A model generated the notes under the pieces. It ran no database searches and was not told where the DNA came from. It was given only the letters and a program-made list of their open reading frames with translations. A program made the position numbers and the translations under genes. 64,000 nt of DNA from Halovivax cerinus. Lineage in GTDB: Archaea; Halobacteriota; Halobacteria; Halobacteriales; Natrialbaceae. Below, one piece after another: positions 1 to 64,000 of the stretch (position 1 is its first letter; every line of letters starts with the position of its first letter). The stretch lies in assembly GCF_024498195.1 (NCBI RefSeq), contig NZ_CP101824.1:992001-1056000 (forward strand). The letters run 5' to 3'.

Positions 1-2
1 GC

Positions 3-554
3 CGGCTCTGTGGCTACGAGATCATCGACGGGCGGATGGAGACCGAGTACGTCGAGATCGAGACGCCGCTCGAACCGACGATGGGCGAGCGCGTCAAGGG
101 CCTCGACGACGTCGTCATCATCAACGTCCTCCGCGCGGCGACGCCGTTCGTCGAAGGGCTACTGAAGGCGTTCCCGCGCGCCCGCCAGGGCGTCATCAGC
201 GCCAGTCGCGACGAGGAAGGCGGGCGAACCGAGGATGGCTCGTTCCCGATCACCATCGACTACGTCAAGCTCCCCGAGATCACCGAAGACGACACCGTCA
301 TCGTCGCCGATCCGATGCTCGCGACCGGGTCGACCATGAACGCCGTCCTGGACCACGTCGTCGACAGCGCGCCCGACCCGGAGCACCTGATCGTTCTCTC
401 GGCCGTCTCGGCTCCCGAGGGGCTGCTCCGCGTCGGCGACGCGTTCCCGCAGGCCGACCTGCTTACCGTCTCGATCGACGACTACCTCGACGACGACGGC
501 TACATCGTCCCCGGCCTCGGCGACGCCGGAGATCGGGCGTTCCGGACGACCTAA
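3..554 (+). CDS. upp: uracil phosphoribosyltransferase, 5' end cut by window
   Basis: Makes UMP from uracil and PRPP in pyrimidine salvage. The reading frame is open from base 3, so the window starts inside the gene; 183 residues are visible and roughly the first 40 of the usual ~225 are missing. The PRPP-binding loop reads [16 protein letters not shown] (codons from about 303), and the C-terminus [14 protein letters not shown] is the typical uracil-binding end of the family. The frame also holds the RAATPFVEG segment seen in this family. An ATG at 36 is internal and is not the true start. Confidence 0.95.
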
Positions 555-687
555 GGGCGGTCGCCGTCGAGAGTGGATCCACCCTCTCGGACCCGCGGCC
601 GCCCACGATCGGCCGTTACGTTCGAGCGCCAGAGTGTACCCAGCCGACGTTCTTCCCCGGGACGCGTGTCAGAGAGCAATGAGAAAA

Positions 688-697
688 GTTATACCAA
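688..697 (+). promoter_or_regulatory. TATA-like element for the DUF4234-type gene
   Basis: The AT-rich stretch gttatacca lies about 25-29 nt before the ATG at 718. This is the spacing expected for a haloarchaeal leaderless transcript and favours ATG 718 over the in-frame GTG at 709. Confidence 0.5.
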
Positions 698-717
698 TTG
701 TGTAACCAGTGGGCGAC

Positions 718-1062
718 ATGGGTGCAAACACAACCTCGGTGACGAACGCGGGAGCGTTCAGGACGCGATCGCTCGGGAAGCAAGTACTGTTCTCGGTGCT
801 CACGCTCGGGTTTTACTGGATATACTGGTACCACGTCACACACACGCAGCTAAACGACGGGACCGACGCCAATTTCGCCCCCCTGATGCGTACGGTCGGG
901 CTGTTCATCCCGATTTACAACCTGATCGTCATGTGGCGGACGTCACACGACTGCGAGGCCGTCACCGACCAGGATGGTGTCCTCCTGTTCGTCCTGACCC
1001 TCGTCTTCCCCCCGGCGTTCTGGTTCCTCGTCCAGAGCGGCATCAACGACGTCGCGAAGTGA
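718..1062 (+). CDS. DUF4234-type small membrane protein
   Basis: A 114-residue protein with three hydrophobic segments: about residues 20-38 (VLFSVLTLGFYWIYWYHV), 60-78 (VGLFIPIYNLIVMW) and 88-108 (GVLLFVLTLVFPPAFWFLV). The LGFYWIYWY motif in the first segment and the later aromatic-rich helices match the DUF4234 family, which has no established function. I chose ATG 718 because of the TATA element about 27 nt upstream; GTG 709 would add three residues. It stands alone between upp and a convergent peptidase gene. Confidence 0.8.
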   Translation: MGANTTSVTNAGAFRTRSLGKQVLFSVLTLGFYWIYWYHVTHTQLNDGTDANFAPLMRTVGLFIPIYNLIVMWRTSHDCEAVTDQDGVLLFVLTLVFPPAFWFLVQSGINDVAK

Positions 1063-1122
1063 GGCGCCGGGACGACCGTCCAGGACGGTCACCGGTGTGA
1101 GACTGCGCCGACAGTCGCTCCG

Positions 1123-3264
1123 TCAACCGTCTACATCGGCGTCCTCGCCGTCGGCGGCGTCCTCGTCGGCGTCGCCAGCGGCCGACAGATCGGCGTTCGG
1201 GTCGCGTTCGAGTGCCGGTGGGACGTCTTTCCGGTCGGAGTAGCCGTCGAACCAGCGGACGATGCGCTCGATGCGGTCGACGACGTGGCCCGGCTCGCCC
1301 GAGCGCGACAGTTCGTGTCCTTCGCGAGGATAGCGGACGAGACGGGTTTCGACGCGGTGTTTCTTCAGCCCGGTGTAGTAAAGTTCGGCGCCGTTGGCGG
1401 GCGTCCGGTAGTCACGATCGGAGTGGATGAGCAGCGTGGGCGTGTCGATCTCGGGCACGAGCGAGACCGGCGAGTGGTCCCAGAGGAAGTCGGGTTCCTC
1501 CCACGGCGTGGTGCCGAAGTCGTACTCGACGAGCTTGTAGGCGCCGTCGGTCGACCCGTAGAAACCGGTGAGGTCGTAGACGCCGCGCTGTGAGACCGCG
1601 GCGGTGAAGCGGTCGGTGCGCCCGACGGCCCAGGCGGTCATGTAGCCGCCGAAACTGCCGCCGGTGACGTACTGCTCGTCGGCGTCGATCTCGGGGCGCT
1701 CGCTCACTGCGTCGGCGCCCGCGAGAACGTCCTCGAGCGTCTTGTCGCCCCAGTCGCGATACGTGGAGACGGCGTGGTCTTCGCCGTATCCCGTCGATCC
1801 CCGCGGGTTCGACCAGAAGACGGCGTAGCCGTTGGCGGCGAGTGTCTGGAACTCGTGCCACATCGTGCCCGACGTGGTCCACTGGACGTGCGGGCCGCCG
1901 TGGATCTCGACGACGAGGGGATACGGTTCCTCGCCGATGCGGTCGACGGCTGCGCCCGACGCGTCGACGTCCGTCGGTGGCGTCAGCAGCCACCCCTGGC
2001 ACTCGGCCCCATCGCTCTCGAACCAGACCTCCTCGGGTTCGGCGACCGCGTGGTCGTCGAAGTACCCGGTGTTGACCGCGGTGAGGCGGGCCGCGTCGCC
2101 GCCAGATCGATCGGCGAGGAAGACGTCTCCGGGGTGGTCCCACTCGCTCTGGGTGACGGCCACGCGCTCGTCGCCGACGGAGAACCCGTCGACGTGGGCC
2201 CGATCGTCGTAGACGGACGTCGGGTCGGCGCTCGCGTCGCCGGGGACCGACCACACGCGAACCGCTCCCTCGTCGGGCGTCGCGAAGAAGAGCGACTCCT
2301 CGTCCGGTCCCCACTGGAAGCCGGCCCGCGAGAGCGTCCGGTCGAGTGGGTCCGTCGGAACGACCTCCTCGCCGGTCTCGGTGTCGTGGACGACGATGTC
2401 GACCTGTCGCATCGTCATCCGCTCTTCGGGCGTTCGCGGGAACGCGACCAGGCCGTCGGTCGTCGCCTCGATCATCCCGCCCCAGCCGATCGTCCGCGTG
2501 AGTACCTCGGGGTCGGCCTCGTCGGCGAGAGGATGTACGTAGATCTCGAGTTCGACCGAGTCGTCCGGAACGGCCTCGTCCGACGGCTTGCTCGCGTAGT
2601 AGATCGTCCCGTCGTCACCCCAGGCGGGACCGACGTAGTCCGCGTCGCCGTCGGTGAGTCGCGTGAGCGCGTCCTCGCGGGACGGGTCGTCGCCCGCCGC
2701 CTCGGCGGCCTCGATCGCCGTCTCGACGTCGAGAACGTAGACGTGGTTGCGCCGGCCGTCGGAGTACCGCTGCATCGACCGGAAGTTGAGCCGGTCGATG
2801 ACCCGCGGATCCGGTGTCTCGGGTTCGAAGTCGGGGTCGACAGACAGGTCCCGGCCCTCCTCGCGGTCCTCAGGGGTCGACGCCTGCGTGAAGACGATGC
2901 GCGACCCGTCGGGACTCCACTCGATGCCGGAGACGCCGCCGGCGACCTCGGTCACCTGGCGGGCCTCGCCGCCCGTCGTCGGCAGGACCCACAACTGGGG
3001 GCGGTCGTCGTCGGCGCCGCGCGTGCTGACGAACGCGAGGTGCTCGCCGTCGGGGCTCCACCGGGGTTCGCTGTCGACGCCCTCGTCAACGGTGAACTGC
3101 CGCGCCTCGCCGCCCTCGGTCGGGACGACGTGGATCGTCGCCACCGACGTCTGCTCGTCGTCGGCCGTCGTCCGGACGAACGCGACCCGCTCCCCGTCCG
3201 GGGAGAGTCGCGGATCGCCCACCTGCACGAGGTCGTGAAAATCAGCCGCGTCAATCGGGTGCAT
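1123..3264 (-). CDS. S9 family peptidase (acylaminoacyl-peptidase / prolyl oligopeptidase type)
   Basis: A 713-residue serine peptidase. The N-terminal half (about 10-420) is a WD40/PD40-like beta-propeller with repeated SPDG signatures (LSPDGERVAFV, WSPDGEHLAFV, WSPDGSRIVF). The C-terminal half is an alpha/beta hydrolase with nucleophile Ser537 in GGSFGGYM, Asp618 in HSDRDYRTP and His650 in REGHELS. The family removes blocked N-terminal residues or cuts oligopeptides. No signal peptide follows ATG 3264, so it is probably cytoplasmic. The frame stays open upstream to 3684, but a TATA-like acatataat box centred near 3292 sits about 28 nt before ATG 3264 and fixes this start. The C-terminal ~20 residues are an acidic tail. 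Confidence 0.93.
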   Translation of the reverse strand: MHPIDAADFHDLVQVGDPRLSPDGERVAFVRTTADDEQTSVATIHVVPTEGGEARQFTVDEGVDSEPRWSPDGEHLAFVSTRGADDDRPQLWVLPTTGGEARQVTEVAGGVSGIEWSPDGSRIVFTQASTPEDREEGRDLSVDPDFEPETPDPRVIDRLNFRSMQRYSDGRRNHVYVLDVETAIEAAEAAGDDPSREDALTRLTDGDADYVGPAWGDDGTIYYASKPSDEAVPDDSVELEIYVHPLADEADPEVLTRTIGWGGMIEATTDGLVAFPRTPEERMTMRQVDIVVHDTETGEEVVPTDPLDRTLSRAGFQWGPDEESLFFATPDEGAVRVWSVPGDASADPTSVYDDRAHVDGFSVGDERVAVTQSEWDHPGDVFLADRSGGDAARLTAVNTGYFDDHAVAEPEEVWFESDGAECQGWLLTPPTDVDASGAAVDRIGEEPYPLVVEIHGGPHVQWTTSGTMWHEFQTLAANGYAVFWSNPRGSTGYGEDHAVSTYRDWGDKTLEDVLAGADAVSERPEIDADEQYVTGGSFGGYMTAWAVGRTDRFTAAVSQRGVYDLTGFYGSTDGAYKLVEYDFGTTPWEEPDFLWDHSPVSLVPEIDTPTLLIHSDRDYRTPANGAELYYTGLKKHRVETRLVRYPREGHELSRSGEPGHVVDRIERIVRWFDGYSDRKDVPPALERDPNADLSAAGDADEDAADGEDADVDG

Positions 3265-3370
3265 ACCCCGTGACACCGTCCGGCACCGATTATATGTTTC
3301 GCTTCGAAGGGTATCGGGAGCGCGAAGGGAGACGATTTTCTCGCGACGAGAACGACGCGACTGTACGACG

Positions 3371-4211
3371 ATGGGCGACCGGGATCGAACCGTGGACGCG
3401 GATCGGCGCGTTCGCCTCGCCGTCGGCGCGTACGTCGGGTCCACACTCGCCGGTTCGGTCGCGGTCGCTACCGCGCTGACCGGCGAGACGTGGACGGCGA
3501 TCGGTGCCACCGGCGGGATCGGGTTCGCCGGTCGGCCTCCTCGCAGGAGTCGGTCTCGCCGGCCGCAGTGGCCTCCTGTCGACGCATCTGGGAAAGAGCC
3601 TCCAACGTCGGGCGGCGCTCGCAGGTCCGGCGATCGTGCTGGGAGTGATCGCACTCGGCCCGATTGTGGCGGACGTGCCGGCACGGGTCACCGACGTGAG
3701 CCTGTGCGCGACCGTCGCTGTCGGACTCGCGGCCTGGGCCCTGGGGACGATGGCGCGAACGCGCCACGTAGACCGGATCACGCCGTCTACACCCGTCGCA
3801 TCGGTCAGGTGGGAGGTTCCCAGCTCCGGCCTCGTCGACGTCGCACTCGTAGCGCTACTGGCGCTGATGGTCCTCGGGAACGGGTCCGAGGGGGACTGGA
3901 CGACGATGGTCCTGTGGATCGGGTTGCTCGCACTATGGGCTGAGAGTGCCGTAGTCGAAGGGAGATGGCACCTCGGAAAGTGGGGTCGCGAACCCGAGAT
4001 ACGGATCTACGAGACGGGACTCGTAAAAGGGCGTCCCCACGCCCGGTCGTTCGTGCCGTGGTCGACGGTCAAACACGTTCGGGTACGGGATGGCGACATC
4101 GTCCTCGATCGGGGGCTGTTCGAGGTGCGATTCGAGGCGGGGGACCTAGGAGACCCGGGTGCAGTCCTGACAGCGATCGAACGAACGTCGGCGACACCGG
4201 TACTCCGGTAG
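3371..4211 (+). pseudogene. membrane protein with C-terminal PH-like region, apparent frameshift
   Basis: Two overlapping frames together look like one gene. The first (ATG 3371) begins MGDRDRTVDADRRVRLAVGA and enters a hydrophobic helix ending GATGGIGFA near 3530. It then becomes basic and low-complexity, while the frame one base ahead continues as VGLLAGVGLAGRSGLL and four more hydrophobic segments to a stop at 4209-4211. Removing one g in gccggtcggcc (about 3530-3536) would join them as GIGFA-VGLLAG. The soluble C-terminus (YETGLVKGRPHARSFVPW, then VKHVRVRDGDIVLDRG) resembles bacterial/archaeal PH-like domains. Function unknown. It may be a real mutation or a base-calling error; the second half could also start alone at GTG 3504. 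Confidence 0.6.
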
Positions 4212-4284
4212 CCGAAACGGCGACCGAGAGCCGGGTACGAGTGTGTATCCGAGCCGTGAACCGTCCGAGCCCGTCCACGGCTCG

Positions 4285-4890
4285 TCACTCGATATCTACT
4301 CGCCCGCTCGTCGCGCTCCGGAGTCGATCACGAAAGTCGTCCGCCTCCGGGACGGGAACGGCGACGTCGAACGTCACGGCCTCCGCGTACGCCGCGTCGA
4401 AGTCGTAGCCCTCGCTCTCGATGATTCCTCGAACCGTGCCGGAGTCGTCGTAGTCGACGCCGATCGCGACGCGCTCGTGCGGGCGCCGTTCGACGACGCC
4501 GGCCGCGTCGACGGCGTCCTTCACGGCCCGTGAGTACGCCCTGACGAGCCCGCCGACCCCGAGGTTCGTCCCGCCGTAGTAGCGAGTGACGACGACGGCG
4601 ACGTTCTCGAGTGCTTGACCCTGCAGGACGGACAGTGCCGGCTTCCCCGCCGAGCCAGAGGGTTCGCCGTCGTCGCTCGAATACTCCCGGAGGAACTCGC
4701 CGTCGGGGTCCGTCCGGACCCGGTAGGCGGGGACGTTGTGCGTGGCGTCGGCGTACGTCTCGCGAACCTCGTCGACGAAGGTGTCGGCCGCCTCGACCGA
4801 CTCGACGGGACGAACGTGGCCCAGGAATTCTGAGCCCTGGATCTCGAAGCTGGCGGTTGCGGGTTCGGCGACGGTGGTGTAGGAATCCAT
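4285..4890 (-). CDS. YigZ/IMPACT family protein
   Basis: A 201-residue protein of the UPF0029/IMPACT family. The N-terminal domain shows the core signatures SEFLGHVRPV, SSDDGEPSGSAGKPAL and VVVTRYYGGTNLGVGGLVRAYS, which are diagnostic; the C-terminal part (about 135-200) matches the family's ferredoxin-like second domain. Eukaryotic IMPACT modulates translation control, but the archaeal role is not established. The ATG at 4890 is preceded by an in-frame GTG; I chose the ATG. Confidence 0.93.
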   Translation of the reverse strand: MDSYTTVAEPATASFEIQGSEFLGHVRPVESVEAADTFVDEVRETYADATHNVPAYRVRTDPDGEFLREYSSDDGEPSGSAGKPALSVLQGQALENVAVVVTRYYGGTNLGVGGLVRAYSRAVKDAVDAAGVVERRPHERVAIGVDYDDSGTVRGIIESEGYDFDAAYAEAVTFDVAVPVPEADDFRDRLRSATSGRVDIE

Positions 4891-4926
4891 CACAGCGAGT
4901 ACGGTGGTTCCGCGCGTCTCCCAGCG

Positions 4927-5430
4927 CTACTGTAGTTCGATCTTCCGGACGAAGGAGAGATCGCGCAATTCGGTGATGAGCGAACCGGGGATGTCCTGGT
5001 CGGTGACAAGGTAGAGGCGTGGTTCGTCCGTGAACTCCGGATCCTCGCTGATGGTCTGACGGATGGTGACGCCGCGGTCGGCGACGCAGCCGGAGACCGC
5101 CGCGACGATCCCCTCGGCGTCCGGGTCGTCGACTTCGATCGAGAGGACGGTCAGGTCGAGGACGGGCGCGAGGTCCATCAGACTCGGCACCTGTGAGATG
5201 TTCTGGAAGATGCGCCGGAGTTCCGGATCGTCGAGGATGGCGTCGGTGGTCGAGTCGACGACACGGCGATCGACGTCGATCTCGCGGGCGATACCCGTGT
5301 TGGGGATCTCGATCCCGCCGGAGACCACCCGCCCCTCGTCGCTGACGGAGAAGCCTCGCTCGAGCAGCAGCCGGATCACGTCCTGCTGGCTCGGAGACCC
5401 CTCGAACTTCTCCATGATCTCGTCGAACAT
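4927..5430 (-). CDS. ACT-domain regulator of amino acid metabolism (COG2150-like)
   Basis: A 167-residue protein. Residues 1-75 (MFDEIMEKFEGSPSQQDVIR through REIDVDRRVVDSTTDAIL) look like a winged-helix DNA-binding region. The part from about 85 to 167 is an ACT-like ligand domain with LTVLSIEVDDPDAEGIVAAV and VTIRQTISEDPEF. Archaeal proteins of this layout are annotated as ACT-containing amino acid metabolism regulators; the ligand cannot be read from sequence. ATG 5430 fits a TATA-like agatatgt box about 25 nt upstream (5451-5460), so the in-frame upstream start at 5457 is unlikely. Confidence 0.85.
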   Translation of the reverse strand: MFDEIMEKFEGSPSQQDVIRLLLERGFSVSDEGRVVSGGIEIPNTGIAREIDVDRRVVDSTTDAILDDPELRRIFQNISQVPSLMDLAPVLDLTVLSIEVDDPDAEGIVAAVSGCVADRGVTIRQTISEDPEFTDEPRLYLVTDQDIPGSLITELRDLSFVRKIELQ

Positions 5431-5676
5431 GCCACTCCGTTTTGGTGCCACGCACATATCTGTCCCGGACGAGGAACGTCTCCGAGCGCGGATCCGACGT
5501 GGCTATCGCGAACAGCGACGTGGCGAGCGACGACGTGGAGGGACCCGACGCCGTGAGCGACGAATAGGTGAGGAACGAAGTTACGCGGAATCGACGAGCC
5601 ACGGGGACTCGCCGATCTCGGCGGAGCCGACGAACGGGACGGTCGGTTTTTTGTGTTCGGTCGGCAATCACCACGC

Positions 5677-6510
5677 ATGCACCAGCTCCGGACCTGCGAC
5701 TTCTGCGGCGACGACGCCGCGGGTACGTTCGAGATCGTCCCGCCCGAACTGAACCCGACGGAAGCCGAACAGCGTCGAATCGTCCTCTGTACCGACTGCA
5801 AGCCGACGCTCGAAGAACTCGTTCAACCCCTGCTGGCTCGTGCCAGTGCGGAGTCGACGGCGGAGACGGACGCTGCACAGCCCGTCGAAAATCCTGCACA
5901 GCCAGCCGAGGACGCTGCACAGCCCGCCCACGCCACTCGCACCGCGACCGGCGCCGAACGGCAGGGCACCGACGCGGAAGGCGGACGCGCCTCCACCGAG
6001 TACACCGACGAGGCCGACGGTGGCGACGACGAAGCCACTGTGGACGAGACCGGTTCGGGCGGTCACGAGCCCGAGACGACCGAAAACAGCGGAACGCCGG
6101 GGATCGATCGGGATCGGGACGCGGCCGAGCCGGTGGTGACGCCGGACCGACCCGATCGGTCGACCGGGACGAGCGAAGGCGTCGCGATCCAGCCCGACGG
6201 GGCGAGCCGCGAACGGGACGATCGAGAGTCGGCGGCCACGGGGACCGATACCGACGACTCGTCGCCGACCGACGTCGCGTCCGCGACCGCGGCACGGACG
6301 GGCGAGGCGACGTCCGGCTCGGCACCGCGGGCGTACGGGAAGGTGCTTCGTCTCCTGCAGAACCGGGAGTTACCGATGGCCCGGGCGGACGTCGAGGCGC
6401 TGGCGGCCGGGGCCTACGACCTGGAGGACCACCAGGTCGAAGCCGTCGTCGACTACGCGATCGAACAGGGCGACCTGGTCGAGGACGGACGGAACGTCCG
6501 CCTGGGATAG
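5677..6510 (+). CDS. zinc-finger / winged-helix-like haloarchaeal protein with acidic linker
   Basis: A 277-residue protein with three parts. Residues 1-45 carry two CxxC pairs (CDFCGDD and CTDCKPT) that likely bind zinc. Residues about 55-205 form a low-complexity acidic linker with a short internal repeat (AAQPVENPAQPAEDAAQPA). Residues 210-277 (KVLRLLQNRELPMARADVEA to EQGDLVEDGRNVRL) look like a helical winged-helix-like domain. This suggests a DNA- or RNA-binding adaptor, but I recognise no characterised family. ATG 5677 is chosen over GTG 5653 because the first CxxC follows closely. Confidence 0.75.
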   Translation: MHQLRTCDFCGDDAAGTFEIVPPELNPTEAEQRRIVLCTDCKPTLEELVQPLLARASAESTAETDAAQPVENPAQPAEDAAQPAHATRTATGAERQGTDAEGGRASTEYTDEADGGDDEATVDETGSGGHEPETTENSGTPGIDRDRDAAEPVVTPDRPDRSTGTSEGVAIQPDGASRERDDRESAATGTDTDDSSPTDVASATAARTGEATSGSAPRAYGKVLRLLQNRELPMARADVEALAAGAYDLEDHQVEAVVDYAIEQGDLVEDGRNVRLG

Positions 6511-6519
6511 CACACGTCC

Positions 6520-6569
6520 GTGGGCGACGGTGACGTGTGTTCGTCAGTGGGCGACGGTGACGTGTGTTC
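6520..6569. repeat. 27-bp-period direct duplication after the zinc-finger gene
   Basis: The 23-bp string starting gtgggcgacggtgacgtg occurs at 6520-6542 and again at 6547-6569, identical, separated by 4 bp. It lies just after the stop at 6510. The rest of the 273-bp gap to ileS holds no gene I can support. Confidence 0.8.
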
Positions 6570-6783
6570 TGCGCCGACGAGATATCCGCCGACCTGGAAC
6601 GATGTGTCGGACCGGGCCCGGAGCCGTCGGACCGAGCCAGGATGGGCGCGAACTCGCAGTCGGCGACGATGGCACAGCGTCCGCCCTCGCCCGTGAAGGT
6701 CGGCCACAACGTGGCGACTTCGGTCCGACAGCCGAATCCGCCACACCGATTCCTCTTTACCGTCGGAGCCTATTCCATCCGAT

Positions 6784-9700
6784 ATGAGTCGATTCGGCGA
6801 GGTCGCCGACCAGTACGAACCCCACGCCCTCGAGGAGTCGGTCTTCGAGTACTGGGACGAGGTCGACGCCTACGAGCAGACGAAAGCCCATCGGGCCGAC
6901 GGCGAGCGGTTCTTCTTCGTCGACGGACCGCCGTACACCTCCGGCGCGGCGCACATGGGAACGACGTGGAACAAGACGCTGAAGGACGTCTACCTGCGAT
7001 TCCTTCGGATGCAGGGCTACGACGTCACCGACCGCCCGGGCTACGACATGCACGGGCTGCCGATCGAGACGAAAGTCGAGGAACAGCTCGGCTTCGAGAA
7101 CAAGAAGGATATCGAGGCCTACGGCGAAGACGCCTTCATCGAGGCCTGCAAGGAGTTCGCCGACGAGCAACTCGAGGGCCTCCAGTCCGACTTCCAGGAC
7201 TTCGGCGTCTGGATGGACTGGGAGGACCCCTACAAGACGGTCTCTCCGGAGTACATGGAGGCCGCCTGGTGGGGCTTCTCGCGGGCCGCAGAGCGCGACC
7301 TCGTCGAGAAGGGCCACCGCTCCATCTCGCAGTGTCCCCGCTGTGAGACCGCGATCGCCAACAACGAGGTCGAGTACGAGGACGTCGAGGATCCCTCGAT
7401 CTACGTGAAATTCGATTTGACGGATCGTGACGGCAGCCTCGTCGTCTGGACGACCACGCCGTGGACCATCCCCGCGAACACGTTCGTCGCCGTCGACGAG
7501 GCGGGCGACTACGTCGGAGTTCGAGCGGAGAAGAGCGCGGAGCCACGCTCCGCGGACCGGAGCGGCGAAGCCGCGGAGGATGGCGAAACCGAACTCCTCT
7601 ACGTCGCGGAACCCAAAGTCGAGGACGTCCTCTCGGCCGGCCGCTACGACGACTACGAGGTCGTCGAGGAACTCACCGGCGCGGACATGCTCGGCTGGGC
7701 CTACGAGCACCCTGTGGCCGACGAGGTACCCGACCACCCCGACTTCGACGGCGCCTGCGAGGTCTACGCGGCGGACTACGTCGACACGCACGGCGACGGG
7801 ACCGGCCTCGTCCACTCCGCACCCGGCCACGGGGAGGAAGACTTCGAGCGCGGCACCGAACTCGACTTCCCGATCTTCTGCCCCGTCGGCGGCGACGGCG
7901 TCTACACGGCTGAAGGCGGTGCGTACGAAGGGCAATTCGTCCGCGACGCGAACGAAGACATCATCGCGGATCTGGAGGCGAACGGGTCGCTGCTGGCCTC
8001 GGAGACGATCTCGCACAGTTACGGTCACTGCTGGCGGTGCGATACGGGCATCATCCAGATCGTCACCGAGCAGTGGTTCATCACGATCACCGACGTCAAA
8101 GAGGAACTGCTCGACAACATCGAGGACAGCGAGTGGCACCCAGAGTGGGCCCGCGACAACCGCTTCCGGGACTTCGTCGAGGAGGCCCCCGACTGGAACG
8201 TCTCCCGGCAGCGCTACTGGGGCATCCCGCTGCCCGTCTGGACGCCCGAGAGCGACGGTGGCGCCTCGAGCGACACAGGCGACGGCAACGGCGTCACCGT
8301 CGACGACATGATCGTCGTCGCGACGCGTGAGGAACTCGCCGAGCGCGTCGACCAGGAGATCGACCCCGAAACCGTCGACCTTCACAAGGACACCGTCGAC
8401 GAGCTGACGATCACCGAGGACGGGACGACCTACACCCGCGTGCCGGACGTCTTCGACGTCTGGTTCGACTCCTCGGTGGCCACCCTGGGAACCATCGGCT
8501 ACCCCGGCAACGAGGACGAGTTCGAAGCACTGTGGCCAGCGGACCTCATCATGGAGGCCCACGACCAGACCCGTGGGTGGTTCTGGTCCCAGCTCGGTAT
8601 GGGGTCGACCGCGATGGGCGAAATACCCTACAAGGAAGTCCTCATGCACGGCTTCGCGCTGGACGAGGATGGCCGAAAGATGTCCAAGTCGGTCGGCAAC
8701 GTCGTCCAGCCTCACGAGGCGATCGAGCGCCACGGTTCCGACGCCATGCGGCTGTTCCTGCTCTCGGCGAACCCGCAGGGCGACGACATGCGCTTCTCCT
8801 GGGACGGCATGGAGACGATGGAACGCCACCTCCGGACGCTGTGGAACGTGTTCCGCTTCCCGCTGCCGTACATGCGACTGGACGGGTTCGATCCCGTCGA
8901 GACCGACTTGGATGCGGTCGCTGACGACCTCGAACTCGTCGACGAGTGGGTGCTCGCTCGGCTGCAGTCGACGACGGCCGAGATGGCCGCCCACTTCGAC
9001 GACTACCGACAGGATCGCGCCCTCGACGCGCTCATCGAGTTCGTCGTCGAGGACGTCTCCCGGTTCTACGTCCAGGCCGTTCGCGAGCGCATGTGGGACG
9101 AGGCCGACAGCGCCTCGAAGACGGCCGCCTACGCGACGATCTACCGGGTCCTCCGCGAGATCGTCGTCCTGCTCGCGCCGTACGCACCCTTCATCACGGA
9201 GGAGCTCTACGGCACCCTCACCGGCGACGGCGGCTTCGACACCGTCCACATGGAGGACTGGCCGACGGCGGACGAACGCTGGGCGGACGAGGAACTCGAG
9301 ACCGACGTCTCACTGCTGCGCGCCATCGAAGAGGCCGGCGCCAACGCCCGCCAGCAGGCCGGTCGCAAGCTACGATGGCCGGTCCCGCGCGTCGTCGTGG
9401 CCGCGAACGACGGGCGTCTCGCCGAGGCCGTGGAGCGCCACGAAGGCCTGCTCGCCGACCGGCTCAACGCCCGCGAGATCGAGGTGCTCGGCGCCGACGA
9501 GCGCTGGGGTGAACTCGAATACAGCGCCGAGGCCGACATGAGCCTCCTCGGCCCCGCGTTCGGCGACCAGGCGGGGCAGGTCATGAACACGCTCAACGAG
9601 GCCAGCATCGAGGAACCGGACCTCGACGCACTCGAAGCGGCCGTCTCCGACGTGCTCGGAGAAGACGTCGACCTCGACGACGAGATGGTCTCGTTCGTCA

Positions 9701-10071
9701 CCCAGACACCCGACGACGTGGCCGGGTCGACGATCACGATCGAGGGCGACGAACACGGCGTCGCCTACGTCGACGCCTCACTTTCCGCGGACATCGAGAG
9801 CGAGGGCTACGCCCGCGAGGTCATCCGTCGCGTCCAGGAGATGCGAAAGGACGCCGACCTCGACGTCGAACAACGCATCGCCCTCGAACTCGACGTCGAC
9901 GACGACCGCGTCGCCGACCTCGTCGACGAGCGCATGGACCTCGTTCGCGACGAAGTACGCGCCGACGAAGTCCGTTCGATCTCCGACGGCCACCGCGAGA
10001 CCTGGGACGTCGAGGGCGTCTCGATGGAGCTGGCGATCGAACCGCTGGCGACGGCGGAAGCGTCGGATTGA
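6784..10071 (+). CDS. ileS: isoleucyl-tRNA synthetase
   Basis: Charges tRNA-Ile with isoleucine; 1095 residues, the usual archaeal/eukaryotic-type length. The HIGH signature is present as YTSGAAHMGTTWNKTLKD near residue 52, the editing (CP1) domain includes LVVWTTTPWTIPANTFVAV, and the KMSKS loop reads DGRKMSKSVGNVV near residue 635. The tRNA-binding C-terminal region follows. Residues 245-260 are an acidic insert (SAEPRSADRSGEAAEDGETE) typical of haloarchaeal loops. The last 97 bp of the gene region (9977-10073) are repeated exactly at 11520-11616. Confidence 0.97.
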   Translation: MSRFGEVADQYEPHALEESVFEYWDEVDAYEQTKAHRADGERFFFVDGPPYTSGAAHMGTTWNKTLKDVYLRFLRMQGYDVTDRPGYDMHGLPIETKVEEQLGFENKKDIEAYGEDAFIEACKEFADEQLEGLQSDFQDFGVWMDWEDPYKTVSPEYMEAAWWGFSRAAERDLVEKGHRSISQCPRCETAIANNEVEYEDVEDPSIYVKFDLTDRDGSLVVWTTTPWTIPANTFVAVDEAGDYVGVRAEKSAEPRSADRSGEAAEDGETELLYVAEPKVEDVLSAGRYDDYEVVEELTGADMLGWAYEHPVADEVPDHPDFDGACEVYAADYVDTHGDGTGLVHSAPGHGEEDFERGTELDFPIFCPVGGDGVYTAEGGAYEGQFVRDANEDIIADLEANGSLLASETISHSYGHCWRCDTGIIQIVTEQWFITITDVKEELLDNIEDSEWHPEWARDNRFRDFVEEAPDWNVSRQRYWGIPLPVWTPESDGGASSDTGDGNGVTVDDMIVVATREELAERVDQEIDPETVDLHKDTVDELTITEDGTTYTRVPDVFDVWFDSSVATLGTIGYPGNEDEFEALWPADLIMEAHDQTRGWFWSQLGMGSTAMGEIPYKEVLMHGFALDEDGRKMSKSVGNVVQPHEAIERHGSDAMRLFLLSANPQGDDMRFSWDGMETMERHLRTLWNVFRFPLPYMRLDGFDPVETDLDAVADDLELVDEWVLARLQSTTAEMAAHFDDYRQDRALDALIEFVVEDVSRFYVQAVRERMWDEADSASKTAAYATIYRVLREIVVLLAPYAPFITEELYGTLTGDGGFDTVHMEDWPTADERWADEELETDVSLLRAIEEAGANARQQAGRKLRWPVPRVVVAANDGRLAEAVERHEGLLADRLNAREIEVLGADERWGELEYSAEADMSLLGPAFGDQAGQVMNTLNEASIEEPDLDALEAAVSDVLGEDVDLDDEMVSFVTQTPDDVAGSTITIEGDEHGVAYVDASLSADIESEGYAREVIRRVQEMRKDADLDVEQRIALELDVDDDRVADLVDERMDLVRDEVRADEVRSISDGHRETWDVEGVSMELAIEPLATAEASD

Positions 10072-10073
10072 CG
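9977..10073 (+). repeat. 97-bp direct repeat, copy 1 (ileS 3' end)
   Basis: This stretch holds the last ~31 codons of ileS, its stop codon and 2 further bases. It is identical over all 97 bases to 11520-11616. It is the left boundary of a 1543-bp unit whose only gene is a subtilisin-like protease. Confidence 0.97.
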
Positions 10074-10233
10074 CCCGACTTCCAGGCGCCGTTGTCGAGA
10101 GGAAGACGACGTCGTGTCCGACGATTCACAGACGGATCGGAGACGCCGTAGCGCCCACCGCACCCGCAAACATATTTGTTATTCGAAGTATACGAACGTA
10201 TTTGACTCTCCGAGCCAAAATCAGCACGTACCA

Positions 10234-11516
10234 ATGCCGGCGTACGTCGATCCAGCAGTCGAGGCCCTTCGTGAGAGCAGTGGTGAGGGGACTGTCCGAC
10301 TGCTCCTCGGCGTTATCGGCGATCGAGACGAAATTACGTCGGCCGTTACCGACTCCGACGCGTCCGTGATCGATCGCATCGGTCACTCCGCGCTGCTCGT
10401 CGAGGCACCGAAATCGTCGGTCGAGGCGCTGTGTAGCCTCGATGGCATCTCATCCGTAGAGCTCGATCACGACGACGTGGCGGTTCTGAACCGGGGAAAC
10501 GGGCGATCCCGCCCGCGTTTGACTCGATAGTCTCGCTCCGGGCGTTCGTCTATCGATCGTACTGTGAGACGCTCGCCGTCGGAACGGCCCGAAATGAAGG
10601 ACGATTCATCACCGTCGGTATCGTCGATTCGATCCTGAGGCCGACGGGCGACCTCGCAGACGCCTACACGATCGACCGGCGGCGGAATTACATCGCCGAC
10701 GACGAAGCCGATACGACCGGCCACGGGTCGGACGTACTCGAAATTCTCGGCTACTTCGCACCGCGAGCAACGTTCGAGGTGTACCGGGTCATCGCTCGAA
10801 ACGGGAGAACGAGACGAAGTTCGCTGGCACAGGCGATCGCAGATGCCGCCGACGACGGTGTGGACGTGCTCAATCTCTCGGTCGGCCTCTATCATTCACA
10901 CGAGCCGGCAAACACCTGTAACGGGAACTGCACGGTCGCGACAGAATCGAAATACGCTGCGAAGAACGGGACGACGATCGTCGCAGCGGCGGGAAACCGA
11001 GATGGGGAGTCGGTCAAGGGTGTGTATTGCCCGGCAGTGAACGACTCGGCAATCGGTGTCGGCGGTCTCGTCTCGCGTTGCCGGTCGAACGTCGTAGATA
11101 CCCCCGAATCTGGGCAGTACTGGATCCGAAATCCGACAGTCGAAGGGCCGTTCTGTGGCCAGCGGGGATGCGACGTGAGTGCGTCCTGTCAGGAGAACCG
11201 ACTCGAGCAACCGTGGCGAGGAAACGTCTCGTTTCACAACGGCGAACCCGACACGCTCGCTCCAGTGCACTATCCAGCAGGCGACGCCCGGGAGCCGCTC
11301 TTACAGAAGGGAACGAGCTTCGCGACGCCGATCGTTTCTGGAGTACTAGCCAGTATCTTCGGTGATTTACTCGAGGTGGGCCGGGATCCAGATCCGCAGA
11401 CGGTACGACGAGCAGTCCGTCACAGCGCCAGGGAAATCGACGAGGGGCGGATTGGGAAGTTCGACGCGGAACGAACGTGGACGCACCTGGAGTCGGAATC
11501 CGCACCAGGTGACTGA
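10234..11516 (+). pseudogene. subtilisin-like serine protease (S8), single frameshift between propeptide and catalytic domain
   Basis: The first frame (ATG 10234 to about 10500) encodes an I9-like propeptide (LLLGVIGDRDEIT through VEALCSLDGISSVELDH). It would stop at 10530. The frame one base back carries an intact S8 catalytic domain: Asp in VGIVDSI (codon 10626), His in TTGHGSDVLE (10722), Asn in VAAAGNRDG, and Ser in GTSFATPIVSG (11316), ending at 11516. Adding one g to the run ggg at about 10499-10503 would join them as NRGNG-AIPPAFDS. No Sec or Tat signal is visible. The whole gene lies between two 97-bp copies of the ileS 3' end, and its base composition looks more AT-rich than its neighbours, which suggests acquisition. 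The break may be real or a homopolymer error. Confidence 0.8.
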
Positions 11517-11519
11517 TCA

Positions 11520-11616
11520 CGATCTCCGACGGCCACCGCGAGACCTGGGACGTCGAGGGCGTCTCGATGGAGCTGGCGATCGAACCGCTGGCGACGGCGG
11601 AAGCGTCGGATTGACG
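11520..11616 (+). repeat. 97-bp direct repeat, copy 2 (ileS 3' end remnant)
   Basis: Identical to 9977-10073, but here it follows 3 bases after the protease stop codon and has no upstream ileS sequence. It is therefore a non-coding remnant of the ileS end. The 190 bp between it and the M42 peptidase start show no gene. Confidence 0.97.
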
Positions 11617-11806
11617 GAGGACAGTCGTTCCCTCACCGGGACGGGTTCCCGACGAACGCGGCCCGCAGCCGGACAACCCGGACACACAGTCTGCGTCGAC
11701 GGTGACAGACGGTCGATACGAAGTCGTCTGCCACGACCTGAGAAGGGCCTTCGTCTGCGAGTCTCGCGAGAGACACATTGATGTGGCGTGACTGAGAGTA
11801 CCAGCC

Positions 11807-12877
11807 ATGTCAGAGGCGTTCGACTGGGAGCTGTTACGAGAATTGACCGAGGCCACCGGAATCAGCGGGTTCGAGGGCGACGTCCGAGAAATCGTCCGAC
11901 GGGAACTCGAGGAGTCGACGGATTCAGTGTCGGCCGACGCCCTCGGAAACGTGGTCGGGACGGTCGACGGGACGTCGGCGTATTCCGTCGTCGTCGCCGC
12001 CCACATCGACGAATGGGGATGGATGGTCGAACGGGTCACCGAGGACGGCTTTCTCGAGCTCGAGACCATCGGCGGGACGAACCCCGCAACCCCGGTCTCC
12101 CAGCGAGTGACTGTTCGAACAGCGGACGGATCGATTCCCGGGATCATCGGAGCCGTTCCCCCGCACATGCTCACCGAGGACGTACTCGATTTACGACCGA
12201 CCGAAGGCGAACACCCCGCTCTGAGCGACGACGTCTACGTCGAACTCGGGCTCCCCGCTGACGAAGTACGCGAGCGCGTTACTCCAGGTGACCAGGTCAC
12301 GCTCCGGCGGACGACGGAACGGCTCGGTGAATGCGTGACGGGGAAAGCGTTCGACAACCGAGCGCTGGTTCACATTTTGCTCGAGGCGGCCAGGCGGATC
12401 GAAGACCCCGACGTGACGATTCACTTCGCGGGGACGAGCCAGGAGGAGATCGGGCTTCGGGGAGCGACGGGACTCGCGACCGATCTCGATCCCGACCTCG
12501 CCATCGCGCTCGACATTTCGGTCGCGAACGACCAGCCGTACTTCGACGAGGACGACCGGATCTCGTCGCTCGGCGAGGGGACGGCGATCAAGGTCAAAGA
12601 CCGGGATAGCATCACGAATCCGCTCGTGACGCGACGGCTGCGAGACCTTGCTGAACAGAGAGGGATTCCGCATCAACTCGAGATAACGAACCAGGGGGGC
12701 ACGGATACCGCCGCCTTTCAGCGAGCGCACGGGTCGAAACCGACCGGTGCGCTGCTGTTGCCGACGCGGAACATCCACTCCAACACTGCCTGTGCGTCCG
12801 TCGGCGACATCGAAGCGACGATCGATCTCCTCACCGCATTTCTGGAGACGGAGGCCGGAGACGAGTACATCGCTTGA
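11807..12877 (+). CDS. M42 family metallopeptidase (glutamyl/leucyl aminopeptidase type)
   Basis: A 356-residue cytoplasmic aminopeptidase of the TET/FrvX type, which trims peptides as large oligomers in related archaea. Metal ligands and catalytic residues are visible: AHIDEWGWMV (family consensus AHMDEVG), FDNR, the catalytic Glu in SQEEIGLRGA, Asp in ALDIS, and the final His in LPTRNIHS. The family's PDZ-like insert occupies about residues 70-160 (GTNPATPVSQRVTV). The Trp after DE is unusual but next to, not in, the ligand set. It lies directly downstream of the duplicated ileS end, so its original upstream neighbour was probably ileS. Confidence 0.93.
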   Translation: MSEAFDWELLRELTEATGISGFEGDVREIVRRELEESTDSVSADALGNVVGTVDGTSAYSVVVAAHIDEWGWMVERVTEDGFLELETIGGTNPATPVSQRVTVRTADGSIPGIIGAVPPHMLTEDVLDLRPTEGEHPALSDDVYVELGLPADEVRERVTPGDQVTLRRTTERLGECVTGKAFDNRALVHILLEAARRIEDPDVTIHFAGTSQEEIGLRGATGLATDLDPDLAIALDISVANDQPYFDEDDRISSLGEGTAIKVKDRDSITNPLVTRRLRDLAEQRGIPHQLEITNQGGTDTAAFQRAHGSKPTGALLLPTRNIHSNTACASVGDIEATIDLLTAFLETEAGDEYIA

Positions 12878-13204
<327 letters not shown>

Positions 13205-15403
13205 ATGCGAGACCGTCTTGCGGTCGCGATCGTCTGCCTGCTCGTCCTGTCGCCGTCGCTGGCGGTCGGTACCGTCGCCGCCGACGGGGCGTCTATCGAT
13301 GGTCACCGGGTCGCCGACGAGAGAGCGCTCGACGGGGAGCGACTCGCCGAGGGGGCGCCGTACGAGGACTGGCAGATCGACGGCGAGCAGGCGGAGGAGA
13401 CGGAATCAGCGCTAGAGCGATCCGCGACGCCCGTCGCCGAACCGGCGGCGACGGCGTCGATGCACGCGATCGACCAGTCGACGACACTCCACCACCGGCC
13501 GGACGACGTCGGCACGTTTGGCGCGGTCGTGACCCTGTCGATCCCGGAGCCGGTACGCGCACTCTCCGTCCGGGTGCCGACGAGGGCGACGATCGAGTCG
13601 GCCGACGGCTTCGACGTCGTCGACGGGTCGACGCTTCGATGGAACGGCGAGACGGCCCAGCCGACGGTCACCCTCGGCGTCGAGACCAACCGTCGACAGC
13701 GACGGGGCGGCCACGCGAACACGGGCGATCCCGCCGGGGAACCCGCGCAGCAAGTCTTCGACGCGGGGACAGACCTCGACTTCGCCGAGACGCGCGAGTG
13801 GGGGATCGTCGCCGTTCCACAGCTCGCCCTCGACTGGGAGTACGAACGCGGCCACTCGATCTCGGTCGAGCGATCGGTGGACGTGGCCGGCGACGGTGCC
13901 GTCGGCGAGACCATCGTCGTCTTCGGCCCCGTCGAGGTGTACGAAGCCGAGGCGGGCGGCGAGCGCCACCGGCTGGTCGTCCCACAGGCGGCCGATCTCG
14001 CGGAATCACCGGACGCGATTCTCCAGGCACTGGACGAGGCGAGCAGGGCGTTGACCCTCGGCGCGCCGAACGACGAGTTCTTCGTCGTCGCGGCGCCCGT
14101 CGGCGAGGTCGACTGGCGCGCGGCCGGACTACAGTACGGCGACAGCGATGCCTGGGTCCGGGCCGACGCACCGCTCGACGACCCGGGGTCCGTCTGGCTC
14201 CACGAGTACACGCACTCGCGACAGCCGTTCGCCGGGGTCGGGAACGGCACGACCGAGGCCATCCGGTGGCTCGTCGAAGGGCAGGCCGACTACTACGCGG
14301 CGACGCTGGCACTCGAACTCGGGTACGCCGAGTACGACGAGTTCCGCCGATTCGTAGACCGCGGCTCCCTGTACCCGTACGACCAGGGCGTCCTGTCAGA
14401 CCCCGACACCTGGACGGACCCGGAGACGCCCTACGCCCGCGGCCCGCCCGCGCTCCTCGCGATCGATCGCGAGATCAGGCGAGCGACCGACGGTGACCTG
14501 ACACTGCAACACGCCTTCAGACGGGTGAACGTCGCGGAGACGCCGCTCGAATCGCGGGCGTTCTACGCGGCGGTCGAGGCCGTCGGCGGGGCCGACGCCC
14601 GGGCGACGGCCGAACGCGTCGTCGAGACCGAGACCGTTCCAGACACGCGCACCGAGTCGGCCTATCGGTCGCTGTTCGACGGCGAGCCGACCGCGTTCGA
14701 CCACCGGTTTCGCGACGCCGCGATCACCGTCTCGGGGCCGTATCGCGGCGGCCAGCTCGGCGGGCTGGACGAACTCGTCCCGGGCGAGACGGCCGCGGTA
14801 CCCATCGCGATCGAGAACGAGGACGCCGACACGGGCTACTTCGACGCCGCGCTCGTCGTCGACGGCGCCATCGTCGATGCGACCGCGGGCTCGCTCGACG
14901 CCGGAGATCGGGCGACCGGCACGGTGGCCTGGACGCCGACGGAACCGGGTACGTACGACCTGCGCGTCGGCGACGACCGTCGAACGGTGACCGTCGAGGC
15001 GGCCGCGACGGCGACCGTCTCGGATCTCGTCGTCTCCGACCGCAGCGTCGACCAGGGCGACGACGTTACGGCGACAGCCGTCGTGACCGGGCACCCGGAC
15101 CGGCCGTCGCGAGCGGACGTGCACATCCGGACGCCGGGGGGCACCGTCGCCGAGGAAACCGTCCACCTCGCTCCCGGCGCGACGGCGCGCGTCGAGGCGA
15201 CGTTCACCCTCGATCGCGACGGACTGAACCAGGTGACCGCAGGCGACCGGCAGGCGCTGGTCGGCGTGGGGACGCTCGCCGGCGGCGTCGCCGAGGTCGA
15301 CGCGCTGGCCGAGTCGATCCCGACTCCCGCGATCGCGGGCGGAGCGGTGGTCGTCGCCGCGCTCGGCGGCGTGCTCGCCGCTCGTCGCCACGGTGGCGTG
15401 TGA
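13205..15403 (+). CDS. secreted, C-terminally anchored HExxH metalloprotease-like protein
   Basis: A 732-residue exported protein. It has a Sec signal (residues 1-26, LAVAIVCLLVLSPSLAVG), a beta-rich N-terminal region, and a gluzincin-type zinc site: SVWLHEYTH near residue 335 with a downstream Glu in LVEGQADYYAATLALELGY. Residues about 510-700 look like one or two CARDB/Ig-like beta domains (YDLRVGDDRRTVTVEA; ADVHIRTPGGTV). The end is a hydrophobic helix followed by RRHGG (PAIAGGAVVVAALGGVLAAR), which should anchor it in the membrane. The N-terminal in-frame extension to 13130 lacks signal features, so ATG 13205 is the start. The substrate is unknown. Confidence 0.8.
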   Translation: MRDRLAVAIVCLLVLSPSLAVGTVAADGASIDGHRVADERALDGERLAEGAPYEDWQIDGEQAEETESALERSATPVAEPAATASMHAIDQSTTLHHRPDDVGTFGAVVTLSIPEPVRALSVRVPTRATIESADGFDVVDGSTLRWNGETAQPTVTLGVETNRRQRRGGHANTGDPAGEPAQQVFDAGTDLDFAETREWGIVAVPQLALDWEYERGHSISVERSVDVAGDGAVGETIVVFGPVEVYEAEAGGERHRLVVPQAADLAESPDAILQALDEASRALTLGAPNDEFFVVAAPVGEVDWRAAGLQYGDSDAWVRADAPLDDPGSVWLHEYTHSRQPFAGVGNGTTEAIRWLVEGQADYYAATLALELGYAEYDEFRRFVDRGSLYPYDQGVLSDPDTWTDPETPYARGPPALLAIDREIRRATDGDLTLQHAFRRVNVAETPLESRAFYAAVEAVGGADARATAERVVETETVPDTRTESAYRSLFDGEPTAFDHRFRDAAITVSGPYRGGQLGGLDELVPGETAAVPIAIENEDADTGYFDAALVVDGAIVDATAGSLDAGDRATGTVAWTPTEPGTYDLRVGDDRRTVTVEAAATATVSDLVVSDRSVDQGDDVTATAVVTGHPDRPSRADVHIRTPGGTVAEETVHLAPGATARVEATFTLDRDGLNQVTAGDRQALVGVGTLAGGVAEVDALAESIPTPAIAGGAVVVAALGGVLAARRHGGV

Positions 15404-15500
15404 ACGACGGACAGCGCCTGGCAGCCTCCGTCCGACCCCTGCGTTCGACGTCGCCGCCGGGCGGGTCGACGCCGATCGTGTCCTCGAAACCGGTGACTGG

Positions 15501-15725
15501 TCACCTGTCGACGGCCAGGCCTAGCTCGGCGAACGACGGCTCACGGTCGACCGCCTCCCCGCACCGCGGGCAGTCGGTCATCCCCTCCGTGATGTACGTC
15601 CGCTCGCAATTCCCGCACGAGTACAGCGCGGTCGCGGACCGCTCGTCGGTCTCACGTTCGTCGTCGGGCGACGTCGCTCGCTTCGCTACGTACGCCCGGA
15701 TCCCTTCGGTCACGGTAGATATCAT
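15501..15725 (-). CDS. small zinc-ribbon protein
   Basis: A 74-residue protein with two CxxC pairs, SCGNCERTYI and DCPRCGEAV, spaced as in a single zinc ribbon (about residues 36-58). It belongs to the large class of haloarchaeal small CPxCG-related zinc proteins, most without known function. It is convergent with the membrane protease and lies downstream of prs on the same strand, about 160 nt away. Confidence 0.75.
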   Translation of the reverse strand: MISTVTEGIRAYVAKRATSPDDERETDERSATALYSCGNCERTYITEGMTDCPRCGEAVDREPSFAELGLAVDR

Positions 15726-15885
15726 CGGTCTGTGCTCCCTTCAGACTGGAGAGGTCCGGATAAACGCAGTGACTGTTCTCGGTGCGTGCACGAGACCGAG
15801 GTGGCGTGTGACACGAACTCGATAGGTTCGACAGCGATCCGACAACCGAGAGGGTGGGACGAGACTCACACGGTCTCTCGGTTCG

Positions 15886-16752
15886 TCACTCGAGCGCCTC
15901 GGCGAGCCACGGTGCCGCGGACACGGCACTGGCTGGACCCTCGATCGTATCGGTGCCGTAGATGGTCTCGACGCCAGCGCGAGCGAGGCGGGTGTAGGCG
16001 GCGCCGGCGAGTAGCGGGTGGACGCACCCGACGAAGAGACGCGCGGCGCCGCGGTCGTCGAGGACGCCGATCGCCTCGCTCATCGTCCCGCCGGTGGCGA
16101 CGATGTCGTCGACGACGACCACGTCCCGGTCGGCGACGCGGACGTCGCTCGGCGCGATGTCGACCTCGGTTCCCGATCGACGAGTCTTCTCGAAGTAGTC
16201 GGTCGTCCCCGCCCCGTAGGCGTCGCGGACGGTCGTCGCGATCTCGACGGCGCCGGCGTCGGGCGAGAGGAAGACGGGATCGGCGAGGTCGTCGGGGAGC
16301 GGGTCGGCGAGAGCGGGGGCGGCGTCGACGGTCGTCGCAGGCGGGTCGAAGAAGTCACAGACGGCCGCCTCGTGAGGGTTTGCGGTCACAACCCGATCGG
16401 CACCGGTGGAGATGGCCCGGGCGACGGCCCGCGCCGAGATCGGCTGGCCGGGCTCGAACGCATCGTCCTGCCGAGCGTACCCCATGTAGGGGACGACGGT
16501 GACCACCTCGTCCGCGCCCGCTTTCCGGGCGGCGTCCTGCAACTGTAACAGTTCGACGTGCGCGTCGCTCGACACCGTGGAGGCGACGACCACGACTCGA
16601 TCCGGTACCGCCCCGTCGGCCGCGAACTCGGGCACCGAGGCGAGGAGCTCGCCGTCGGGGAAGCGTTCGATCGAAACCTCGGCGAGCGGTTCGTCGAGTT
16701 CGGCGGCGATCTCGGCCGCGAGCGACTGCGACGAGGACCCACTGACGATCAT
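15886..16752 (-). CDS. prs: ribose-phosphate pyrophosphokinase
   Basis: Makes PRPP from ribose 5-phosphate and ATP for nucleotide, histidine and tryptophan synthesis. The 288-residue length fits the short archaeal class. Visible signatures are the N-terminal SIERFPDGE, the ATP-site segment VVTVVPYMGYARQDDAFEPG, and the PRPP-binding loop VVVVDDIVATGGTMSEAI near residue 215. It starts at ATG 16752 with no competing upstream start. Confidence 0.96.
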   Translation of the reverse strand: MIVSGSSSQSLAAEIAAELDEPLAEVSIERFPDGELLASVPEFAADGAVPDRVVVVASTVSSDAHVELLQLQDAARKAGADEVVTVVPYMGYARQDDAFEPGQPISARAVARAISTGADRVVTANPHEAAVCDFFDPPATTVDAAPALADPLPDDLADPVFLSPDAGAVEIATTVRDAYGAGTTDYFEKTRRSGTEVDIAPSDVRVADRDVVVVDDIVATGGTMSEAIGVLDDRGAARLFVGCVHPLLAGAAYTRLARAGVETIYGTDTIEGPASAVSAAPWLAEALE

Positions 16753-16877
16753 GTCGGAGACGACTGGCGGCGGCTACGAACAGGTTTCGGTTGTCGACGG
16801 CACGGTTCGACGGACGGCGTGACGGGAGTCGGTACCATCCGATCGCGCGGTTCGCCAACGGGAAAATGAACGCCGGG

Positions 16878-17402
16878 CTACGCTGCGCAGAACCCGCCGG
16901 TCGTGTCACCCGCGATCCGAAGCGAACCGGCGCTGTCGATGACGACGATCAGCGAGATGCAGTCGGGTTCGTTCCAGTCGGCCGGCGTCACCTCGACGAA
17001 CTCCGTCCCGTCGAGCCTGACCCGAACGCGGAACTCGCCGCCCGCGTCGGTCCACGATCGGTCCAGGGAGACGCTCCCGGTTCGTCCGTCGATGTCCTTC
17101 GAGACCCAGGCCGCCATCGAGCCGTCGAGTTCGACCTGGATGTCGACCGTGTGGCTCGCGTCGTGGAGGTTGTCGATCGAGATGTCACCGAGAATCGTTC
17201 CCTCGACGCTCGGCGACTCGTTCGACCCCCCCGGGTCCGAACCGTCCGTCGAGTCGCCCGAGCCGTCGTCGGTCGAACCGGATCCCGAGGACTCGTCCGC
17301 GTCGTCGGGGTCGTTCTCGTCCCCGCTCAGGCAACCGGCCGTCGCGCCGAGACCCAGCGCCCCAGCGACCGCGAGATACTGACGTCGTGTCCGCTGTGTC
17401 AT
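16878..17402 (-). CDS. Tat-exported lipoprotein of unknown function
   Basis: A 174-residue protein with a twin-arginine signal (TQRTRRQYLAVAGALGLGA) and a lipobox TAGC at about residues 21-24, so it should be a lipid-anchored surface protein. A Ser/Asp/Gly-rich spacer runs to about residue 65. The rest is a small beta-rich domain (VDIQVELDGSMAAWVSKDID; VRVRLDGTEFVEV) that may form an Ig-like fold. No catalytic motif is seen. Confidence 0.8.
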   Translation of the reverse strand: MTQRTRRQYLAVAGALGLGATAGCLSGDENDPDDADESSGSGSTDDGSGDSTDGSDPGGSNESPSVEGTILGDISIDNLHDASHTVDIQVELDGSMAAWVSKDIDGRTGSVSLDRSWTDAGGEFRVRVRLDGTEFVEVTPADWNEPDCISLIVVIDSAGSLRIAGDTTGGFCAA

Positions 17403-17492
17403 AGGTGACTCTTCGGCCTGTCGCGGATAATCCTTTGTCAGACAATGGTAATATTTCAGATGTTTTCGCGACCGGGAAACGACGCCGACCGA

Positions 17493-18563
17493 TCACGGCG
17501 AGAGAGTCACGTCGACGAACGCGATCCCAGCCGGGTCACGAACACCGATCGTGTGGCGACGAACGTCGTCCGGACCGGCCGCGACGACGGTACCGGTCGA
17601 CGTGACGGCGTAGACGTACCCGTCACCGGAGACGAGGTCGACCAGCGACTCGTCGGTGGTGACGACCGTCCGCCGGGTCGGCACGTCGCTGCCATCGTCG
17701 AGATCGATGGCGAGGAGCGACGAGCCGGAGATCGCGTAGATGCGCTCGTCGGACTCTCCCGTCCCCGAGCCCGAGGCGACGGCGTCGACTGGGTCGTCGA
17801 GGAGTGTTCGCCAGCCGTCCTCGACCGCCTCGTAGAGTCCCGACGCGGTCCCGGCCAGCGGACGGCCGGTTGCGCCTACGTCCCGGACGTCGGTGAGACC
17901 GACGTCGACGAGACCGCCGTCCTGAATCCGCCAGACGCCCCGGTCGGTCGCGACGAAGGGGGTGTCGATCGCCCGAACGGGCGAATCGTCGGCGGTCGAG
18001 CGCGCAGTGGACGCCTCTCCGGAGCGTGACGCCGTCGCCCCCGAGTCGTCGAGAGGGCCGCCTGCCGGCGACACGGTCTCCCCGATCGTCGTCCACTGCG
18101 AGTCGGCCGATCGACTGTCATCGACGGCGAGCGTCCGAACCGCCCCGTCGGGAGATGCGGCGACGACCGAGCCAGCGGCGACGTCGACCGCGACCGCCGA
18201 TCCGAATCCGGTCGGTCGGAGGGCGGCTGCGAGAGCTGTCGACTCCGCGTCGTCGGTCCCCGGCGAGGCGTCTCCGCCCCCGTCTAATCGACGCGGACGG
18301 ACGCCGACGAGGACGTCGTCCGCGGTCGCGACGGCGACGACAACGCCGTCCGCACGTCCGGGGGCGAGATCGCGGTCGGGGGACGCGTCGGTTCCGGATG
18401 GCCCCACTGCCACGTCGCGTGCGGCTCGCCGGTCGAGCAGCGAGAACTCGCCGACCGCGGTCCCCGTCACACGAACGCCGACGAGACCGGTCTCACTCGC
18501 GACGAGGCAGGTGCTGGCGCCGCGTCGCTCGTCGTAGACGCGCTTCTCCTCGATGGTCTGCAT
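17493..18563 (-). CDS. beta-propeller protein (HVO_0234 family-like)
   Basis: A 356-residue protein starting MQTIEEKRVYDERRG. Repeated short beta motifs (VYAVTSTGTVVAAGPDDVRR; GVWRIQDGGLVDVGL; LYEAVEDGWRTLLDDP; YAISGSSLLAIDLDDG) indicate a beta-propeller. It resembles the haloarchaeal HVO_0234 family, which I recall as sitting beside glmM, as here; that family assignment is from memory. There is a Ser/Thr/Asp-rich loop around residues 165-195. No enzyme motif or export signal is visible. It is divergent from glmM. Confidence 0.7.
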   Translation of the reverse strand: MQTIEEKRVYDERRGASTCLVASETGLVGVRVTGTAVGEFSLLDRRAARDVAVGPSGTDASPDRDLAPGRADGVVVAVATADDVLVGVRPRRLDGGGDASPGTDDAESTALAAALRPTGFGSAVAVDVAAGSVVAASPDGAVRTLAVDDSRSADSQWTTIGETVSPAGGPLDDSGATASRSGEASTARSTADDSPVRAIDTPFVATDRGVWRIQDGGLVDVGLTDVRDVGATGRPLAGTASGLYEAVEDGWRTLLDDPVDAVASGSGTGESDERIYAISGSSLLAIDLDDGSDVPTRRTVVTTDESLVDLVSGDGYVYAVTSTGTVVAAGPDDVRRHTIGVRDPAGIAFVDVTLSP

Positions 18564-18645
18564 GGGCGGAACTCGGGTCCGACCGGGAAAGGCGTGACGT
18601 CCGCTCCCCGAACGCGTCGCGTCCGGGGGCGTCTAGGCAACCCAC

Positions 18646-18695
18646 CCGCTTCGGAGCGCCTTTGAGGTGGCCGCTTCGGAATCCCTTTGAGGTGG
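18646..18695. repeat. 25-bp tandem duplication before glmM
   Basis: Two adjacent 25-bp units, 18646-18670 and 18671-18695, share ccgcttcgga at one end and ctttgaggtgg at the other and differ only in the middle. The second ends 19 nt before the glmM ATG. The ctttga element in each copy lies where a TATA box would be expected only in the second copy. Confidence 0.85.
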
Positions 18696-18714
18696 GCGGT
18701 CGGACTAGGGGTCG

Positions 18715-20079
18715 ATGGAGGTATTCGGGTCGAGCGGGGCGCGGGGCGTCGCGAACGAGGAACTATCGCCCGCGTTCGTACTCCGCGTCGCGAAGGCGGC
18801 CGGGACGACGTGGGCGGCCCCGCGCGTCGCGATCGGCCGCGACACCCGTCACACCGGGCGGATGCTGGTCGATGCGGCGACCAGCGGCCTCGCGAGCGTC
18901 GGCGCGACCGTCGATCGGCTCGGGATCGTCCCGACGCCCGGCGTGCAGGCCTACGCGGAACGGGAGGGCGTCCCCGCCATCGTCGTGACGGCCTCGCACA
19001 ACCCGCCGGAGTACAACGGCGTGAAACTCATCGGCGCCGACGGCGTCGAACTCACCGTCGACGACCTGGAGCGGATCGAAGAGACGCTCCTGGCCGAGGA
19101 TTTCGCCAACGTCCCCTGGAACGAGATCGGCCGCGTCCGGTCGATCGACGGCGCTGGGCGTCGATACGTCGAGGGCGTGCTCGCTGCGGTCGATCGTGAC
19201 CTGATCGCCGACGCAGACCTCACCGTGGCCATCGATCCGGGCCACGGCGCCGGCTCGTTGACGAGTCCCGAGCTCTTCCGGGCGCTCGGCTGCCGCGTCG
19301 TCACGGTCAACGCCCAGCCCGACGGTCACTTTCCCGGTCGAGATCCGGAACCAGTCGAGACCAATCTCACGGAACTCGGACAGCTCGTCCGTGCCGCCGA
19401 CGCCGACGTCGGGATCGCCCACGACGGCGACGCCGACCGGGCCATCTTCTTCGACGAGACCGGTTCCTACCTGGAGGGGGACGCGACCTTCGCCGCGCTC
19501 GCCGCGGCGGAACTCGAAGCAGGCGACGCGCTCGTCTCCGCGGTGAACGTCTCCCAGCGTCTCGTCGACGTGGCACGTGAGGTCGGCGCCGACGTCGAAC
19601 TCACGCCGATCGGCTCGACGAACATCATCACCCGCATCCGGGCGCTCGCCGACGACGGCCGTCACGTCCCGATCGCCGGGGAGGGCAACGGCGGGGTCTT
19701 CTTCCCCGACTACCGGCTGGCCCGCGACGGCGCCTACATCGCCGCGCGCTTTCTCGAGCTCGTCGCGGAGACGCCCGCGAGCGACCTGGTCGCACCCTAC
19801 GACGGCTACGCCAACGTCCGGCGGAACGTCGAGTACACCTCGACGGGTGAGCGCGACGCCATGCTCGAGGCCGCCGCTGACTACGCAGAGCGCGCCGATA
19901 CCGACCTGAACACCCGCGACGGCTACCGCCTCGACTACGGCGACGCCTGGGTCCTCGCACGCCCGTCCGGGACGGAACCGCTCGTGCGCATCTACGCCGA
20001 AGCCCGCGAGCGCGAGCGGGCCCAGGCACTCGTCGACGACGTCTACGAGACGCTGATCGCGGCGAGCGAGCGCGCGTAA
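18715..20079 (+). CDS. glmM: phosphoglucosamine mutase (phosphohexomutase family)
   Basis: Interconverts glucosamine 6- and 1-phosphate on the way to UDP-GlcNAc, used for glycan synthesis. The 454 residues show the four-domain phosphohexomutase pattern: active serine in TASHNPPEYNG (Ser near residue 91), the metal loop HDGDADRAIF near 237, the sugar-binding GEGNGGVFFPD near 323, and the phosphate-binding ARPSGTEPLVRIYAEA near 420. The start MEVFGSSGARGVANEELSP is typical. Phosphomannomutase activity cannot be excluded from sequence. Confidence 0.92.
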   Translation: MEVFGSSGARGVANEELSPAFVLRVAKAAGTTWAAPRVAIGRDTRHTGRMLVDAATSGLASVGATVDRLGIVPTPGVQAYAEREGVPAIVVTASHNPPEYNGVKLIGADGVELTVDDLERIEETLLAEDFANVPWNEIGRVRSIDGAGRRYVEGVLAAVDRDLIADADLTVAIDPGHGAGSLTSPELFRALGCRVVTVNAQPDGHFPGRDPEPVETNLTELGQLVRAADADVGIAHDGDADRAIFFDETGSYLEGDATFAALAAAELEAGDALVSAVNVSQRLVDVAREVGADVELTPIGSTNIITRIRALADDGRHVPIAGEGNGGVFFPDYRLARDGAYIAARFLELVAETPASDLVAPYDGYANVRRNVEYTSTGERDAMLEAAADYAERADTDLNTRDGYRLDYGDAWVLARPSGTEPLVRIYAEARERERAQALVDDVYETLIAASERA

Positions 20080-20106
20080 ACCGGGTGACGCACCGCACAA
20101 CGGCCG

Positions 20107-20616
20107 TCACCAGGCGAGTGCGTCAGCGAACCGGACGCCGAGCCGTTCCGTCGCGAGGAGGACACGGTGGGCGACGACGAGGACGACGACCGCGAGTAGA
20201 ATCGTCGCGCCCTCCCGAACCGTCGGGAGCAGACCGAGCGAGACGATGAGGGTGGTGGCACAGGCTGGCGGATGGCGGGTATCAGTCGCGAGCATCCCGC
20301 CGGCGGTGAGCGTCGTCGCGACGACGCCACTCGCACCGAGGCGCAGTCCCGCGATCGAACCCGGCGCCGTCGCGGTCGTCATGTCGGCACCGCCGGCGAG
20401 GAGCGTGTACGCGACGAGTCCAGCGACGACGCCGACGGCGTGACCGCCGATCACCCGTCTCGGGGACGTCGACTCGCCGCGTTCGAACAGTGCCAGGACG
20501 AACGCCGACGGACCGAGGCTCGGAAAGAGCATCGGGAGGCCCGAGAGCCACGCGAGTGCGGCCGTCGTCGAGAGGAGTGTGCCGGTGTGCAGCGTGGATC
20601 CGACGCGATCGTCCAT
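20107..20616 (-). CDS. HPP family membrane protein
   Basis: A 169-residue protein with four hydrophobic helices. The signature HPPACATTLIVSLG (His-Pro-Pro near residue 115) names the family, and PSLGPSAFVLALFE and RRVIGGHAVGVVAGL also match. Some HPP proteins have been linked to nitrite transport in plastids and cyanobacteria; the haloarchaeal role is unknown. It is convergent with glmM and lies downstream of a universal stress protein gene on the same strand. Confidence 0.9.
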   Translation of the reverse strand: MDDRVGSTLHTGTLLSTTAALAWLSGLPMLFPSLGPSAFVLALFERGESTSPRRVIGGHAVGVVAGLVAYTLLAGGADMTTATAPGSIAGLRLGASGVVATTLTAGGMLATDTRHPPACATTLIVSLGLLPTVREGATILLAVVVLVVAHRVLLATERLGVRFADALAW

Positions 20617-20721
20617 CGGCCGTCAGTGCCCGCTACACGGCCAAAGACCCCGCGGTTTCACACGGCGTCGATCCGGGGCGGTACGCGCGACGCGATCGGT
20701 CGAGATGCGCTGTGGATACGA

Positions 20722-21144
20722 TCAGTCGCCAACATCGCGATCGTCGGCGGGGACGATCGTCACCGGGACCGTCGACCGCCGTGCGACGGCCTCGGCGACG
20801 CTGCCGAGCAAGACCCGCGAGACGCCCGAACGGCCCTCGCTCCCCATGACGATGCCGTCGACGGGGTCGGTGCGAACGTACTCGACGATCGCATCCGCAG
20901 GAGCACCCTCTAGCACGACCGTATCCACGGCGGCGTCGCGCTCGTCGGCGATCGTCCGAACGTCCGCGAAGAAGTCCGGTTCACCGTCGGCGACGCCCGG
21001 GGCACCGCCGCCGTAGGCCACTTCGAGGTCGTCGACGACGTGGACGACGGTCACCGCGACCTCGCCGAACGCGGTGAGCGCGTACTCGAGCGCGGAGCGA
21101 GCGAGCGCCGAATCGTCCATCGGCACGAGGAGCTGCTGTGTCAC
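20722..21144 (-). CDS. universal stress protein UspA family
   Basis: A 140-residue single Usp domain. The N-terminal LLVPMDDSALARSALEYAL and the ATP-binding signature MGSEGRSGVSRVLLGSVAEAV (G-x2-G-x9-G-S) are intact, so it is probably of the nucleotide-binding type. It lies 54 nt downstream of a coiled-coil gene and 105 nt upstream of the HPP gene, all on one strand. Confidence 0.93.
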   Translation of the reverse strand: MTQQLLVPMDDSALARSALEYALTAFGEVAVTVVHVVDDLEVAYGGGAPGVADGEPDFFADVRTIADERDAAVDTVVLEGAPADAIVEYVRTDPVDGIVMGSEGRSGVSRVLLGSVAEAVARRSTVPVTIVPADDRDVGD

Positions 21145-21198
21145 GGACGAGGCTACGCAGTCGGACGGGTAAAAGTCGACGATCCGCGCCGGGCGGCC

Positions 21199-22443
21199 TC
21201 AGCCCACGGCGTCGGCCGTCTCCAGCGCATCCTGTAGCGCGCCACGTTCGGCTCGAAGGGCCTCGAGATCGGCGGTGACCTGCCCGGCTTCGATGCGCTC
21301 TCGTTCGCGCCCGGTCAGTTCGGTCCGCGCGGTCGCGGCCGTCTGGAGCCGGTCGTACTCCGGATCGCGGGCGAGGTCCGCGACGTCCCGGAGCGCGGCG
21401 ACCGGGTTCACGTCGACGTCGATCGGGCCGCCGGCGAGACGGACGACGAGCGGGCGGCGTTCGCGCACGCGAAAGCGCAGTTCGTCGGCCGGCGCAGGCG
21501 GCCAGGAGATCGAGAGTGGCGCGGCGTCGAGGCGTTGCAGGTACGTCCGCTGCGTGGCCACCTGGCGTTTGAGGGCGTCGGGATCGTCGACGTGGTGGGC
21601 GAGCTTCGAGCGCGAGTACTCGGCGTACTCGAGGAGCCGTGGGATCGCCGACTCGCCGGCCGGATTCGTCTCGACGAACTCGCGGAGGTCCGCGGGCGGT
21701 CGATCGAAGTCGACCAGCGGATAGAGACGACTCCGTTCGAGGAGGGCGAAGACCTCGCGGGCCGACGCGGTCGACAGGTAGTCGGCGAACGCCGCCTCGA
21801 CGGCCCGGTTGTACGTCTCGATCGGGTCGCGAATCCGATCGACCGGCGCGTCGAGGTCGACCGACGCGAGCTCCAGGAGGTGTTCGTGTCGGTCGACCTC
21901 GTCCGAGAGCTCGTCGAGTCGGTCGACCGCGGCCTTCCGGGCCTCGTGGAGGTCGCTCTCGGCGGCTTCGCGGTCGTCGAGGAGGGTGACGTAGCGCGCT
22001 GCGGGGTCGAGCGCCGCCTTCGCCGCCTCGAAGTCCTCGTCGTAGAGGCGACGCTTGTCGATGGCCTCGTAAGCCGCCTCGAACGCCGCCCGTTCCGTGA
22101 GGTCGTCTGCGAGTCCGTCGACGAGGGCGTCGAACTGCGCCTCGAACTGGACGTACGCCGCGAACGCCTCGCGGCCGGTGCCGACCGCCCGCTCGTCGTT
22201 GTTCTCGAGAAGTTTCCGGGCTCGGCGATACGCCTCGGCGCCGCGTTCGACCTCGTCCTCGCCGAGGTCGTCGATACGGGCCTGTACCGACTCGTACCGG
22301 TCGATCGCCGCTTCGAGAGCGGCCAGCGTGTCGCTGTCGATCTCCTCGCGGTTCCGCACGCCGCTCCCTGTCCCGTCGTTCGTCGCGCCGCCTTCGATCC
22401 CGTCGTCCGTCGTGCCGCCATGTGCAGAGCGTCCGTCCACCAT
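21199..22443 (-). CDS. haloarchaeal coiled-coil protein of unknown function
   Basis: A 414-residue, very acidic and helical protein. Residues about 35-215 have long heptad-like stretches rich in Glu, Ala, Arg and Leu (AIDRYESVQARIDDLGEDEV; RKAAVDRLDELSDEVDRHEH). The last 50 residues are again coiled coil (ERIEAGQVTADLEALRAERG). Residues 290-350 contain a beta-rich insert (ISWPPAPADELRFRVRERRP). No Walker motif or signal peptide is present, so it is not an SMC protein. It starts 2 nt after the hisI stop codon, which implies co-transcription; that link to histidine synthesis is positional only. Confidence 0.75.
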   Translation of the reverse strand: MVDGRSAHGGTTDDGIEGGATNDGTGSGVRNREEIDSDTLAALEAAIDRYESVQARIDDLGEDEVERGAEAYRRARKLLENNDERAVGTGREAFAAYVQFEAQFDALVDGLADDLTERAAFEAAYEAIDKRRLYDEDFEAAKAALDPAARYVTLLDDREAAESDLHEARKAAVDRLDELSDEVDRHEHLLELASVDLDAPVDRIRDPIETYNRAVEAAFADYLSTASAREVFALLERSRLYPLVDFDRPPADLREFVETNPAGESAIPRLLEYAEYSRSKLAHHVDDPDALKRQVATQRTYLQRLDAAPLSISWPPAPADELRFRVRERRPLVVRLAGGPIDVDVNPVAALRDVADLARDPEYDRLQTAATARTELTGRERERIEAGQVTADLEALRAERGALQDALETADAVG

Positions 22444-22445
22444 GG

Positions 22446-22811
22446 TTACTCGTAGACGGCCTCGGGATCGAACACCCGCTCCCCCACGTGCTCGCCGTCG
22501 ACGGTCCGGTAGAAACACGAGCGATGTCCCGTGTGACAGGCACCGCCCTCTTGCTCCACGCGGTAGAGGAGCGCGTCGGCGTCGCAATCGACCCGCACCT
22601 CGGCGACGCGCTGGACGTGCCCGCTCGAACCTCCTTTCTGCCACAACTCGTCGCGACTGCGCGAGTAGTAGTGCGCCAGCCCCGTCTCCCGGGTCCGCGC
22701 CAACGCCTCCGGCGAGACGTACGCGAGCATCAGCACCTCGCCCGATTCCGCGTCCTGGGCGACCGCGGGGACCAGCCCGGTCTCGCCGAAATCGACCTCG
22801 ACGTCTGTCAT
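22446..22811 (-). CDS. hisI: phosphoribosyl-AMP cyclohydrolase
   Basis: Third step of histidine synthesis, opening the purine ring of PR-AMP. The 121 residues carry the family core: [59 protein letters not shown] and TGHRSCFYR, including the cysteines and Asp residues that bind zinc and magnesium. It is the monofunctional form without a HisE domain. It leads a run with the coiled-coil gene (2-nt gap). Confidence 0.96.
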
Positions 22812-22849
22812 ACGCGACGTGTCGACCGGGACGGCGATAGGCCTTACGC

Positions 22850-22909
22850 CGAACTTTTTGCGCCTTGGGTTCCGCGCCTCGCGCGGAACCGCGCGGCGCA
22901 AAAACTTCG
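22850..22909. repeat. large imperfect hairpin upstream of hisI
   Basis: cgaactttttgcgcc (22850-22864) is nearly the inverse of ggcgcaaaaacttcg (22895-22909), with one mismatch. Inside it gttccgcgc (22869-22877) pairs with gcgcggaac (22881-22889), so the whole 60 bp can fold as a nested hairpin. A second palindrome, gccggcgg/ccgccggc, follows at about 22920-22940. The stem lies 39 nt before the hisI ATG. It could be a transcription terminator for either direction, a cis-regulatory stem or a mobile palindromic repeat. Confidence 0.75.
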
Positions 22910-23095
22910 ATGAAAAAGGGCCGGCGGTTCGGCCGCCGGCCTCACCGCCGGGGAACCGCTCGCTTCGCTCGCGGATGCACAACTCCGTTCTCGGAGTCAG
23001 GTATACTGATATACCGACCGAAAATGCCTGTACCGTAGTTTGGTCTGAATCGTCGAAACAGCCGCAACGGTTTCCAGCCAGCTGTCCGCTCGGAG

Positions 23096-23332
23096 TCAGT
23101 CGTTCTTCCCGTGCTCTTTCATCCGCCGGGAGAAGTCGGAGAGGTTCATCGCGGCGGCGCAGTGCTCACAGCAGTACCGAACGGTATCCGCGTATTTCGC
23201 CGACAGTGTGGCCGGCGACTCGACGGTGAGCCGAAAGAGAAGCTGTGGCGCGACATCGCGATCGCAGCGGTAACACTCCCGGCCCCGCGGTTTGTAGCCG
23301 TCATCGCCGCTCGACGCCTCGGCAGACGTCAT
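23096..23332 (-). CDS. small zinc-binding protein
   Basis: A 78-residue protein with paired cysteines [11 protein letters not shown] and [11 protein letters not shown], the layout of a small treble-clef or ribbon zinc site. ATG 23332 gives [20 protein letters not shown]; a GTG at 23383 would add 17 residues. I recognise no named family. It lies alone between the hisI group and a long gap. Confidence 0.6.
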
Positions 23333-23844
23333 CCCCGACCACCCCTGTCCGATCCGGTGGACCGTCCGTCGGCTCTCGGCCACCGACCCCGGAAATCGAA
23401 CGTGAACGCCGGATATCGTTTCGACTCACTAGACCACAGGCGTGCGAGACCTTTTTATCTCGGTGGTGTGTTTCGTAACATGGCAACCAGGCCGCTCGTC
23501 TGGAAGCCACGTCTCGGGTGCCCTACCACCCGGGGCATTTCTACCCCTCGTGAGTCCGTGACTTCCAGTTCGCAGATCGACGCGTGTCGTAGTATAATTA
23601 CTGGTGAGTGGTGTGTTCAATACGGTCTAACAGAATGAAAATGGAATCGGAGGAAGGGCAGCACTATCCCAACTGGAGTGGCGATTTCGCGATACGAAGG
23701 ACGATCATATGGCCATCGCGCACTCGATATCGGATCGCGGACCGGCCGATGTGAGACGGCGACGGTGACGCGACCGGACGGCCACCGGTCGGTGCGTCGA
23801 CGCGGTTTCGAACACATCGACTGTCGAGGCACGCCGAACGTAGA
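23333..23844. other. 512-bp gap, mostly unassigned
   Basis: The stretch is more AT-rich than its surroundings at 23440-23690. Apart from the possible small gene at 23480-23638 I see no convincing coding region. No repeats or ORB-like sites were found here. Confidence 0.5.
23480..23638 (+). CDS. possible 52-residue small protein with leaderless promoter
   Basis: ATG 23480 opens a 52-codon frame, MATRPLVWKPRLGCPTTRG and onward, with three cysteines and no recognisable family. A TATA-like ctttttatc (23450-23458) lies about 28 nt before the ATG, the spacing used by neighbouring leaderless genes. That promoter is the main support; the composition itself is not clearly coding. It may instead drive a non-coding RNA or be chance. 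Confidence 0.3.
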   Translation: MATRPLVWKPRLGCPTTRGISTPRESVTSSSQIDACRSIITGEWCVQYGLTE

Positions 23845-24395
23845 CTATGTGAGGAGATCCTCGATGAGGCGAAAGCCGTTCACGTAGGTGACCGAGTCTC
23901 CGTACCCTTCAGTGGCGAAAACGTTCTCAACGCCTTCGCCCGCGAGAACGTCTGTAGTGTAGATGTACGCGTGGGTCGCCCGCCCCTCGACGAACGCCTG
24001 AGCTGTGACGCCAGCGAGGGGCGAGCGCAGCGAGGCCCTCGGAATTGGCGAACGGTGAAACCGCGAGCAGCGAGCGCCGAGTCGGCACGCTCGACGGCGT
24101 CGTGGTCTCGCCCGTCGGCGTTCGCGATGTATCGTTGGACGCCATCCATTACCCGCGAAACGAGAGGGTCCGTATATCGCAACGGTGGCGCGACACGGGC
24201 CCACTCCTCATCTATTGCCGCGTCGATCGGCGGCGCATCGAGATCTGGGACCGTCAATTCGTCGTAGACGCGCTCGGGGACGACGAAGGTGATCGCGTGC
24301 CGGCGCGCGAAGGTTCTAACGACTTGATATCGACGATTTACGGGCTGACCCATCGCGACGAACAGTCCGGAGTCCGCAACGTGGATCGAACTCAC
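23845..24395 (-). pseudogene. PIN-like toxin-type protein, frame broken by about 60 bp of repeat-like insert
   Basis: The frame starts at GTG 24395 (MSSIHVADSGLFVAMGQPVN) and reads well to ERADSALAA near 24070. It then runs into basic low-complexity residues. The frame shifted by one resumes with AQAFVEGRATHAYIYTTDVLA and ends ...VTYVNGFRLIEDLLT at the stop at 23845-23847. Conserved acidic residues (Asp8, the Glu in VYDEL, two in DAVERAD, Asp in YTTD) suggest a PIN-like nuclease. Between the two parts, about 24005-24075 is GC-rich, palindromic-looking sequence (gcgagcgcagcgag) that appears inserted. Its GTG overlaps the stop of the HTH gene (GTGA), so the pair was translationally coupled, as in toxin-antitoxin loci. 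Confidence 0.65.
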
Positions 24396-24988
24396 GGCTC
24401 GTCGTCACCGCGAACGTCACCGTTCTGGATCGTGTCGAGCGAGGCTCCTGCTGGCTCGATGTCGGTATATTCGTGGACGACCGGACGAAGCGCCTGGAGG
24501 ACGAGTTCGGCAGCGAGCGGCGAGATGTCGAGGTCATCCGCCATCAGCCGGTGAGTAACCTCCCCGCGCTCCCGATCGACGGCGTACGTGAGCGCCGTCG
24601 CGAGACCCGCGATACCGTTCCTGTCGATATACGTATCGATGTCCTCGTCCGTCGTCCGACGTGCGACAGCGTCGACGAGAGCCGGGGTGATCGTGTACTC
24701 CCGTCCGCCGCCGTCGGCAACGGTGAGATCGATATCGCACGCGTCGAACCGACGGGGCTGGCCGTCAGTCGTCGTCTCGACGAGCCCAGCATCGAGCAAC
24801 CGGTCGACGTCAGAATAGGCGGTCCCCTGGGCAAGACCTAGCGTCTCCGACGCGTCACGCACGGTAACCGACCCTTCGCGGGCGATATACGCGTAGAGTT
24901 GCGCGATCCGTGGCTCCTCAAGGAGGTCCGCGATCGAAAGGAAGTCCCGGATGACGTCGCCGTCGGCGCGGGATGGTGCGTGTGACAT
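24392..24988 (-). CDS. helix-turn-helix regulator, probable antitoxin partner
   Basis: A 198-residue winged-helix protein. Residues 25-85 hold the DNA-binding domain (IAQLYAYIAREGSVTVRDAS; LGLAQGTAYSDVDRLLDAGL). The central VADGGGREYTITPALVDAVA and the helical C-terminus may bind the partner. It overlaps the following PIN-like gene by 4 nt, an arrangement I know from haloarchaeal HTH/PIN-like pairs. With the partner broken, it may now act alone or be decaying too, though its own frame is intact. A TATA-like tataat near 25003 lies closer than usual to the ATG. Confidence 0.75.
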   Translation of the reverse strand: MSHAPSRADGDVIRDFLSIADLLEEPRIAQLYAYIAREGSVTVRDASETLGLAQGTAYSDVDRLLDAGLVETTTDGQPRRFDACDIDLTVADGGGREYTITPALVDAVARRTTDEDIDTYIDRNGIAGLATALTYAVDRERGEVTHRLMADDLDISPLAAELVLQALRPVVHEYTDIEPAGASLDTIQNGDVRGDDEP

Positions 24989-25300
24989 GATCGAACTGAT
25001 TATAGATTACAGCGAATCCGTAAAGAGTGTTCGGGTCGGGTTCGTACATCGACGTCGATAGCCTCCCGGTGACCAAGTTGCGGATCCAGGGGGCGTCGAC
25101 AGGCGTCGGTCGAAACGATTGTGGCTCTCGAAAGGCATCTCACGTCGGTTGCAGCCCCTTCGATCGGCAGACGCGGTAATCCGGTCGTATCGAGAAACAG
25201 ACTCTCAATCTACACTAGGGCACTTGAATCCTTCAGTCTACCGGAAGCAGCGTACGGTAACGTCAGACCTTGTACCCCACAAATTGTAGCGAATCGTGCA
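24989..25300. other. 312-bp divergent gap between the HTH gene and the phosphotransferase
   Basis: It should contain both promoters. The AT-rich patch gattatagatta (25000-25008) serves the minus-strand HTH gene. On the + strand only weak AT-rich elements are visible before ATG 25301. The phosphotransferase frame stays open back to 25121, but the added residues show no domain. Confidence 0.5.
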
Positions 25301-26326
25301 ATGAGCGAGTTGCCAGCGGACGAGCGGATCGAGGCGAGACTGGGACCCCGGTTCGAGCGGGTCGAGATCGAACGGCGCCTCCACGCGGTCCCACCCCACG
25401 AGGTGTACGAGGTGTCGGTCGACGGCCGTCGAGCAGTCTGGAAGGCGTCCGTCACCGATCGCGGGGCGGCCGGCGTGGAGGGCCGGGTCCTCCGGTTCGT
25501 CGGGCGCGAGACGTCGATTCCGGTGCCCGAGGTACGCGACGTCGGCGAGGACTGGTTTCTCGCGGCCTACCGCGAGGACGCCCCGGCGGAACCGGCCGAC
25601 GACGAGCGCGTCCTCGATCGATCGTGGCTCCGGATCGCCGGCCGAACGCTCGCGACGCTCCACGACGAGGCCCGGTTCGATCGGCCGGGGTTGCTCACGA
25701 TCGACGGCGACCCCGCCGACCCGGCGAGCGGGATCCGCGTCGAAGCGGCCACCGACGGAAACCGGAGTGGCGCGACCCCGGACGCGGCCTGGAGCGCCAC
25801 CGCGGACACGACGTGGAGCGACGCGCTCGACGACCTGCTGAGGGCCTACGAGGCGTCGGTCGTCGGAACGGGGTACGAGAGCGCGATCGCCGACGCGCGT
25901 AACTTCCTGGTCGACCACGCGGACCGGTTCGACGTTTTAGACGGCGGGGCGGCGCTCTGTCACGGCTGGTTCACGCCCGACCACGTCGGCGTCGCCGGGG
26001 ACGTCACGACCTGCGTCATCGACTTCGAACACGCCCTTGCCGGGAGTCCCGAGTGGGACTACTGGCGCACGGCCGTCCCGCTGTTCCAGGGAGGTGGCTG
26101 GGAGGGTCCGGACGACGCCGAAGGCACGTTTCGGGACGCCTACGAGTCCGTCCGACCGCTCCCCGACGGGTTCGACGAGCGGGCCGACGCCTATCGGGCG
26201 TTCGTCGCCGCCTCACACATAGACTCGCTGGCGACACAGCGGGGAATCGACGCGGAGACGCGCGAGGTGGCCGATTTTCTCGCGGCGTACATCGGGGACA
26301 CGCTCGACACCGTGCGAAATTCGTGA
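25301..26326 (+). CDS. APH-family phosphotransferase (aminoglycoside/choline kinase-like)
   Basis: A 341-residue protein-kinase-like small-molecule kinase. The N-lobe lysine is in RRAVWKASVTDR, followed by GVEGRVLRFVGRETSIPVPE. The catalytic loop reads CHGWFTPDHVGV (about residue 222), a variant of HxDxxxxN with Asp shifted, and the metal Asp is in VIDFEHALAGSPEWDYWR. Residues 145-175 are a low-complexity loop. The substrate is unknown; haloarchaeal members are unlikely to be drug-resistance enzymes. The altered catalytic loop could mean weak or no kinase activity. Confidence 0.8.
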   Translation: MSELPADERIEARLGPRFERVEIERRLHAVPPHEVYEVSVDGRRAVWKASVTDRGAAGVEGRVLRFVGRETSIPVPEVRDVGEDWFLAAYREDAPAEPADDERVLDRSWLRIAGRTLATLHDEARFDRPGLLTIDGDPADPASGIRVEAATDGNRSGATPDAAWSATADTTWSDALDDLLRAYEASVVGTGYESAIADARNFLVDHADRFDVLDGGAALCHGWFTPDHVGVAGDVTTCVIDFEHALAGSPEWDYWRTAVPLFQGGGWEGPDDAEGTFRDAYESVRPLPDGFDERADAYRAFVAASHIDSLATQRGIDAETREVADFLAAYIGDTLDTVRNS

Positions 26327-26349
26327 GGAACGATGCCAGCCCCGCGAAC

Positions 26350-27081
26350 TCACTGCCGAAGCGCCGCCAGCGCGTCGGCGGCCTCGTGGGCCGCTTCGAG
26401 ACAGTCGCGAGCGTAGCGCGGGTCGTCGGCTGTCGCCGCTTCGCGGGCGAAGCGTTCGAGCGCGGTCCGAAGCGAGTCCGCCGCGCCGTCGAGTTCGCCG
26501 GCCGCGGGCCGCGACGGACGGCGCCGGTCGGGCGAGCCCGACGCGCCGTCGGATCCGGAATCGTGTCCGGCCAGTTCCGACGGATCGGGGGTGTCGACGC
26601 CGTCCGGATTCGTCGGTGAGGCTCCGGGCTCGAAACTGTGCGTCTCGACACCCCTCCGTGGATCCGGTGGTGTATCGGTCGGACCCGACGCCGTCTGTTT
26701 CGGCCCACTGGCTCCCGCGTTCGTGGCGTCGGCGGCTCCGACGTCGCCGTCGGAACGAGCGACCGCGGACGACGCGTCCGCACCGTTCTCGGCCGACGAG
26801 CCCCCGGCCGGGCCCTGCTCGGTCGACCCGTTCACGGGTGCGCCCTCGACGCCGCCGGGGCCGCCGTGACACGTGGGACAGAACGTCGTGCCGTTCTGCC
26901 GGAAGAGCGGATCCCCGCAGGTGTTGCAGTGGGAGTTGGTCATCGTCGCACCCTTCAACAGCAGGTCGCTCATCCGCTGTGTGGCCTCGCGCTCGGCGTT
27001 GTCCTCCCCGTACTTCTCTCGCAGTTCCTCCCGGAGGGCCTCCTTGTCGATTCCGCCGTCGTCGTCCTCCGTCTCACTCAT
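26350..27081 (-). CDS. Sjogren's syndrome/scleroderma autoantigen 1 (ZNRD2) family protein
   Basis: A 243-residue protein. The N-terminal 75 residues give the family core, EATQRMSDLLLKGATMTNSH followed by CNTCGDPLFRQNGTTFCPTC, a four-cysteine zinc ribbon. Residues 80-190 are a low-complexity acidic linker, and 190-243 form a helical C-terminal domain (DSLRTALERFAREAA). The archaeal function is not known. ATG 27081 is the natural start, before acidic MSETEDDDGG. Confidence 0.9.
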   Translation of the reverse strand: MSETEDDDGGIDKEALREELREKYGEDNAEREATQRMSDLLLKGATMTNSHCNTCGDPLFRQNGTTFCPTCHGGPGGVEGAPVNGSTEQGPAGGSSAENGADASSAVARSDGDVGAADATNAGASGPKQTASGPTDTPPDPRRGVETHSFEPGASPTNPDGVDTPDPSELAGHDSGSDGASGSPDRRRPSRPAAGELDGAADSLRTALERFAREAATADDPRYARDCLEAAHEAADALAALRQ

Positions 27082-27155
27082 ATGCGGTGACAGGGGCCCC
27101 AGCGTCGAAAAGGCTACGACCCGCTGCAGGCCGACTCGTCGGCGGACAACTGACG

Positions 27156-27608
27156 TTACTTCGAGACGGCGTCTTCCAGCGTGTCGACCGCGTCGACCGG
27201 GCTCTCCGCGGTCTCCATCTCGAGGGTCGGTATCTCGACCGCGCCGAGACCGACGATCGGGCGGTCGTAGACCCGGGCGAACCCGATCTCGGAGAGCGTC
27301 CCGTCGCTGCCCGCGAGGGCGATCACCCCATCACCGTTCAACGGAACGAGGGCGTTGCGGGCGTGGCCCATCCCCGTCGCGATGGGCACGTCGACGTGCG
27401 GGTTGGCGTCGGTGACCGAGTTCGTCGGGAGGATACCGATGGTTCGCCCGCCGGCCTCGGACGCGCCGCGGCAGACGGCCCACATCGTGCCGCCGAGGCC
27501 GCCGCAGACGACGTCGTGGCCGCGAGTACCGAGTTCCCGTCCGACCGCCTCCGCGAGTTCGGACTCGGCGTCAGTGATCTCGCCGCCACCGATGACGCTG
27601 ACTCGCAT
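27156..27608 (-). CDS. TIGR00725-type / LOG-like nucleotide-binding protein
   Basis: A 150-residue Rossmann-fold protein starting MRVSVIGGGEITDAESELAE. CGGLGGTMWAVCRGASEAGG and IALAGSDGTLSEIGFAR match the Lysine-decarboxylase-like/LOG superfamily, whose PGGxGTxxE motif appears here as AGSDGTLSE. The first Gly pair of that motif is altered, as in the TIGR00725 subgroup. Related proteins bind nucleotides or release cytokinin-like bases; the role here is unknown. ATG 27608 is chosen because upstream in-frame sequence is not conserved-looking. Confidence 0.85.
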   Translation of the reverse strand: MRVSVIGGGEITDAESELAEAVGRELGTRGHDVVCGGLGGTMWAVCRGASEAGGRTIGILPTNSVTDANPHVDVPIATGMGHARNALVPLNGDGVIALAGSDGTLSEIGFARVYDRPIVGLGAVEIPTLEMETAESPVDAVDTLEDAVSK

Positions 27609-27811
27609 GACCGATGGAAGACGAGCGGGCCCCTTGACTGTTTGGTACTCCGATGCTGACGGATTCAATTTGGGACCGCTTCGGATATACAATCGCCGCC
27701 TCGCCACGAGGGCGGGCCGCACCCACCGGACGAAACGCAGGTAGCACACGAACGGCGAGTAGTCACCGCACCCGACGGTTTTACCATCTGGGGCGTGTAC
27801 GAACGGGTGGT

Positions 27812-28726
27812 ATGTCGAAAGTTAGCGTGGTAGGCGCCGCCGGGACGGTCGGCGCCGCCGCCGGATACAACATCGCACTCCGCGACATCGCGGACGAACT
27901 GGTCTTCGTGGACATTCCCGACCAGGAGGACGTCACGGTGGGCCAGGCCGCCGACACGAATCACGGCGCCGCCTACGACTCGAACACGGTCGTCCGCCAG
28001 GGAACCTACGAGGACACCGCCGGATCGGACGTCGTCGTCATCACGGCGGGCATCCCCCGCCAGCCGGGCCAGACCCGGATCGATCTCGCGGGCGACAACG
28101 CCCCCATCATGGAGGACATCCAGGCCTCGCTCGACGAGCACAACGACGACTACGTCTCCGTGACGACTTCGAACCCGGTCGACCTGTTAAATCGCCACCT
28201 CTACGAGGCCGGCGACCGATCGCGCGAGCAGGTGATCGGCTTCGGCGGCCGCCTCGACTCCGCCCGGTTCCGGTACGTCATCTCCCAGCGGTACGACGCG
28301 CCCGTCCGGAACGTCGAGGCCACTATCCTCGGCGAGCACGGCGACGCCCAGGTCCCCGTCTTCTCGAAGGTCCGCGTCGACGGCGAGGACCTCGCGTTCG
28401 ACGACACCGAGCGGGAGGAACTGCTCGGCGAACTCCAGGAGAGTGCGATGAACGTCATCGAGAAGAAGGGCGCGACCCAGTGGGGACCAGCGACTGGCGT
28501 CGCCCACACCGTCGAAGCCATCCTGCGGGACACCGGCGAAGTCCTCCCGTGCAGCGTCAAACTCGAGGGCGAGTTCGGTCAGGAAGATACTGCCTTCGGC
28601 GTCCCGTGCAAGCTCGGGGCGGACGGCGTCGAAGAGATCGTCGAGTGGGACCTCACCGAGGACGAGCGCGACCAGCTCGGCGACGCGGCGGACAAACTCG
28701 CAGAGCAGTACGAGAAGATCGCGTAA
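27812..28726 (+). CDS. mdh: malate dehydrogenase
   Basis: Oxidises malate to oxaloacetate in the TCA cycle. The 304 residues closely follow the well-studied haloarchaeal enzyme: Rossmann loop [15 protein letters not shown], substrate-loop arginines in [20 protein letters not shown], catalytic His in [12 protein letters not shown], and a strongly acidic surface. It is the LDH-like tetrameric type. ATG 27812 is preceded by a TATA-like gttttacc at 27777-27784, consistent with a leaderless transcript; the longer in-frame opening to 27653 is rejected. Confidence 0.97.
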
Positions 28727-29106
28727 GCGGTCGGTAACCTGAATCGGTCGTCACCGGGTTCGAGCCCGCCGCCAGGTCCATTTTCCGCCACCAGCACTTG
28801 CGGTTCTCGCTCGCTTCGTTCCCTGTTTCGCGCCGCTCACGGCTCGCTCACGCTCCCCGCTCTCCAGACCGAGGGTCTCGCTGTACTCGCCCCTCGCCGC
28901 TCGCGGGTCGTTCTCTGCTCACGGGCGCCTCGCGCCCGTTCGCACGGCTCGAGGGATCGGAGATCACTCGCTGCTCCCCGTTCGCGGTTCCGCGGTTCTC
29001 GGCCTTCGGCCTCCGAACTGCACAGCCTCCGAACCGCGCTCCTCGCGGTTCCCTCCGGTCACCGCTCGCCATTCCGCGGTTCTCGGCCTTCGGCCTCCGA
29101 ACCGCG
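28727..29106. repeat. 380-bp gap of palindromic, repeated GC/T-rich sequence
   Basis: This gap between convergent genes holds no gene. A 34-bp string starting ttccgcggttctcggcct occurs at 28988-29021 and 29072-29105 with one mismatch. Many short motifs of the type cgctcgcttcg, gcggttc and gggcgc/gcgccc recur, so the strand can form several hairpins. Similar motifs appear in the insert at 24005-24075 and at 22955-22975. It may be a bidirectional terminator region or a cluster of palindromic repeats. Confidence 0.75.
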
Positions 29107-31824
29107 CTACCGTCGCTGATCGTGATCGAGCGCGGCCCGCAAAATCCGCAACCCGGGTGCGGTGATGCCGAAGTTCTCCATGCCGAAGGGATGCATGTTC
29201 GACTGGTTGGCTGGCGGCAGGAGACTGCCGACGACGGTGATCGAGCCAAGATCGCCGACGATCACGTCGCCACCGGTCGTTGCAGCCACGTCGCCGCCGG
29301 CAGACGTGAACGCGTTCTGGTTCACGGTGTAGACCGGCGACTCGTTGCTGGTCGTGTAGCCGATCGTCGGTCCCGTCCAGAGTTCGCTCTCGAGTGAACT
29401 GACGTGATTCACCAGCTCGTGGTTCGACGTGCTGTCGAGCTTGGCGAACTGCCGGGTTGTTCGGTTCACGTGGGAGGAGTTGATGTATCCCGCGCCCTCG
29501 ACGTCGAGCGGACCGAGGAGCGAGAGGCCCGAATCGGTTAGAACGAGGTCGCCGCCCGCACTCACGTACTCCTCGATGGCGGAGACGTAGGCGGAGCTGT
29601 CGACGCCGTCGTCGTGGAGGAGCACCAGCTGGTCGTGGGCGGGCTCGCCGCCGCTTACTAGCGCACCGCTCTCGACGTCGCTCACCGAGAGCGTCGCCGC
29701 CGAGCCGTCGACGATGGCGTCGCCGTACTCCTCCAAGAAGGTGACCGGCGTCACATCGTACGCGCGCTGGTCGTAGTCCATGATGCCCGGATCGGGCTGG
29801 CCGACGGCCTCGACGGTCGAGAATCGAAGCGCGGCCGTGCCACCCTCGTCGTGAGTGCGTCCACCCTCACCTCTGGCACGGTCGCTCTCGCCGCGATCCT
29901 GCCCCTCCACCCCACGAGCACGCCCGCTCCCGCCGCGGACGCGAACCTCCCAGGTCCCCGGTTCGGGATCGGTCACCAGCCAGTCTGCCTCCCGGGTGCG
30001 CACCGGCGCGGACCTGACCTCCGTGCCGTCCGGTGCGATCAGCGAGGCCTCGGCGATAGGGCCCGTCGCTTCGGTGACGTCGATCGAGAGGGTGTGGACG
30101 TCACGACCGACGCGGATTCGGTGACGACCGCGCCCGCGCGTCGCGTCGATCGTCGCCTCGTCTCGCGAGAGTGTGGTCGCCGAATCGACCGCGACGTCGT
30201 TCGAACTGCGCGCGACCGTCGGACTGTCGACGATCGCGAGCGAGCGCCCGCCAGTCTCGATCCCGCCGTCGATCGGCTCGCCCGCGACGCGTGCGAGTTC
30301 GCGCATGCAAATCTGGTAGGCTTCGGATTGGACCGTGACGAGGCCGGCGTTGAAGGGGACGGAGCTCGCGGTCTGGGCGTTGTCGATCGCCATCTCGTAG
30401 CTGAGAACCGTCGCACCGAGGCCACCCATCTCGACCGTCTTGCCGAGCCAGCCACCCATGCTGCCGGTGACGTTGTAGTTGATCGTGTCCGCGGTGGTCC
30501 CCCACTCGTAGGGTACGGAGGGGACGTCGTAGATGCCCCGCTGGGAGGCCGCATCGGAGATATCGCCACTGTACTGGTCCATCAGCGGGGCGATCTCGGC
30601 CTCGTAGGCCTCGTTCGTCCGCTCGTTGAGCGCGTCGATCGCGGCCTGGGCGCGCGGCCCGTACTCGCCGTTGCCCTGCATCGAATTGACGAGGTGGTTC
30701 GAGCCGTACATCCCGTGGAAGTCGGAGGCGTAGGCGACGTCGTCGTACGCGCGTAGTTCGTGAACGAGCCAGAGCGCGTCCGGAACGTACTGTTCGTACT
30801 GGCTCTCGACGTCGTCGTCGGGCCCGCCGGGATCGTCGTTCACCAGATTCTGCCCGTTCGGTTCTGCGGGGTACTTGTTCGGGTCGACGAGCCCGGCGGT
30901 CGGGTACTGGCGATTCGGATCGAGGTTGGACCCGTTGACGCGCGTAAACGTATCTCGCGTGGAACTGGCAGCCGAGACCGTCTCGGGGTGACGGGCCATC
31001 CAGCCGTCGGGGTTCGAGAGGACGAAGACGAGGCCGATGTCGTCGAGCCACGACTCTACGTCCGGTTCCTCCCCCCGGAGGACGTTTTCGAGGAACCTGA
31101 CCCCAGCCTCGACGCCGCTCCGTTCGTCGCCGTGAATACTGAGTGAGTTGACGACGACCGGCTTCTCCTGGATGGACGCGACGTCGTTCGAGAGTTCCGC
31201 GACGACGAGATCGTAGGCACTGTGTCCGCCGGTCCGTCGGTTGTCGAGTCCCGGCGTGTTCCCGAAGCGTTTCACGTTGACTCGGTCGGGGTATTCCGCC
31301 GCGAAGTGTTCGAGTCCGTCGATGGCTTCCTCGTAGGCGATGTAGTCGAGCGCGTTCTGCGGCTCGGGAAAGACCCGATCCGGATATCGGTAGTGCTTCC
31401 AGAACGGGTTCGCCCCGGGCGAGAATTGCAGACGCGTCACCAGGAAGTACTGTGAGATCTCGTCGATCTCGTTCGTCGTCAGCCTAGCGTACATCGCCGC
31501 GCCGGGACCGTCGGTCGTCCGGACGTCCGTCCCGTAGTCGGTCAGCTCCGGGAGCAGACGGTCGTCGTAGGCGCTGACGAGGGTCGGTATGCGCTCGCCC
31601 GAGCCGACGGTGTCGTACACGTACTCCAGTTCGTCCGTCAGTTTGTATCGCTCGACGGCCGTCGCCCCGGCGTCGGTCGTGGATTCAGTCGATTCGGCTG
31701 TCGTCCTACCAGCCGCCAACCCGGCCGTACCGGCGGCCCCGGCACTCGCGAGGAACGCACGTCGACTAACCGGGCTCGGGCGGCTGAACAGGTCTGAACC
31801 GTCTGCATCGTCGGTTGGAAACAT
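29107..31824 (-). CDS. Tat-exported M14 family zinc carboxypeptidase
   Basis: A 905-residue secreted enzyme. The Tat signal is SPVSRRAFLASAGAAGTAGL, with no lipobox. The M14 domain (about 160-510) has zinc ligands in SLSIHGDERSGVEA (His, Glu) and ASDFHGMYGS (His), and a likely catalytic Glu in ATVLSYEMAID. A beta-rich domain follows (about 570-690), interrupted by a Gly/Arg/Glu-rich low-complexity stretch (GRARGVEGQDRGESDRARGE). The C-terminal 200 residues (YISAIEEYVSAGGDLVLTDS-type sequence) resemble glutamine-amidotransferase-like folds. A tatatattta element at 31854-31863 is about 30 nt upstream of ATG 31824. Confidence 0.9.
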   Translation of the reverse strand: MFPTDDADGSDLFSRPSPVSRRAFLASAGAAGTAGLAAGRTTAESTESTTDAGATAVERYKLTDELEYVYDTVGSGERIPTLVSAYDDRLLPELTDYGTDVRTTDGPGAAMYARLTTNEIDEISQYFLVTRLQFSPGANPFWKHYRYPDRVFPEPQNALDYIAYEEAIDGLEHFAAEYPDRVNVKRFGNTPGLDNRRTGGHSAYDLVVAELSNDVASIQEKPVVVNSLSIHGDERSGVEAGVRFLENVLRGEEPDVESWLDDIGLVFVLSNPDGWMARHPETVSAASSTRDTFTRVNGSNLDPNRQYPTAGLVDPNKYPAEPNGQNLVNDDPGGPDDDVESQYEQYVPDALWLVHELRAYDDVAYASDFHGMYGSNHLVNSMQGNGEYGPRAQAAIDALNERTNEAYEAEIAPLMDQYSGDISDAASQRGIYDVPSVPYEWGTTADTINYNVTGSMGGWLGKTVEMGGLGATVLSYEMAIDNAQTASSVPFNAGLVTVQSEAYQICMRELARVAGEPIDGGIETGGRSLAIVDSPTVARSSNDVAVDSATTLSRDEATIDATRGRGRHRIRVGRDVHTLSIDVTEATGPIAEASLIAPDGTEVRSAPVRTREADWLVTDPEPGTWEVRVRGGSGRARGVEGQDRGESDRARGEGGRTHDEGGTAALRFSTVEAVGQPDPGIMDYDQRAYDVTPVTFLEEYGDAIVDGSAATLSVSDVESGALVSGGEPAHDQLVLLHDDGVDSSAYVSAIEEYVSAGGDLVLTDSGLSLLGPLDVEGAGYINSSHVNRTTRQFAKLDSTSNHELVNHVSSLESELWTGPTIGYTTSNESPVYTVNQNAFTSAGGDVAATTGGDVIVGDLGSITVVGSLLPPANQSNMHPFGMENFGITAPGLRILRAALDHDQRR

Positions 31825-31936
31825 ACTACATCTATACGGTTCCCGCCGACAGAGTATATATTTATTCTAGACTCGTAGAAACAATATCAGTAAAAGCAGT
31901 CAGATACTATAGTAGTGGCTGTCGCCGGGGCTCGTT

Positions 31937-32182
31937 CTACGGGATCAACTGGTCGCCATCGTCGTCGTAGATCGTGATCGCGTCGACGGGACAGGCCCGA
32001 GCGGCGAACTTCGCGTCGAGTTCCGCATCGTCGGGAACCTCACGAACGAAGACGCTATCTTCGACCTCCTCCGACCCCTGGAGGACGGCCTTGCCACGAT
32101 CCGTGTCTTTCTCGAACTCGCTCCACTCGGCGACGCACTGGTACATCCCGATACAGGTGTCCTCGTCGAACTCGACCTTCAT
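31937..32182 (-). CDS. ferredoxin with three cluster cysteines
   Basis: An 81-residue acidic electron carrier. Cysteines are at about 10 and 16 in DTCIGMYQCVAEW and at about 64 in ARACPVDAI. The usual CxxCxxC motif lacks its middle cysteine, so the cluster is likely 3Fe-4S, or 4Fe-4S with a non-cysteine ligand. Residues between carry the common insert KAVLQGSEEVEDSVFVREVP. ATG 32182 (MKVEFDEDTC) is the start; the longer frame has no family match. Confidence 0.88.
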   Translation of the reverse strand: MKVEFDEDTCIGMYQCVAEWSEFEKDTDRGKAVLQGSEEVEDSVFVREVPDDAELDAKFAARACPVDAITIYDDDGDQLIP

Positions 32183-32309
32183 GGAGTGACGTTGGGACGG
32201 TCGGCCTATAGCGCTGGCGGGAATGGGTGGAATCCGTCCGAACCGACGGACCGTGGAATCCGGTTGGGTTGGCAAATCGTGTTGTATGTTAGTCGGGACC
32301 ACATATCAT

Positions 32310-32319
32310 CGTGATTTTA
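32310..32319 (+). promoter_or_regulatory. TATA-like element deciding the methyltransferase start
   Basis: gattttatg lies about 28 nt before ATG 32346. Three other in-frame ATGs (32223, 32286, 32319) lie upstream or inside the element, so a leaderless start at 32346 is preferred. Confidence 0.45.
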
Positions 32320-32345
32320 TGTTCCCGGCGAATCGAGTCGGTCGT

Positions 32346-33134
32346 ATGGTCACGGACGCCGTAGCGACCACGAAACCGTGCGAGGACGCTCTGGGGCTCG
32401 CGATGTTGGACTATCAGCAGGGGCGGGATGGAACGCTTCTCTACCGCGACGGCCTGGCGACGAAGGATGGGAACGTCGAGGAATTCTACTTTACGCTCCC
32501 CGCCGAGTGGGCGGACGAACGAATCGCCCAGCTCCGGCGGCTGACCGATTCCGGCGGACCGGTGCTCGATGTCGGGTGTGGAACCGGCCAGCACGTTCGG
32601 TGGGTTCGGGACCAGGACGTCGATGCAGTCGGTATCGACGTGAGTTCGCGCGCCGTGGCGACCGCCCGCGAACGTGGGACACGACAGGTTCTCGTCGGCG
32701 ATATGTTCGACCTGCCCTTCGACCGGGACCGGTTCCGAGCGATCAACTGCTCGGGAACGCAACTCGGACTCGGCGGCTCGCTCGCGGGCATCGCCGACGT
32801 CCTCGATCGGTTCGCCCGCGTAACGACCGACGATGCAATCGTGCTCGTCGACAACTACGATCCGAGGAAGCTCGACGACGACTTTTTCGGCTACCGACCG
32901 GATCCGCGCGAGGGGATCGCCCACCGGTGCTTCCACTTCGAATACGAGCGTGCGACGACGGGGGCTGGTCTCGACGCGATCAGTCGGTCACTCCACTTCC
33001 TGCTGTGCTCGCCGGATCGGCTCCGCGAGACCGTCGCCCGGACACCCTGGCGCGTCGACGAGGTGTTTCCCACCGACGACGAGACGTTTTATCGCGCACT
33101 GTTAGAGCGTGTCGACGGCCGCTTCGCAGAATGA
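32346..33134 (+). CDS. class I SAM-dependent methyltransferase
   Basis: A 262-residue protein with a full SAM-binding core: motif I VLDVGCGTGQHVRWV, acidic motif II AVGIDVSS, and VLVGDMFDLPFDRDRFRAIN. The C-terminal half (YDPRKLDDDFFGYRPDPREG) is specific to a subgroup I cannot name. The N-terminus MVTDAVATTKPCEDALGLAM is used because of the TATA element near 32314. The substrate is unknown. Confidence 0.85.
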   Translation: MVTDAVATTKPCEDALGLAMLDYQQGRDGTLLYRDGLATKDGNVEEFYFTLPAEWADERIAQLRRLTDSGGPVLDVGCGTGQHVRWVRDQDVDAVGIDVSSRAVATARERGTRQVLVGDMFDLPFDRDRFRAINCSGTQLGLGGSLAGIADVLDRFARVTTDDAIVLVDNYDPRKLDDDFFGYRPDPREGIAHRCFHFEYERATTGAGLDAISRSLHFLLCSPDRLRETVARTPWRVDEVFPTDDETFYRALLERVDGRFAE

Positions 33135-33222
33135 ACGATCGCCGCGTTGTGCCGGTAGGCGCGATCGAGACGGGTCGCGAAGCAACGTTTTTCCGCCCGG
33201 TCGGCCAACGACGACGGACGGA

Positions 33223-34431
33223 ATGGTCGCACTGTCGTTCGTCGTCCTCGTCGGCGTCGCGATACTGACCTGTCTGTCGATGGCGTGGGTACTCGGCGCC
33301 AACAGCAATTCGCCGCCGTTCGCACCCGCGATCGGAGCGAACGCGATCTCGACGATGCAGGCGGCGTTCGTGATCGGGTTGCTCGCGGCCGCGGGGGCGC
33401 TCATGCAGGGCGGTAGCATCTCCGAGACGATCGGTGCGGACCTCATCGGCGGCGTGACGATCACGCCGCTCGCCGCAATCGCGGGCCTGCTCACCGCGGC
33501 GACGTTCATGGGGATCGGCATCTACACGCGCTACCCGATCCCCGCGGCGTTCGCGACGACGGGCGCGATGGTCGGCGTCGGGCTCTCGCTCGGCGGCGAT
33601 CCGGCGATGGCGACCTACCGCCGGCTCGGTACATTCTGGCTGTTCGTTCCCATCATGTCGGGCGGCCTGGCCTACGCGACCGCGATCACGCTGCGGCGGG
33701 ACGATATCCCCGAATCCGTCGGCGTCCCGGCGCTTGCGGGGCTGGTCGGGGCGATCATCGCCAACATCCGGCTGGGCGTCATCCCGGATCCCGCCGCCGA
33801 CCAGGGAACCCTCGCCGGCCTCGTCTCTCGGCAGTTCGGCGGCGGGCCCTCGCTCGCAGGCGGCGTCGATCTCGGGATCGTCCTGGTGACCGTCGCGGCC
33901 GGGGCGATCGCCTTCGCCGTGGTCCGCCGGCGAGTCCTCGTCTCCGTCGAATCCGGCATTCGCTCGTTCCTGCTCGTCCTCGGCGGGATCGTCGCCTTCT
34001 CCTCGGGCGGCTCGCAGGTGGGCCTGGCGACTGGCCCGCTCGAGAACCTCTTCCGGGTCGAACTCGGATTGCCGGGGATCACCCTGCTCGCGCTCGGCGC
34101 CACGGGGATCCTCGCTGGCGCCTGGATGGCCGCCCCACGACTGTTGCAGGCGACCTCCCGAGAGTACGCCCAGCTCGGTGTTCGCCGGTCGATCGCCGCG
34201 CTCGTCCCCGGCTTCGTCATCGCCCAGCTGGCGATCTTCCTCGGCATCCCGATCTCGCTCAACAACATCATCCTCTCGGGCGTCATCGGCGGCGGCCTCG
34301 CGGCCGGCTCCGCGGGCGTCTCCCGACAGAAAATCGGCGTCACCGTCTCGTTCTGGCTGCTGACGCTCGGGAGTTCGATCGCCGCAGGATACGGGATCTA
34401 TCGGGTCCTCGCGTTCGGATTGGGTAGGTAG
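33223..34431 (+). CDS. PiT-family inorganic phosphate transporter
   Basis: A 402-residue membrane protein with about ten hydrophobic segments. The PiT signatures are ANSNSPPFAPAIGANAISTM near the N-terminus, a version of the GANDVANA motif, and the internal repeat GIPISLNNIILSGVIGGGLA near residue 345. Members carry phosphate (or sulfate) with protons or sodium. Its end is followed by a convergent Usp gene; no PhoU-like DUF47 partner is adjacent. Confidence 0.9.
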   Translation: MVALSFVVLVGVAILTCLSMAWVLGANSNSPPFAPAIGANAISTMQAAFVIGLLAAAGALMQGGSISETIGADLIGGVTITPLAAIAGLLTAATFMGIGIYTRYPIPAAFATTGAMVGVGLSLGGDPAMATYRRLGTFWLFVPIMSGGLAYATAITLRRDDIPESVGVPALAGLVGAIIANIRLGVIPDPAADQGTLAGLVSRQFGGGPSLAGGVDLGIVLVTVAAGAIAFAVVRRRVLVSVESGIRSFLLVLGGIVAFSSGGSQVGLATGPLENLFRVELGLPGITLLALGATGILAGAWMAAPRLLQATSREYAQLGVRRSIAALVPGFVIAQLAIFLGIPISLNNIILSGVIGGGLAAGSAGVSRQKIGVTVSFWLLTLGSSIAAGYGIYRVLAFGLGR

Positions 34432-34471
34432 TATCGAACCTCTGAGCCGGAGATTCCGTCCGGCACCGGCC

Positions 34472-34891
34472 TCACTCCAGAATCGTCACCGGGACGTCGG
34501 TCCCTTCGGCGATCAGTTGCGGAATCCCATCGCCGACGAGCCGACGGACGATGCCGCTGACGTCGTGCCCGGAGACGACGACGTGATCGACCCCGTTGCG
34601 GTCGACGTACGGGGGAACGAGTTCCGCCGGCGGTCCCTCGCGTATCTCGATCGCCACCCGCGACGGGGCCTCGACCGACGAGCGGAGTTCGTCGGCCCGG
34701 TCGCGAGCCGCCGAAAGACGTTCGTCGCCCCGTTCCAGAACTCGGCCCTCGCTCACACGGTGATCCAGCGGAGCAACCACCGAGAGGAGCGTCACCGTCA
34801 CCTCCGGGTAGGCCTCGAGGGCGTGGGCCAGCGCGTCTTCATCGTCCGGGTCCCCGAGCGCGACGACGAGGACGTGATCGGGATCGGCCAT
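34472..34891 (-). CDS. universal stress protein UspA family
   Basis: A 139-residue Usp domain starting MADPDHVLVVALGDPDDEDA. The C-terminal segment VVSGHDVSGIVRRLVGDGIP departs from the ATP-binding G-x2-G-x9-G-S/T pattern, so it may not bind ATP. It is convergent with the phosphate transporter and divergent from hel308. Confidence 0.85.
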   Translation of the reverse strand: MADPDHVLVVALGDPDDEDALAHALEAYPEVTVTLLSVVAPLDHRVSEGRVLERGDERLSAARDRADELRSSVEAPSRVAIEIREGPPAELVPPYVDRNGVDHVVVSGHDVSGIVRRLVGDGIPQLIAEGTDVPVTILE

Positions 34892-34987
34892 AGCTCCAGT
34901 TGACCTCCAAGCCCCATCGGCCTGTCGGCGACGGTTGCCCCCGCCCGACACGACAGTTTAAACCGGAGCACGACCCAACCACGGGTA

Positions 34988-37363
34988 ATGAATCTCGAGG
35001 AGCTGTCGGGGCTCCCGCCCGGCGCCGTCTCGCACTTCCAGGCCGAGGGGATCGAGTCGCTCTATCCGCCCCAGGCCGAGGCCGTCGAGGCCGGCGCCAC
35101 CGACGGCGACAGCCTCGTCGCGGCCGTCCCGACCGCGAGCGGGAAGACCATGATCGCCGCCCTGGCGATGCTGTCGGCGATCGAACGCGGGGGCAAAGCA
35201 CTCTACATCGTCCCCCTTCGCGCACTCGCGAGTGAGAAGAAGGCGGAGTTCGAGGCCTACGAGGAGTTCGGCGTCTCCGTGGGGGTAACGACGGGCAACT
35301 ACGAGAGCACCGACGACTGGCTCGCGACGCGCGACATCGTCGTCGCGACCAGCGAGAAGGTCGACTCGCTCGTGCGAAACGGCGCCGACTGGCTCTCCGA
35401 ACTCACCTGCGTCGTCTCGGACGAGGTACACCTCATCGACGACCGAAACCGCGGGCCGACGCTGGAGGTCACCCTCGCCAAACTGCGCGCGCTCAATCCC
35501 GCACTGCAGGTGGTCGCCCTCTCGGCGACGGTGGGCAACGCCGGCGAGATCGCCGACTGGCTCGACGCCGAACTCGTCGCCTCCGACTGGCGCCCGATCG
35601 ACCTCCAGATGGGCGTCCACTACGGGAACGCGATCAGCTTCGACGACGGCGGAAAGCGCGAGGTTCCCGTCGACGGCTCGGAGAGCCAGGAGGACGCCCT
35701 CGTCAGAGACATCGTCGCCGAGGACGCCTCCGCACTCGTCTTCGTGAACTCGCGGCGCAACGCCGAGGCCGCAGCGCGCCGCCTCGCGAACGTGGTGGCT
35801 CCGGAACTCGACGCCGACGAGCAGGAGGCGCTCGAGGAACTCGCCGACGATATTCGGGACGTCAGCGACAGCGAGACGAGTACCGATCTGGCCGCTGCCG
35901 TCGAGAAGGGCGCGGCCTTTCACCACGCCGGACTCGCCAGCGAACACCGATCGCTCGTCGAGGACGCCTTCCGCGACCGCCTCCTGAAGGTCATCAGCGC
36001 CACCCCGACGCTCGCCGCGGGGGTCAACACGCCCGCTCGGCGCGTGATCGTCCGCGACTGGCGCCGGTTCGATCCGACCGCTGGCGGAATGGCGCCGCTG
36101 GACGTCCTGGAAGTCCACCAGATGATGGGGCGTGCGGGTCGACCCGGTCTCGACCCCTACGGCGAGGCCGTCCTGCTGGCCAAAAGCCACGACGAGCAGG
36201 ACGAGCTGTTCGATCGGTACATCTGGGCCGACGCCGAAGACGTCCGATCGAAACTCGCGGCCGAACCCGCCCTCCGGACGCACGTCCTCGCGACCATCGC
36301 CTCCGGCTTCGCCCGCACCCGCGACGGCCTGCTCTCGTTCATGAACGAGACGCTCTACGCTAGCCAGACCACCGAACGGGGCCGACTCGAGTCGGTCACC
36401 GACACCGTCCTGGACTATCTGGAGCGAAACGACTTCATAGAACGAGAAGGCGGGAATTCCTCGACGTCCCAGTCCGCGGCCGACGACCCCTTCACCTCCG
36501 CCGCCGACCTCGCCGCCGAGGCCGACCGGGACGTCGAACTCCGGGCGACGAACCTGGGTCACACCGTCTCGCGACTCTATCTGGATCCGATGAGCGCCGC
36601 GGAGATCGTCCACGGCCTCGAGTCGGCGGACGCTCGCCCGACCGCGATGGGGCTCTACCAGTTGATCGCCCGCACGCCGGACATGTACGAACTCTACTTG
36701 CGCTCCGGCGAGGACGACAAATACGGCCAGCTCTACTACGAGCTCGAGGACGAACTACTGGGCGATCGTCCGAGCGAGTACGAGGACGACCGCTTCGAAG
36801 ACTGGCTGGCAGCGCTGAAGACCGGTGCCCTCCTCAAGGACTGGGCCGACGAGATGGACGAGGATCGCCTCACCGAACGGTACTCCATCGGGCCCGGTGA
36901 CCTCCGCGGGAAGGTCGAGACCGCCGAGTGGCTCCTCGGGGCTGCGGAGACGCTCGCCGCCGAGATCGAGTCGGACTGGAGCGTCGCCGTCCGCGAGGCC
37001 CGGGCCCGCGTCGAACACGGCGTCCGCGAGGAGTTGCTCGAACTCGTCGGCGTCCGCGGCGTCGGTCGCAAACGCGCCCGACAACTCTACCAGGTCGGGA
37101 TCGAGACGCCCGCGGACCTGCGGACGGTCGACAAGGGCGTCGTCCTCGGGGCACTCCGCGGCACGAAGACGGCCGAGAACATCCTCGAAAACGCCGGCCG
37201 CGAGGATCCGTCGATGGACGGAGTCACGCCGGTCGACGTCGATCACGGCGCGACGCAGCGAGGGACCGACGGCGGAACCACCGGATCGGCATCCGAACAC
37301 ATCGGATCGGGCGGTGAGGCGGATGCAGACGAGGAGAACCAGTCGAGCCTGGGTGACTTCTGA
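34988..37363 (+). CDS. hel308: Hel308-type ATP-dependent DNA helicase
   Basis: A 791-residue superfamily 2 helicase acting at stalled replication forks. Motifs in order: Walker [12 protein letters not shown] (near 50), [75 protein letters not shown] and [13 protein letters not shown] winged-helix and ratchet domain follow, and a helix-hairpin-helix ([18 protein letters not shown]) sits near 685. The last residues, QSSLGDF, look like a PCNA-interacting peptide. A TATA-like gtttaaacc at 34956-34964 supports ATG 34988. Its stop overlaps the next start (TGATG). Confidence 0.95.
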
Positions 37364-37857
37364 TGGAGGTCCTCTCCGGGCACCTCGCGATCGACGACCT
37401 GGACGCGTTCCTCGGGACAATCGATACGATCGGCGACCGGCACGGCGCGACGATCCAGGCGTTCGACGCCGACTACGTCGCGGGCCGTCGCCACCTCGTA
37501 CGCGCCGTCGAAGCGGCCGAGCGGGCGGTCGCGAACGACGACGCCATCGCCCGGGACCCGGCCGTCGAGATCCTCCTGTACGCAGCCGGGCGCCGCCAGA
37601 TCGATCGCGCGCTGGAGATGGGCGTCGACGAGGGCGAGGGCCCGGCCGTCATCGTCGTCTCGGGCGGCGACGAATCGGCGGCCGTCGCCGACCTGCATAC
37701 CGAGCTGGCACTCGAAGATGGGGCTGTACTCGGCGCTCGGGACGATGCGACACTGCGTGCATTCTTCGACATCACCGAGCGGGAGGAGGCCGCGACCGAC
37801 GCGAGTGTTCAGGAGCTGGTCTGCGAGCGCGTCGCGCTGCTCGCAGTCGTGAAGTAA
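37363..37857 (+). CDS. cgi121: KEOPS complex subunit Cgi121
   Basis: A 164-residue subunit of KEOPS, which makes the t6A modification of tRNA; Cgi121 binds tRNA and the kinase Bud32. Family features are the N-terminal GTIDTIGDRHGATIQAFDAD, central NDDAIARDPAVEILLYAAGR RQIDRALEMG core and the C-terminal AVLGARDDATLRAFFDIT. The ATG overlaps the hel308 stop (TGATG), so the two are translationally coupled, linking tRNA modification and repair genes in one operon. Confidence 0.9.
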   Translation: MEVLSGHLAIDDLDAFLGTIDTIGDRHGATIQAFDADYVAGRRHLVRAVEAAERAVANDDAIARDPAVEILLYAAGRRQIDRALEMGVDEGEGPAVIVVSGGDESAAVADLHTELALEDGAVLGARDDATLRAFFDITEREEAATDASVQELVCERVALLAVVK

Positions 37858-37903
37858 CGAGAGACCGCGCTGAACGGAGTCGTTCGGCCCGAGACGTCGG
37901 ACG

Positions 37904-38632
37904 TTACAACTGGACCGTCCGGCCAGACAGGTCTCCGAGCGTGTCCTCGACCGTCCGGTCGGGGAGTGCGAGCTCGACCAGCGTTTCGTCGTCGACGTCG
38001 ACGAATTCGAAGTGCATCGCCCAGGAGCCGTCGTCGTCGATCCGGGCGACGTACTGCTGGTGCGTCTCGGGTTCGCGGAGCCAGACCTGCTCGCCGGCGT
38101 GTGACGGGTCGGTCACGCCCTCGATCGCGTACGAGAGCGGCTGAGCTGCTCCGGAGCCGTCGGTCGGGTATCCACCGTTGACCCACGGCCCGAAGCCCTC
38201 GTCGATCGCGTAGACGGTCTGAAACCCCTGTGAGTACAGTTCCGCCGCGCGGGCGGTCGAGAGGTGGTGCGGGCAGGTGCAGTAGGTGACGATCCGGCGA
38301 TCCGTCGCCACGTCCGTGGTCGGGTGGTCGAAGCCGGGCCGGCCGGCCGGGCTGAGTTTCGCACCAGAAATGTGTGATTGCTGATACTGTGGCTCTCCCC
38401 GCGCGTCGAGAACGAGCAACTCGTCGTCGTCCAGGTACGATCCGTAGACATCCTCGAGCGGCGCCAGCGGGACGTTGTAGCCGCCGGTCGGTGAGACATC
38501 GTACTCGGATGGGTCCGAGAGAGTGGTCCCCGGGTGCGGCGGACGGTCCTCCTCGTCGTCGGACAGGCACCCGCCGAGGACGACGCCAGCGGTCGCACTG
38601 CCAGCCGTCGCGAGATACGTACGTCGCTTCAT
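37904..38632 (-). CDS. Tat-exported lipoprotein with rhodanese-like domain
   Basis: A 242-residue surface protein. The signal KRRTYLATAGSATAGVVLGG is followed by Cys of the lipobox. A rhodanese domain spans about 50-160, with ELLVLDARGEPQYQQSHISG and the active-site loop TYCTCPHHLSTARAAE, where the catalytic Cys is present. The C-terminal 80 residues are beta-rich and unassigned (VWLREPETHQQYVARIDDDG). It probably handles sulfur or acts in surface redox chemistry; no substrate can be read. ATG 38632 directly precedes KRR; the in-frame GTG at 38644 is less likely. Confidence 0.88.
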   Translation of the reverse strand: MKRRTYLATAGSATAGVVLGGCLSDDEEDRPPHPGTTLSDPSEYDVSPTGGYNVPLAPLEDVYGSYLDDDELLVLDARGEPQYQQSHISGAKLSPAGRPGFDHPTTDVATDRRIVTYCTCPHHLSTARAAELYSQGFQTVYAIDEGFGPWVNGGYPTDGSGAAQPLSYAIEGVTDPSHAGEQVWLREPETHQQYVARIDDDGSWAMHFEFVDVDDETLVELALPDRTVEDTLGDLSGRTVQL

Positions 38633-39207
38633 ACACGGGGTCACGAACCCAAGTTACGTAGCCGTTGCGGATGGACGTTATTCCAGTTACGTACCTGATA
38701 CGGACGAGAGCAGACACGATCTCACCCCCATCATTTCGACTGGAGACACCGGTACTGTGAGTGGGTATTATTCCACTCGAACTCGATCCACCCACGACGG
38801 CAATCGATTCGTCGATGTGTCAGTCACACCACCGTTCGGCTGCTCCCCGGGCAGACCACGCACCCGGTCGATAACCGTCGGTCGGATTGTAAGCGTCGTC
38901 GATCGATTCTGACACACCTGTCGTCGCAGGTTGGGTGGCCCCGTACCCGGCATCGACGACCGACTGACAGTCGTCCCCGGAGGAACCGTACGGATTCGCA
39001 CGGATGACCAATCGTCCATCCCGACGATGTGGCCCGAAGAATCCCAAGTCGCCGATCGACGGCGGAACGGATGACCCTCTCTCGAGTCCACCGGGTCCGC
39101 CACCGCTTTCGACGCACACCACACCGCAATCGCTCGACCGCTCCGAAACCGGCCGAAACGGCTGCCGGATGGACAACCCGTTTGGGCCTGCGGTCCCTTC
39201 CGTCGGC
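38633..39207. other. 575-bp gap with an ORB-like site and a short hairpin
   Basis: I see no convincing gene. The gap has an ORB-like element (listed separately), a perfect 6-bp-stem hairpin gagtgg...ccactc at 38759-38778 with an AT loop, and a 9-bp direct repeat agttacgta near 38651 and 38690. Open frames here lack family features and are probably chance. Confidence 0.5.
38721..38748 (-). other. ORB-like element, isolated
   Basis: On the minus strand it reads TCTCCAGTCGAAATGATGGG followed by GGT, matching TCCANNYGAAAYNNNGGGG. It lies 7.3 kb from the nearest other ORB-like site (at orc1). Confidence 0.55.
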
Positions 39208-40239
39208 ATGGATCTCTCTATCGTCGATCTCTCGCACGTCCCCGAGGGCGAGAGCGCGACGGAGGCCTACGAACAGACGGTCGAACTCGCCCAGCTCGCC
39301 GACGGAGCGGGCTACGAACGATTCTGGGTCGCAGAACACCACGGTATGGCCGGATATATCGCCGGCACGACCCCTGAGGTGTTGCTGGGACACCTGGCCG
39401 CCGAGACGGAATCGATCCGCCTCGGTTCCGGAACCGTGTTGCTCAACTACTATCAACCGTACAAGGTGGCCGAGGCGTTCAGCGTCCTCGATTCGTTAGC
39501 CCCCGGGCGGATCGACATGGGACTGGGCCGGGCCACGGGGCCCCCGGCCGCCGACCGAGCCATGGGCTACGATTCGAGCCCGAAGACGCCCGATGAGGCC
39601 GATTCCGAGCACCGTCGGAAGATCGAAGAGACGCTTCGCCACACCCTCGACGGATTCGATGACGATCACCCATACAGCGGCCTACAACTCGCACGGTCGG
39701 CCGACGACACCCCCGAACCCTGGCTGCTCGGATCCAGTCCGTCCAGCGCGAGCCTCGCCGGCGAACTGGGCCTCCGGTACTGCTTCGCGGGTTTCATCCG
39801 GCCACAATTCGCCGAACCGGCTTTCGAGGCCTACCGAGAGGCGTTCGAACCGTCCCCGATCGGCGCTGGCCCGGAGGATCCCGAGGGGATGCTCGCACTC
39901 AACGTCGTCTGCGACGAGACGGACGAGGATGCAGCTCGCCTCCGGGCTCCGACCGAGGCGGTCTACCAGCGCATGGCCCGCGGGACCATCGGCGACGGCA
40001 TCCCCTCGATCGAGACGGCGATCGAGGAACTCGGAGGCGTTCCCGATCCCACGCCCGATCCGGTTCCAGCGGGGGAGTGGTCACGCTCCATCTCCGGCAG
40101 CCCGGAGACGATCGACTCCGTCCTCACCCAGCTCACCGACCGCGTCGGGGTCGACGACGTCATCGTCCAGCACACGATCCCGGACTTCGACGACGCGAAA
40201 CGGTCCCACGAGTTACTCGCCGAGGGCGTGGGGATCTGA
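39208..40239 (+). CDS. LLM-class flavin-dependent oxidoreductase (luciferase-like)
   Basis: A 343-residue bacterial-luciferase-like TIM-barrel oxidoreductase, MsnO8-type. Signatures are GYERFWVAEHHGMAGYIAGT, TPEVLLGHLAAETESIRLG and LDSLAPGRIDMGLGRATG. It presumably uses F420 or FMN; in haloarchaea F420 is plausible. ATG 39208 (MDLSIVDLSHVPEG) fits the family N-terminus; in-frame ATGs at 39004 and 39169 add unrelated sequence. Confidence 0.9.
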   Translation: MDLSIVDLSHVPEGESATEAYEQTVELAQLADGAGYERFWVAEHHGMAGYIAGTTPEVLLGHLAAETESIRLGSGTVLLNYYQPYKVAEAFSVLDSLAPGRIDMGLGRATGPPAADRAMGYDSSPKTPDEADSEHRRKIEETLRHTLDGFDDDHPYSGLQLARSADDTPEPWLLGSSPSSASLAGELGLRYCFAGFIRPQFAEPAFEAYREAFEPSPIGAGPEDPEGMLALNVVCDETDEDAARLRAPTEAVYQRMARGTIGDGIPSIETAIEELGGVPDPTPDPVPAGEWSRSISGSPETIDSVLTQLTDRVGVDDVIVQHTIPDFDDAKRSHELLAEGVGI

Positions 40240-40349
40240 GCGGGCGCTGGGTGGGTCGGACCGGAGTGCAGGCGACGGCTCGCACACAGTACACCCGCCT
40301 CGTCCGAACGATCGGGTTTTTCGAATACAAGAGGTGCTCGGCACTGAGT

Positions 40350-40367
40350 TAGGAAAGTAAGGAAAAG
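40350..40367 (-). terminator. T-rich probable terminator of tRNA-Gln
   Basis: Immediately after the tRNA the minus strand reads cttttccttactttcc, T-runs of the kind that end archaeal transcripts. Confidence 0.45.
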
Positions 40368-40440
40368 TAGTCCATCCTGGATTCGAACCAGGGTCGAAGC
40401 CCCCAGAAGGCTTCAGGATTGGCCGCTACCCTAATGGACT
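40368..40440 (-). tRNA. tRNA-Gln (anticodon CTG)
   Basis: On the minus strand the 73 nt fold as a cloverleaf: acceptor AGTCCAT pairs ATGGACT, D-stem GGGT/ATCC, anticodon stem AAGCC/GGCTT with loop TTCTGGG giving anticodon CTG, and T-arm with GGTTCGAATCC. The discriminator is A and CCA is not encoded. No intron is seen. Confidence 0.95.
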
Positions 40441-40469
40441 GCGTTTGCGATCATAGATAGCCCAGTGCC

Positions 40470-40480
40470 CTATTTATTCT
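40470..40480 (-). promoter_or_regulatory. TATA-like box of tRNA-Gln, overlapping the HNH gene end
   Basis: On the minus strand aagaataaatag lies about 30-40 nt before the tRNA 5' end. Its last bases (tag) are the stop codon of the shifted frame of the HNH nuclease gene. Confidence 0.5.
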
Positions 40481-41061
40481 TGTCGGGTTCACTCGGATGC
40501 GATCGACCGTACTGTTCTATCCGGTGGCAGTTCGCACAGAGGGCGGTGCACCGTTCTATCTCTTCTCGAAAGTTCTGCCAGGAATAGTCGTCGTTGACCA
40601 TATTCGAGACGTTTTTCGTCGTATCGTCCCGGTGGTGAAAGTCGAGGCAGGGCCTCCGCTCCTCCCCGCACTGGCGACACTCACACTGGGGTCTGTTTGT
40701 ACTCGAACAACCGATCCCGCAGACGCTCCCGTCGTCGGTCCTTTCGCGCGATCCGGTCGGCTCGGTTCTTGTAGTACCAGCGTTGCCGTCCCGAGAGCGC
40801 TTCCCAGGTCGTATCCTCCGGTAGTTCGACCCAATCGGGTTGCGGTTGGACGGGAGTGCCGCCCGAAGCGGCGCGGTCGTACGTTTCGAGCCCCGCTATC
40901 GACTTCGCCTCGTCCCACCCACCCACACTCACAGTTTTCATAATCGTCGCCGAAGCGGGCGTCATCTCCAGTTCCTCGTACTGCGCTTTCGTCGGTGACT
41001 CACCCAGTTCGTCGGCCGCTCGTCGGAGGGCGTCGATACACTCGGAGACCGTCGGTGTCAT
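40470..41061 (-). pseudogene. HNH endonuclease with homing-nuclease-associated repeat, apparent frameshift
   Basis: ATG 41061 starts MTPTVSECIDALRRAADELG, then SPTKAQYEELEMTPASATIM, which resembles the repeat found with homing endonucleases. A basic helix follows (NRADRIARKDRRRERLRDRL). The frame stops at 40681-40683 just after YKQTPV. Skipping one base there continues as CECRQCGEERRPCLDFHHRD and ends with EIERCTALCANCHRIEQYG, a textbook HNH domain with two CxxC zinc pairs and the DFHH active site, to a TAG at 40470-40472. The intact gene would be about 196 residues. It ends inside the tRNA-Gln promoter. The break may be a true mutation or a base error. Confidence 0.8.
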
Positions 41062-41205
41062 CGTCCCACGTTCCGGTATACGAAAGAATAGCTCCTGCCC
41101 ATTAGTTTCCGATTTTCCGATACAGGCCGTCCCCCGTCGTCGGAACGGTGCCGTTCCGCTCGTCGAATCGACACCAACTTACCCGGCTCCCGACCATGCA
41201 CGCGT

Positions 41206-41808
41206 ATGTACGTCGGACGCTTCGTCGTCGTCGGTCCGGAGACCGCCGCCTACCGGGTCTCCTCGCGCTCGTTTCCGAACCGCCAGATTACTGATCGCAG
41301 CGACGGAGACACGACCCTAACCGTCGGGCCGACGCCCGACGCGCCGGAGACGGACAATCCCTACGTCGCCTACAACTGCTTGCGCACGGTGGAGACGCCG
41401 GGCGGCGAGGCCGCCGCGATCGGCAACGGCTCGCACGTCGATCCGATCGCGGAGAAGCTGGAACTCGGCTACCCCGCTCGCGACGCACTGGCGACGGCGC
41501 TGCTCGCGCTCGACTTCGAGAAGGACGACTACGACACGCCGCGGATCGCGGGTGTGCTCGACGGCGACGGCGGGGCCACTATCGGGACCGTCCGTCGCGA
41601 CGCCCTCCTCGTCGAACGCGTGGACGAACCGACGCTCGTCGCGACGTACGAACGCGACGCGCCCCAGGCGTTCGACTTCGCGGCGACCGATGCCGACGAG
41701 GCCGCGCGCGAGGCGTACGCGCTGAATTTCGAGCACGCCGTGTGCGCCGCGGGCGTCGCCCGCGACGGCGACGGCTTCGAGATCGGTATCGAAAACGGCG
41801 ACGAGTGA
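41206..41808 (+). CDS. purO: archaeal IMP cyclohydrolase
   Basis: Closes the purine ring of FAICAR to give IMP, the final step of purine synthesis in many archaea. The 200 residues match Pur[36 protein letters not shown], and [25 protein letters not shown]-like cttacc about 28 nt upstream supports ATG 41206. It stands as a single gene, followed at 95 nt by a phosphoesterase. Confidence 0.94.
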
Positions 41809-41902
41809 GGCGACCGGCCGACGGTCGGCTACCGATCCGCCGTCGCATCGACGACGGCGCGTGCAAAAACACACATACGGCTGGCACCCGTCCGCCCCGA
41901 CA

Positions 41903-42562
41903 ATGCAGGTTGGGTTCATCTCCGACGTTCACGGCAACCTCGTCGCGCTGGAGACCGTTTTGGAGGATCTCCCGGCCGTCGACGCGCTCGTCTGCGCCGG
42001 CGACGTCGTCGGCTACAACCCCTGGCCCGGCGAGTGTATCGATGCGCTTCGCGACCGGGACGTCCCGACCGTGATGGGGAACCACGACCGCGCCGTCGTC
42101 ACGGAGACTGGATTTCGATTCAACGATATGGCGAGTGCAGGCGTCGAACACGCTCTGACAGTCCTCGACGACGACCAGCGCGACTGGCTCGAATCGCTCC
42201 CGGACGAACGGACGCTGTTCGACGGCCGGGTGAAAGTCGTCCACGGGCACCCCGAGGACCCGGACCGCTACACCTACCCGGAGGAGTTCTCGCCGCGCAT
42301 GCTGGCGGACGAGGTCGTCCTCGTCATGGGCCACACGCACGTCCAGCACGCCGAGACGTTCGCGGAGGGGATCGTCGTCAACCCGGGTAGCGTCGGCCAG
42401 CCACGCGACGGTGACCCGCGGGCGGCCTACGCCGTCTGTGACCTGGCCGCGATGACCGTCGAGACCCACCGGGTCGCGTACGACGTCGACCGCGTGCAGG
42501 ACGCCATCGCCGACGTGGGACTCCCCGACAGGACCGCGACGCGGCTGGCCCGCGGCGAGTGA
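41903..42562 (+). CDS. calcineurin-like metallophosphoesterase (YfcE/MJ0936 type)
   Basis: A 219-residue phosphodiesterase. The two-metal site motifs are all present: SDVHGNLVALE, CAGDVVGYNPWP, MGNHDRAV, VVHGHPEDP and VMGHTHVQHAE, then NPGSVGQPRDG. Relatives act as phosphodiesterases or nucleotidases on small substrates; the true substrate is unknown. ATG 41903 (MQVGFISDVHG) places the first motif at the N-terminus as usual. Confidence 0.92.
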   Translation: MQVGFISDVHGNLVALETVLEDLPAVDALVCAGDVVGYNPWPGECIDALRDRDVPTVMGNHDRAVVTETGFRFNDMASAGVEHALTVLDDDQRDWLESLPDERTLFDGRVKVVHGHPEDPDRYTYPEEFSPRMLADEVVLVMGHTHVQHAETFAEGIVVNPGSVGQPRDGDPRAAYAVCDLAAMTVETHRVAYDVDRVQDAIADVGLPDRTATRLARGE

Positions 42563-42680
42563 CCCGACCGAGACCTGGTTGCGATGGTCTCGGTCCCGAA
42601 CCGAGGATCCCGAAGCTCGTTCTCGCCGACGTGAACGTGACCGAACGGCTATCAGGGGTGACGTGGTAGGCCGGTTCGGG

Positions 42681-43037
42681 ATGACGCCAAAACAACTCCT
42701 GACCGGAGATCCACGCCGAACCAGCCTCGTCTACATCGCCATCGGCGGTGTCTCGCTCGTCAAGGCCGTCGCCCTCAGGAACGATTCGACGCGCTTCCGG
42801 CGCGAGCTCAGAGACGCCGCGATCTTCATCGGCGTCGGCCTCGTCCTCCGGCGGTACGCGGCGATGCGAGACCAGCGTCGCGAGGAACTGGAATCGATGG
42901 TCCCCGACTGGATTCTCGGGGGCGACACAGCCGACGGTCCGACCGTTCCCTCGGTCGTCCAGGCGTTCTTCGGAGGACAGGACGAACCAGCCCGGGAGTC
43001 GGTGACGGATCGGGCCCGAACGGTGGTCCGCCGGTAG
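42681..43037 (+). CDS. small membrane protein of unknown function
   Basis: A 118-residue protein with two hydrophobic stretches, SLVYIAIGGVSLVKAVAL (about 15-32) and AAIFIGVGLVLRRY (about 46-59), and a soluble C-terminus with ESMVPDWILGGDTADGPTVP. I recognise no family. ATG 42681 is chosen because upstream in-frame residues are basic low-complexity. Confidence 0.65.
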   Translation: MTPKQLLTGDPRRTSLVYIAIGGVSLVKAVALRNDSTRFRRELRDAAIFIGVGLVLRRYAAMRDQRREELESMVPDWILGGDTADGPTVPSVVQAFFGGQDEPARESVTDRARTVVRR

Positions 43038-43088
43038 TCGGATCCGGTCGCGGTCTCCGGCCGACGATTCGCTCTCAGGATACCCCTC

Positions 43089-43718
43089 TCAGGATACCCA
43101 CTCGAACACCGACGATGCGAGCTCGGTCTCGCGATCGGTGGCCGCGTCCGTATCGATCCGTGCCGGGTCAGGCCGCGTTTCGGGCCGTCCCCACGTCGAC
43201 GGTCCGACGCCAGTGCCGTCGACCGTTGCCGGTTGGAACGCCCTCGGCCCGAACGACTCGTTCGACACCCGAGTCGCCGTGGGTTCTGGGCCCACGAGTA
43301 CGAGATCGTCGTCCGTCGACGGTGCATCAGGAGAGTCGAGCCCGAGAAACGATTCGAGAGAGTCGCCGTCTCCTGGGAGAACGTCGACCGTGGCGCCGCC
43401 ACCGACGGAATCGGCGGTGTATCGCGGACCGTCCGTCGCCCCATCGGCACGATCGGTCGTCACGGTGGCAGGTTCCACACGTTCGTCGTGGGATGCATCG
43501 CCGACGTCGACAGACTCGAGCGTCACGTCGGCGAGTTCGGCGAGACGATCGGCGGCCGCGTCGACGTCTCCGTCGAGGACGGGATCCGGGTGGGGATCGT
43601 GCTCACCGGGCCCCTCCACCAGGTCCTCGACGGAGTCGGCACCGTACGCAGCGATGATGGCGTCCGGATCGGCCTCGACGTCTTCGAAGATTTCGGTGAC
43701 GGATACGTCCTCACTCAT
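43089..43718 (-). CDS. acidic haloarchaeal protein of unknown function
   Basis: A 209-residue, extremely acidic protein. Its N-terminal 60 residues (VTEIFEDVEADPDAIIAAYG; EDLVEGPGEHDPHPDPVLDG) look structured; the rest is Thr/Asp/Gly-rich and probably disordered. No cysteines, membrane segments or catalytic motifs are visible. It lies 113 nt downstream of the aspartate kinase gene on the same strand and may be co-transcribed. Confidence 0.6.
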   Translation of the reverse strand: MSEDVSVTEIFEDVEADPDAIIAAYGADSVEDLVEGPGEHDPHPDPVLDGDVDAAADRLAELADVTLESVDVGDASHDERVEPATVTTDRADGATDGPRYTADSVGGGATVDVLPGDGDSLESFLGLDSPDAPSTDDDLVLVGPEPTATRVSNESFGPRAFQPATVDGTGVGPSTWGRPETRPDPARIDTDAATDRETELASSVFEWVS

Positions 43719-43831
43719 ACTCACCGAGGCACCGATTACCCGCTTCGTTACGAGCCGGTTACCGTGATCGATTCGATACCACCGAGCGACCGGTCACGGG
43801 AAACGAGGCGTTTCCCCGTCGGAAACGGGTC

Positions 43832-45010
43832 TCAGAACAGGTCCTGGACGAGTTCGAGGCTGCGTTCGCGGTCCGGCCAGGCGACGACGATGGCCACGCT
43901 CGTCGCCGACGTGACGAGATCGTGGATCTGGATGCGCTCCTCCGCGAAGGGTTCGACGATCTCGTGGATGATCCCTGGCTGGGTCGGGAGTTCACCGCCG
44001 GTGAGCCGGATGATGGCGAGCGGTTCGTCCACGGTGACCGACGCGACTACAGGGTGTTCGATGACCTGTTGATGGAGGATGTTCTCCGCCTCGGCAGCCT
44101 CGTCCGTATCCACGTAGAGGGTGACGCTGTCGAGCCCGCTCGCGACCACGTCGATGTTGATGTCGGCGTCGCCGAGGGCGCCGGCGAGCGACTGGACGAC
44201 GCCCGGTTCGTTGCGAATGGACCGACCAGCGACCGTGAGGCAGGCAAGCGGCCGCTCGCGGAGGTCGACGAGGTTCTCGAAGGTCCCCTCGATAGTCGTC
44301 CCGCCGGTGAGCAGGTCGCCGTGCTGGTAGTGGACGACGCGAACGTCGAGCGAGGCGTCCTTGTAGGAGAGTGCGGATGGAGCGACGACCTCGGCCCCGC
44401 GAAACGAGAGATTTCGCAGTTCGTCGACCGATATCTCGCCGACGTTGCGAGCGCCCTCCACCGCGTGCGGATCGCCCGTCATGACCCCTTCGACGTCCGT
44501 CACGATGACGACTTCGTCGGCGTCCATGTAGGTTCCGAGCATGACGGCCGTCGTGTCCGAACCGCCGCGTCCGAGCGTCGAGACGGTCCCGTCGGGGCCC
44601 TCCGCGAGGAATCCAGTGAGAACGGGAACGGTGTCGTCAAGCGTATCGAGCAGGGCCCGGGCCCGCTCGCGCGTCGTCTCCGCATCGACCTCACCGTACT
44701 CGTTCGTCACGACAGGCCAGTCGTCGGCACCCGGTTCGAGGAACGTCGCGTCGACCCCGCGAGCCGAGAGCGCCGCTTTCAGCATCCGAACCGAGGTGCG
44801 CTCGCCCATGCTGACGATCTCGGCCCGATCCGCCTCACTCGCGTCGAACGTGATCTCCTCGAGGAGGTCGTCCGTCGTCGACCCCATCGCGCTCGCGACG
44901 ACGGCGAGTTCGTGTCCGTCGGCGACGGCTGCTTCGATCGAGTCCGCCGCTCTCGAGATCCGATCGCCGGTTCCAAGACTCGTCCCGCCGAATTTCGCTA
45001 CGACGCGCAC
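43832..45010 (-). CDS. lysC: aspartate kinase
   Basis: Phosphorylates aspartate, the first step toward lysine, threonine and methionine. The 392 residues begin with the kinase domain (VVAKFGGTSLGTGDRISRAA; GFLAEGPDGTVSTLGRGGSD; VTDVEGVMTGDPHAV) and end with two ACT domains (about 270-390; NIDVVASGLDSVTLYV; IRLTGGELPTQPGI) that should bind an end-product amino acid for feedback control. The start is GTG 45010 (reads MRVVAKFGG); the frame runs further upstream, but without family sequence. Confidence 0.94.
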   Translation of the reverse strand: MRVVAKFGGTSLGTGDRISRAADSIEAAVADGHELAVVASAMGSTTDDLLEEITFDASEADRAEIVSMGERTSVRMLKAALSARGVDATFLEPGADDWPVVTNEYGEVDAETTRERARALLDTLDDTVPVLTGFLAEGPDGTVSTLGRGGSDTTAVMLGTYMDADEVVIVTDVEGVMTGDPHAVEGARNVGEISVDELRNLSFRGAEVVAPSALSYKDASLDVRVVHYQHGDLLTGGTTIEGTFENLVDLRERPLACLTVAGRSIRNEPGVVQSLAGALGDADINIDVVASGLDSVTLYVDTDEAAEAENILHQQVIEHPVVASVTVDEPLAIIRLTGGELPTQPGIIHEIVEPFAEERIQIHDLVTSATSVAIVVAWPDRERSLELVQDLF

Positions 45011-45368
45011 GAGATCACCCCCCACACCCTGGGACACCACGTTCGAGCCTCGTTCGACATAGCTACGGGTTATCGGAGACCGGTGATAACCCTGTCCCTC
45101 GGACGGAATCTTACCATTATTCCCGGCCAAGCTGCCGTCCGATGCTCGCCGACCGAACCGACGTGCACACGACGATCGCGGGGCTATCCCGCTACTCACA
45201 CCACCGATCGCTGGGCACCCCCATACTCACACCACCGTACTCACACGGCCGGCGATACCTCACGTGACGAGAATCGACGACCGCGTTCGATCCTCGGCGG
45301 CAGGCGGTCCCGTCAACTGGCGACACGACGGGAAGCCTTTGACCCTGGCCCCCGTATCGGACGGCCGG
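45011..45368. other. 358-bp divergent gap between aspartate kinase and the GNAT-like gene
   Basis: No gene is supported. A short direct repeat actcacaccaccg recurs at about 45195 and 45230. A ctttgacc element at 45338 lies about 30 nt before ATG 45369 and may be its TATA box. Confidence 0.5.
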
Positions 45369-45875
45369 ATGAACGTCCGAACAGCCAGGGAGTCCGATGC
45401 CGCTGCGCTCGCGTCGCTGGCCGACGTTCCGGCGTCGGTGATCCGAACGCAGATTCACGATCGGACGGTCCGCGTCGCCGTCGAGCCGTCCGACGGCCCG
45501 ACCGACGACCGCACCACCGGACGACGAGAGGGTGCTACCCCGTCACCCGTCGAGTTCGAGACGGAATCGAGCCGGGAGTCCGTCCACGGGTTCGTCAGTT
45601 TCGATGCCGGGCGAACGAGCGTCTTCGTGACGAGTCTGTGGGGGTCGACGCAGGCGATTCACCGGCTGCTCGACGAACCGATCAGTTTCGCGACCGTCGA
45701 ATCGATGCCCGTCGAGACCGTGGTGTCACCGGATCGGACCTCGTGTATCGAGGCGCTCCTCGCGACGGGGTTCGAAGCGGTCGGCGACGGGCCGGCGTTC
45801 GACGGCGAACCGACGAAGCGATATCGGCTGGCGGAACCGGGCGACTCCACCCGAAACGATTCGTCGAGCACCTGA
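45369..45875 (+). CDS. GNAT-like acetyltransferase, divergent
   Basis: A 168-residue protein. MNVRTARESDAAALASLADV is the usual GNAT N-terminus, and VHGFVSFDAGRTSVFVTSLW with SCIEALLATGFEAVGDGPAF fits the beta-strand and C-terminal GF motif. The acetyl-CoA-binding Q/RxxGxG/A loop is not evident, so activity is doubtful. Residues 45-80 are a Thr/Asp/Gly-rich insert. Start chosen at 45369 over the in-frame GTG at 45264. Confidence 0.6.
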   Translation: MNVRTARESDAAALASLADVPASVIRTQIHDRTVRVAVEPSDGPTDDRTTGRREGATPSPVEFETESSRESVHGFVSFDAGRTSVFVTSLWGSTQAIHRLLDEPISFATVESMPVETVVSPDRTSCIEALLATGFEAVGDGPAFDGEPTKRYRLAEPGDSTRNDSSST

Positions 45876-46075
45876 TTCAGATTATACGAGTACGTCTCGA
45901 ATCGAAGGATCGGGCTATCGTCACGGGGCCGTGACCGTCGACCAGAAGGATAGGTTTATTATGCAGGTCTTCATCTGGTTCGTCTGCATCAACTGGACCT
46001 GCGGACTCCCATCGAGATTCCGAATGTAGGTCCACAGCGTTCGTACCTCGGTACATCACCGGGTGCGGCCGATCG

Positions 46076-46097
46076 TTTCCAGATGAAACAAAGGGGA
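46076..46097 (+). other. ORB-like element in front of orc1
   Basis: TTTCCAGATGAAACAAAGGG matches TCCANNYGAAAYNNNGGGG and ends 12 nt before ATG 46110. An in-frame ATG at 46083 lies inside it, which is one reason to prefer 46110 as start. Binding of Orc1 here could control its own gene. Confidence 0.7.
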
Positions 46098-46109
46098 TAC
46101 GTACGACGG

Positions 46110-47828
46110 ATGGCTGACGACGACTCACACACGACCGACGACGGTGGCATCGGCTCGACTCCCGGCTTTCGCACCGAACCGACGGAGCGCTCACTGACGG
46201 AAGACGGGTCGAACCAGGGGTTGTTCGACGACCTCTTGAGCGGCGAGCCCATCTTCGAGAACAAGGAAGTCCTTCGTCCCTCGTACACCCCGCACGAACT
46301 GCCCCACCGGTCGGATCAGATCAACAAGATGGCGACGATCCTCGTCTCTGCGCTCCGTGGCGAGACGCCGTCAAATATCCTGATCTACGGCAAGACGGGG
46401 ACCGGAAAGACCGCGAGCGCCAAGTTCGTCAGCCAGGAACTCGAACAGACCTCCTCGAAGTACAGCGTCCCCTGCGAAGTCGAGTACATAAACTGCGAGG
46501 TGACCGACACGCAGTACCGCGTGCTGGCACAGCTCGCGAACAAGTTCATCGAGAAGAACCACGAGTGGATCGACGAGCGCGTCGACGAACTCGAGTCGCT
46601 CCGAGAACGGGTCGACGAGACCGATATCGATTCGCCAGCCGACGAATCCCCAGAATCGAGTCAGTCCGTCGACGTGGTCGGATCTCCACCCGAAACGGAG
46701 GGGGTCGACGACGAGAGCGATCCAGCGTCGCAGCGCGCGGAACGCGACGAGGAACCCACAGTTCAATTCCAGGAAGAAACCGACGTTGAGGCCGACGAAA
46801 CACCCACACAATCGGATTCTGTAGTCGAAACTACGGGGGACGAACTCCGCCAGTCGACGCACCCACTCGCGGAGACGCCGTTCGACTCTGTCTCCGACGT
46901 ATCCGAACGAATAGACGAACTCGAAGCCGATCGGGAGTCGTTCGAAGAGGTCCCGATGACGGGGTGGCCGACCGACCGGGTCTACAGCGTCTTCTTCGAC
47001 GCGGTCGACTACTCCGAACGGGTGGTCGTGATCATGCTCGACGAGATCGACAAACTCGTCGAGAAGAGCGGCGACGACACGCTCTACAACCTCTCGCGGA
47101 TGAACTCGGAACTCGACAACTCGCGGGTCTCGATCATGGGGATCAGCAACGACCTCAAGTTCACAGACTTTCTCGACCCGCGCGTGAAGTCCTCGCTCGG
47201 CGAGGAAGAGATCGTCTTCCCACCCTACGACGCGAACCAGCTTCGTGACATCCTGCAACACCGGGCCGAAGTGGCGTTCAAAGACGGTGCACTCTCGCCC
47301 GACGTGATCCCGCTCTGTGCGGCGTTCGCCGCGCAGGAACACGGTGACGCGCGACGCGCCCTCGACTTGCTCCGGACCGCGGGCGAACTCGCCGAGCGCT
47401 CTCAAACGGAGACCATCGTCGAGGATCACGTCCGGCAAGCCCAGGACAAGATCGAACTCGATCGCGTCGTCGAGGTCGTCAGGACACTGCCGACCCAGAG
47501 CAAACTCGTCCTCTTTTCGATCATCCTCTTAGAACAGAACGGCGTCCACAGCATCAACACCGGCGAGGTGTACAACATCTACAAGCGCCTCTGTACGGAA
47601 CTCGATACGGACGTCCTCACACAACGCCGAGTCACCGATCTCATCAGCGAACTCGACATGCTCGGCATCGTCAACGCCGTCGTCGTCTCGAAGGGCCGCT
47701 ACGGTCGGACGAAGGAGATCAGTCTCTCCGTTCCACTCGAAGAGACGGAAGTCGTCCTCCGTTCGGACTCCCGACTCTCCGACATCGACGACGTCCAGCC
47801 CTTCGTACAGGCCCGATTCGACAACTGA
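46110..47828 (+). CDS. orc1: Orc1/Cdc6 replication initiator
   Basis: Binds ORBs and starts replication. 572 residues from ATG 46110. The AAA+ domain has Walker A IYGKTGTGKTASA (near 95), Walker B VIMLDEIDKLVE (near 310), sensor 1 MGISNDLKFTDFL and sensor 2 EHGDARRALDLL. A C-terminal winged helix (about 450-572) binds DNA. Between Walker A and B lies a 130-residue acidic, Asp/Glu/Ser-rich insert (about 165-290), as in the haloarchaeal Orc1 linked to the main origin. An ORB-like site sits just upstream and another 60 bp after the stop. It is 4 kb from the predicted origin, separated by sec11 and polD1. Confidence 0.96.
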   Translation: MADDDSHTTDDGGIGSTPGFRTEPTERSLTEDGSNQGLFDDLLSGEPIFENKEVLRPSYTPHELPHRSDQINKMATILVSALRGETPSNILIYGKTGTGKTASAKFVSQELEQTSSKYSVPCEVEYINCEVTDTQYRVLAQLANKFIEKNHEWIDERVDELESLRERVDETDIDSPADESPESSQSVDVVGSPPETEGVDDESDPASQRAERDEEPTVQFQEETDVEADETPTQSDSVVETTGDELRQSTHPLAETPFDSVSDVSERIDELEADRESFEEVPMTGWPTDRVYSVFFDAVDYSERVVVIMLDEIDKLVEKSGDDTLYNLSRMNSELDNSRVSIMGISNDLKFTDFLDPRVKSSLGEEEIVFPPYDANQLRDILQHRAEVAFKDGALSPDVIPLCAAFAAQEHGDARRALDLLRTAGELAERSQTETIVEDHVRQAQDKIELDRVVEVVRTLPTQSKLVLFSIILLEQNGVHSINTGEVYNIYKRLCTELDTDVLTQRRVTDLISELDMLGIVNAVVVSKGRYGRTKEISLSVPLEETEVVLRSDSRLSDIDDVQPFVQARFDN

Positions 47829-47886
47829 CGCGACTGCGTTCGATCATCGAATATCCCCTTCCAGCGTCGAGAGTGTACCGGTTCGC

Positions 47887-47911
47887 AACCCCCAGTATTT
47901 CGGATGGAAAT
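47887..47911 (-). other. ORB-like element downstream of orc1
   Basis: On the minus strand TTTCCATCCGAAATACTGGG followed by GG fits TCCANNYGAAAYNNNGGGG. It lies between the convergent orc1 and sec11 genes. The 223-bp gap holds no gene. Confidence 0.65.
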
Positions 47912-48051
47912 GACTCCAGTAGCACTCTTCGACAGTGCGGCCGGGACGTGAGCAAAACCGTGCTGTAGGAACGTGAGCATAAACCGATTTCGACAGGAGG
48001 GCCGTCGAGCGGTCGCTACCAGTGGACCAGGTAATCGATCGGTCCAGACCG

Positions 48052-49002
48052 TCAACTCGCTCGACGTGAGTGTACCATCCCGCTGACGCCGACCGCCGCG
48101 AGTGGCGTCAGTTCGACCGGCGCGTGGCCGTTTGCGAATAGCTCGTCGAACCACAGTCTGATGTTTCCGAGCAACGGAATCCGGTAGGCGGCTTTCCCCT
48201 CGACCCAGGACGGTTTGACGACGTCGTGGCGTTTGGCACCGTATCCCGGCACCTGATCGTAGCCGCGGTTGGCATCGCCTTTCGTCACGAACCCGGCGTA
48301 GGGGGCCGGGCAATTGGGAAGGTCCGAGCACGAGGCTCCATTCACGTACTGCGGATCGGCCTTCGTCTGCACCCAGTTTTCGCCCCGTTCGACCCAGAAG
48401 GACGCGCGGTGGATCACCGGCGTCGCGTAGTCACTCCCACCGGGCCGGAAGATGATGACGTCGCCTGGCCGGTTGAACTTCTCGTGGCCGGTTTCGCCCG
48501 CCACGCCTTGCGTGACGATGCCGGTGTCTTCGATGGCCCCGTCGCCGACGAGGCGTTCGTCTTCGACGACAAATATCATGTCGCCCGTCTGCATGTTCGG
48601 TTCCATGCTCCCGCTCTCGACGGCGACGAGTGGGGGCCAGACGCCGCTCACGCCGAAGAGAACGAGTGCGATTAGCATCACGAGTCCGACACTCGAGACG
48701 ATATCGCGCGCGTACACGACGGCGCCCGAATCGGCCCGCAAGAACCAGCGGACGAGCCCGTCGTCCTCGATCGAGACCGATGCCGCGTTCAATCGGCCGG
48801 ACGGTTCTGGAGCCGGTGGTGTCTGCGAGCGAGATCCGGACTCCGAACCCGGTAGTGGGGCGTCCGACGCCCCGTTCGTTCGAACGGTCGGTCCGTCGGT
48901 TCCCACCGGCGGATCGTCCGTACGCTCGCGATCGGGCTCGTCGGTCCGCTCGTCCGTTCGATCCGACTCGTTCGGCGTCGAGTCGGATCCCCTGTCGCTC
49001 AT
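48052..49002 (-). CDS. sec11: signal peptidase I (archaeal S26B, Sec11 type)
   Basis: Removes Sec signal peptides at the membrane. 316 residues: a disordered acidic N-terminus (1-75), a membrane helix (SSVGLVMLIALVLFGVSGVW), catalytic Ser in VAVESGSMEPNMQTGD, catalytic His in ATPVIHRASFW (His replaces the bacterial Lys, as in Sec11), and Asp in VTKGDANRGYDQ. A second hydrophobic stretch lies near the C-terminus (VELTPLAAVGVSGMV). ATG 49002 is preceded in frame by a start at 49026; the later one fits the gene's acidic opening. Confidence 0.92.
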   Translation of the reverse strand: MSDRGSDSTPNESDRTDERTDEPDRERTDDPPVGTDGPTVRTNGASDAPLPGSESGSRSQTPPAPEPSGRLNAASVSIEDDGLVRWFLRADSGAVVYARDIVSSVGLVMLIALVLFGVSGVWPPLVAVESGSMEPNMQTGDMIFVVEDERLVGDGAIEDTGIVTQGVAGETGHEKFNRPGDVIIFRPGGSDYATPVIHRASFWVERGENWVQTKADPQYVNGASCSDLPNCPAPYAGFVTKGDANRGYDQVPGYGAKRHDVVKPSWVEGKAAYRIPLLGNIRLWFDELFANGHAPVELTPLAAVGVSGMVHSRRAS

Positions 49003-49239
49003 TGTCCACCCGTTGACGGGCCCCAAAAATCAACCTTCTGCTCCGGCACTGAATCGTTCCTCACGAACGCGCGCGAACGGAACGACCCACCACGGACCGA
49101 CTACGAACGGACGTCAGTGCCCTCACGAGCCTCCAGTCCGGAGAATCCGTACAGTATCGCGTTCTTGGCTGTGAGGGCGATCCGGGTCGTCGAGTGCTCG
49201 ACAGGTACTCGGTGTGTGGCTCTCGTGAACGTCGCGAGT

Positions 49240-49252
49240 CAATACGTTTTTG
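49240..49252 (+). promoter_or_regulatory. TATA-like element deciding the polD1 start
   Basis: aatacgtttttga lies 24-36 nt before GTG 49276 and supports a leaderless GTG start instead of the in-frame GTG at 49117. Confidence 0.45.
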
Positions 49253-49275
49253 ACCGCTGTCGCGAATTCCGTCCT

Positions 49276-50904
49276 GTGCCACTCGAGGGGCCGGCGCGGA
49301 TCGTCCAGACGTTGACCGCAAGAGGATTCAACGCCGATCGCGAAGCGGTGACGCTGTTGGCCGCACAGCCCGATCCCGCAGCGGCGCTCGAACAGGTCCT
49401 CGAGGACGTTCCAGACGAAACGCTGGTTATCAGTGCCGAATCGGTGCGACAGATCGTCGAGACGACGGACACCCAGACGGGTGATTCGACGTCACTGACG
49501 GCCACTGATGACCGAGTCAACCAGTCTGATCGGAAACCGAGATCGGCCCGGACCCAGGACTCGTCGAACCCCGTGTCCGACGACCGAGAATCCCACGACC
49601 CCTCGATTTCGACTCCAGACGTCGATCGAACGGGGACGGACGATCGCGATCACGGTGCAGACGAACCGGCGGGGTTCGAACGATCGGGAGACGTCGACGA
49701 GCGGGACGTACGGATTCGCGGTGACATGACCGGCGAGAGTACCGGAACGGGAGCGTATCGCGATTTCGTCTCCATCTTTCGGGATCGGCTCGATCGCCTG
49801 CAGTCGAAGTTGAGCGGCCGCGTGAATCATCGACCTGCCAGTTCGATCGAGGGGATGCCCGGTGGGAGCGACGTCGCGATGATCGGTCTCGTCAACGACG
49901 TTCGTTCGACGGCGAGTGGACACTGGCTGGTCGAGCTCGAGGATACGACCGGAACGTTCCCGTTTCTGGTGATGAAGGATCGCGAGTACGTCGATCTCGT
50001 CGACGAGTTGCTTCGAGACGAGGTGATCGCGATGGAAGGGACGCTCGCGGACGACTCCGGCATCGCGTTCGTCGACAGTATGTACTTCCCGGACGTGCCG
50101 CGAACGCGCGAGGCCTCGACCGCGGATCGCCACGTCGAGGCGGCGCTGATCAGCGACGTCCACGTCGGTAGCGAGGAGTTCATGGCCGACGCCTGGAACC
50201 GGTTCGCAGACTGGCTCCACGGCGAAGACGCCCAGCACGTCGAGTACCTCTGCATCGCCGGTGACATGGTCGAAGGCGTCGGGGTGTACCCCAATCAGGA
50301 CGAGGAACTCGACATCGTCGACATCTACGAGCAGTACGAGGCGTTCAACGAGTTCTTAAAACGCGTACCCGGCGACCTCGACATCGTCATGATTCCGGGG
50401 AACCACGACGCCGTCAGGCTCGCGGAACCCCAGCCCGGATTCGACGAGCACCTCCGCTCGATCATGTCCGCACACGATCCGCAAATCGTGAGCAACCCGT
50501 CGACGGTGGAGCTGGAAGGCGTCTCGATACTCATGTACCACGGCGTCTCGCTCGACGAGGTCATCGCCGAGCTGCCGGCCGAGAAGGCGAGTTACGACGA
50601 GCCCCACAAGGCGATGTACCAGTTACTCAAGAAACGTCACGTCGCCCCGCAGTTCGGCGGACACACCAGACTCGCGCCGGAAGAGCGCGACTACCTCGTG
50701 ATCGACGACGTCCCTGACATCTTCCACACCGGTCACGTCCACAAACTCGGATTCGGGAAGTACCACGACGTCCTCGCGATCAACTCCGGGTGCTGGCAGT
50801 CCCAGACAGACTTCCAGAAGAGCGTCAACATCGATCCGGACGCCGGCTACGCGCCGATCGTCGACCTCCAGACCCTGGACGTGACGGTTCAGAAGTTCTC
50901 GTGA
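49276..50904 (+). CDS. polD1: DNA polymerase D small subunit DP1
   Basis: Proofreading subunit of the archaeal replicative polymerase D; the large subunit DP2 is not in the window. 542 residues from GTG 49276 (MPLEGPARIVQTLTARGFNA). After a disordered acidic region (75-175) comes an OB fold (VAMIGLVNDVRSTASGHWLV) and a calcineurin-like exonuclease domain with SDVHVGSEEFM, CIAGDMVEGVGVYPNQDEEL, IPGNHDAVRL and TGHVHKLGFGKYHD. All metal-binding motifs are intact. Its 3' side faces the predicted origin. Confidence 0.95.
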   Translation: MPLEGPARIVQTLTARGFNADREAVTLLAAQPDPAAALEQVLEDVPDETLVISAESVRQIVETTDTQTGDSTSLTATDDRVNQSDRKPRSARTQDSSNPVSDDRESHDPSISTPDVDRTGTDDRDHGADEPAGFERSGDVDERDVRIRGDMTGESTGTGAYRDFVSIFRDRLDRLQSKLSGRVNHRPASSIEGMPGGSDVAMIGLVNDVRSTASGHWLVELEDTTGTFPFLVMKDREYVDLVDELLRDEVIAMEGTLADDSGIAFVDSMYFPDVPRTREASTADRHVEAALISDVHVGSEEFMADAWNRFADWLHGEDAQHVEYLCIAGDMVEGVGVYPNQDEELDIVDIYEQYEAFNEFLKRVPGDLDIVMIPGNHDAVRLAEPQPGFDEHLRSIMSAHDPQIVSNPSTVELEGVSILMYHGVSLDEVIAELPAEKASYDEPHKAMYQLLKKRHVAPQFGGHTRLAPEERDYLVIDDVPDIFHTGHVHKLGFGKYHDVLAINSGCWQSQTDFQKSVNIDPDAGYAPIVDLQTLDVTVQKFS

Positions 50905-51067
50905 CACCGAAATCCGCGGTCTACGCTGACGTATCGATCTCGGTCAGGTGACGTATCGATCCCGGACTGGGACCGATTGCGTGTACGAACGTCGATTGCG
51001 AGTGTGATCGTCCGTCGCGTGATCGAAGATGGATTGTACGTGACCGAGAATGGGCTATCGAGAGAGT

Positions 51068-51107
51068 AGGTAGACAGTCGAGAGATAAGGTAGATAGTCG
51101 AGAGATC
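51068..51107. repeat. 20-bp tandem repeat in the origin region
   Basis: aggtagacagtcgagagata (51068-51087) is followed directly by aggtagatagtcgagagatc (51088-51107), 18 of 20 identical. Confidence 0.85.
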
Positions 51108-51374
51108 GAGGGTGGATCCGCTTGGGGTCGTCGGCACTCACGAACCGACGGTCACCGGGTCGATGTCGACCGTCCAAACTCGTGATCGTGTGAATACCAA
51201 AGGGACCTCCAGTCAGGACTGACGGCGTTCGTCGGTCGTGATCGGCTCCGTTGTCGTGATCGACGCAGCTACGGGCCCGTTCTGATCCACCAAGGACATC
51301 GTTCTATCGTACACGCAGTTCCAGGAGATGTAGTCACTCCCGCATCCGGAGGAATGCCGTCGGAAAAGAGGAGG

Positions 51375-51396
51375 CCACCTATGCGAAGGTAGGTGG
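51375..51396. repeat. hairpin in the origin region
   Basis: ccaccta and taggtgg pair perfectly around an 8-nt loop. Confidence 0.7.
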
Positions 51397-51816
51397 TCGA
51401 TGAGAGGGTAACTGTCCGACGGACCAGGGTGGACGAGAAAGAGCTCTCGAAGTTTCGCGCGACGTAATCGGTCGCTGCGATCGTCTGGAGCGGTCCTGGG
51501 AGCGGCCCGTATTCCGTACGACACGTGACATCGCTGAGTGACTCGGTTCGTCGCGTGACGTCTCGATTGTCTTGTGTCAAATGCCGTCGAGACGTGTCGA
51601 TGTCATCGTACCAAGCCACGTGATCCACGACGACCTCTTCCAAGCGACGACGAAGGGGTTCGAACCGCAATTGCGGATCGATCGAGAGGAGATCGACCGA
51701 GCCGCTCGCTGGATCGACTGACGGTACGACGAGGGAATCGTCACGTCCGCTCGGACGATGTTGTGGACCGTTCGGTACGACTGGATCGACGGCACCCGTG
51801 AGGTCAGATCGCCGGG

Positions 51817-51847
51817 AACCCCCCTACCCCTTCGTTTCGACTGGAAC
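51817..51847 (-). other. ORB-like element, left flank of the AT-rich core
   Basis: On the minus strand GTTCCAGTCGAAACGAAGGG followed by GTAGGGGGG; a full consensus match plus an extended G-rich tail. Confidence 0.8.
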
Positions 51848-52044
51848 CGGAAGAGACCCACCCCGCGAGAGTGCTTTCCAATACAGAAATCTTTATACCT
51901 TTCCTTCTGAAACAGTATCCGTAATACAGACAAATAGGGTAGTTTGGTGGGTGTAGGTGTTTTTCATCTAACGTGTTCGCCCGACCGTCGACTCGAACGT
52001 CGGACTGAGTAGTTCGACTCTCACCCAGTCGCCGGTCGGTTGCG

Positions 52045-52073
52045 GGTTCCACCTGAAACAGGGGGGTGGGGGA
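52045..52073 (+). other. ORB-like element, right flank of the AT-rich core
   Basis: GGTTCCACCTGAAACAGGGG followed by GGTGGGGGA; full consensus match and extended G tail, in opposite orientation to the site at 51817. Confidence 0.8.
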
Positions 52074-52353
52074 GCAGTGTCGTCTGACGACGAAGCGATC
52101 TGACAGGCCACGTGCCGAACGGGATCACCGGACGGTCCAGCGTGATCCGTTCGTCTCATCATGCTTAGATTCGTTTCATCACGATCCGATCCGTCTCACC
52201 AGTTAGAACGAATCGAACCGGTTCCACTTCGACGGTTTCCCGAGCTAATGCTCGATTCGGAGCGTCCGCTCGTTTCGAGGTACACTCGTTCGGATCGTCT
52301 CGGGTTCCTCGTGCTGAGGGCGCCAGAGAGTCCGAGGAGTCCGCTCCGGTCCA

Positions 52354-52378
52354 TTCTCCAGTTGAAATGGAGGGGTGT
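52354..52378 (+). other. ORB-like element before oapA
   Basis: TTCTCCAGTTGAAATGGAGG followed by GGTGT fits the consensus. It lies about 100 bp before the oapA start. Confidence 0.7.
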
Positions 52379-52465
52379 CACGATCGGTTGCGAGCGGAGA
52401 CAATCGTCTGACGTAGGCTTAAGTGATTGCGAGACTGTCGTTTGGGCAGACGCACACGCGGGTGC

Positions 52466-52473
52466 AGGAGGTT
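52466..52473 (+). promoter_or_regulatory. Shine-Dalgarno site of oapA
   Basis: aggaggt lies 8 nt before ATG 52481. This is one of the few clear ribosome binding sites in the window, so oapA is likely translated from a leadered transcript. Confidence 0.7.
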
Positions 52474-52480
52474 CCCACAG

Positions 52481-53119
52481 ATGGGTCTGTTAAAAGGATT
52501 GAAAGATAGCATCTCTCGGGCCACCGATCGGCTCTTCTCCGAAACCGAGCCGAAGCGTATCGGGATCTACGGTCCGCCGAACGCCGGCAAGACGACGCTC
52601 GCGAACCGGATCGCACGCGACTGGACCGGTGACGCCGTCGGGACCGAGAGCCGCATTCCACACGAAACGAGACGTGCGAGACGAAAGGAGAACGTCGAGA
52701 TCGAGCGAAACGGCAAGACGGTGACGATCGACATCGTCGACACGCCCGGCGTCACGACGAAGGTCGACTACGAGGAGTTCACCGACGACATGGACAAGGA
52801 CGACGCCGTTCGGCGCTCTCGCGAGGCGACCGAGGGGGTCGCCGAGGCCATGCACTGGCTTCGAGAGGACGTCGACGGGGTCATCTACGTCCTGGACAGC
52901 GCGGAGGATCCGATCACGCAGGTCAACACGATGCTCATCGGTATCATCGAATCGCGCGACCTCCCCGTGTTGATCTTCGCGAACAAGATCGACCTCGACG
53001 AGTCGTCGGTCAAACGCATCGAGGACGCTTTCCCACAGCACCAGACCGTTCCGCTCTCCGCAAAGGAGGGCGACAACATGGACGAGGTCTACGACAACAT
53101 CGCGGAGTACTTCGGATAA
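52481..53119 (+). CDS. oapA: Era-like GTP-binding protein OapA
   Basis: A 212-residue small GTPase beside the origin. G1 is GPPNAGKTTLANRI, G3 is DTPG, G4 is NKID and G5 is SAK; the region DTPGVTTKVDYEEF also matches the family. Its name, origin-associated protein A, comes from its place next to haloarchaeal oriC; the biochemical role is not settled. A strong Shine-Dalgarno precedes ATG 52481. oapB follows 3 nt after the stop. Confidence 0.94.
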   Translation: MGLLKGLKDSISRATDRLFSETEPKRIGIYGPPNAGKTTLANRIARDWTGDAVGTESRIPHETRRARRKENVEIERNGKTVTIDIVDTPGVTTKVDYEEFTDDMDKDDAVRRSREATEGVAEAMHWLREDVDGVIYVLDSAEDPITQVNTMLIGIIESRDLPVLIFANKIDLDESSVKRIEDAFPQHQTVPLSAKEGDNMDEVYDNIAEYFG

Positions 53120-53122
53120 ACC

Positions 53123-53515
53123 ATGCCACAGGCCAAACAACCGGACGACGGCGACGGCGTCCAGATCGACCTCGTGAGCGGCGAGCGAATGGAGGGGCTG
53201 ACCAGCATGGAGAAGATCCGTCTCATCCTGGACGGCGTCCACGACGGAAACATCGTCATCCTGGAGGAGGGGCTCTCGCCCGACGAGGAGAGCAAGCTCA
53301 TCGAGGTGACGATGGCCGAGATCAGCCCAGACGAGTTCAACGGCATCGAGATCGAGACGTACCCGCGATCTGATACGCGCGATACGTCGTTCCTCGGTCG
53401 TCTCGTCGGCGGAGACAGATCGTCGGCCAAACTCACCGCGATCGGCCCGGCGAACCAGATCGAGACGCTCCACAAAGACGAAACGCTCATCAGCGCGCTC
53501 GTCTCTCGCAACTGA
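53123..53515 (+). CDS. oapB: OapB family protein (DUF2073)
   Basis: A 130-residue protein with QIDLVSGERMEGLTSMEKIR, DGNIVILEEGLSPDEESKLI and the C-terminal KLTAIGPANQIETLHKDETL, typical of OapB/DUF2073. The function is unknown, but the gene is almost always between oapA and oapC. Its stop overlaps the oapC start (TGATG). Confidence 0.93.
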   Translation: MPQAKQPDDGDGVQIDLVSGERMEGLTSMEKIRLILDGVHDGNIVILEEGLSPDEESKLIEVTMAEISPDEFNGIEIETYPRSDTRDTSFLGRLVGGDRSSAKLTAIGPANQIETLHKDETLISALVSRN

Positions 53516-54288
53516 TGCCACACCAGTGTACGAACTGCGACCGGCGCTTTCCCGACGGCTCGAAGGAGATGCTCTCCGGCTGTCCCGATTGCGGCGGGAA
53601 CAAGTTCCAGTTCACGCCAGCCGCGAGTGCATCGGACGACGGCTCCAGTGGCGAGGCGACCCCATCGTCGGAATCTGAACAATCGGCTGATGCGACGTCG
53701 GCTGCGGACCAGGCCCCGACGCCGAACACCGACACGTCGGTACAAGCCCCCGATCGCGAGTGGCCGGAGACGGCGCGCCGACCGGCCGAGAAGGACGGCC
53801 GACTCGGCGGATCACTTGCAGACGAGTCCGCCGCACGAGCGGGCACTGACGCGATGGCCGACGATTTCGAGTGGGTCGAGGGCGACGAGGACGACGCGCA
53901 GGCGTCCGCCCGCAGTTCCGTCGTCTCCCCGGACGAGCTCCCGTCACACGGTGATTCGACCGCCGATCGAGCCGGGGACGAGCCGCCGAATTCGACCGGA
54001 CCGAACGCCGATGGGCGTCCCGGCGAAGACGCCGAGTCGACGTCCGACGATCACCACACTGCGCCGCCGGAGAACGGACGCGTGGTCAGCGAACCCGAAG
54101 CAGACCAGCCTTCGATCGAGCAACTCCGGGCGGAACTCAATCAGCAGTTCGAGAGCATCAAGATCGTCAACCCCGGCCAGTACGAACTCAACCTGATGGA
54201 ACTGTACGACCGGGAAGAACACATCGTCTCCCTCCAGGAGGACGGTCGCTACGTCATCAACGTTCCCGAGAGCTGGCACGATTCCTGA
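53515..54288 (+). CDS. oapC: OapC zinc-ribbon protein
   Basis: A 257-residue protein. The N-terminal zinc ribbon has CTNCDRRFPDGSKEMLSGCP followed by DCGG. A long acidic, Pro/Ser/Thr-rich linker runs from 40 to 195. The C-terminal domain (EQLRAELNQQFESIKIVNPG; YELNLMELYDREEHIVSLQE) is the conserved OapC core. Translation is coupled to oapB. Its stop codon lies in the first unit of a 25-bp tandem repeat. Confidence 0.93.
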   Translation: MPHQCTNCDRRFPDGSKEMLSGCPDCGGNKFQFTPAASASDDGSSGEATPSSESEQSADATSAADQAPTPNTDTSVQAPDREWPETARRPAEKDGRLGGSLADESAARAGTDAMADDFEWVEGDEDDAQASARSSVVSPDELPSHGDSTADRAGDEPPNSTGPNADGRPGEDAESTSDDHHTAPPENGRVVSEPEADQPSIEQLRAELNQQFESIKIVNPGQYELNLMELYDREEHIVSLQEDGRYVINVPESWHDS

Positions 54289-54359
54289 CGGACTCGCGGA
54301 CATCACCTCTTGACGGACTCGCGGACATCGCCTCCTGACGGACTCGCGGACCCACCTCC
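54286..54359. repeat. 25-bp tandem repeat, three units, at the oapC stop
   Basis: tgacggactcgcggac begins units at 54286, 54311 and 54336; the units differ at a few 3' bases (catcacctct, catcgcctcc, ccacctcc). The first tga is the oapC stop codon. Short tandem iterons near an origin can bind proteins, but none is known for this sequence. Confidence 0.85.
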
Positions 54360-54522
54360 ACACGATCGCGTCTCGATTCGCCGAATCACGGTGCCATCGA
54401 CGCCTGTGTCACTGTACGCGCCGTCCGGCATCCTACTCGGTGCTCGTGTCCTCGGTGTTCGATCGATTCCGACCGATCCAGACTCCGGACCGATCGTCGT
54501 GTGGACGAACTCGGACGTGATC

Positions 54523-54549
54523 ACCCACCCCTCTGTTTCATCTGGAACT
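54523..54549 (-). other. ORB-like element
   Basis: On the minus strand GTTCCAGATGAAACAGAGGG followed by GTGGGT; full consensus match. Confidence 0.8.
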
Positions 54550-54604
54550 CTGCCAGCGACCGGTAAAACCGACGTGGGGACAGAACCGTGGAGGCGTGGG
54601 GTTG

Positions 54605-54632
54605 TTTCTCCACCCGAAATTGAGGGGTGGGT
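54605..54632 (+). other. ORB-like element
   Basis: TTTCTCCACCCGAAATTGAG followed by GGGTGGGT; full consensus match, inverted relative to the site 55 bp to its left. Confidence 0.8.
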
Positions 54633-54823
54633 ATCGATCGGTGTTCGGTTGGTCCGGTATTGCGACGAATCGGACACCCTGCGAATGCGGTGGTCGTGTC
54701 CGGCGGGTAGAGCGACCAATTCCCGAGGCGAGGGTGACTGATGGTCTCGCCACCGGTCGATCGAATTCGTCCATCGATCGCGGCGGACCTTCTGGCCGAT
54801 CCGTCGTGATCGCGCCGAACGGA

Positions 54824-54831
54824 TGGATTTA
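54824..54831 (+). promoter_or_regulatory. TATA-like box of the small membrane protein
   Basis: gatttatg lies about 27-34 nt before ATG 54858, the leaderless spacing. Confidence 0.5.
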
Positions 54832-54857
54832 TGCGAGCGGGTCGACTGCGTTCGGCC

Positions 54858-54947
54858 ATGAGTCGCGCAACGAAGATCGTCACCTCGACGGTCGCGGTCG
54901 CCGCCGTGGTCGCACTCGCACTCGTCGTCCAGCTCGCCCTGGTGTGA
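54858..54947 (+). CDS. 29-residue single-helix membrane peptide
   Basis: ATG 54858 encodes MSRATKIVTSTVAVAAVVAL and nine more residues, one hydrophobic helix after a basic start. Two things support it as a gene: the TATA box at leaderless distance, and a stop that overlaps the start of the next gene (TGATG), implying coupled translation. It is too short for standard gene finders. Function unknown. Confidence 0.65.
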   Translation: MSRATKIVTSTVAVAAVVALALVVQLALV

Positions 54948-55741
54948 TGTTCGAAGAGCGTTCGCTCTCTGATCGCGTCGGGGCGGTTCGCGAGGCGTAC
55001 ACGCCCGACCTGCAGGTGTACGAGACGGCGGGCGATTTCGAGACGCTGCCGCCGGCGCAGGCGGAGGATCTGGGACTGCTGGTCGACGCGTTCGACCCGG
55101 TCTCGTATCCCGACGACTGGGTACCACCGGCCGGTCCCGAGGCCCTTCGTCGGTACGCGAGTACGACGTTCACGATCGGGATGCCGGGCGACGGGAGCGT
55201 CGTCTGGACCCGACAGACCGTGCCCCCGGTCGTCCTGGTCACGCCGCGCCTCGAGGGATCACCCGCCGGCTTCGTCGATTTCCTGCTCGCGGAAGCGTTC
55301 GTCGAATGTTCACTCGATGTCCCCGAACACTTCCTCGGATTCTTCGAGGACGGCTATCGCGACCTCGACGCCGCGGTCGACCTCGGGCCGGCGGGAACCT
55401 ACCAGATCGCAGCCGCCCTGTTCGACGGCTGGGTCGGACTCCACACGCGCGAGGAGTTCTCGACGTGGGACGAGTCCCACCCCGAGCTGTCTGCCGAGTG
55501 GTGCGACGCTGGCAGGCGACTCGACGGCCGTGTCTCCGGTCTTTCTGGGGCCGTCGCGCGCGGCGAAACGTCGTTCCCCGACGCGACCGAGCTGGCCTGT
55601 AGCGCGATCAAACACGGGCTCGATCTACCGAAACCGTTCGACGCGCTCGACACTGCCGCCTATCGGGACCACGGCGCAGCGTTCGCCGTCGAGTGGGCTG
55701 ACCGGACGTTCGACGCCCTCTCGGGTGCGGAGCGATCCTAG
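54947..55741 (+). CDS. conserved haloarchaeal protein of unknown function
   Basis: A 264-residue soluble acidic protein (MFEERSLSDRVGAVREAYTP; GTYQIAAALFDGWVGLHTRE; ELACSAIKHGLDLPKPFDAL). It has no transmembrane segment and no recognised catalytic motif. It depends on the upstream 29-codon gene for translation coupling (TGATG). The gene order oapABC then this gene suggests it belongs to the conserved origin neighbourhood, but that is inference. Confidence 0.7.
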   Translation: MFEERSLSDRVGAVREAYTPDLQVYETAGDFETLPPAQAEDLGLLVDAFDPVSYPDDWVPPAGPEALRRYASTTFTIGMPGDGSVVWTRQTVPPVVLVTPRLEGSPAGFVDFLLAEAFVECSLDVPEHFLGFFEDGYRDLDAAVDLGPAGTYQIAAALFDGWVGLHTREEFSTWDESHPELSAEWCDAGRRLDGRVSGLSGAVARGETSFPDATELACSAIKHGLDLPKPFDALDTAAYRDHGAAFAVEWADRTFDALSGAERS

Positions 55742-55751
55742 GTGGCACACA

Positions 55752-55805
55752 CGTCGGGCCGAATCGGTCGCGCCTGCCGAGAACGGTCGTCGGGCCGAAT
55801 CGGTC
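55752..55805. repeat. 18-bp direct repeat, 36-bp spacing
   Basis: cgtcgggccgaatcggtc occurs at 55752-55769 and 55788-55805, just after the stop at 55741. Confidence 0.8.
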
Positions 55806-55895
55806 ACGCACGCCGGACCGATAGCACGCCGTTTCAGATCAACTCGCCGGATACGGTCGTTCTGGGTCGGAGCGGGAAATCTGCGCCGAGCGCCG

Positions 55896-56474
55896 TCAGA
55901 AGTCGACCGCGACGCTTCCGTCCTCGTCGAGATCGATCACGCCGTCGAACAGGGTCGCGAACTCGTCCAAGACGTCCTGGTCGTGCACCTCGACGGAGAG
56001 GTGAAAGAGGCCGATCGCGTCGTGTTCGTCGAGGAGCGTCAGGATCTGCTCGGCGGCTGAGAGCGCCTCGGCCTCGTCGGCGTAGTAGGCGAGTTCGGTG
56101 AGCGAGTCGAAGCTAATACGGCGTTTCCCGTCGGTCCGACCGAGGAAGTCGGCGACGCCGGTCACGATCCCGTCGACGTTGTCGGGCGCCGCGACGTAGG
56201 AGACGTGGTCTTTCGATCGGCGCGAGTAGCCCCGCTCGATCGAGAGGGTGTCGAGGATGTCGGCGCAGCGTTCGTCGACGTCGTAGTGTTCTAGCTTCTG
56301 GCTCACCTCGCGGGCTGTGGTTCGAGTCGAGACGACGAGAAAACGATCGGTGTCCGACTTCAGAAAATCCGTGTCGATGCGATCCGTCTCACCCGTACTC
56401 GGGTGCAACAGGAGGATCCCCGTTCCCCCCGGAACGGTGTCGGGTGCCCCGTCGATATCGAGCGCGTACTCCAT
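55896..56474 (-). CDS. KaiC/RecA-like protein, degenerate
   Basis: A 192-residue protein. PGGTGILLLHPSTGETDRID sits where a Walker A loop would be, but lacks GK[ST], so nucleotide binding is doubtful. RISFDSLTELAYYADEAEAL and AIGLFHLSVEVHDQDVLDEF follow the pattern of KaiC-like and DUF835-type haloarchaeal proteins. A TATA-like tttatag at 56500-56506 supports ATG 56474; the longer frame upstream is not family-like. Function unknown. Confidence 0.65.
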   Translation of the reverse strand: MEYALDIDGAPDTVPGGTGILLLHPSTGETDRIDTDFLKSDTDRFLVVSTRTTAREVSQKLEHYDVDERCADILDTLSIERGYSRRSKDHVSYVAAPDNVDGIVTGVADFLGRTDGKRRISFDSLTELAYYADEAEALSAAEQILTLLDEHDAIGLFHLSVEVHDQDVLDEFATLFDGVIDLDEDGSVAVDF

Positions 56475-56665
56475 CGTGCGCGAAAGAGGCACGGGCCGGA
56501 CTATAAACGGTTTGGGTCTGGATCCAGGCCGTGCCCGTCGGATCCCATCCATCGACTCACCCGTTGGTAACCGGCTGCCGTCTCCGGCCACCGATCGATC
56601 CCTCGTCGAATTCGGTGCCAGTTCGATGTCGAACCCGTTTTTACCCTCGCGAGGGCAGTCCACGT

Positions 56666-57346
56666 ATGAGCGTCAGAGAGGAGTTCGACGCCTGGGCGGC
56701 CGACGGTCGAGACAGGGGGATGGAAGACCGCCACTGGGCGACCGCGAAGCACGCGCTCGGGCGAATGCCCGTCGAGCCGGGCGACGTCGTTTTGGACCTG
56801 GGCTGTGGTAGCGGCTACGCCGGGCGCGCGATTCGCGACACCTACGACGCCGGCCGGGTCTACGGTCTCGACGGTTCGCCGGAGATGGCGCGCAACGCGT
56901 CGGGATACACGGACGATCCGGCCGTCGGCTATCTCATCGGCGACTTCGGGGCGCTCCCGTTCGCCGACGATGCGATCGATCACGGCTGGTCGATGGAGGC
57001 GTTCTACTACGCGGCGGACCCACACGAAACGCTCCGGGAGATCGCCCGCGTTCTGCGTCCGGGTGGGACGTTCTTCTGTGCGGTCAACTACTACGAGGAG
57101 AACGTCCACTCCCACGAGTGGCAGGATCGGATCTCCGTGGAGATGACCCGGTGGGATGCGAGCGAGTACCGTGACGCCTTCAGGGACGCCGGACTCGTCG
57201 TCGCCGAGCAGGATTTCGTCCCCGATCGGGACGTCGAGATTCCGGACGAATCGGCCTTCCCGACCGACGACTGGGACAGCCGCGCGGATATGGTCGAGCG
57301 CTATCGGGAATTCGGTACGTTGCTCACCGTCGGCGTCGCGAGGTGA
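56666..57346 (+). CDS. class I SAM-dependent methyltransferase
   Basis: A 226-residue Methyltransf_11-type enzyme: motif I VVLDLGCGSGYAGRAIRD, VYGLDGSPEMARNA, IGDFGALPFADDAIDHGWSM and EIARVLRPGGTFFCAVNYYE. The C-terminal part VAEQDFVPDRDVEIPDESAF may set the substrate, which is unknown. A TATA-like gtttttaccc about 28 nt upstream supports ATG 56666. Confidence 0.92.
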   Translation: MSVREEFDAWAADGRDRGMEDRHWATAKHALGRMPVEPGDVVLDLGCGSGYAGRAIRDTYDAGRVYGLDGSPEMARNASGYTDDPAVGYLIGDFGALPFADDAIDHGWSMEAFYYAADPHETLREIARVLRPGGTFFCAVNYYEENVHSHEWQDRISVEMTRWDASEYRDAFRDAGLVVAEQDFVPDRDVEIPDESAFPTDDWDSRADMVERYREFGTLLTVGVAR

Positions 57347-57436
57347 CCGACGCGGTCGGAACCTCGTGACCAGCACGGCCCGGTGTACAGCCTGCGTGAC
57401 AGAGTCCATCGCACTGGAGACGGACGCGGTTCGGCC

Positions 57437-57460
57437 AACCCCCTTATTTCACCTGGAAAC
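57437..57460 (-). other. ORB-like element
   Basis: On the minus strand TTTCCAGGTGAAATAAGGGG followed by GTT; full consensus match. Confidence 0.75.
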
Positions 57461-57600
57461 GAGACACAGATTGACTCAGAACCGGAAATGAACGGCTTAC
57501 AACGCTCGTCGTCGCGTCGGTCGTGCGTCTGACGCTCCATTTGAACGAGACGTCGAAATAGACGTGGAATCCGACGTCTGTGAGCACTTCAGGAGAATTC

Positions 57601-57627
57601 TGACCCCTCCTCTTCAGGTGGAGATTT
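57601..57627 (-). other. ORB-like element, weaker
   Basis: On the minus strand TCTCCACCTGAAGAGGAGGG followed by GTCA; one core base differs (GAAG for GAAA). Confidence 0.55.
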
Positions 57628-57694
57628 GAGAGGTGGTGGCCAGGCCCGTGCGAACACGGTACACTGCGCACGACGAGGCGTCTGACGGACGGCT

Positions 57695-57719
57695 GACGTC
57701 CACCCGAAATGGGGGTGCT
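57695..57719 (+). other. ORB-like element with short spacing
   Basis: GTCCACCCGAAATGGGGGTG has the TCCA-CGAAAT core, but the G run follows without the usual three-base spacer. Confidence 0.5.
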
Positions 57720-57831
57720 GGCCGCCCATCGTGTGTAGACGACCGTGAGGCGGATTTCGGACGGGACGGGTTGCGACTGGTGAACCCTCACTCGCTCCGC
57801 CCGGAACTCGATCGGGATCGAATCGATCGGC

Positions 57832-58407
57832 TCAGGGTGTTCGTTCGCCGGCTGGAATCGCCACGTCCACCCAGTTGGTCTCGGGCGGGAGCGGGCACTC
57901 GAAGGCCTCCGAGTACGCGCACAATGGCGTGTACGCGAGGTTGAAGTCGACGACGATCTCGTCCCCCGACTCCAGCGATCGGTCGGCGGCCAGCTCGATG
58001 TACCGACCGCCGTCGTATGTCTGTTGTCCGGTCGTCTTGTCGCGGAATGGGACGAACAGCGTCTCGCCCTCGGCGCCTTCCTGCCGATAGCCGTCGAGTT
58101 CGACGACGACGTCGTCTCGATCGGGGTCCGCCGAGGGGAGGTCCGTCGACAGCGTCGCGACCGCGAGGTAGCGCATCTCCCCGCCAGTCTGCGTGTCCAT
58201 GTAGACCACGTCGGGGTCGTCGTGGACGGTCACGTCGGCCCTGACGCGGTAGGCGGGGTCCGGCTCGAAGTACGCGAGCCCGTCGAACTCGTCGCGCTCG
58301 TCCGGTGGGATCGGCGACTGCGGATGTTCGGCGAAGAAATCGTCCTTCTCGGTGCGTTTGGCCTCGAGTTCTCTCCGCCAGGTGTCGACGTCGAACTCGT
58401 CGCTCAT
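57832..58407 (-). CDS. DUF1684 family protein
   Basis: A 191-residue protein. The N-terminal WRRELEAKRTEKDDFFAEHP and the C-terminal FNLAYTPLCAYSEAFECPLP with PPETNWVDVAIPAGE are hallmarks of DUF1684, whose function is unknown. No export signal is visible. ATG 58407 (MSDEFDVDTW) is chosen over a longer in-frame opening. It is divergent from the XPD-like helicase. Confidence 0.92.
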   Translation of the reverse strand: MSDEFDVDTWRRELEAKRTEKDDFFAEHPQSPIPPDERDEFDGLAYFEPDPAYRVRADVTVHDDPDVVYMDTQTGGEMRYLAVATLSTDLPSADPDRDDVVVELDGYRQEGAEGETLFVPFRDKTTGQQTYDGGRYIELAADRSLESGDEIVVDFNLAYTPLCAYSEAFECPLPPETNWVDVAIPAGERTP

Positions 58408-58566
58408 ACGATCCGTTGGCGCGGCGGTGGGGAAGGCGTTTCGCACTGGTATGGGCCGAGCCAGCCAGAGCTGGGGACCGGTCGAACCGATCGGCCGGTA
58501 TCGACCCGACGGTTTATGTCGAATGACGCGGCAAGCCCGGTCCGTCAACCCTATGGCTGCCCATCG

Positions 58567-60984
58567 ATGAGTACGGGAGAGATGGACACGTGGCGGGAGC
58601 TATTCGGTCACGACGAGCCCTACGACGAGCAGGTCGACGGCATCGAGACCGCAATCGCGACGGCTCGTGACGGTGGCTACACCGTGATCGAGGGTGCCTG
58701 CGGGACGGGAAAGACGATGCTCTCGTTGTCGGCCGGCCTCTCGCTGGTGCGCGATCCCGACTCGACGTACGAGCGCGTCCTCGTCCTGACGAGCGTCAAG
58801 CAGCAGTTACGCCAGTTCGAGACCGATCTACGGACGATCAACGAGAACCTGCCCGACGAACACGAGCCGGTCTCGGGGCTCACGCTGGTCGGGAAAGCGG
58901 ACGTCTGTCCGTACAACCGCGAGCACGCCGCCGGCTTCGACGACAGCGTCGTCTACGACCGCTGTGAGACCCTCCGCGACCGCACCCGCGATCTGACGGG
59001 CGAGGGCGGGTCGACCACGACCGGTGACCTCACCGCCCAGGCGCGCAGCCAGCAGGTCGGCCTCGCCGACAGTGGGCGACGAGATCGCGGCGTTCGCCTC
59101 CTCGAGACGGCCGGTGAAACGGCCCCCTTCGCTCCCGACATGCCCGAATACGACGACGGACGAAGCGACGTCGAGTACTGTCCGTTCTACGCGCAGTACC
59201 TGGACGATCTGCCCGCCGAAGGCGAGGGCTCGCCGGCCGAGGCGGTGCCGTTCGATCTAACGAGCGCCGGGATGGTGACCCCGGATGACCTCGTGGCGAA
59301 GTCGGTTCGCCACGGGACCTGCCCCCACTCGGTGATGGGTGCGGCCCTCGGCGAGGTCGAGGTCGTGATCGGCAACTACTACCACGCGTTCGACCCGACG
59401 ACGCTCTCGGCGTTTACGGGCGCGCTCGCCAGCGAGGAGACCTTCGTCGTCTGCGACGAAGCGCACATGCTCGAACCGCGTGTTCGTGAACTGGTCAGCG
59501 ACGGCGTGGCTGACGCGACGATCCGCGACGCCGTCACGGAACTCTCGCGGGTGATCCGGCCCGTCCGCTACGAGCGCGAGGGTCGAGAGACGGAAGGCGG
59601 GTCGAAGACGGCGGATGCGGAACTCGTCCGTGCGGAACTGGCCGGCTCCGACGTCTCGTTCGAGGAACTGGAAGCGACCCTCGAGTTTCTGCAGGATCTA
59701 CGCACGGAACTCGATCGTCGGGTCGAGGCCCACCTCGATACCGAATCGTCGGGCTGGCGCTCTGATCTGACGACGCTCTCCGACGACGAGATTCCCCTTC
59801 GGGACCCGTCAGAACCGGCCGTCGACTCCCTGTCAGAGTGGGCCGACCGGGCGGGCTACACCGACGTCGACTGGGTGCGAGCGGAGTCCGTGGGGGCCAT
59901 CGTCGCCCGGATCCTGAACGAGGCCGAAGCCGAAGAGCGAACACGGGCGGCCCCCGCCGTGGGACGCCTGCTCGGCGAGTGGAACCGACGGGGTCACACC
60001 GACTACTTCCGCGAGATCGAACTGGAGCGTACCTGGGACGAGAGCGAGCCCGCCGACTCCTGGCGGCGGGCGTACACGGCTCGACTCTCTCTACACAACT
60101 GCGTCCCGAGCGGGGCGATCGGTGAACGGCTGGCCGCGTTCGGCGGCGGCGTCCTGATGAGCGCGACGCTCGCCCCGATGGACGCCTTCGCCGAGGTGAC
60201 GGGCTTGCGCTATCTCGCCGACGAGGCCGATCGCCCGATCGTCGAACGCCGCTACGGCCTGCACTTCCCCGCTGAGAACCGCGAGAGTTTCGCCGTGGCG
60301 GCACCGAAGTTCACCTACGAGAACCGCGGTTCGCCGGGTGGAGCTGGCGACGAACCCACCGACGCAGCTGGTGATACGACCCCCACTCGCCGCGTGTACG
60401 CCGACGCCCTGGCCGAAATCGCCACCCTCCAGGGGAACGTTCTCGTCGGCATGCCGAGTTACGCCGAGGCCGAGTGGGCGGCGGGCGTCCTCGAGGGGCG
60501 AGTGTCCGGAAAGCCCGTCCTGCTCGACGTCGCCAGCGACGATCAGGCGACCGAATCGTTGAAAGACGAGTTCTTCGCCGGCGGCGGAAAGGTACTGGTC
60601 ACGAGTCTGCGCGGAACGCTCACCGAGGGCGTCGACTACGGCGGCGACCGGCTGAACGCGGCGGTCGTCTGCGGCGTCCCCATCGTCAACACGTCGAGTC
60701 CACGAACACAGGCCGTTCGCCGGGCCTACGACGACGAATTTGGCGCCGGCTTCGAGTACGCCCTGACCGTCCCCGCGGTCCGGAAGGCCCGCCAGGCACT
60801 CGGCCGCGTGATTCGAAGCCCGGACGACGTCGGGGTACGCGTCCTGCTGGACGAACGCTACGCCCGTGATAGCTGGGACTCGGTTCGAGGGTACCTCCCC
60901 GACGCCGAGGAGTTCCAGCCGGTCAGTCCGGACATGCTCCAGCTCGGCCTGGATCGCTTTCGCGATCGGCTCGAGGTCGGCTGA
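58567..60984 (+). CDS. XPD/Rad3-type Fe-S DNA helicase
   Basis: An 805-residue superfamily 2 helicase of the XPD/DinG branch, probably in nucleotide excision repair. Walker A is EGACGTGKTMLS (near 45), the DEAH box is VVCDEAHMLE, and motif VI is ALGRVIRSPDDVGVRVLLDE. Four cysteines between motifs I and II (KADVCPYNRE, YDRCETLRD, VEYCPFYAQ, HGTCPHSVM) should bind a 4Fe-4S cluster. The Arch domain occupies roughly 310-520 and is long and acidic. Starts at 58567 (MSTGEMDTW) and 58582 are both possible; an in-frame ATG at 58516 adds 17 unlikely residues. Confidence 0.93.
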   Translation: MSTGEMDTWRELFGHDEPYDEQVDGIETAIATARDGGYTVIEGACGTGKTMLSLSAGLSLVRDPDSTYERVLVLTSVKQQLRQFETDLRTINENLPDEHEPVSGLTLVGKADVCPYNREHAAGFDDSVVYDRCETLRDRTRDLTGEGGSTTTGDLTAQARSQQVGLADSGRRDRGVRLLETAGETAPFAPDMPEYDDGRSDVEYCPFYAQYLDDLPAEGEGSPAEAVPFDLTSAGMVTPDDLVAKSVRHGTCPHSVMGAALGEVEVVIGNYYHAFDPTTLSAFTGALASEETFVVCDEAHMLEPRVRELVSDGVADATIRDAVTELSRVIRPVRYEREGRETEGGSKTADAELVRAELAGSDVSFEELEATLEFLQDLRTELDRRVEAHLDTESSGWRSDLTTLSDDEIPLRDPSEPAVDSLSEWADRAGYTDVDWVRAESVGAIVARILNEAEAEERTRAAPAVGRLLGEWNRRGHTDYFREIELERTWDESEPADSWRRAYTARLSLHNCVPSGAIGERLAAFGGGVLMSATLAPMDAFAEVTGLRYLADEADRPIVERRYGLHFPAENRESFAVAAPKFTYENRGSPGGAGDEPTDAAGDTTPTRRVYADALAEIATLQGNVLVGMPSYAEAEWAAGVLEGRVSGKPVLLDVASDDQATESLKDEFFAGGGKVLVTSLRGTLTEGVDYGGDRLNAAVVCGVPIVNTSSPRTQAVRRAYDDEFGAGFEYALTVPAVRKARQALGRVIRSPDDVGVRVLLDERYARDSWDSVRGYLPDAEEFQPVSPDMLQLGLDRFRDRLEVG

Positions 60985-61119
60985 CGGTACGATACGGTGG
61001 CGTATCGATCCGGGTACGTCCTGAACTGGGACGATACACGATTCGAGACGGTGGCTCGGCCCGACCACACCGGGGCCTCGATCCAAAATACTTTTGACAC
61101 GTCGCTCGCCCCATCGTGT

Positions 61120-61689
61120 ATGCATCGCCGAACGACCCTCCACCTCGCGGGTACGGCGGGGCTCGCGCTCCTCGCGGGCTGCTCGGACGACGGTTCGTCG
61201 CCGGGCACGCTTTCGACGGACGGTACCGACGACGACCCGATCGAGGCGGATGCGAACGCACTCCTTCTCTCGACGACCGCGGCGGCGGACGTCGTCGGCG
61301 GGGACTGGGAACGAACCGAACCGCACCAGCAAACACCGATCACGCGTTCTTCGGACGCGACCGCCGGATACGTCCCCGTCGTCGCGGAGGGCGACTCCGG
61401 CCCAGCCGGGTGGATCAACGCGGGCGTCTGGACGTTCGACACCGTCGACGCTGCAAGGGGGGCGTTCGACGGACACGGGTACCAGACGGGCTACGGGTTC
61501 GACGAGCGGGATATCGCCGTCGAGAGTATCGCCGGGACCGTCGGTCGGAACGACGGTGTCGTCCTCTTTCGTGATGCCAACGCGATGGGCGGGGTAGCTC
61601 GTACCGATCCGCACGATTCCGGCGATTCCCTGGTGGAAACCTCCCTCGAACTCGCCGTCTCCATGCACTCGGCCTGGCGAGACGGGTGA
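61120..61689 (+). CDS. lipoprotein of unknown function
   Basis: A 189-residue exported protein: MHRRTTLHLAGTAGLALLAG, then the lipobox Cys at 21. A short acidic spacer is followed by a compact domain (LLSTTAAADVVGGDWERTEP; AGWINAGVWTFDTVDAARGA; VVLFRDANAMGGVARTDPHD) that resembles ligand-binding surface lipoproteins but has no named family. The TATA-like aaaatactttt at 61084-61094 supports ATG 61120. Confidence 0.75.
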   Translation: MHRRTTLHLAGTAGLALLAGCSDDGSSPGTLSTDGTDDDPIEADANALLLSTTAAADVVGGDWERTEPHQQTPITRSSDATAGYVPVVAEGDSGPAGWINAGVWTFDTVDAARGAFDGHGYQTGYGFDERDIAVESIAGTVGRNDGVVLFRDANAMGGVARTDPHDSGDSLVETSLELAVSMHSAWRDG

Positions 61690-61755
61690 CGGCTGGGCGA
61701 GGGAGTCGTCTCGCGAGAGGCGAAGTATTATCCTCTAGCCACGTGACTATCTCGC

Positions 61756-62184
61756 ATGGAGGTCCGCGAGATCATGTCGTCACCGGTGGTGACGATCGGA
61801 CCGGACGCGACGCTCGCGGCGGCCGTCGATAGCATGCTCGACAACCGGATCGGCAGTATTGTCGTCCTCGACGACGGGCTCTCGGGAATCGTCACCGAGT
61901 CCGACGTGCTGACCACCCTCGCTGCGGACGAGTCCTCGTTCTCGGAACTCTCTGTCGAGGACGTCATGAGTACGGACCTGGTGACGACGACGTCGACTGT
62001 GAGCGTGACGAACGCACTCCGCACGATGCAAGCCGAGGAGGTAAAGCGACTCCCGATCCGCGGCGGCAGGAAACCCCTCGGCATCGTCACGCTCACCGAC
62101 ATCGCCTGGCACCTCCCCGACCGCCTGCGAGAGCGGCCGGGTCTGTCGACGCGCCGGCAGGGACGACGTCGCGACGGTCGGTGA
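61756..62184 (+). CDS. two-CBS-domain protein
   Basis: A 142-residue protein made of a CBS pair: EVREIMSSPVVTIGPDATLA, NRIGSIVVLDDGLSGIVTES for the first and LSVEDVMSTDLVTTTSTVSV, EVKRLPIRGGRKPLGIVTLT for the second. Such proteins bind adenine nucleotides and sense energy state. The last 20 residues are a basic tail (RERPGLSTRRQGRRRDGR), unusual for a haloarchaeon. A tattatc box at 61727-61733 is about 27 nt upstream. Confidence 0.92.
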   Translation: MEVREIMSSPVVTIGPDATLAAAVDSMLDNRIGSIVVLDDGLSGIVTESDVLTTLAADESSFSELSVEDVMSTDLVTTTSTVSVTNALRTMQAEEVKRLPIRGGRKPLGIVTLTDIAWHLPDRLRERPGLSTRRQGRRRDGR

Positions 62185-62223
62185 CCCTCGGAGCGGTGAG
62201 CAACTCGGCGGTGGGCCGGTCAC

Positions 62224-62280
62224 CACGCACTCCGGGCCACTCCACGCACTCCGGGCCACTCCACGCACTCCGGGCCGACC
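62224..62280. repeat. 19-bp tandem repeat, three units
   Basis: cacgcactccgggccactc is repeated at 62224, 62243 and 62262 (the last with a changed end). It lies in the 240-bp gap after the CBS gene, which otherwise holds nothing recognisable. Confidence 0.85.
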
Positions 62281-62424
62281 ACTCTCTTCGGCCTGCCCGC
62301 TCCTCTCGCGCTACGCGTCCCCGAGGTATCGAGATTCGAACGATCGAGCCCGTGCGTTCGGAGCGAGTCGATCCGGGCAAGCGGGAGCGACTGCGTTGAT
62401 GGACGGTGACCGGGTGGCCCGCGA

Positions 62425-62853
62425 TTACCGCGCGATCGGCGAGAAACGATCCGTCAGCGCGACGACGCTGGCCGCCGCGACGACGACGTGCATGACCATC
62501 AGGACGAGCACGGCACCGACGGTCGCGCCGGGCTCGTTCTGGAGGACCCAGTAATCCGGGCCGAACGACAGGAGGAGGACGGCCGCGGCGACGCCCATGA
62601 ACGTTCGATCCGGTCGGTCGGATCGGCGCGTGAGCAGACCGAAGACGAGGGTCGCGCCGAGCACGCCGAGGACGGTAAAGAGCGCGACTGGGCCGACGGA
62701 TAGCTGTTGAATCGACGCGACGAGGTCGGCCGCGCGGACGACGCCGAGGAGGAGACCGTTGCCCACCAGCGCGAGGACGAGGGCGACGACACCCCTGACG
62801 GCGAGCGTCGCGGTCGGGATCGATTCACCGGCGGCGTCGAATTGCGATGCCAT
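62425..62853 (-). CDS. DUF6069-type membrane protein
   Basis: A 142-residue protein with four hydrophobic helices: VVALVLALVGNGLLLGVV, VALFTVLGVLGATLVFGLL, FMGVAAAVLLLSFG and VLVLMVMHVVVAAASVVAL. The pattern, including a loop arginine pair TRRSDRPDR, fits DUF6069, of unknown function. ATG 62853 follows the family N-terminus. Confidence 0.8.
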   Translation of the reverse strand: MASQFDAAGESIPTATLAVRGVVALVLALVGNGLLLGVVRAADLVASIQQLSVGPVALFTVLGVLGATLVFGLLTRRSDRPDRTFMGVAAAVLLLSFGPDYWVLQNEPGATVGAVLVLMVMHVVVAAASVVALTDRFSPIAR

Positions 62854-62938
62854 GTGTCTATCCGGCGCGTTGTACGCAGGACGGTTAGAGTGTACCCATT
62901 TCGCTTCGGCGGTGACCCGCGAGGGTCGGAACACGGCC

Positions 62939-62947
62939 GTTGAAATA
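62939..62947 (+). promoter_or_regulatory. TATA-like box of the IlvB-like gene
   Basis: ttgaaatac lies about 24-31 nt before ATG 62970, consistent with a leaderless transcript. Confidence 0.45.
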
Positions 62948-62969
62948 CCGGCCCCGCGAACGGGCGTCC

Positions 62970-64000
62970 ATGCGCGTGAGCACTGCGGTCGTCGACCGGC
63001 TCGCCGAGAGCGGGATCGAGGCCGTCTTCGGGATCCCGGGGAAGCAGACGTTGCCGTTAAACGAGGCGATCGGCGGGCGCGACGACGTCCGGTTCGTGAT
63101 GGCCCGCCACGAGACGGCCGTCTCACACCAGGCGTGGGGCTACGCCGAGACGAGCGGGAAGACCGCGGCGACTGTCGTAGTCCCGGGTCCCGGCGATATG
63201 AACGCGATGAACGGGCTGAAGAACGCGTACAACGACTGTACGCCGCTGGTCCACATCGCCGTCGAGACCGAACCCGAGATCCGCGGCGGCGAGGGCATCC
63301 ACGAGACGCCGCCGGACACCTACGACAACGTCGTCAAAGAGAACGTCCTCGTCGAGCGCCCGGAGGGCGCGATCGCCGCGCTCGAGGAGGCCATCGCCAT
63401 CGCCGAGACGGCGCCGACGGGTCCCGTCCGGGTTGGAATTCCGAAGAACTTCCTCGGGAAGGACGTGGCCGTGGCCGAGCCGCCCAAATTTTCGCGGGAC
63501 GGGCCGTCCGGCGCCGCGGAGGGGGACGTCGCGGCCGCCGCGGACCTCCTCGCCGACGCCGACGAACCGGTCGTCATCGCCGGCGGTGGCGTCCGATCGG
63601 CGGACGCGAGCGTCGACCTGGAGGCCGTCGCGACACGACTCGACGCGCCCGTCGTGACTACCTACAAGGGCAAAGGGACGATCCCGGCCGATCACCCGCT
63701 CTCGGCGGGCACGCTGTCGGGAAGCGCCCCGCCCGCACTCCTCTCCTTGCTTGCCGACGCGGACGCCGCGCTCGCCGTCGGAACGAACTTCGACGCGGTC
63801 GCGACTCGCGCCTGGTCCGTCGAGGTGCCAGACGAGCTGGTCCACGTCACGCTCGACCCGGACGATCTGGGAACGGGCTACGAACCCGCCGTCAGCCTCC
63901 TCGCGGATGCCGCCGATGCGCTCCCGGCGTTGGGGGAGGCGCTGGCCGAGCGCGACGTCTCCGGCCCGACCGGCCCCGACGAGACGCCGGGGATCCGGCG
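62970..64000 (+). CDS. thiamine-diphosphate-dependent enzyme (IlvB/acetolactate synthase-like), 3' end cut by window
   Basis: The frame is open to the window edge; 343 codons are visible of an expected 530-560. The N-terminal PYR domain has GIEAVFGIPGKQTLPLNEAI, the catalytic Glu in MARHETAVSHQAWGYAE and VVVPGPGDMNAMNGLKNAYN. The central domain begins near residue 185 (DEPVVIAGGGVRSADASVDL). The ThDP-binding domain lies outside. It could be an acetolactate synthase, a benzoylformate-decarboxylase-type enzyme or similar; the altered GPGxxN region argues against a classic IlvB, so I leave the symbol empty. Confidence 0.88.
   Translation, partial: MRVSTAVVDRLAESGIEAVFGIPGKQTLPLNEAIGGRDDVRFVMARHETAVSHQAWGYAETSGKTAATVVVPGPGDMNAMNGLKNAYNDCTPLVHIAVETEPEIRGGEGIHETPPDTYDNVVKENVLVERPEGAIAALEEAIAIAETAPTGPVRVGIPKNFLGKDVAVAEPPKFSRDGPSGAAEGDVAAAADLLADADEPVVIAGGGVRSADASVDLEAVATRLDAPVVTTYKGKGTIPADHPLSAGTLSGSAPPALLSLLADADAALAVGTNFDAVATRAWSVEVPDELVHVTLDPDDLGTGYEPAVSLLADAADALPALGEALAERDVSGPTGPDETPGIR

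Follow-up and report, generated by a model that had tools for sequence, protein, structure and literature searches.

A Predicted oriC1-Type Replication Origin Between polD1 and oapA in Halovivax cerinus, and the Inverted Initiator Gene Block Beside It

The gap between polD1 and oapA

The DNA analysed here, hereafter the window, is a 64-kb stretch of Halovivax cerinus (family Natrialbaceae) spanning bases 992001-1056000 of one 3,902,757-bp contig. On its forward strand lies orc1/cdc6-1, encoding an initiator of 581 amino acids (46083..47828; NF001625, 652.7 bits against a cut-off of 501), followed by a reverse-strand gene of conserved position for a sec11-type signal peptidase (48052..49026), whose score of 50.8 bits falls just below the TIGR02228 cut-off of 51.85, and by forward-strand polD1, encoding the small subunit of DNA polymerase D (49228..50904; NF003116, 933 bits). 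Further along the forward strand are the oapA/arvA GTPase gene (52481..53119; TIGR00231, MMR_HSR1), oapB (53123..53515; PF09846) and oapC (53515..54288; PF09845). Between the polD1 stop (50904) and the oapA ATG (52481), which is preceded by a Shine-Dalgarno-like GGAGGT, 1576 bp (50905-52480) contain no evident gene, in agreement with an earlier sequence-only reading that had described a gene-free gap of 1.6 kb and predicted the main replication origin within it.

Several observations concern the margins of this gap. The oapA promoter and leader at 52405-52480 (GTCTGACGTAGGCTTAAGTG ... GGAGGTT) are strongly conserved in all five genus members, and three 25-bp tandem repeats (TCCTGACGGACTCGCGGACATCACC) are found at the end of oapC (54283-54359). 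Elsewhere oapA is itself split at the P-loop region, by approximately 470 additional amino acids, in frame, in L064 (G076) and by approximately 180 in L087 (G007), and these extra sequences are perhaps inteins. A structured RNA of known type was considered for the gap and rejected, there being no Rfam match between 50 and 55 kb.

Two outward-facing ORBs with extended G tails lie in the gap, as the sequence-only reading had proposed, with their G strings on the outer sides. The left one (51826-51846, reverse strand) scores 39.2 bits and, with its leftward G string (GTTCCAGTCGAAACGAAGGGGTAGGGGGG, 51819..51847), is conserved in all 14 aligned cores of the same family; the right one (52047-52067, forward strand) scores 34.6 bits and, with its rightward G string (GTTCCACCTGAAACAGGGGGGTGGGGG, 52046..52072), aligns with the family cores. 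The third ORB reported before oapA is likewise present on the forward strand (52356-52376, feature 52356..52378), where both the consensus and the matrix match it (33.4 bits), and two of the four congeners have a comparable forward ORB, placed at -263/-264. These scores derive from a matrix of 27 positions built from 150 haloarchaeal sites that match a strict pattern, the scored ORBs of the window among them. Shuffled 64-kb windows yielded 0.1 matrix matches at 10 bits or more and none at 12 or more, and a 21-letter consensus matched nine window sites at 16 or more positions, where shuffled sequence would give 0.02; ORBs of such quality are not expected by chance in 64 kb. The strict pattern itself (YTCCANNYGAAAYNNNGGGGK) has 13 copies in the 3.9-Mb chromosome, all at 970-1084 kb, while its reversed form, used as a control, has none in the whole chromosome. 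Within the window, ORBs beyond the gap lie at 46077, 46684, 47889, 54527/54608 and 57438.

Enclosed by the outward pair is an AT-rich element (51870..51977), the presumed unwinding element (DUE) and one of two such stretches in the 64 kb. Its 95-bp core, placed at 51878-51972 by the sequence-only reading, is 63.2% A+T against 33.7% for the window (G+C 66.3%), a level reached at only one other stretch in the 64 kb. On the left side of the DUE, alignment of cores reveals a conserved forward-strand element resembling an ORB half-site (GAAACAGTATCCGTA, 51909..51923): GAAACAGTATCCGYA is conserved approximately 73 bp inside the left ORB across 14 family cores, and the element core N-A-[TC]-CCG-[CT]-A occurs in 53 of 103 cores at a median of 73 bp from the left ORB; on the opposite strand it is seen in 6 of the 103. 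The core is short, with a spacing of 221 bp versus 295-337 bp in most of the family, and lacks both the canonical G-rich inner repeat and the CTAG repeats. In place of the former, the family alignment reveals nothing more than ACCCACCCC at the left side and GGTGGGTG at the right, in opposite polarity; GGGGAGGG is found in 48 of the 103 cores. CTAG/TTACTAG repeats are common in the AT-rich element of relatives (L050-L062; 3.8 per core versus 1.3 when shuffled), and there are no copies at 51847-52046 of the window.

Two further elements had been counted among the parts of the origin, and probably neither is one. The tandem 20-bp repeats do exist (51058-51106, 2.5 x 20 bp, accompanied by 2 x 22 bp at 50927-50970), but they stand 700-900 bp beyond the ORB pair, and four congeners lack them. 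The sequence CCACCTA-N8-TAGGTGG at 51375-51396 is probably the hairpin that was meant; its occurrence is at chance level, with one seen and 0.8 expected, and it too is unconserved in those congeners. Apart from it a single candidate fold was seen, close to the core, with a z of -1.35.

Comparison with oriC1 loci and the inverted block

The locus was compared with approximately 20 kb around oapA in 40 genomes of the order and with the region around polD1 in 80 named genomes, among which the loci nearest to it are natrialbaceal. An outward ORB pair upstream of oapA was present at 103 of 111 haloarchaeal loci, with a spacing of 179-607 bp (median 277), which identifies the locus as oriC1, an established kind of origin. 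Both ORBs are also kept across the alignment of 14 family cores (the window and 13 others), so that the window holds an ortholog of the haloarchaeal oriC1. The defining features are present: inverted outward ORBs with an extended G string (51826-, 52047+), an AT-rich stretch of 63% between them, an oriC1-type Orc1/Cdc6 encoded at the locus (NF001625 above cut-off), and the shared block of gbp(oapA), cdc6, sec and polD1, whose four genes span approximately 7 kb, with orc1-1, sec11 and polD1 no more than 6 kb from the origin.

The departure from type is that the origin is not directly beside orc1/cdc6; in all five genus members sec11 and polD1 intervene, and the locus is therefore filed as a rearranged variant of oriC1. 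Location in cis beside cdc6 has been found experimentally to be unnecessary for ARS activity (PMC3936714). The sequence-only reading had likened the gap to the known haloarchaeal oriC1 architecture, and this holds for the ORBs, the AT-rich element and the oapABC neighbourhood; it fails for gene order, since polD1 replaces orc1 beside the origin.

Characterised oriC1 loci bear out the comparison that the sequence-only reading had suggested, having the same ORB family, a pair around AT-rich DNA and oapA as neighbour. Two inverted ORBs flanking AT-rich DNA make up a minimal oriC1 in Haloarcula hispanica that is capable of autonomous replication; in plasmid assays neither ORB and neither G string was dispensable, and an inner G-rich repeat acted as an enhancer (PMC3936714). 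The H. cerinus locus shares with that oriC1-cdc6A the inverted ORBs, the extended halophile G string, the AT-rich DNA, an initiator of the orc1-1 family and a flanking gene for a GTP-binding protein (oapA), but differs in having polD1 rather than cdc6 beside the origin, and in that the G-rich inverted repeat (the enhancer) is missing or opposite in polarity (PMC3936714). Published descriptions place oriC1 between cdc6 and the gene for a GTP-binding protein, and put sec and polymerase genes on the far side of cdc6 (PMC4010727). Against this gbp-cdc6-sec-polA context (PMC4010727, Fig. 2; PMC3528665), the genes, the ORB family and the inverted ORBs are the same, while the order and orientation of three genes, and an additional ORB pair downstream of oapC, set H. 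cerinus apart.

The usual order, polD1(-) sec11(+) orc1(-) origin oapA(+), was found at all 67 named loci with the four genes in range, and also at nearly all loci of the 40-genome set with orc1 beside oapA. In H. cerinus the block of three genes, with sec11 in its middle, is inverted between the left flank of the origin and the gene next to ask, with the result that polD1 adjoins the origin and orc1 points at it. All five genus genomes (the window and four congeners) carry this arrangement, for which reason an assembly error was rejected as its cause, and among the haloarchaeal loci compared it occurs at none outside the genus. Inverted repeats mediating the event were sought and rejected, the junctions having only one common 11-mer, which is at chance level. 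A distance of 5.7 kb separates the orc1 start from the left core ORB, toward which orc1 is transcribed, so that orc1 and polD1 would probably run head-on to the leftward fork. The core is thus an ordinary oriC1, and what is new is the inverted initiator cassette; the openly accessible literature yielded no earlier report of such a rearrangement in Halovivax, and none of ORBs within the polD1 gene.

Within one genus, then, a natural rearrangement has parted an origin from its initiator gene: the cis core remained with oapA, and the ORB at the orc1 start codon travelled with orc1. In a genome of the same family (G016, L056) the core is beside oapA with no orc1, sec11 or polD1 within approximately 9 kb, so that the core may have parted from the initiator gene on more than one occasion; a polD1-type ORB pair lies approximately 155 kb from that core.

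Initiation at the core

Judged by ORB consensus, outward pair and neighbouring genes, the prediction of a replication origin is upheld, with the locus orthologous to the haloarchaeal oriC1. The gap is most likely the place where copying of the H. cerinus chromosome starts, and it may also be the main origin, as strict ORBs occur nowhere else on the chromosome than in its surroundings.

Base skew was sampled in 69 evenly spaced stretches representing approximately 31% of the chromosome, with a resolution of a few hundred kb. When arms are defined by the locus and its antipode, keto skew differs between them (t = 2.98, p = 0.004), and the best keto-skew break falls at 1.12-1.14 Mb (permutation p = 0.01), while GC skew alone is not significant between the arms (p = 0.13, 69 samples). 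The check that the sequence-only reading had proposed, a shift in skew at the locus, thus turns out weakly in its favour through the keto sign change near 1.1 Mb, and not through GC skew alone. The skew agrees as well with 1.326 Mb, the site of a further orc gene, as with 1.04 Mb; position 0, near another orc gene, does not fit.

These two other chromosomal orc genes, at contig positions 0.2 kb and 1,326 kb, encode proteins approximately 27-32% identical to Orc1-1. A scan of the whole chromosome found no strict ORBs near either, and a second ORB-type origin at those genes was therefore rejected. Upstream of the orc gene at 1.326 Mb a 25-nt sequence occurs twice in direct orientation, the copies being separated by 59 bp (L179:7734-7817); it is not ORB-like.

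The scan also bears on the proposal that the gap is a relic, its ORB cluster kept since the inversion only as a site of Orc1 titration or regulation while replication starts elsewhere, for example near the orc gene at 0.2 kb or that at 1,326 kb. Such a proposal could draw upon the shortness of the core without G-rich enhancer or CTAG repeats, upon a skew equally compatible with 1.33 Mb, and upon the dormant origins known in Haloferax mediterranei (PMC4595724). We regard it as very improbable, however, given that the other orc genes are without strict ORBs and that the core pair and DUE, including a high-scoring G string, are kept in all five genus members.

Under the preferred reading, in which the gap is a working oriC1, Orc1-1 (from 46083-47828) would bind the two outward ORBs, with its winged helix on TTCCA/GAAAC and its AAA+ domain on the G string. 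Bound Orc1-1 would deform and open the AT-rich DNA between the ORBs, after which MCM would be loaded and two forks would depart.

ORBs outside the core

ORBs are also associated with orc1 itself. One straddles its start codon (46077..46097, forward strand), and an ORB within 150 nt of the orc1 start is found at 70 of 108 loci, invariably in the orientation of the gene; this ORB is likely autoregulatory. A second, matched by consensus and matrix, lies inside the coding sequence, in the part that encodes an insert (46684..46704, forward strand), as is the case at 55 of 108 loci, and a weak ORB sits just downstream (47889..47909, reverse strand; 18.2 bits), with similar sites in L176 and L177. 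This insert, of approximately 135 amino acids, interrupts the AAA+ domain of Orc1-1 at about residues 152-288; ORBs are embedded in the DNA that encodes it, and the chromosomal Orc1 paralogs align on both sides of this insert.

Of 115 haloarchaeal polD1 loci, 81 carry an outward ORB pair within the coding sequence of the gene (e.g., L050, L051, L094, L118). It falls in a linker that is variable and hydrophilic, and its two ORBs are in nearly every case 57 bp apart; some Haloferax no longer have it. In congeners the pair scores 18 to 34 bits; in the window only a decayed remnant is left (49598..49618, reverse strand; 14.1 bits), its right-hand partner having been lost. Since the linker peptide DPSVSTG...PVETEG is recurrent, these satellite ORBs might be a coincidence driven by the protein, the peptide happening to be encoded by ORB-like DNA. 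Yet in genes picked by peptide alone, codons are near-fixed against strong bias (GTT 61/62, background 7%; ACT 58/58, 4%; GGA 55/57, 7%; CCA 70/70, 6%; GAA 70/70, 24%), which argues that constraint acts on the DNA; binomial p-values for these codons overstate independence because the genomes, though drawn from several families, are related. Moreover, ORB-like sites are found where that peptide is absent, both between genes and at the starts of orc1 genes, and we give the coincidence very little credence. A pair maintained at the DNA level across haloarchaea would tie initiator binding to a replicative polymerase gene.

Downstream of oapC lies another outward pair, specific to the genus and 81-85 bp apart in all five members (54527..54547, reverse strand, 35.4 bits; 54608..54628, forward strand, 30.5 bits). 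Its strength and conservation might suggest that the whole region from 46 to 58 kb is one extended origin, with the 54527/54608 pair as a second site of initiation. Against this, the 60 bp between the two ORBs are not AT-rich, and they are spaced 81 bp apart versus at least 179 bp in cores; such an origin seems to us quite unlikely, and the pair is described here as initiator boxes near an origin. Farther out, an ORB lies downstream of a methyltransferase gene (57438..57458, reverse strand; 30.2 bits), with a weaker partner at 57603-57623 (16.8 bits) and counterparts in L049 and L175.

Taken together, the best explanation is, with high confidence, that oriC1 lies in the gap, that the cassette is inverted, and that the satellite ORBs (those at the start and in the body of orc1, the pair downstream of oapC and those in the polD1 of relatives) most likely bind Orc1. 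Bound there, Orc1 would be autoregulated or titrated from the core, a role modelled on oriC2D of H. hispanica, an ORB-rich titration region (PMC3936714). As in oriC2D, initiator boxes lie beside an origin and have no AT-rich core, but there the initiator and ORB family are others and the boxes are intergenic, downstream of cdc6E, whereas here they lie partly in coding sequence, with titration a suggested role. The datA locus and the scattered DnaA boxes of E. coli likewise lie away from oriC and could titrate the initiator; that initiator is unrelated, and the parallel is one of analogy only. The system offers a ready means of asking whether archaea, like bacteria, titrate their initiator.

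Across 25 genomes of the order (single-contig or largest-contig, with a few sequence sizes rounded), strict ORBs number 98 at distances of up to 10 kb from the core and 10 at more than 200 kb; in between, at 10-200 kb, there are 56, where a uniform distribution would give 7.5. Haloarchaeal Orc1-1 could work through an origin-centred field of boxes rather than a single origin, the boxes serving as titration or replication-timed regulatory sites in replication genes and in approximately 200 kb around oriC1, a tentative reading that we hold to be a serious possibility somewhat short of probable. ORBs would then be under selection inside the orc1 start and body, polD1 and, in this genus, hef, and following inversion of the cassette the polD1 pair would have decayed while a pair arose behind oapC.

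The linker of hef, encoding an ERCC4-type helicase-nuclease, contains an ORB pair 80 bp apart (contig 972789-972889; L180:8790-8890). It is present in four of the five genus members, among them G117, where hef has been relocated together with the pair and lies 464 kb from the origin.
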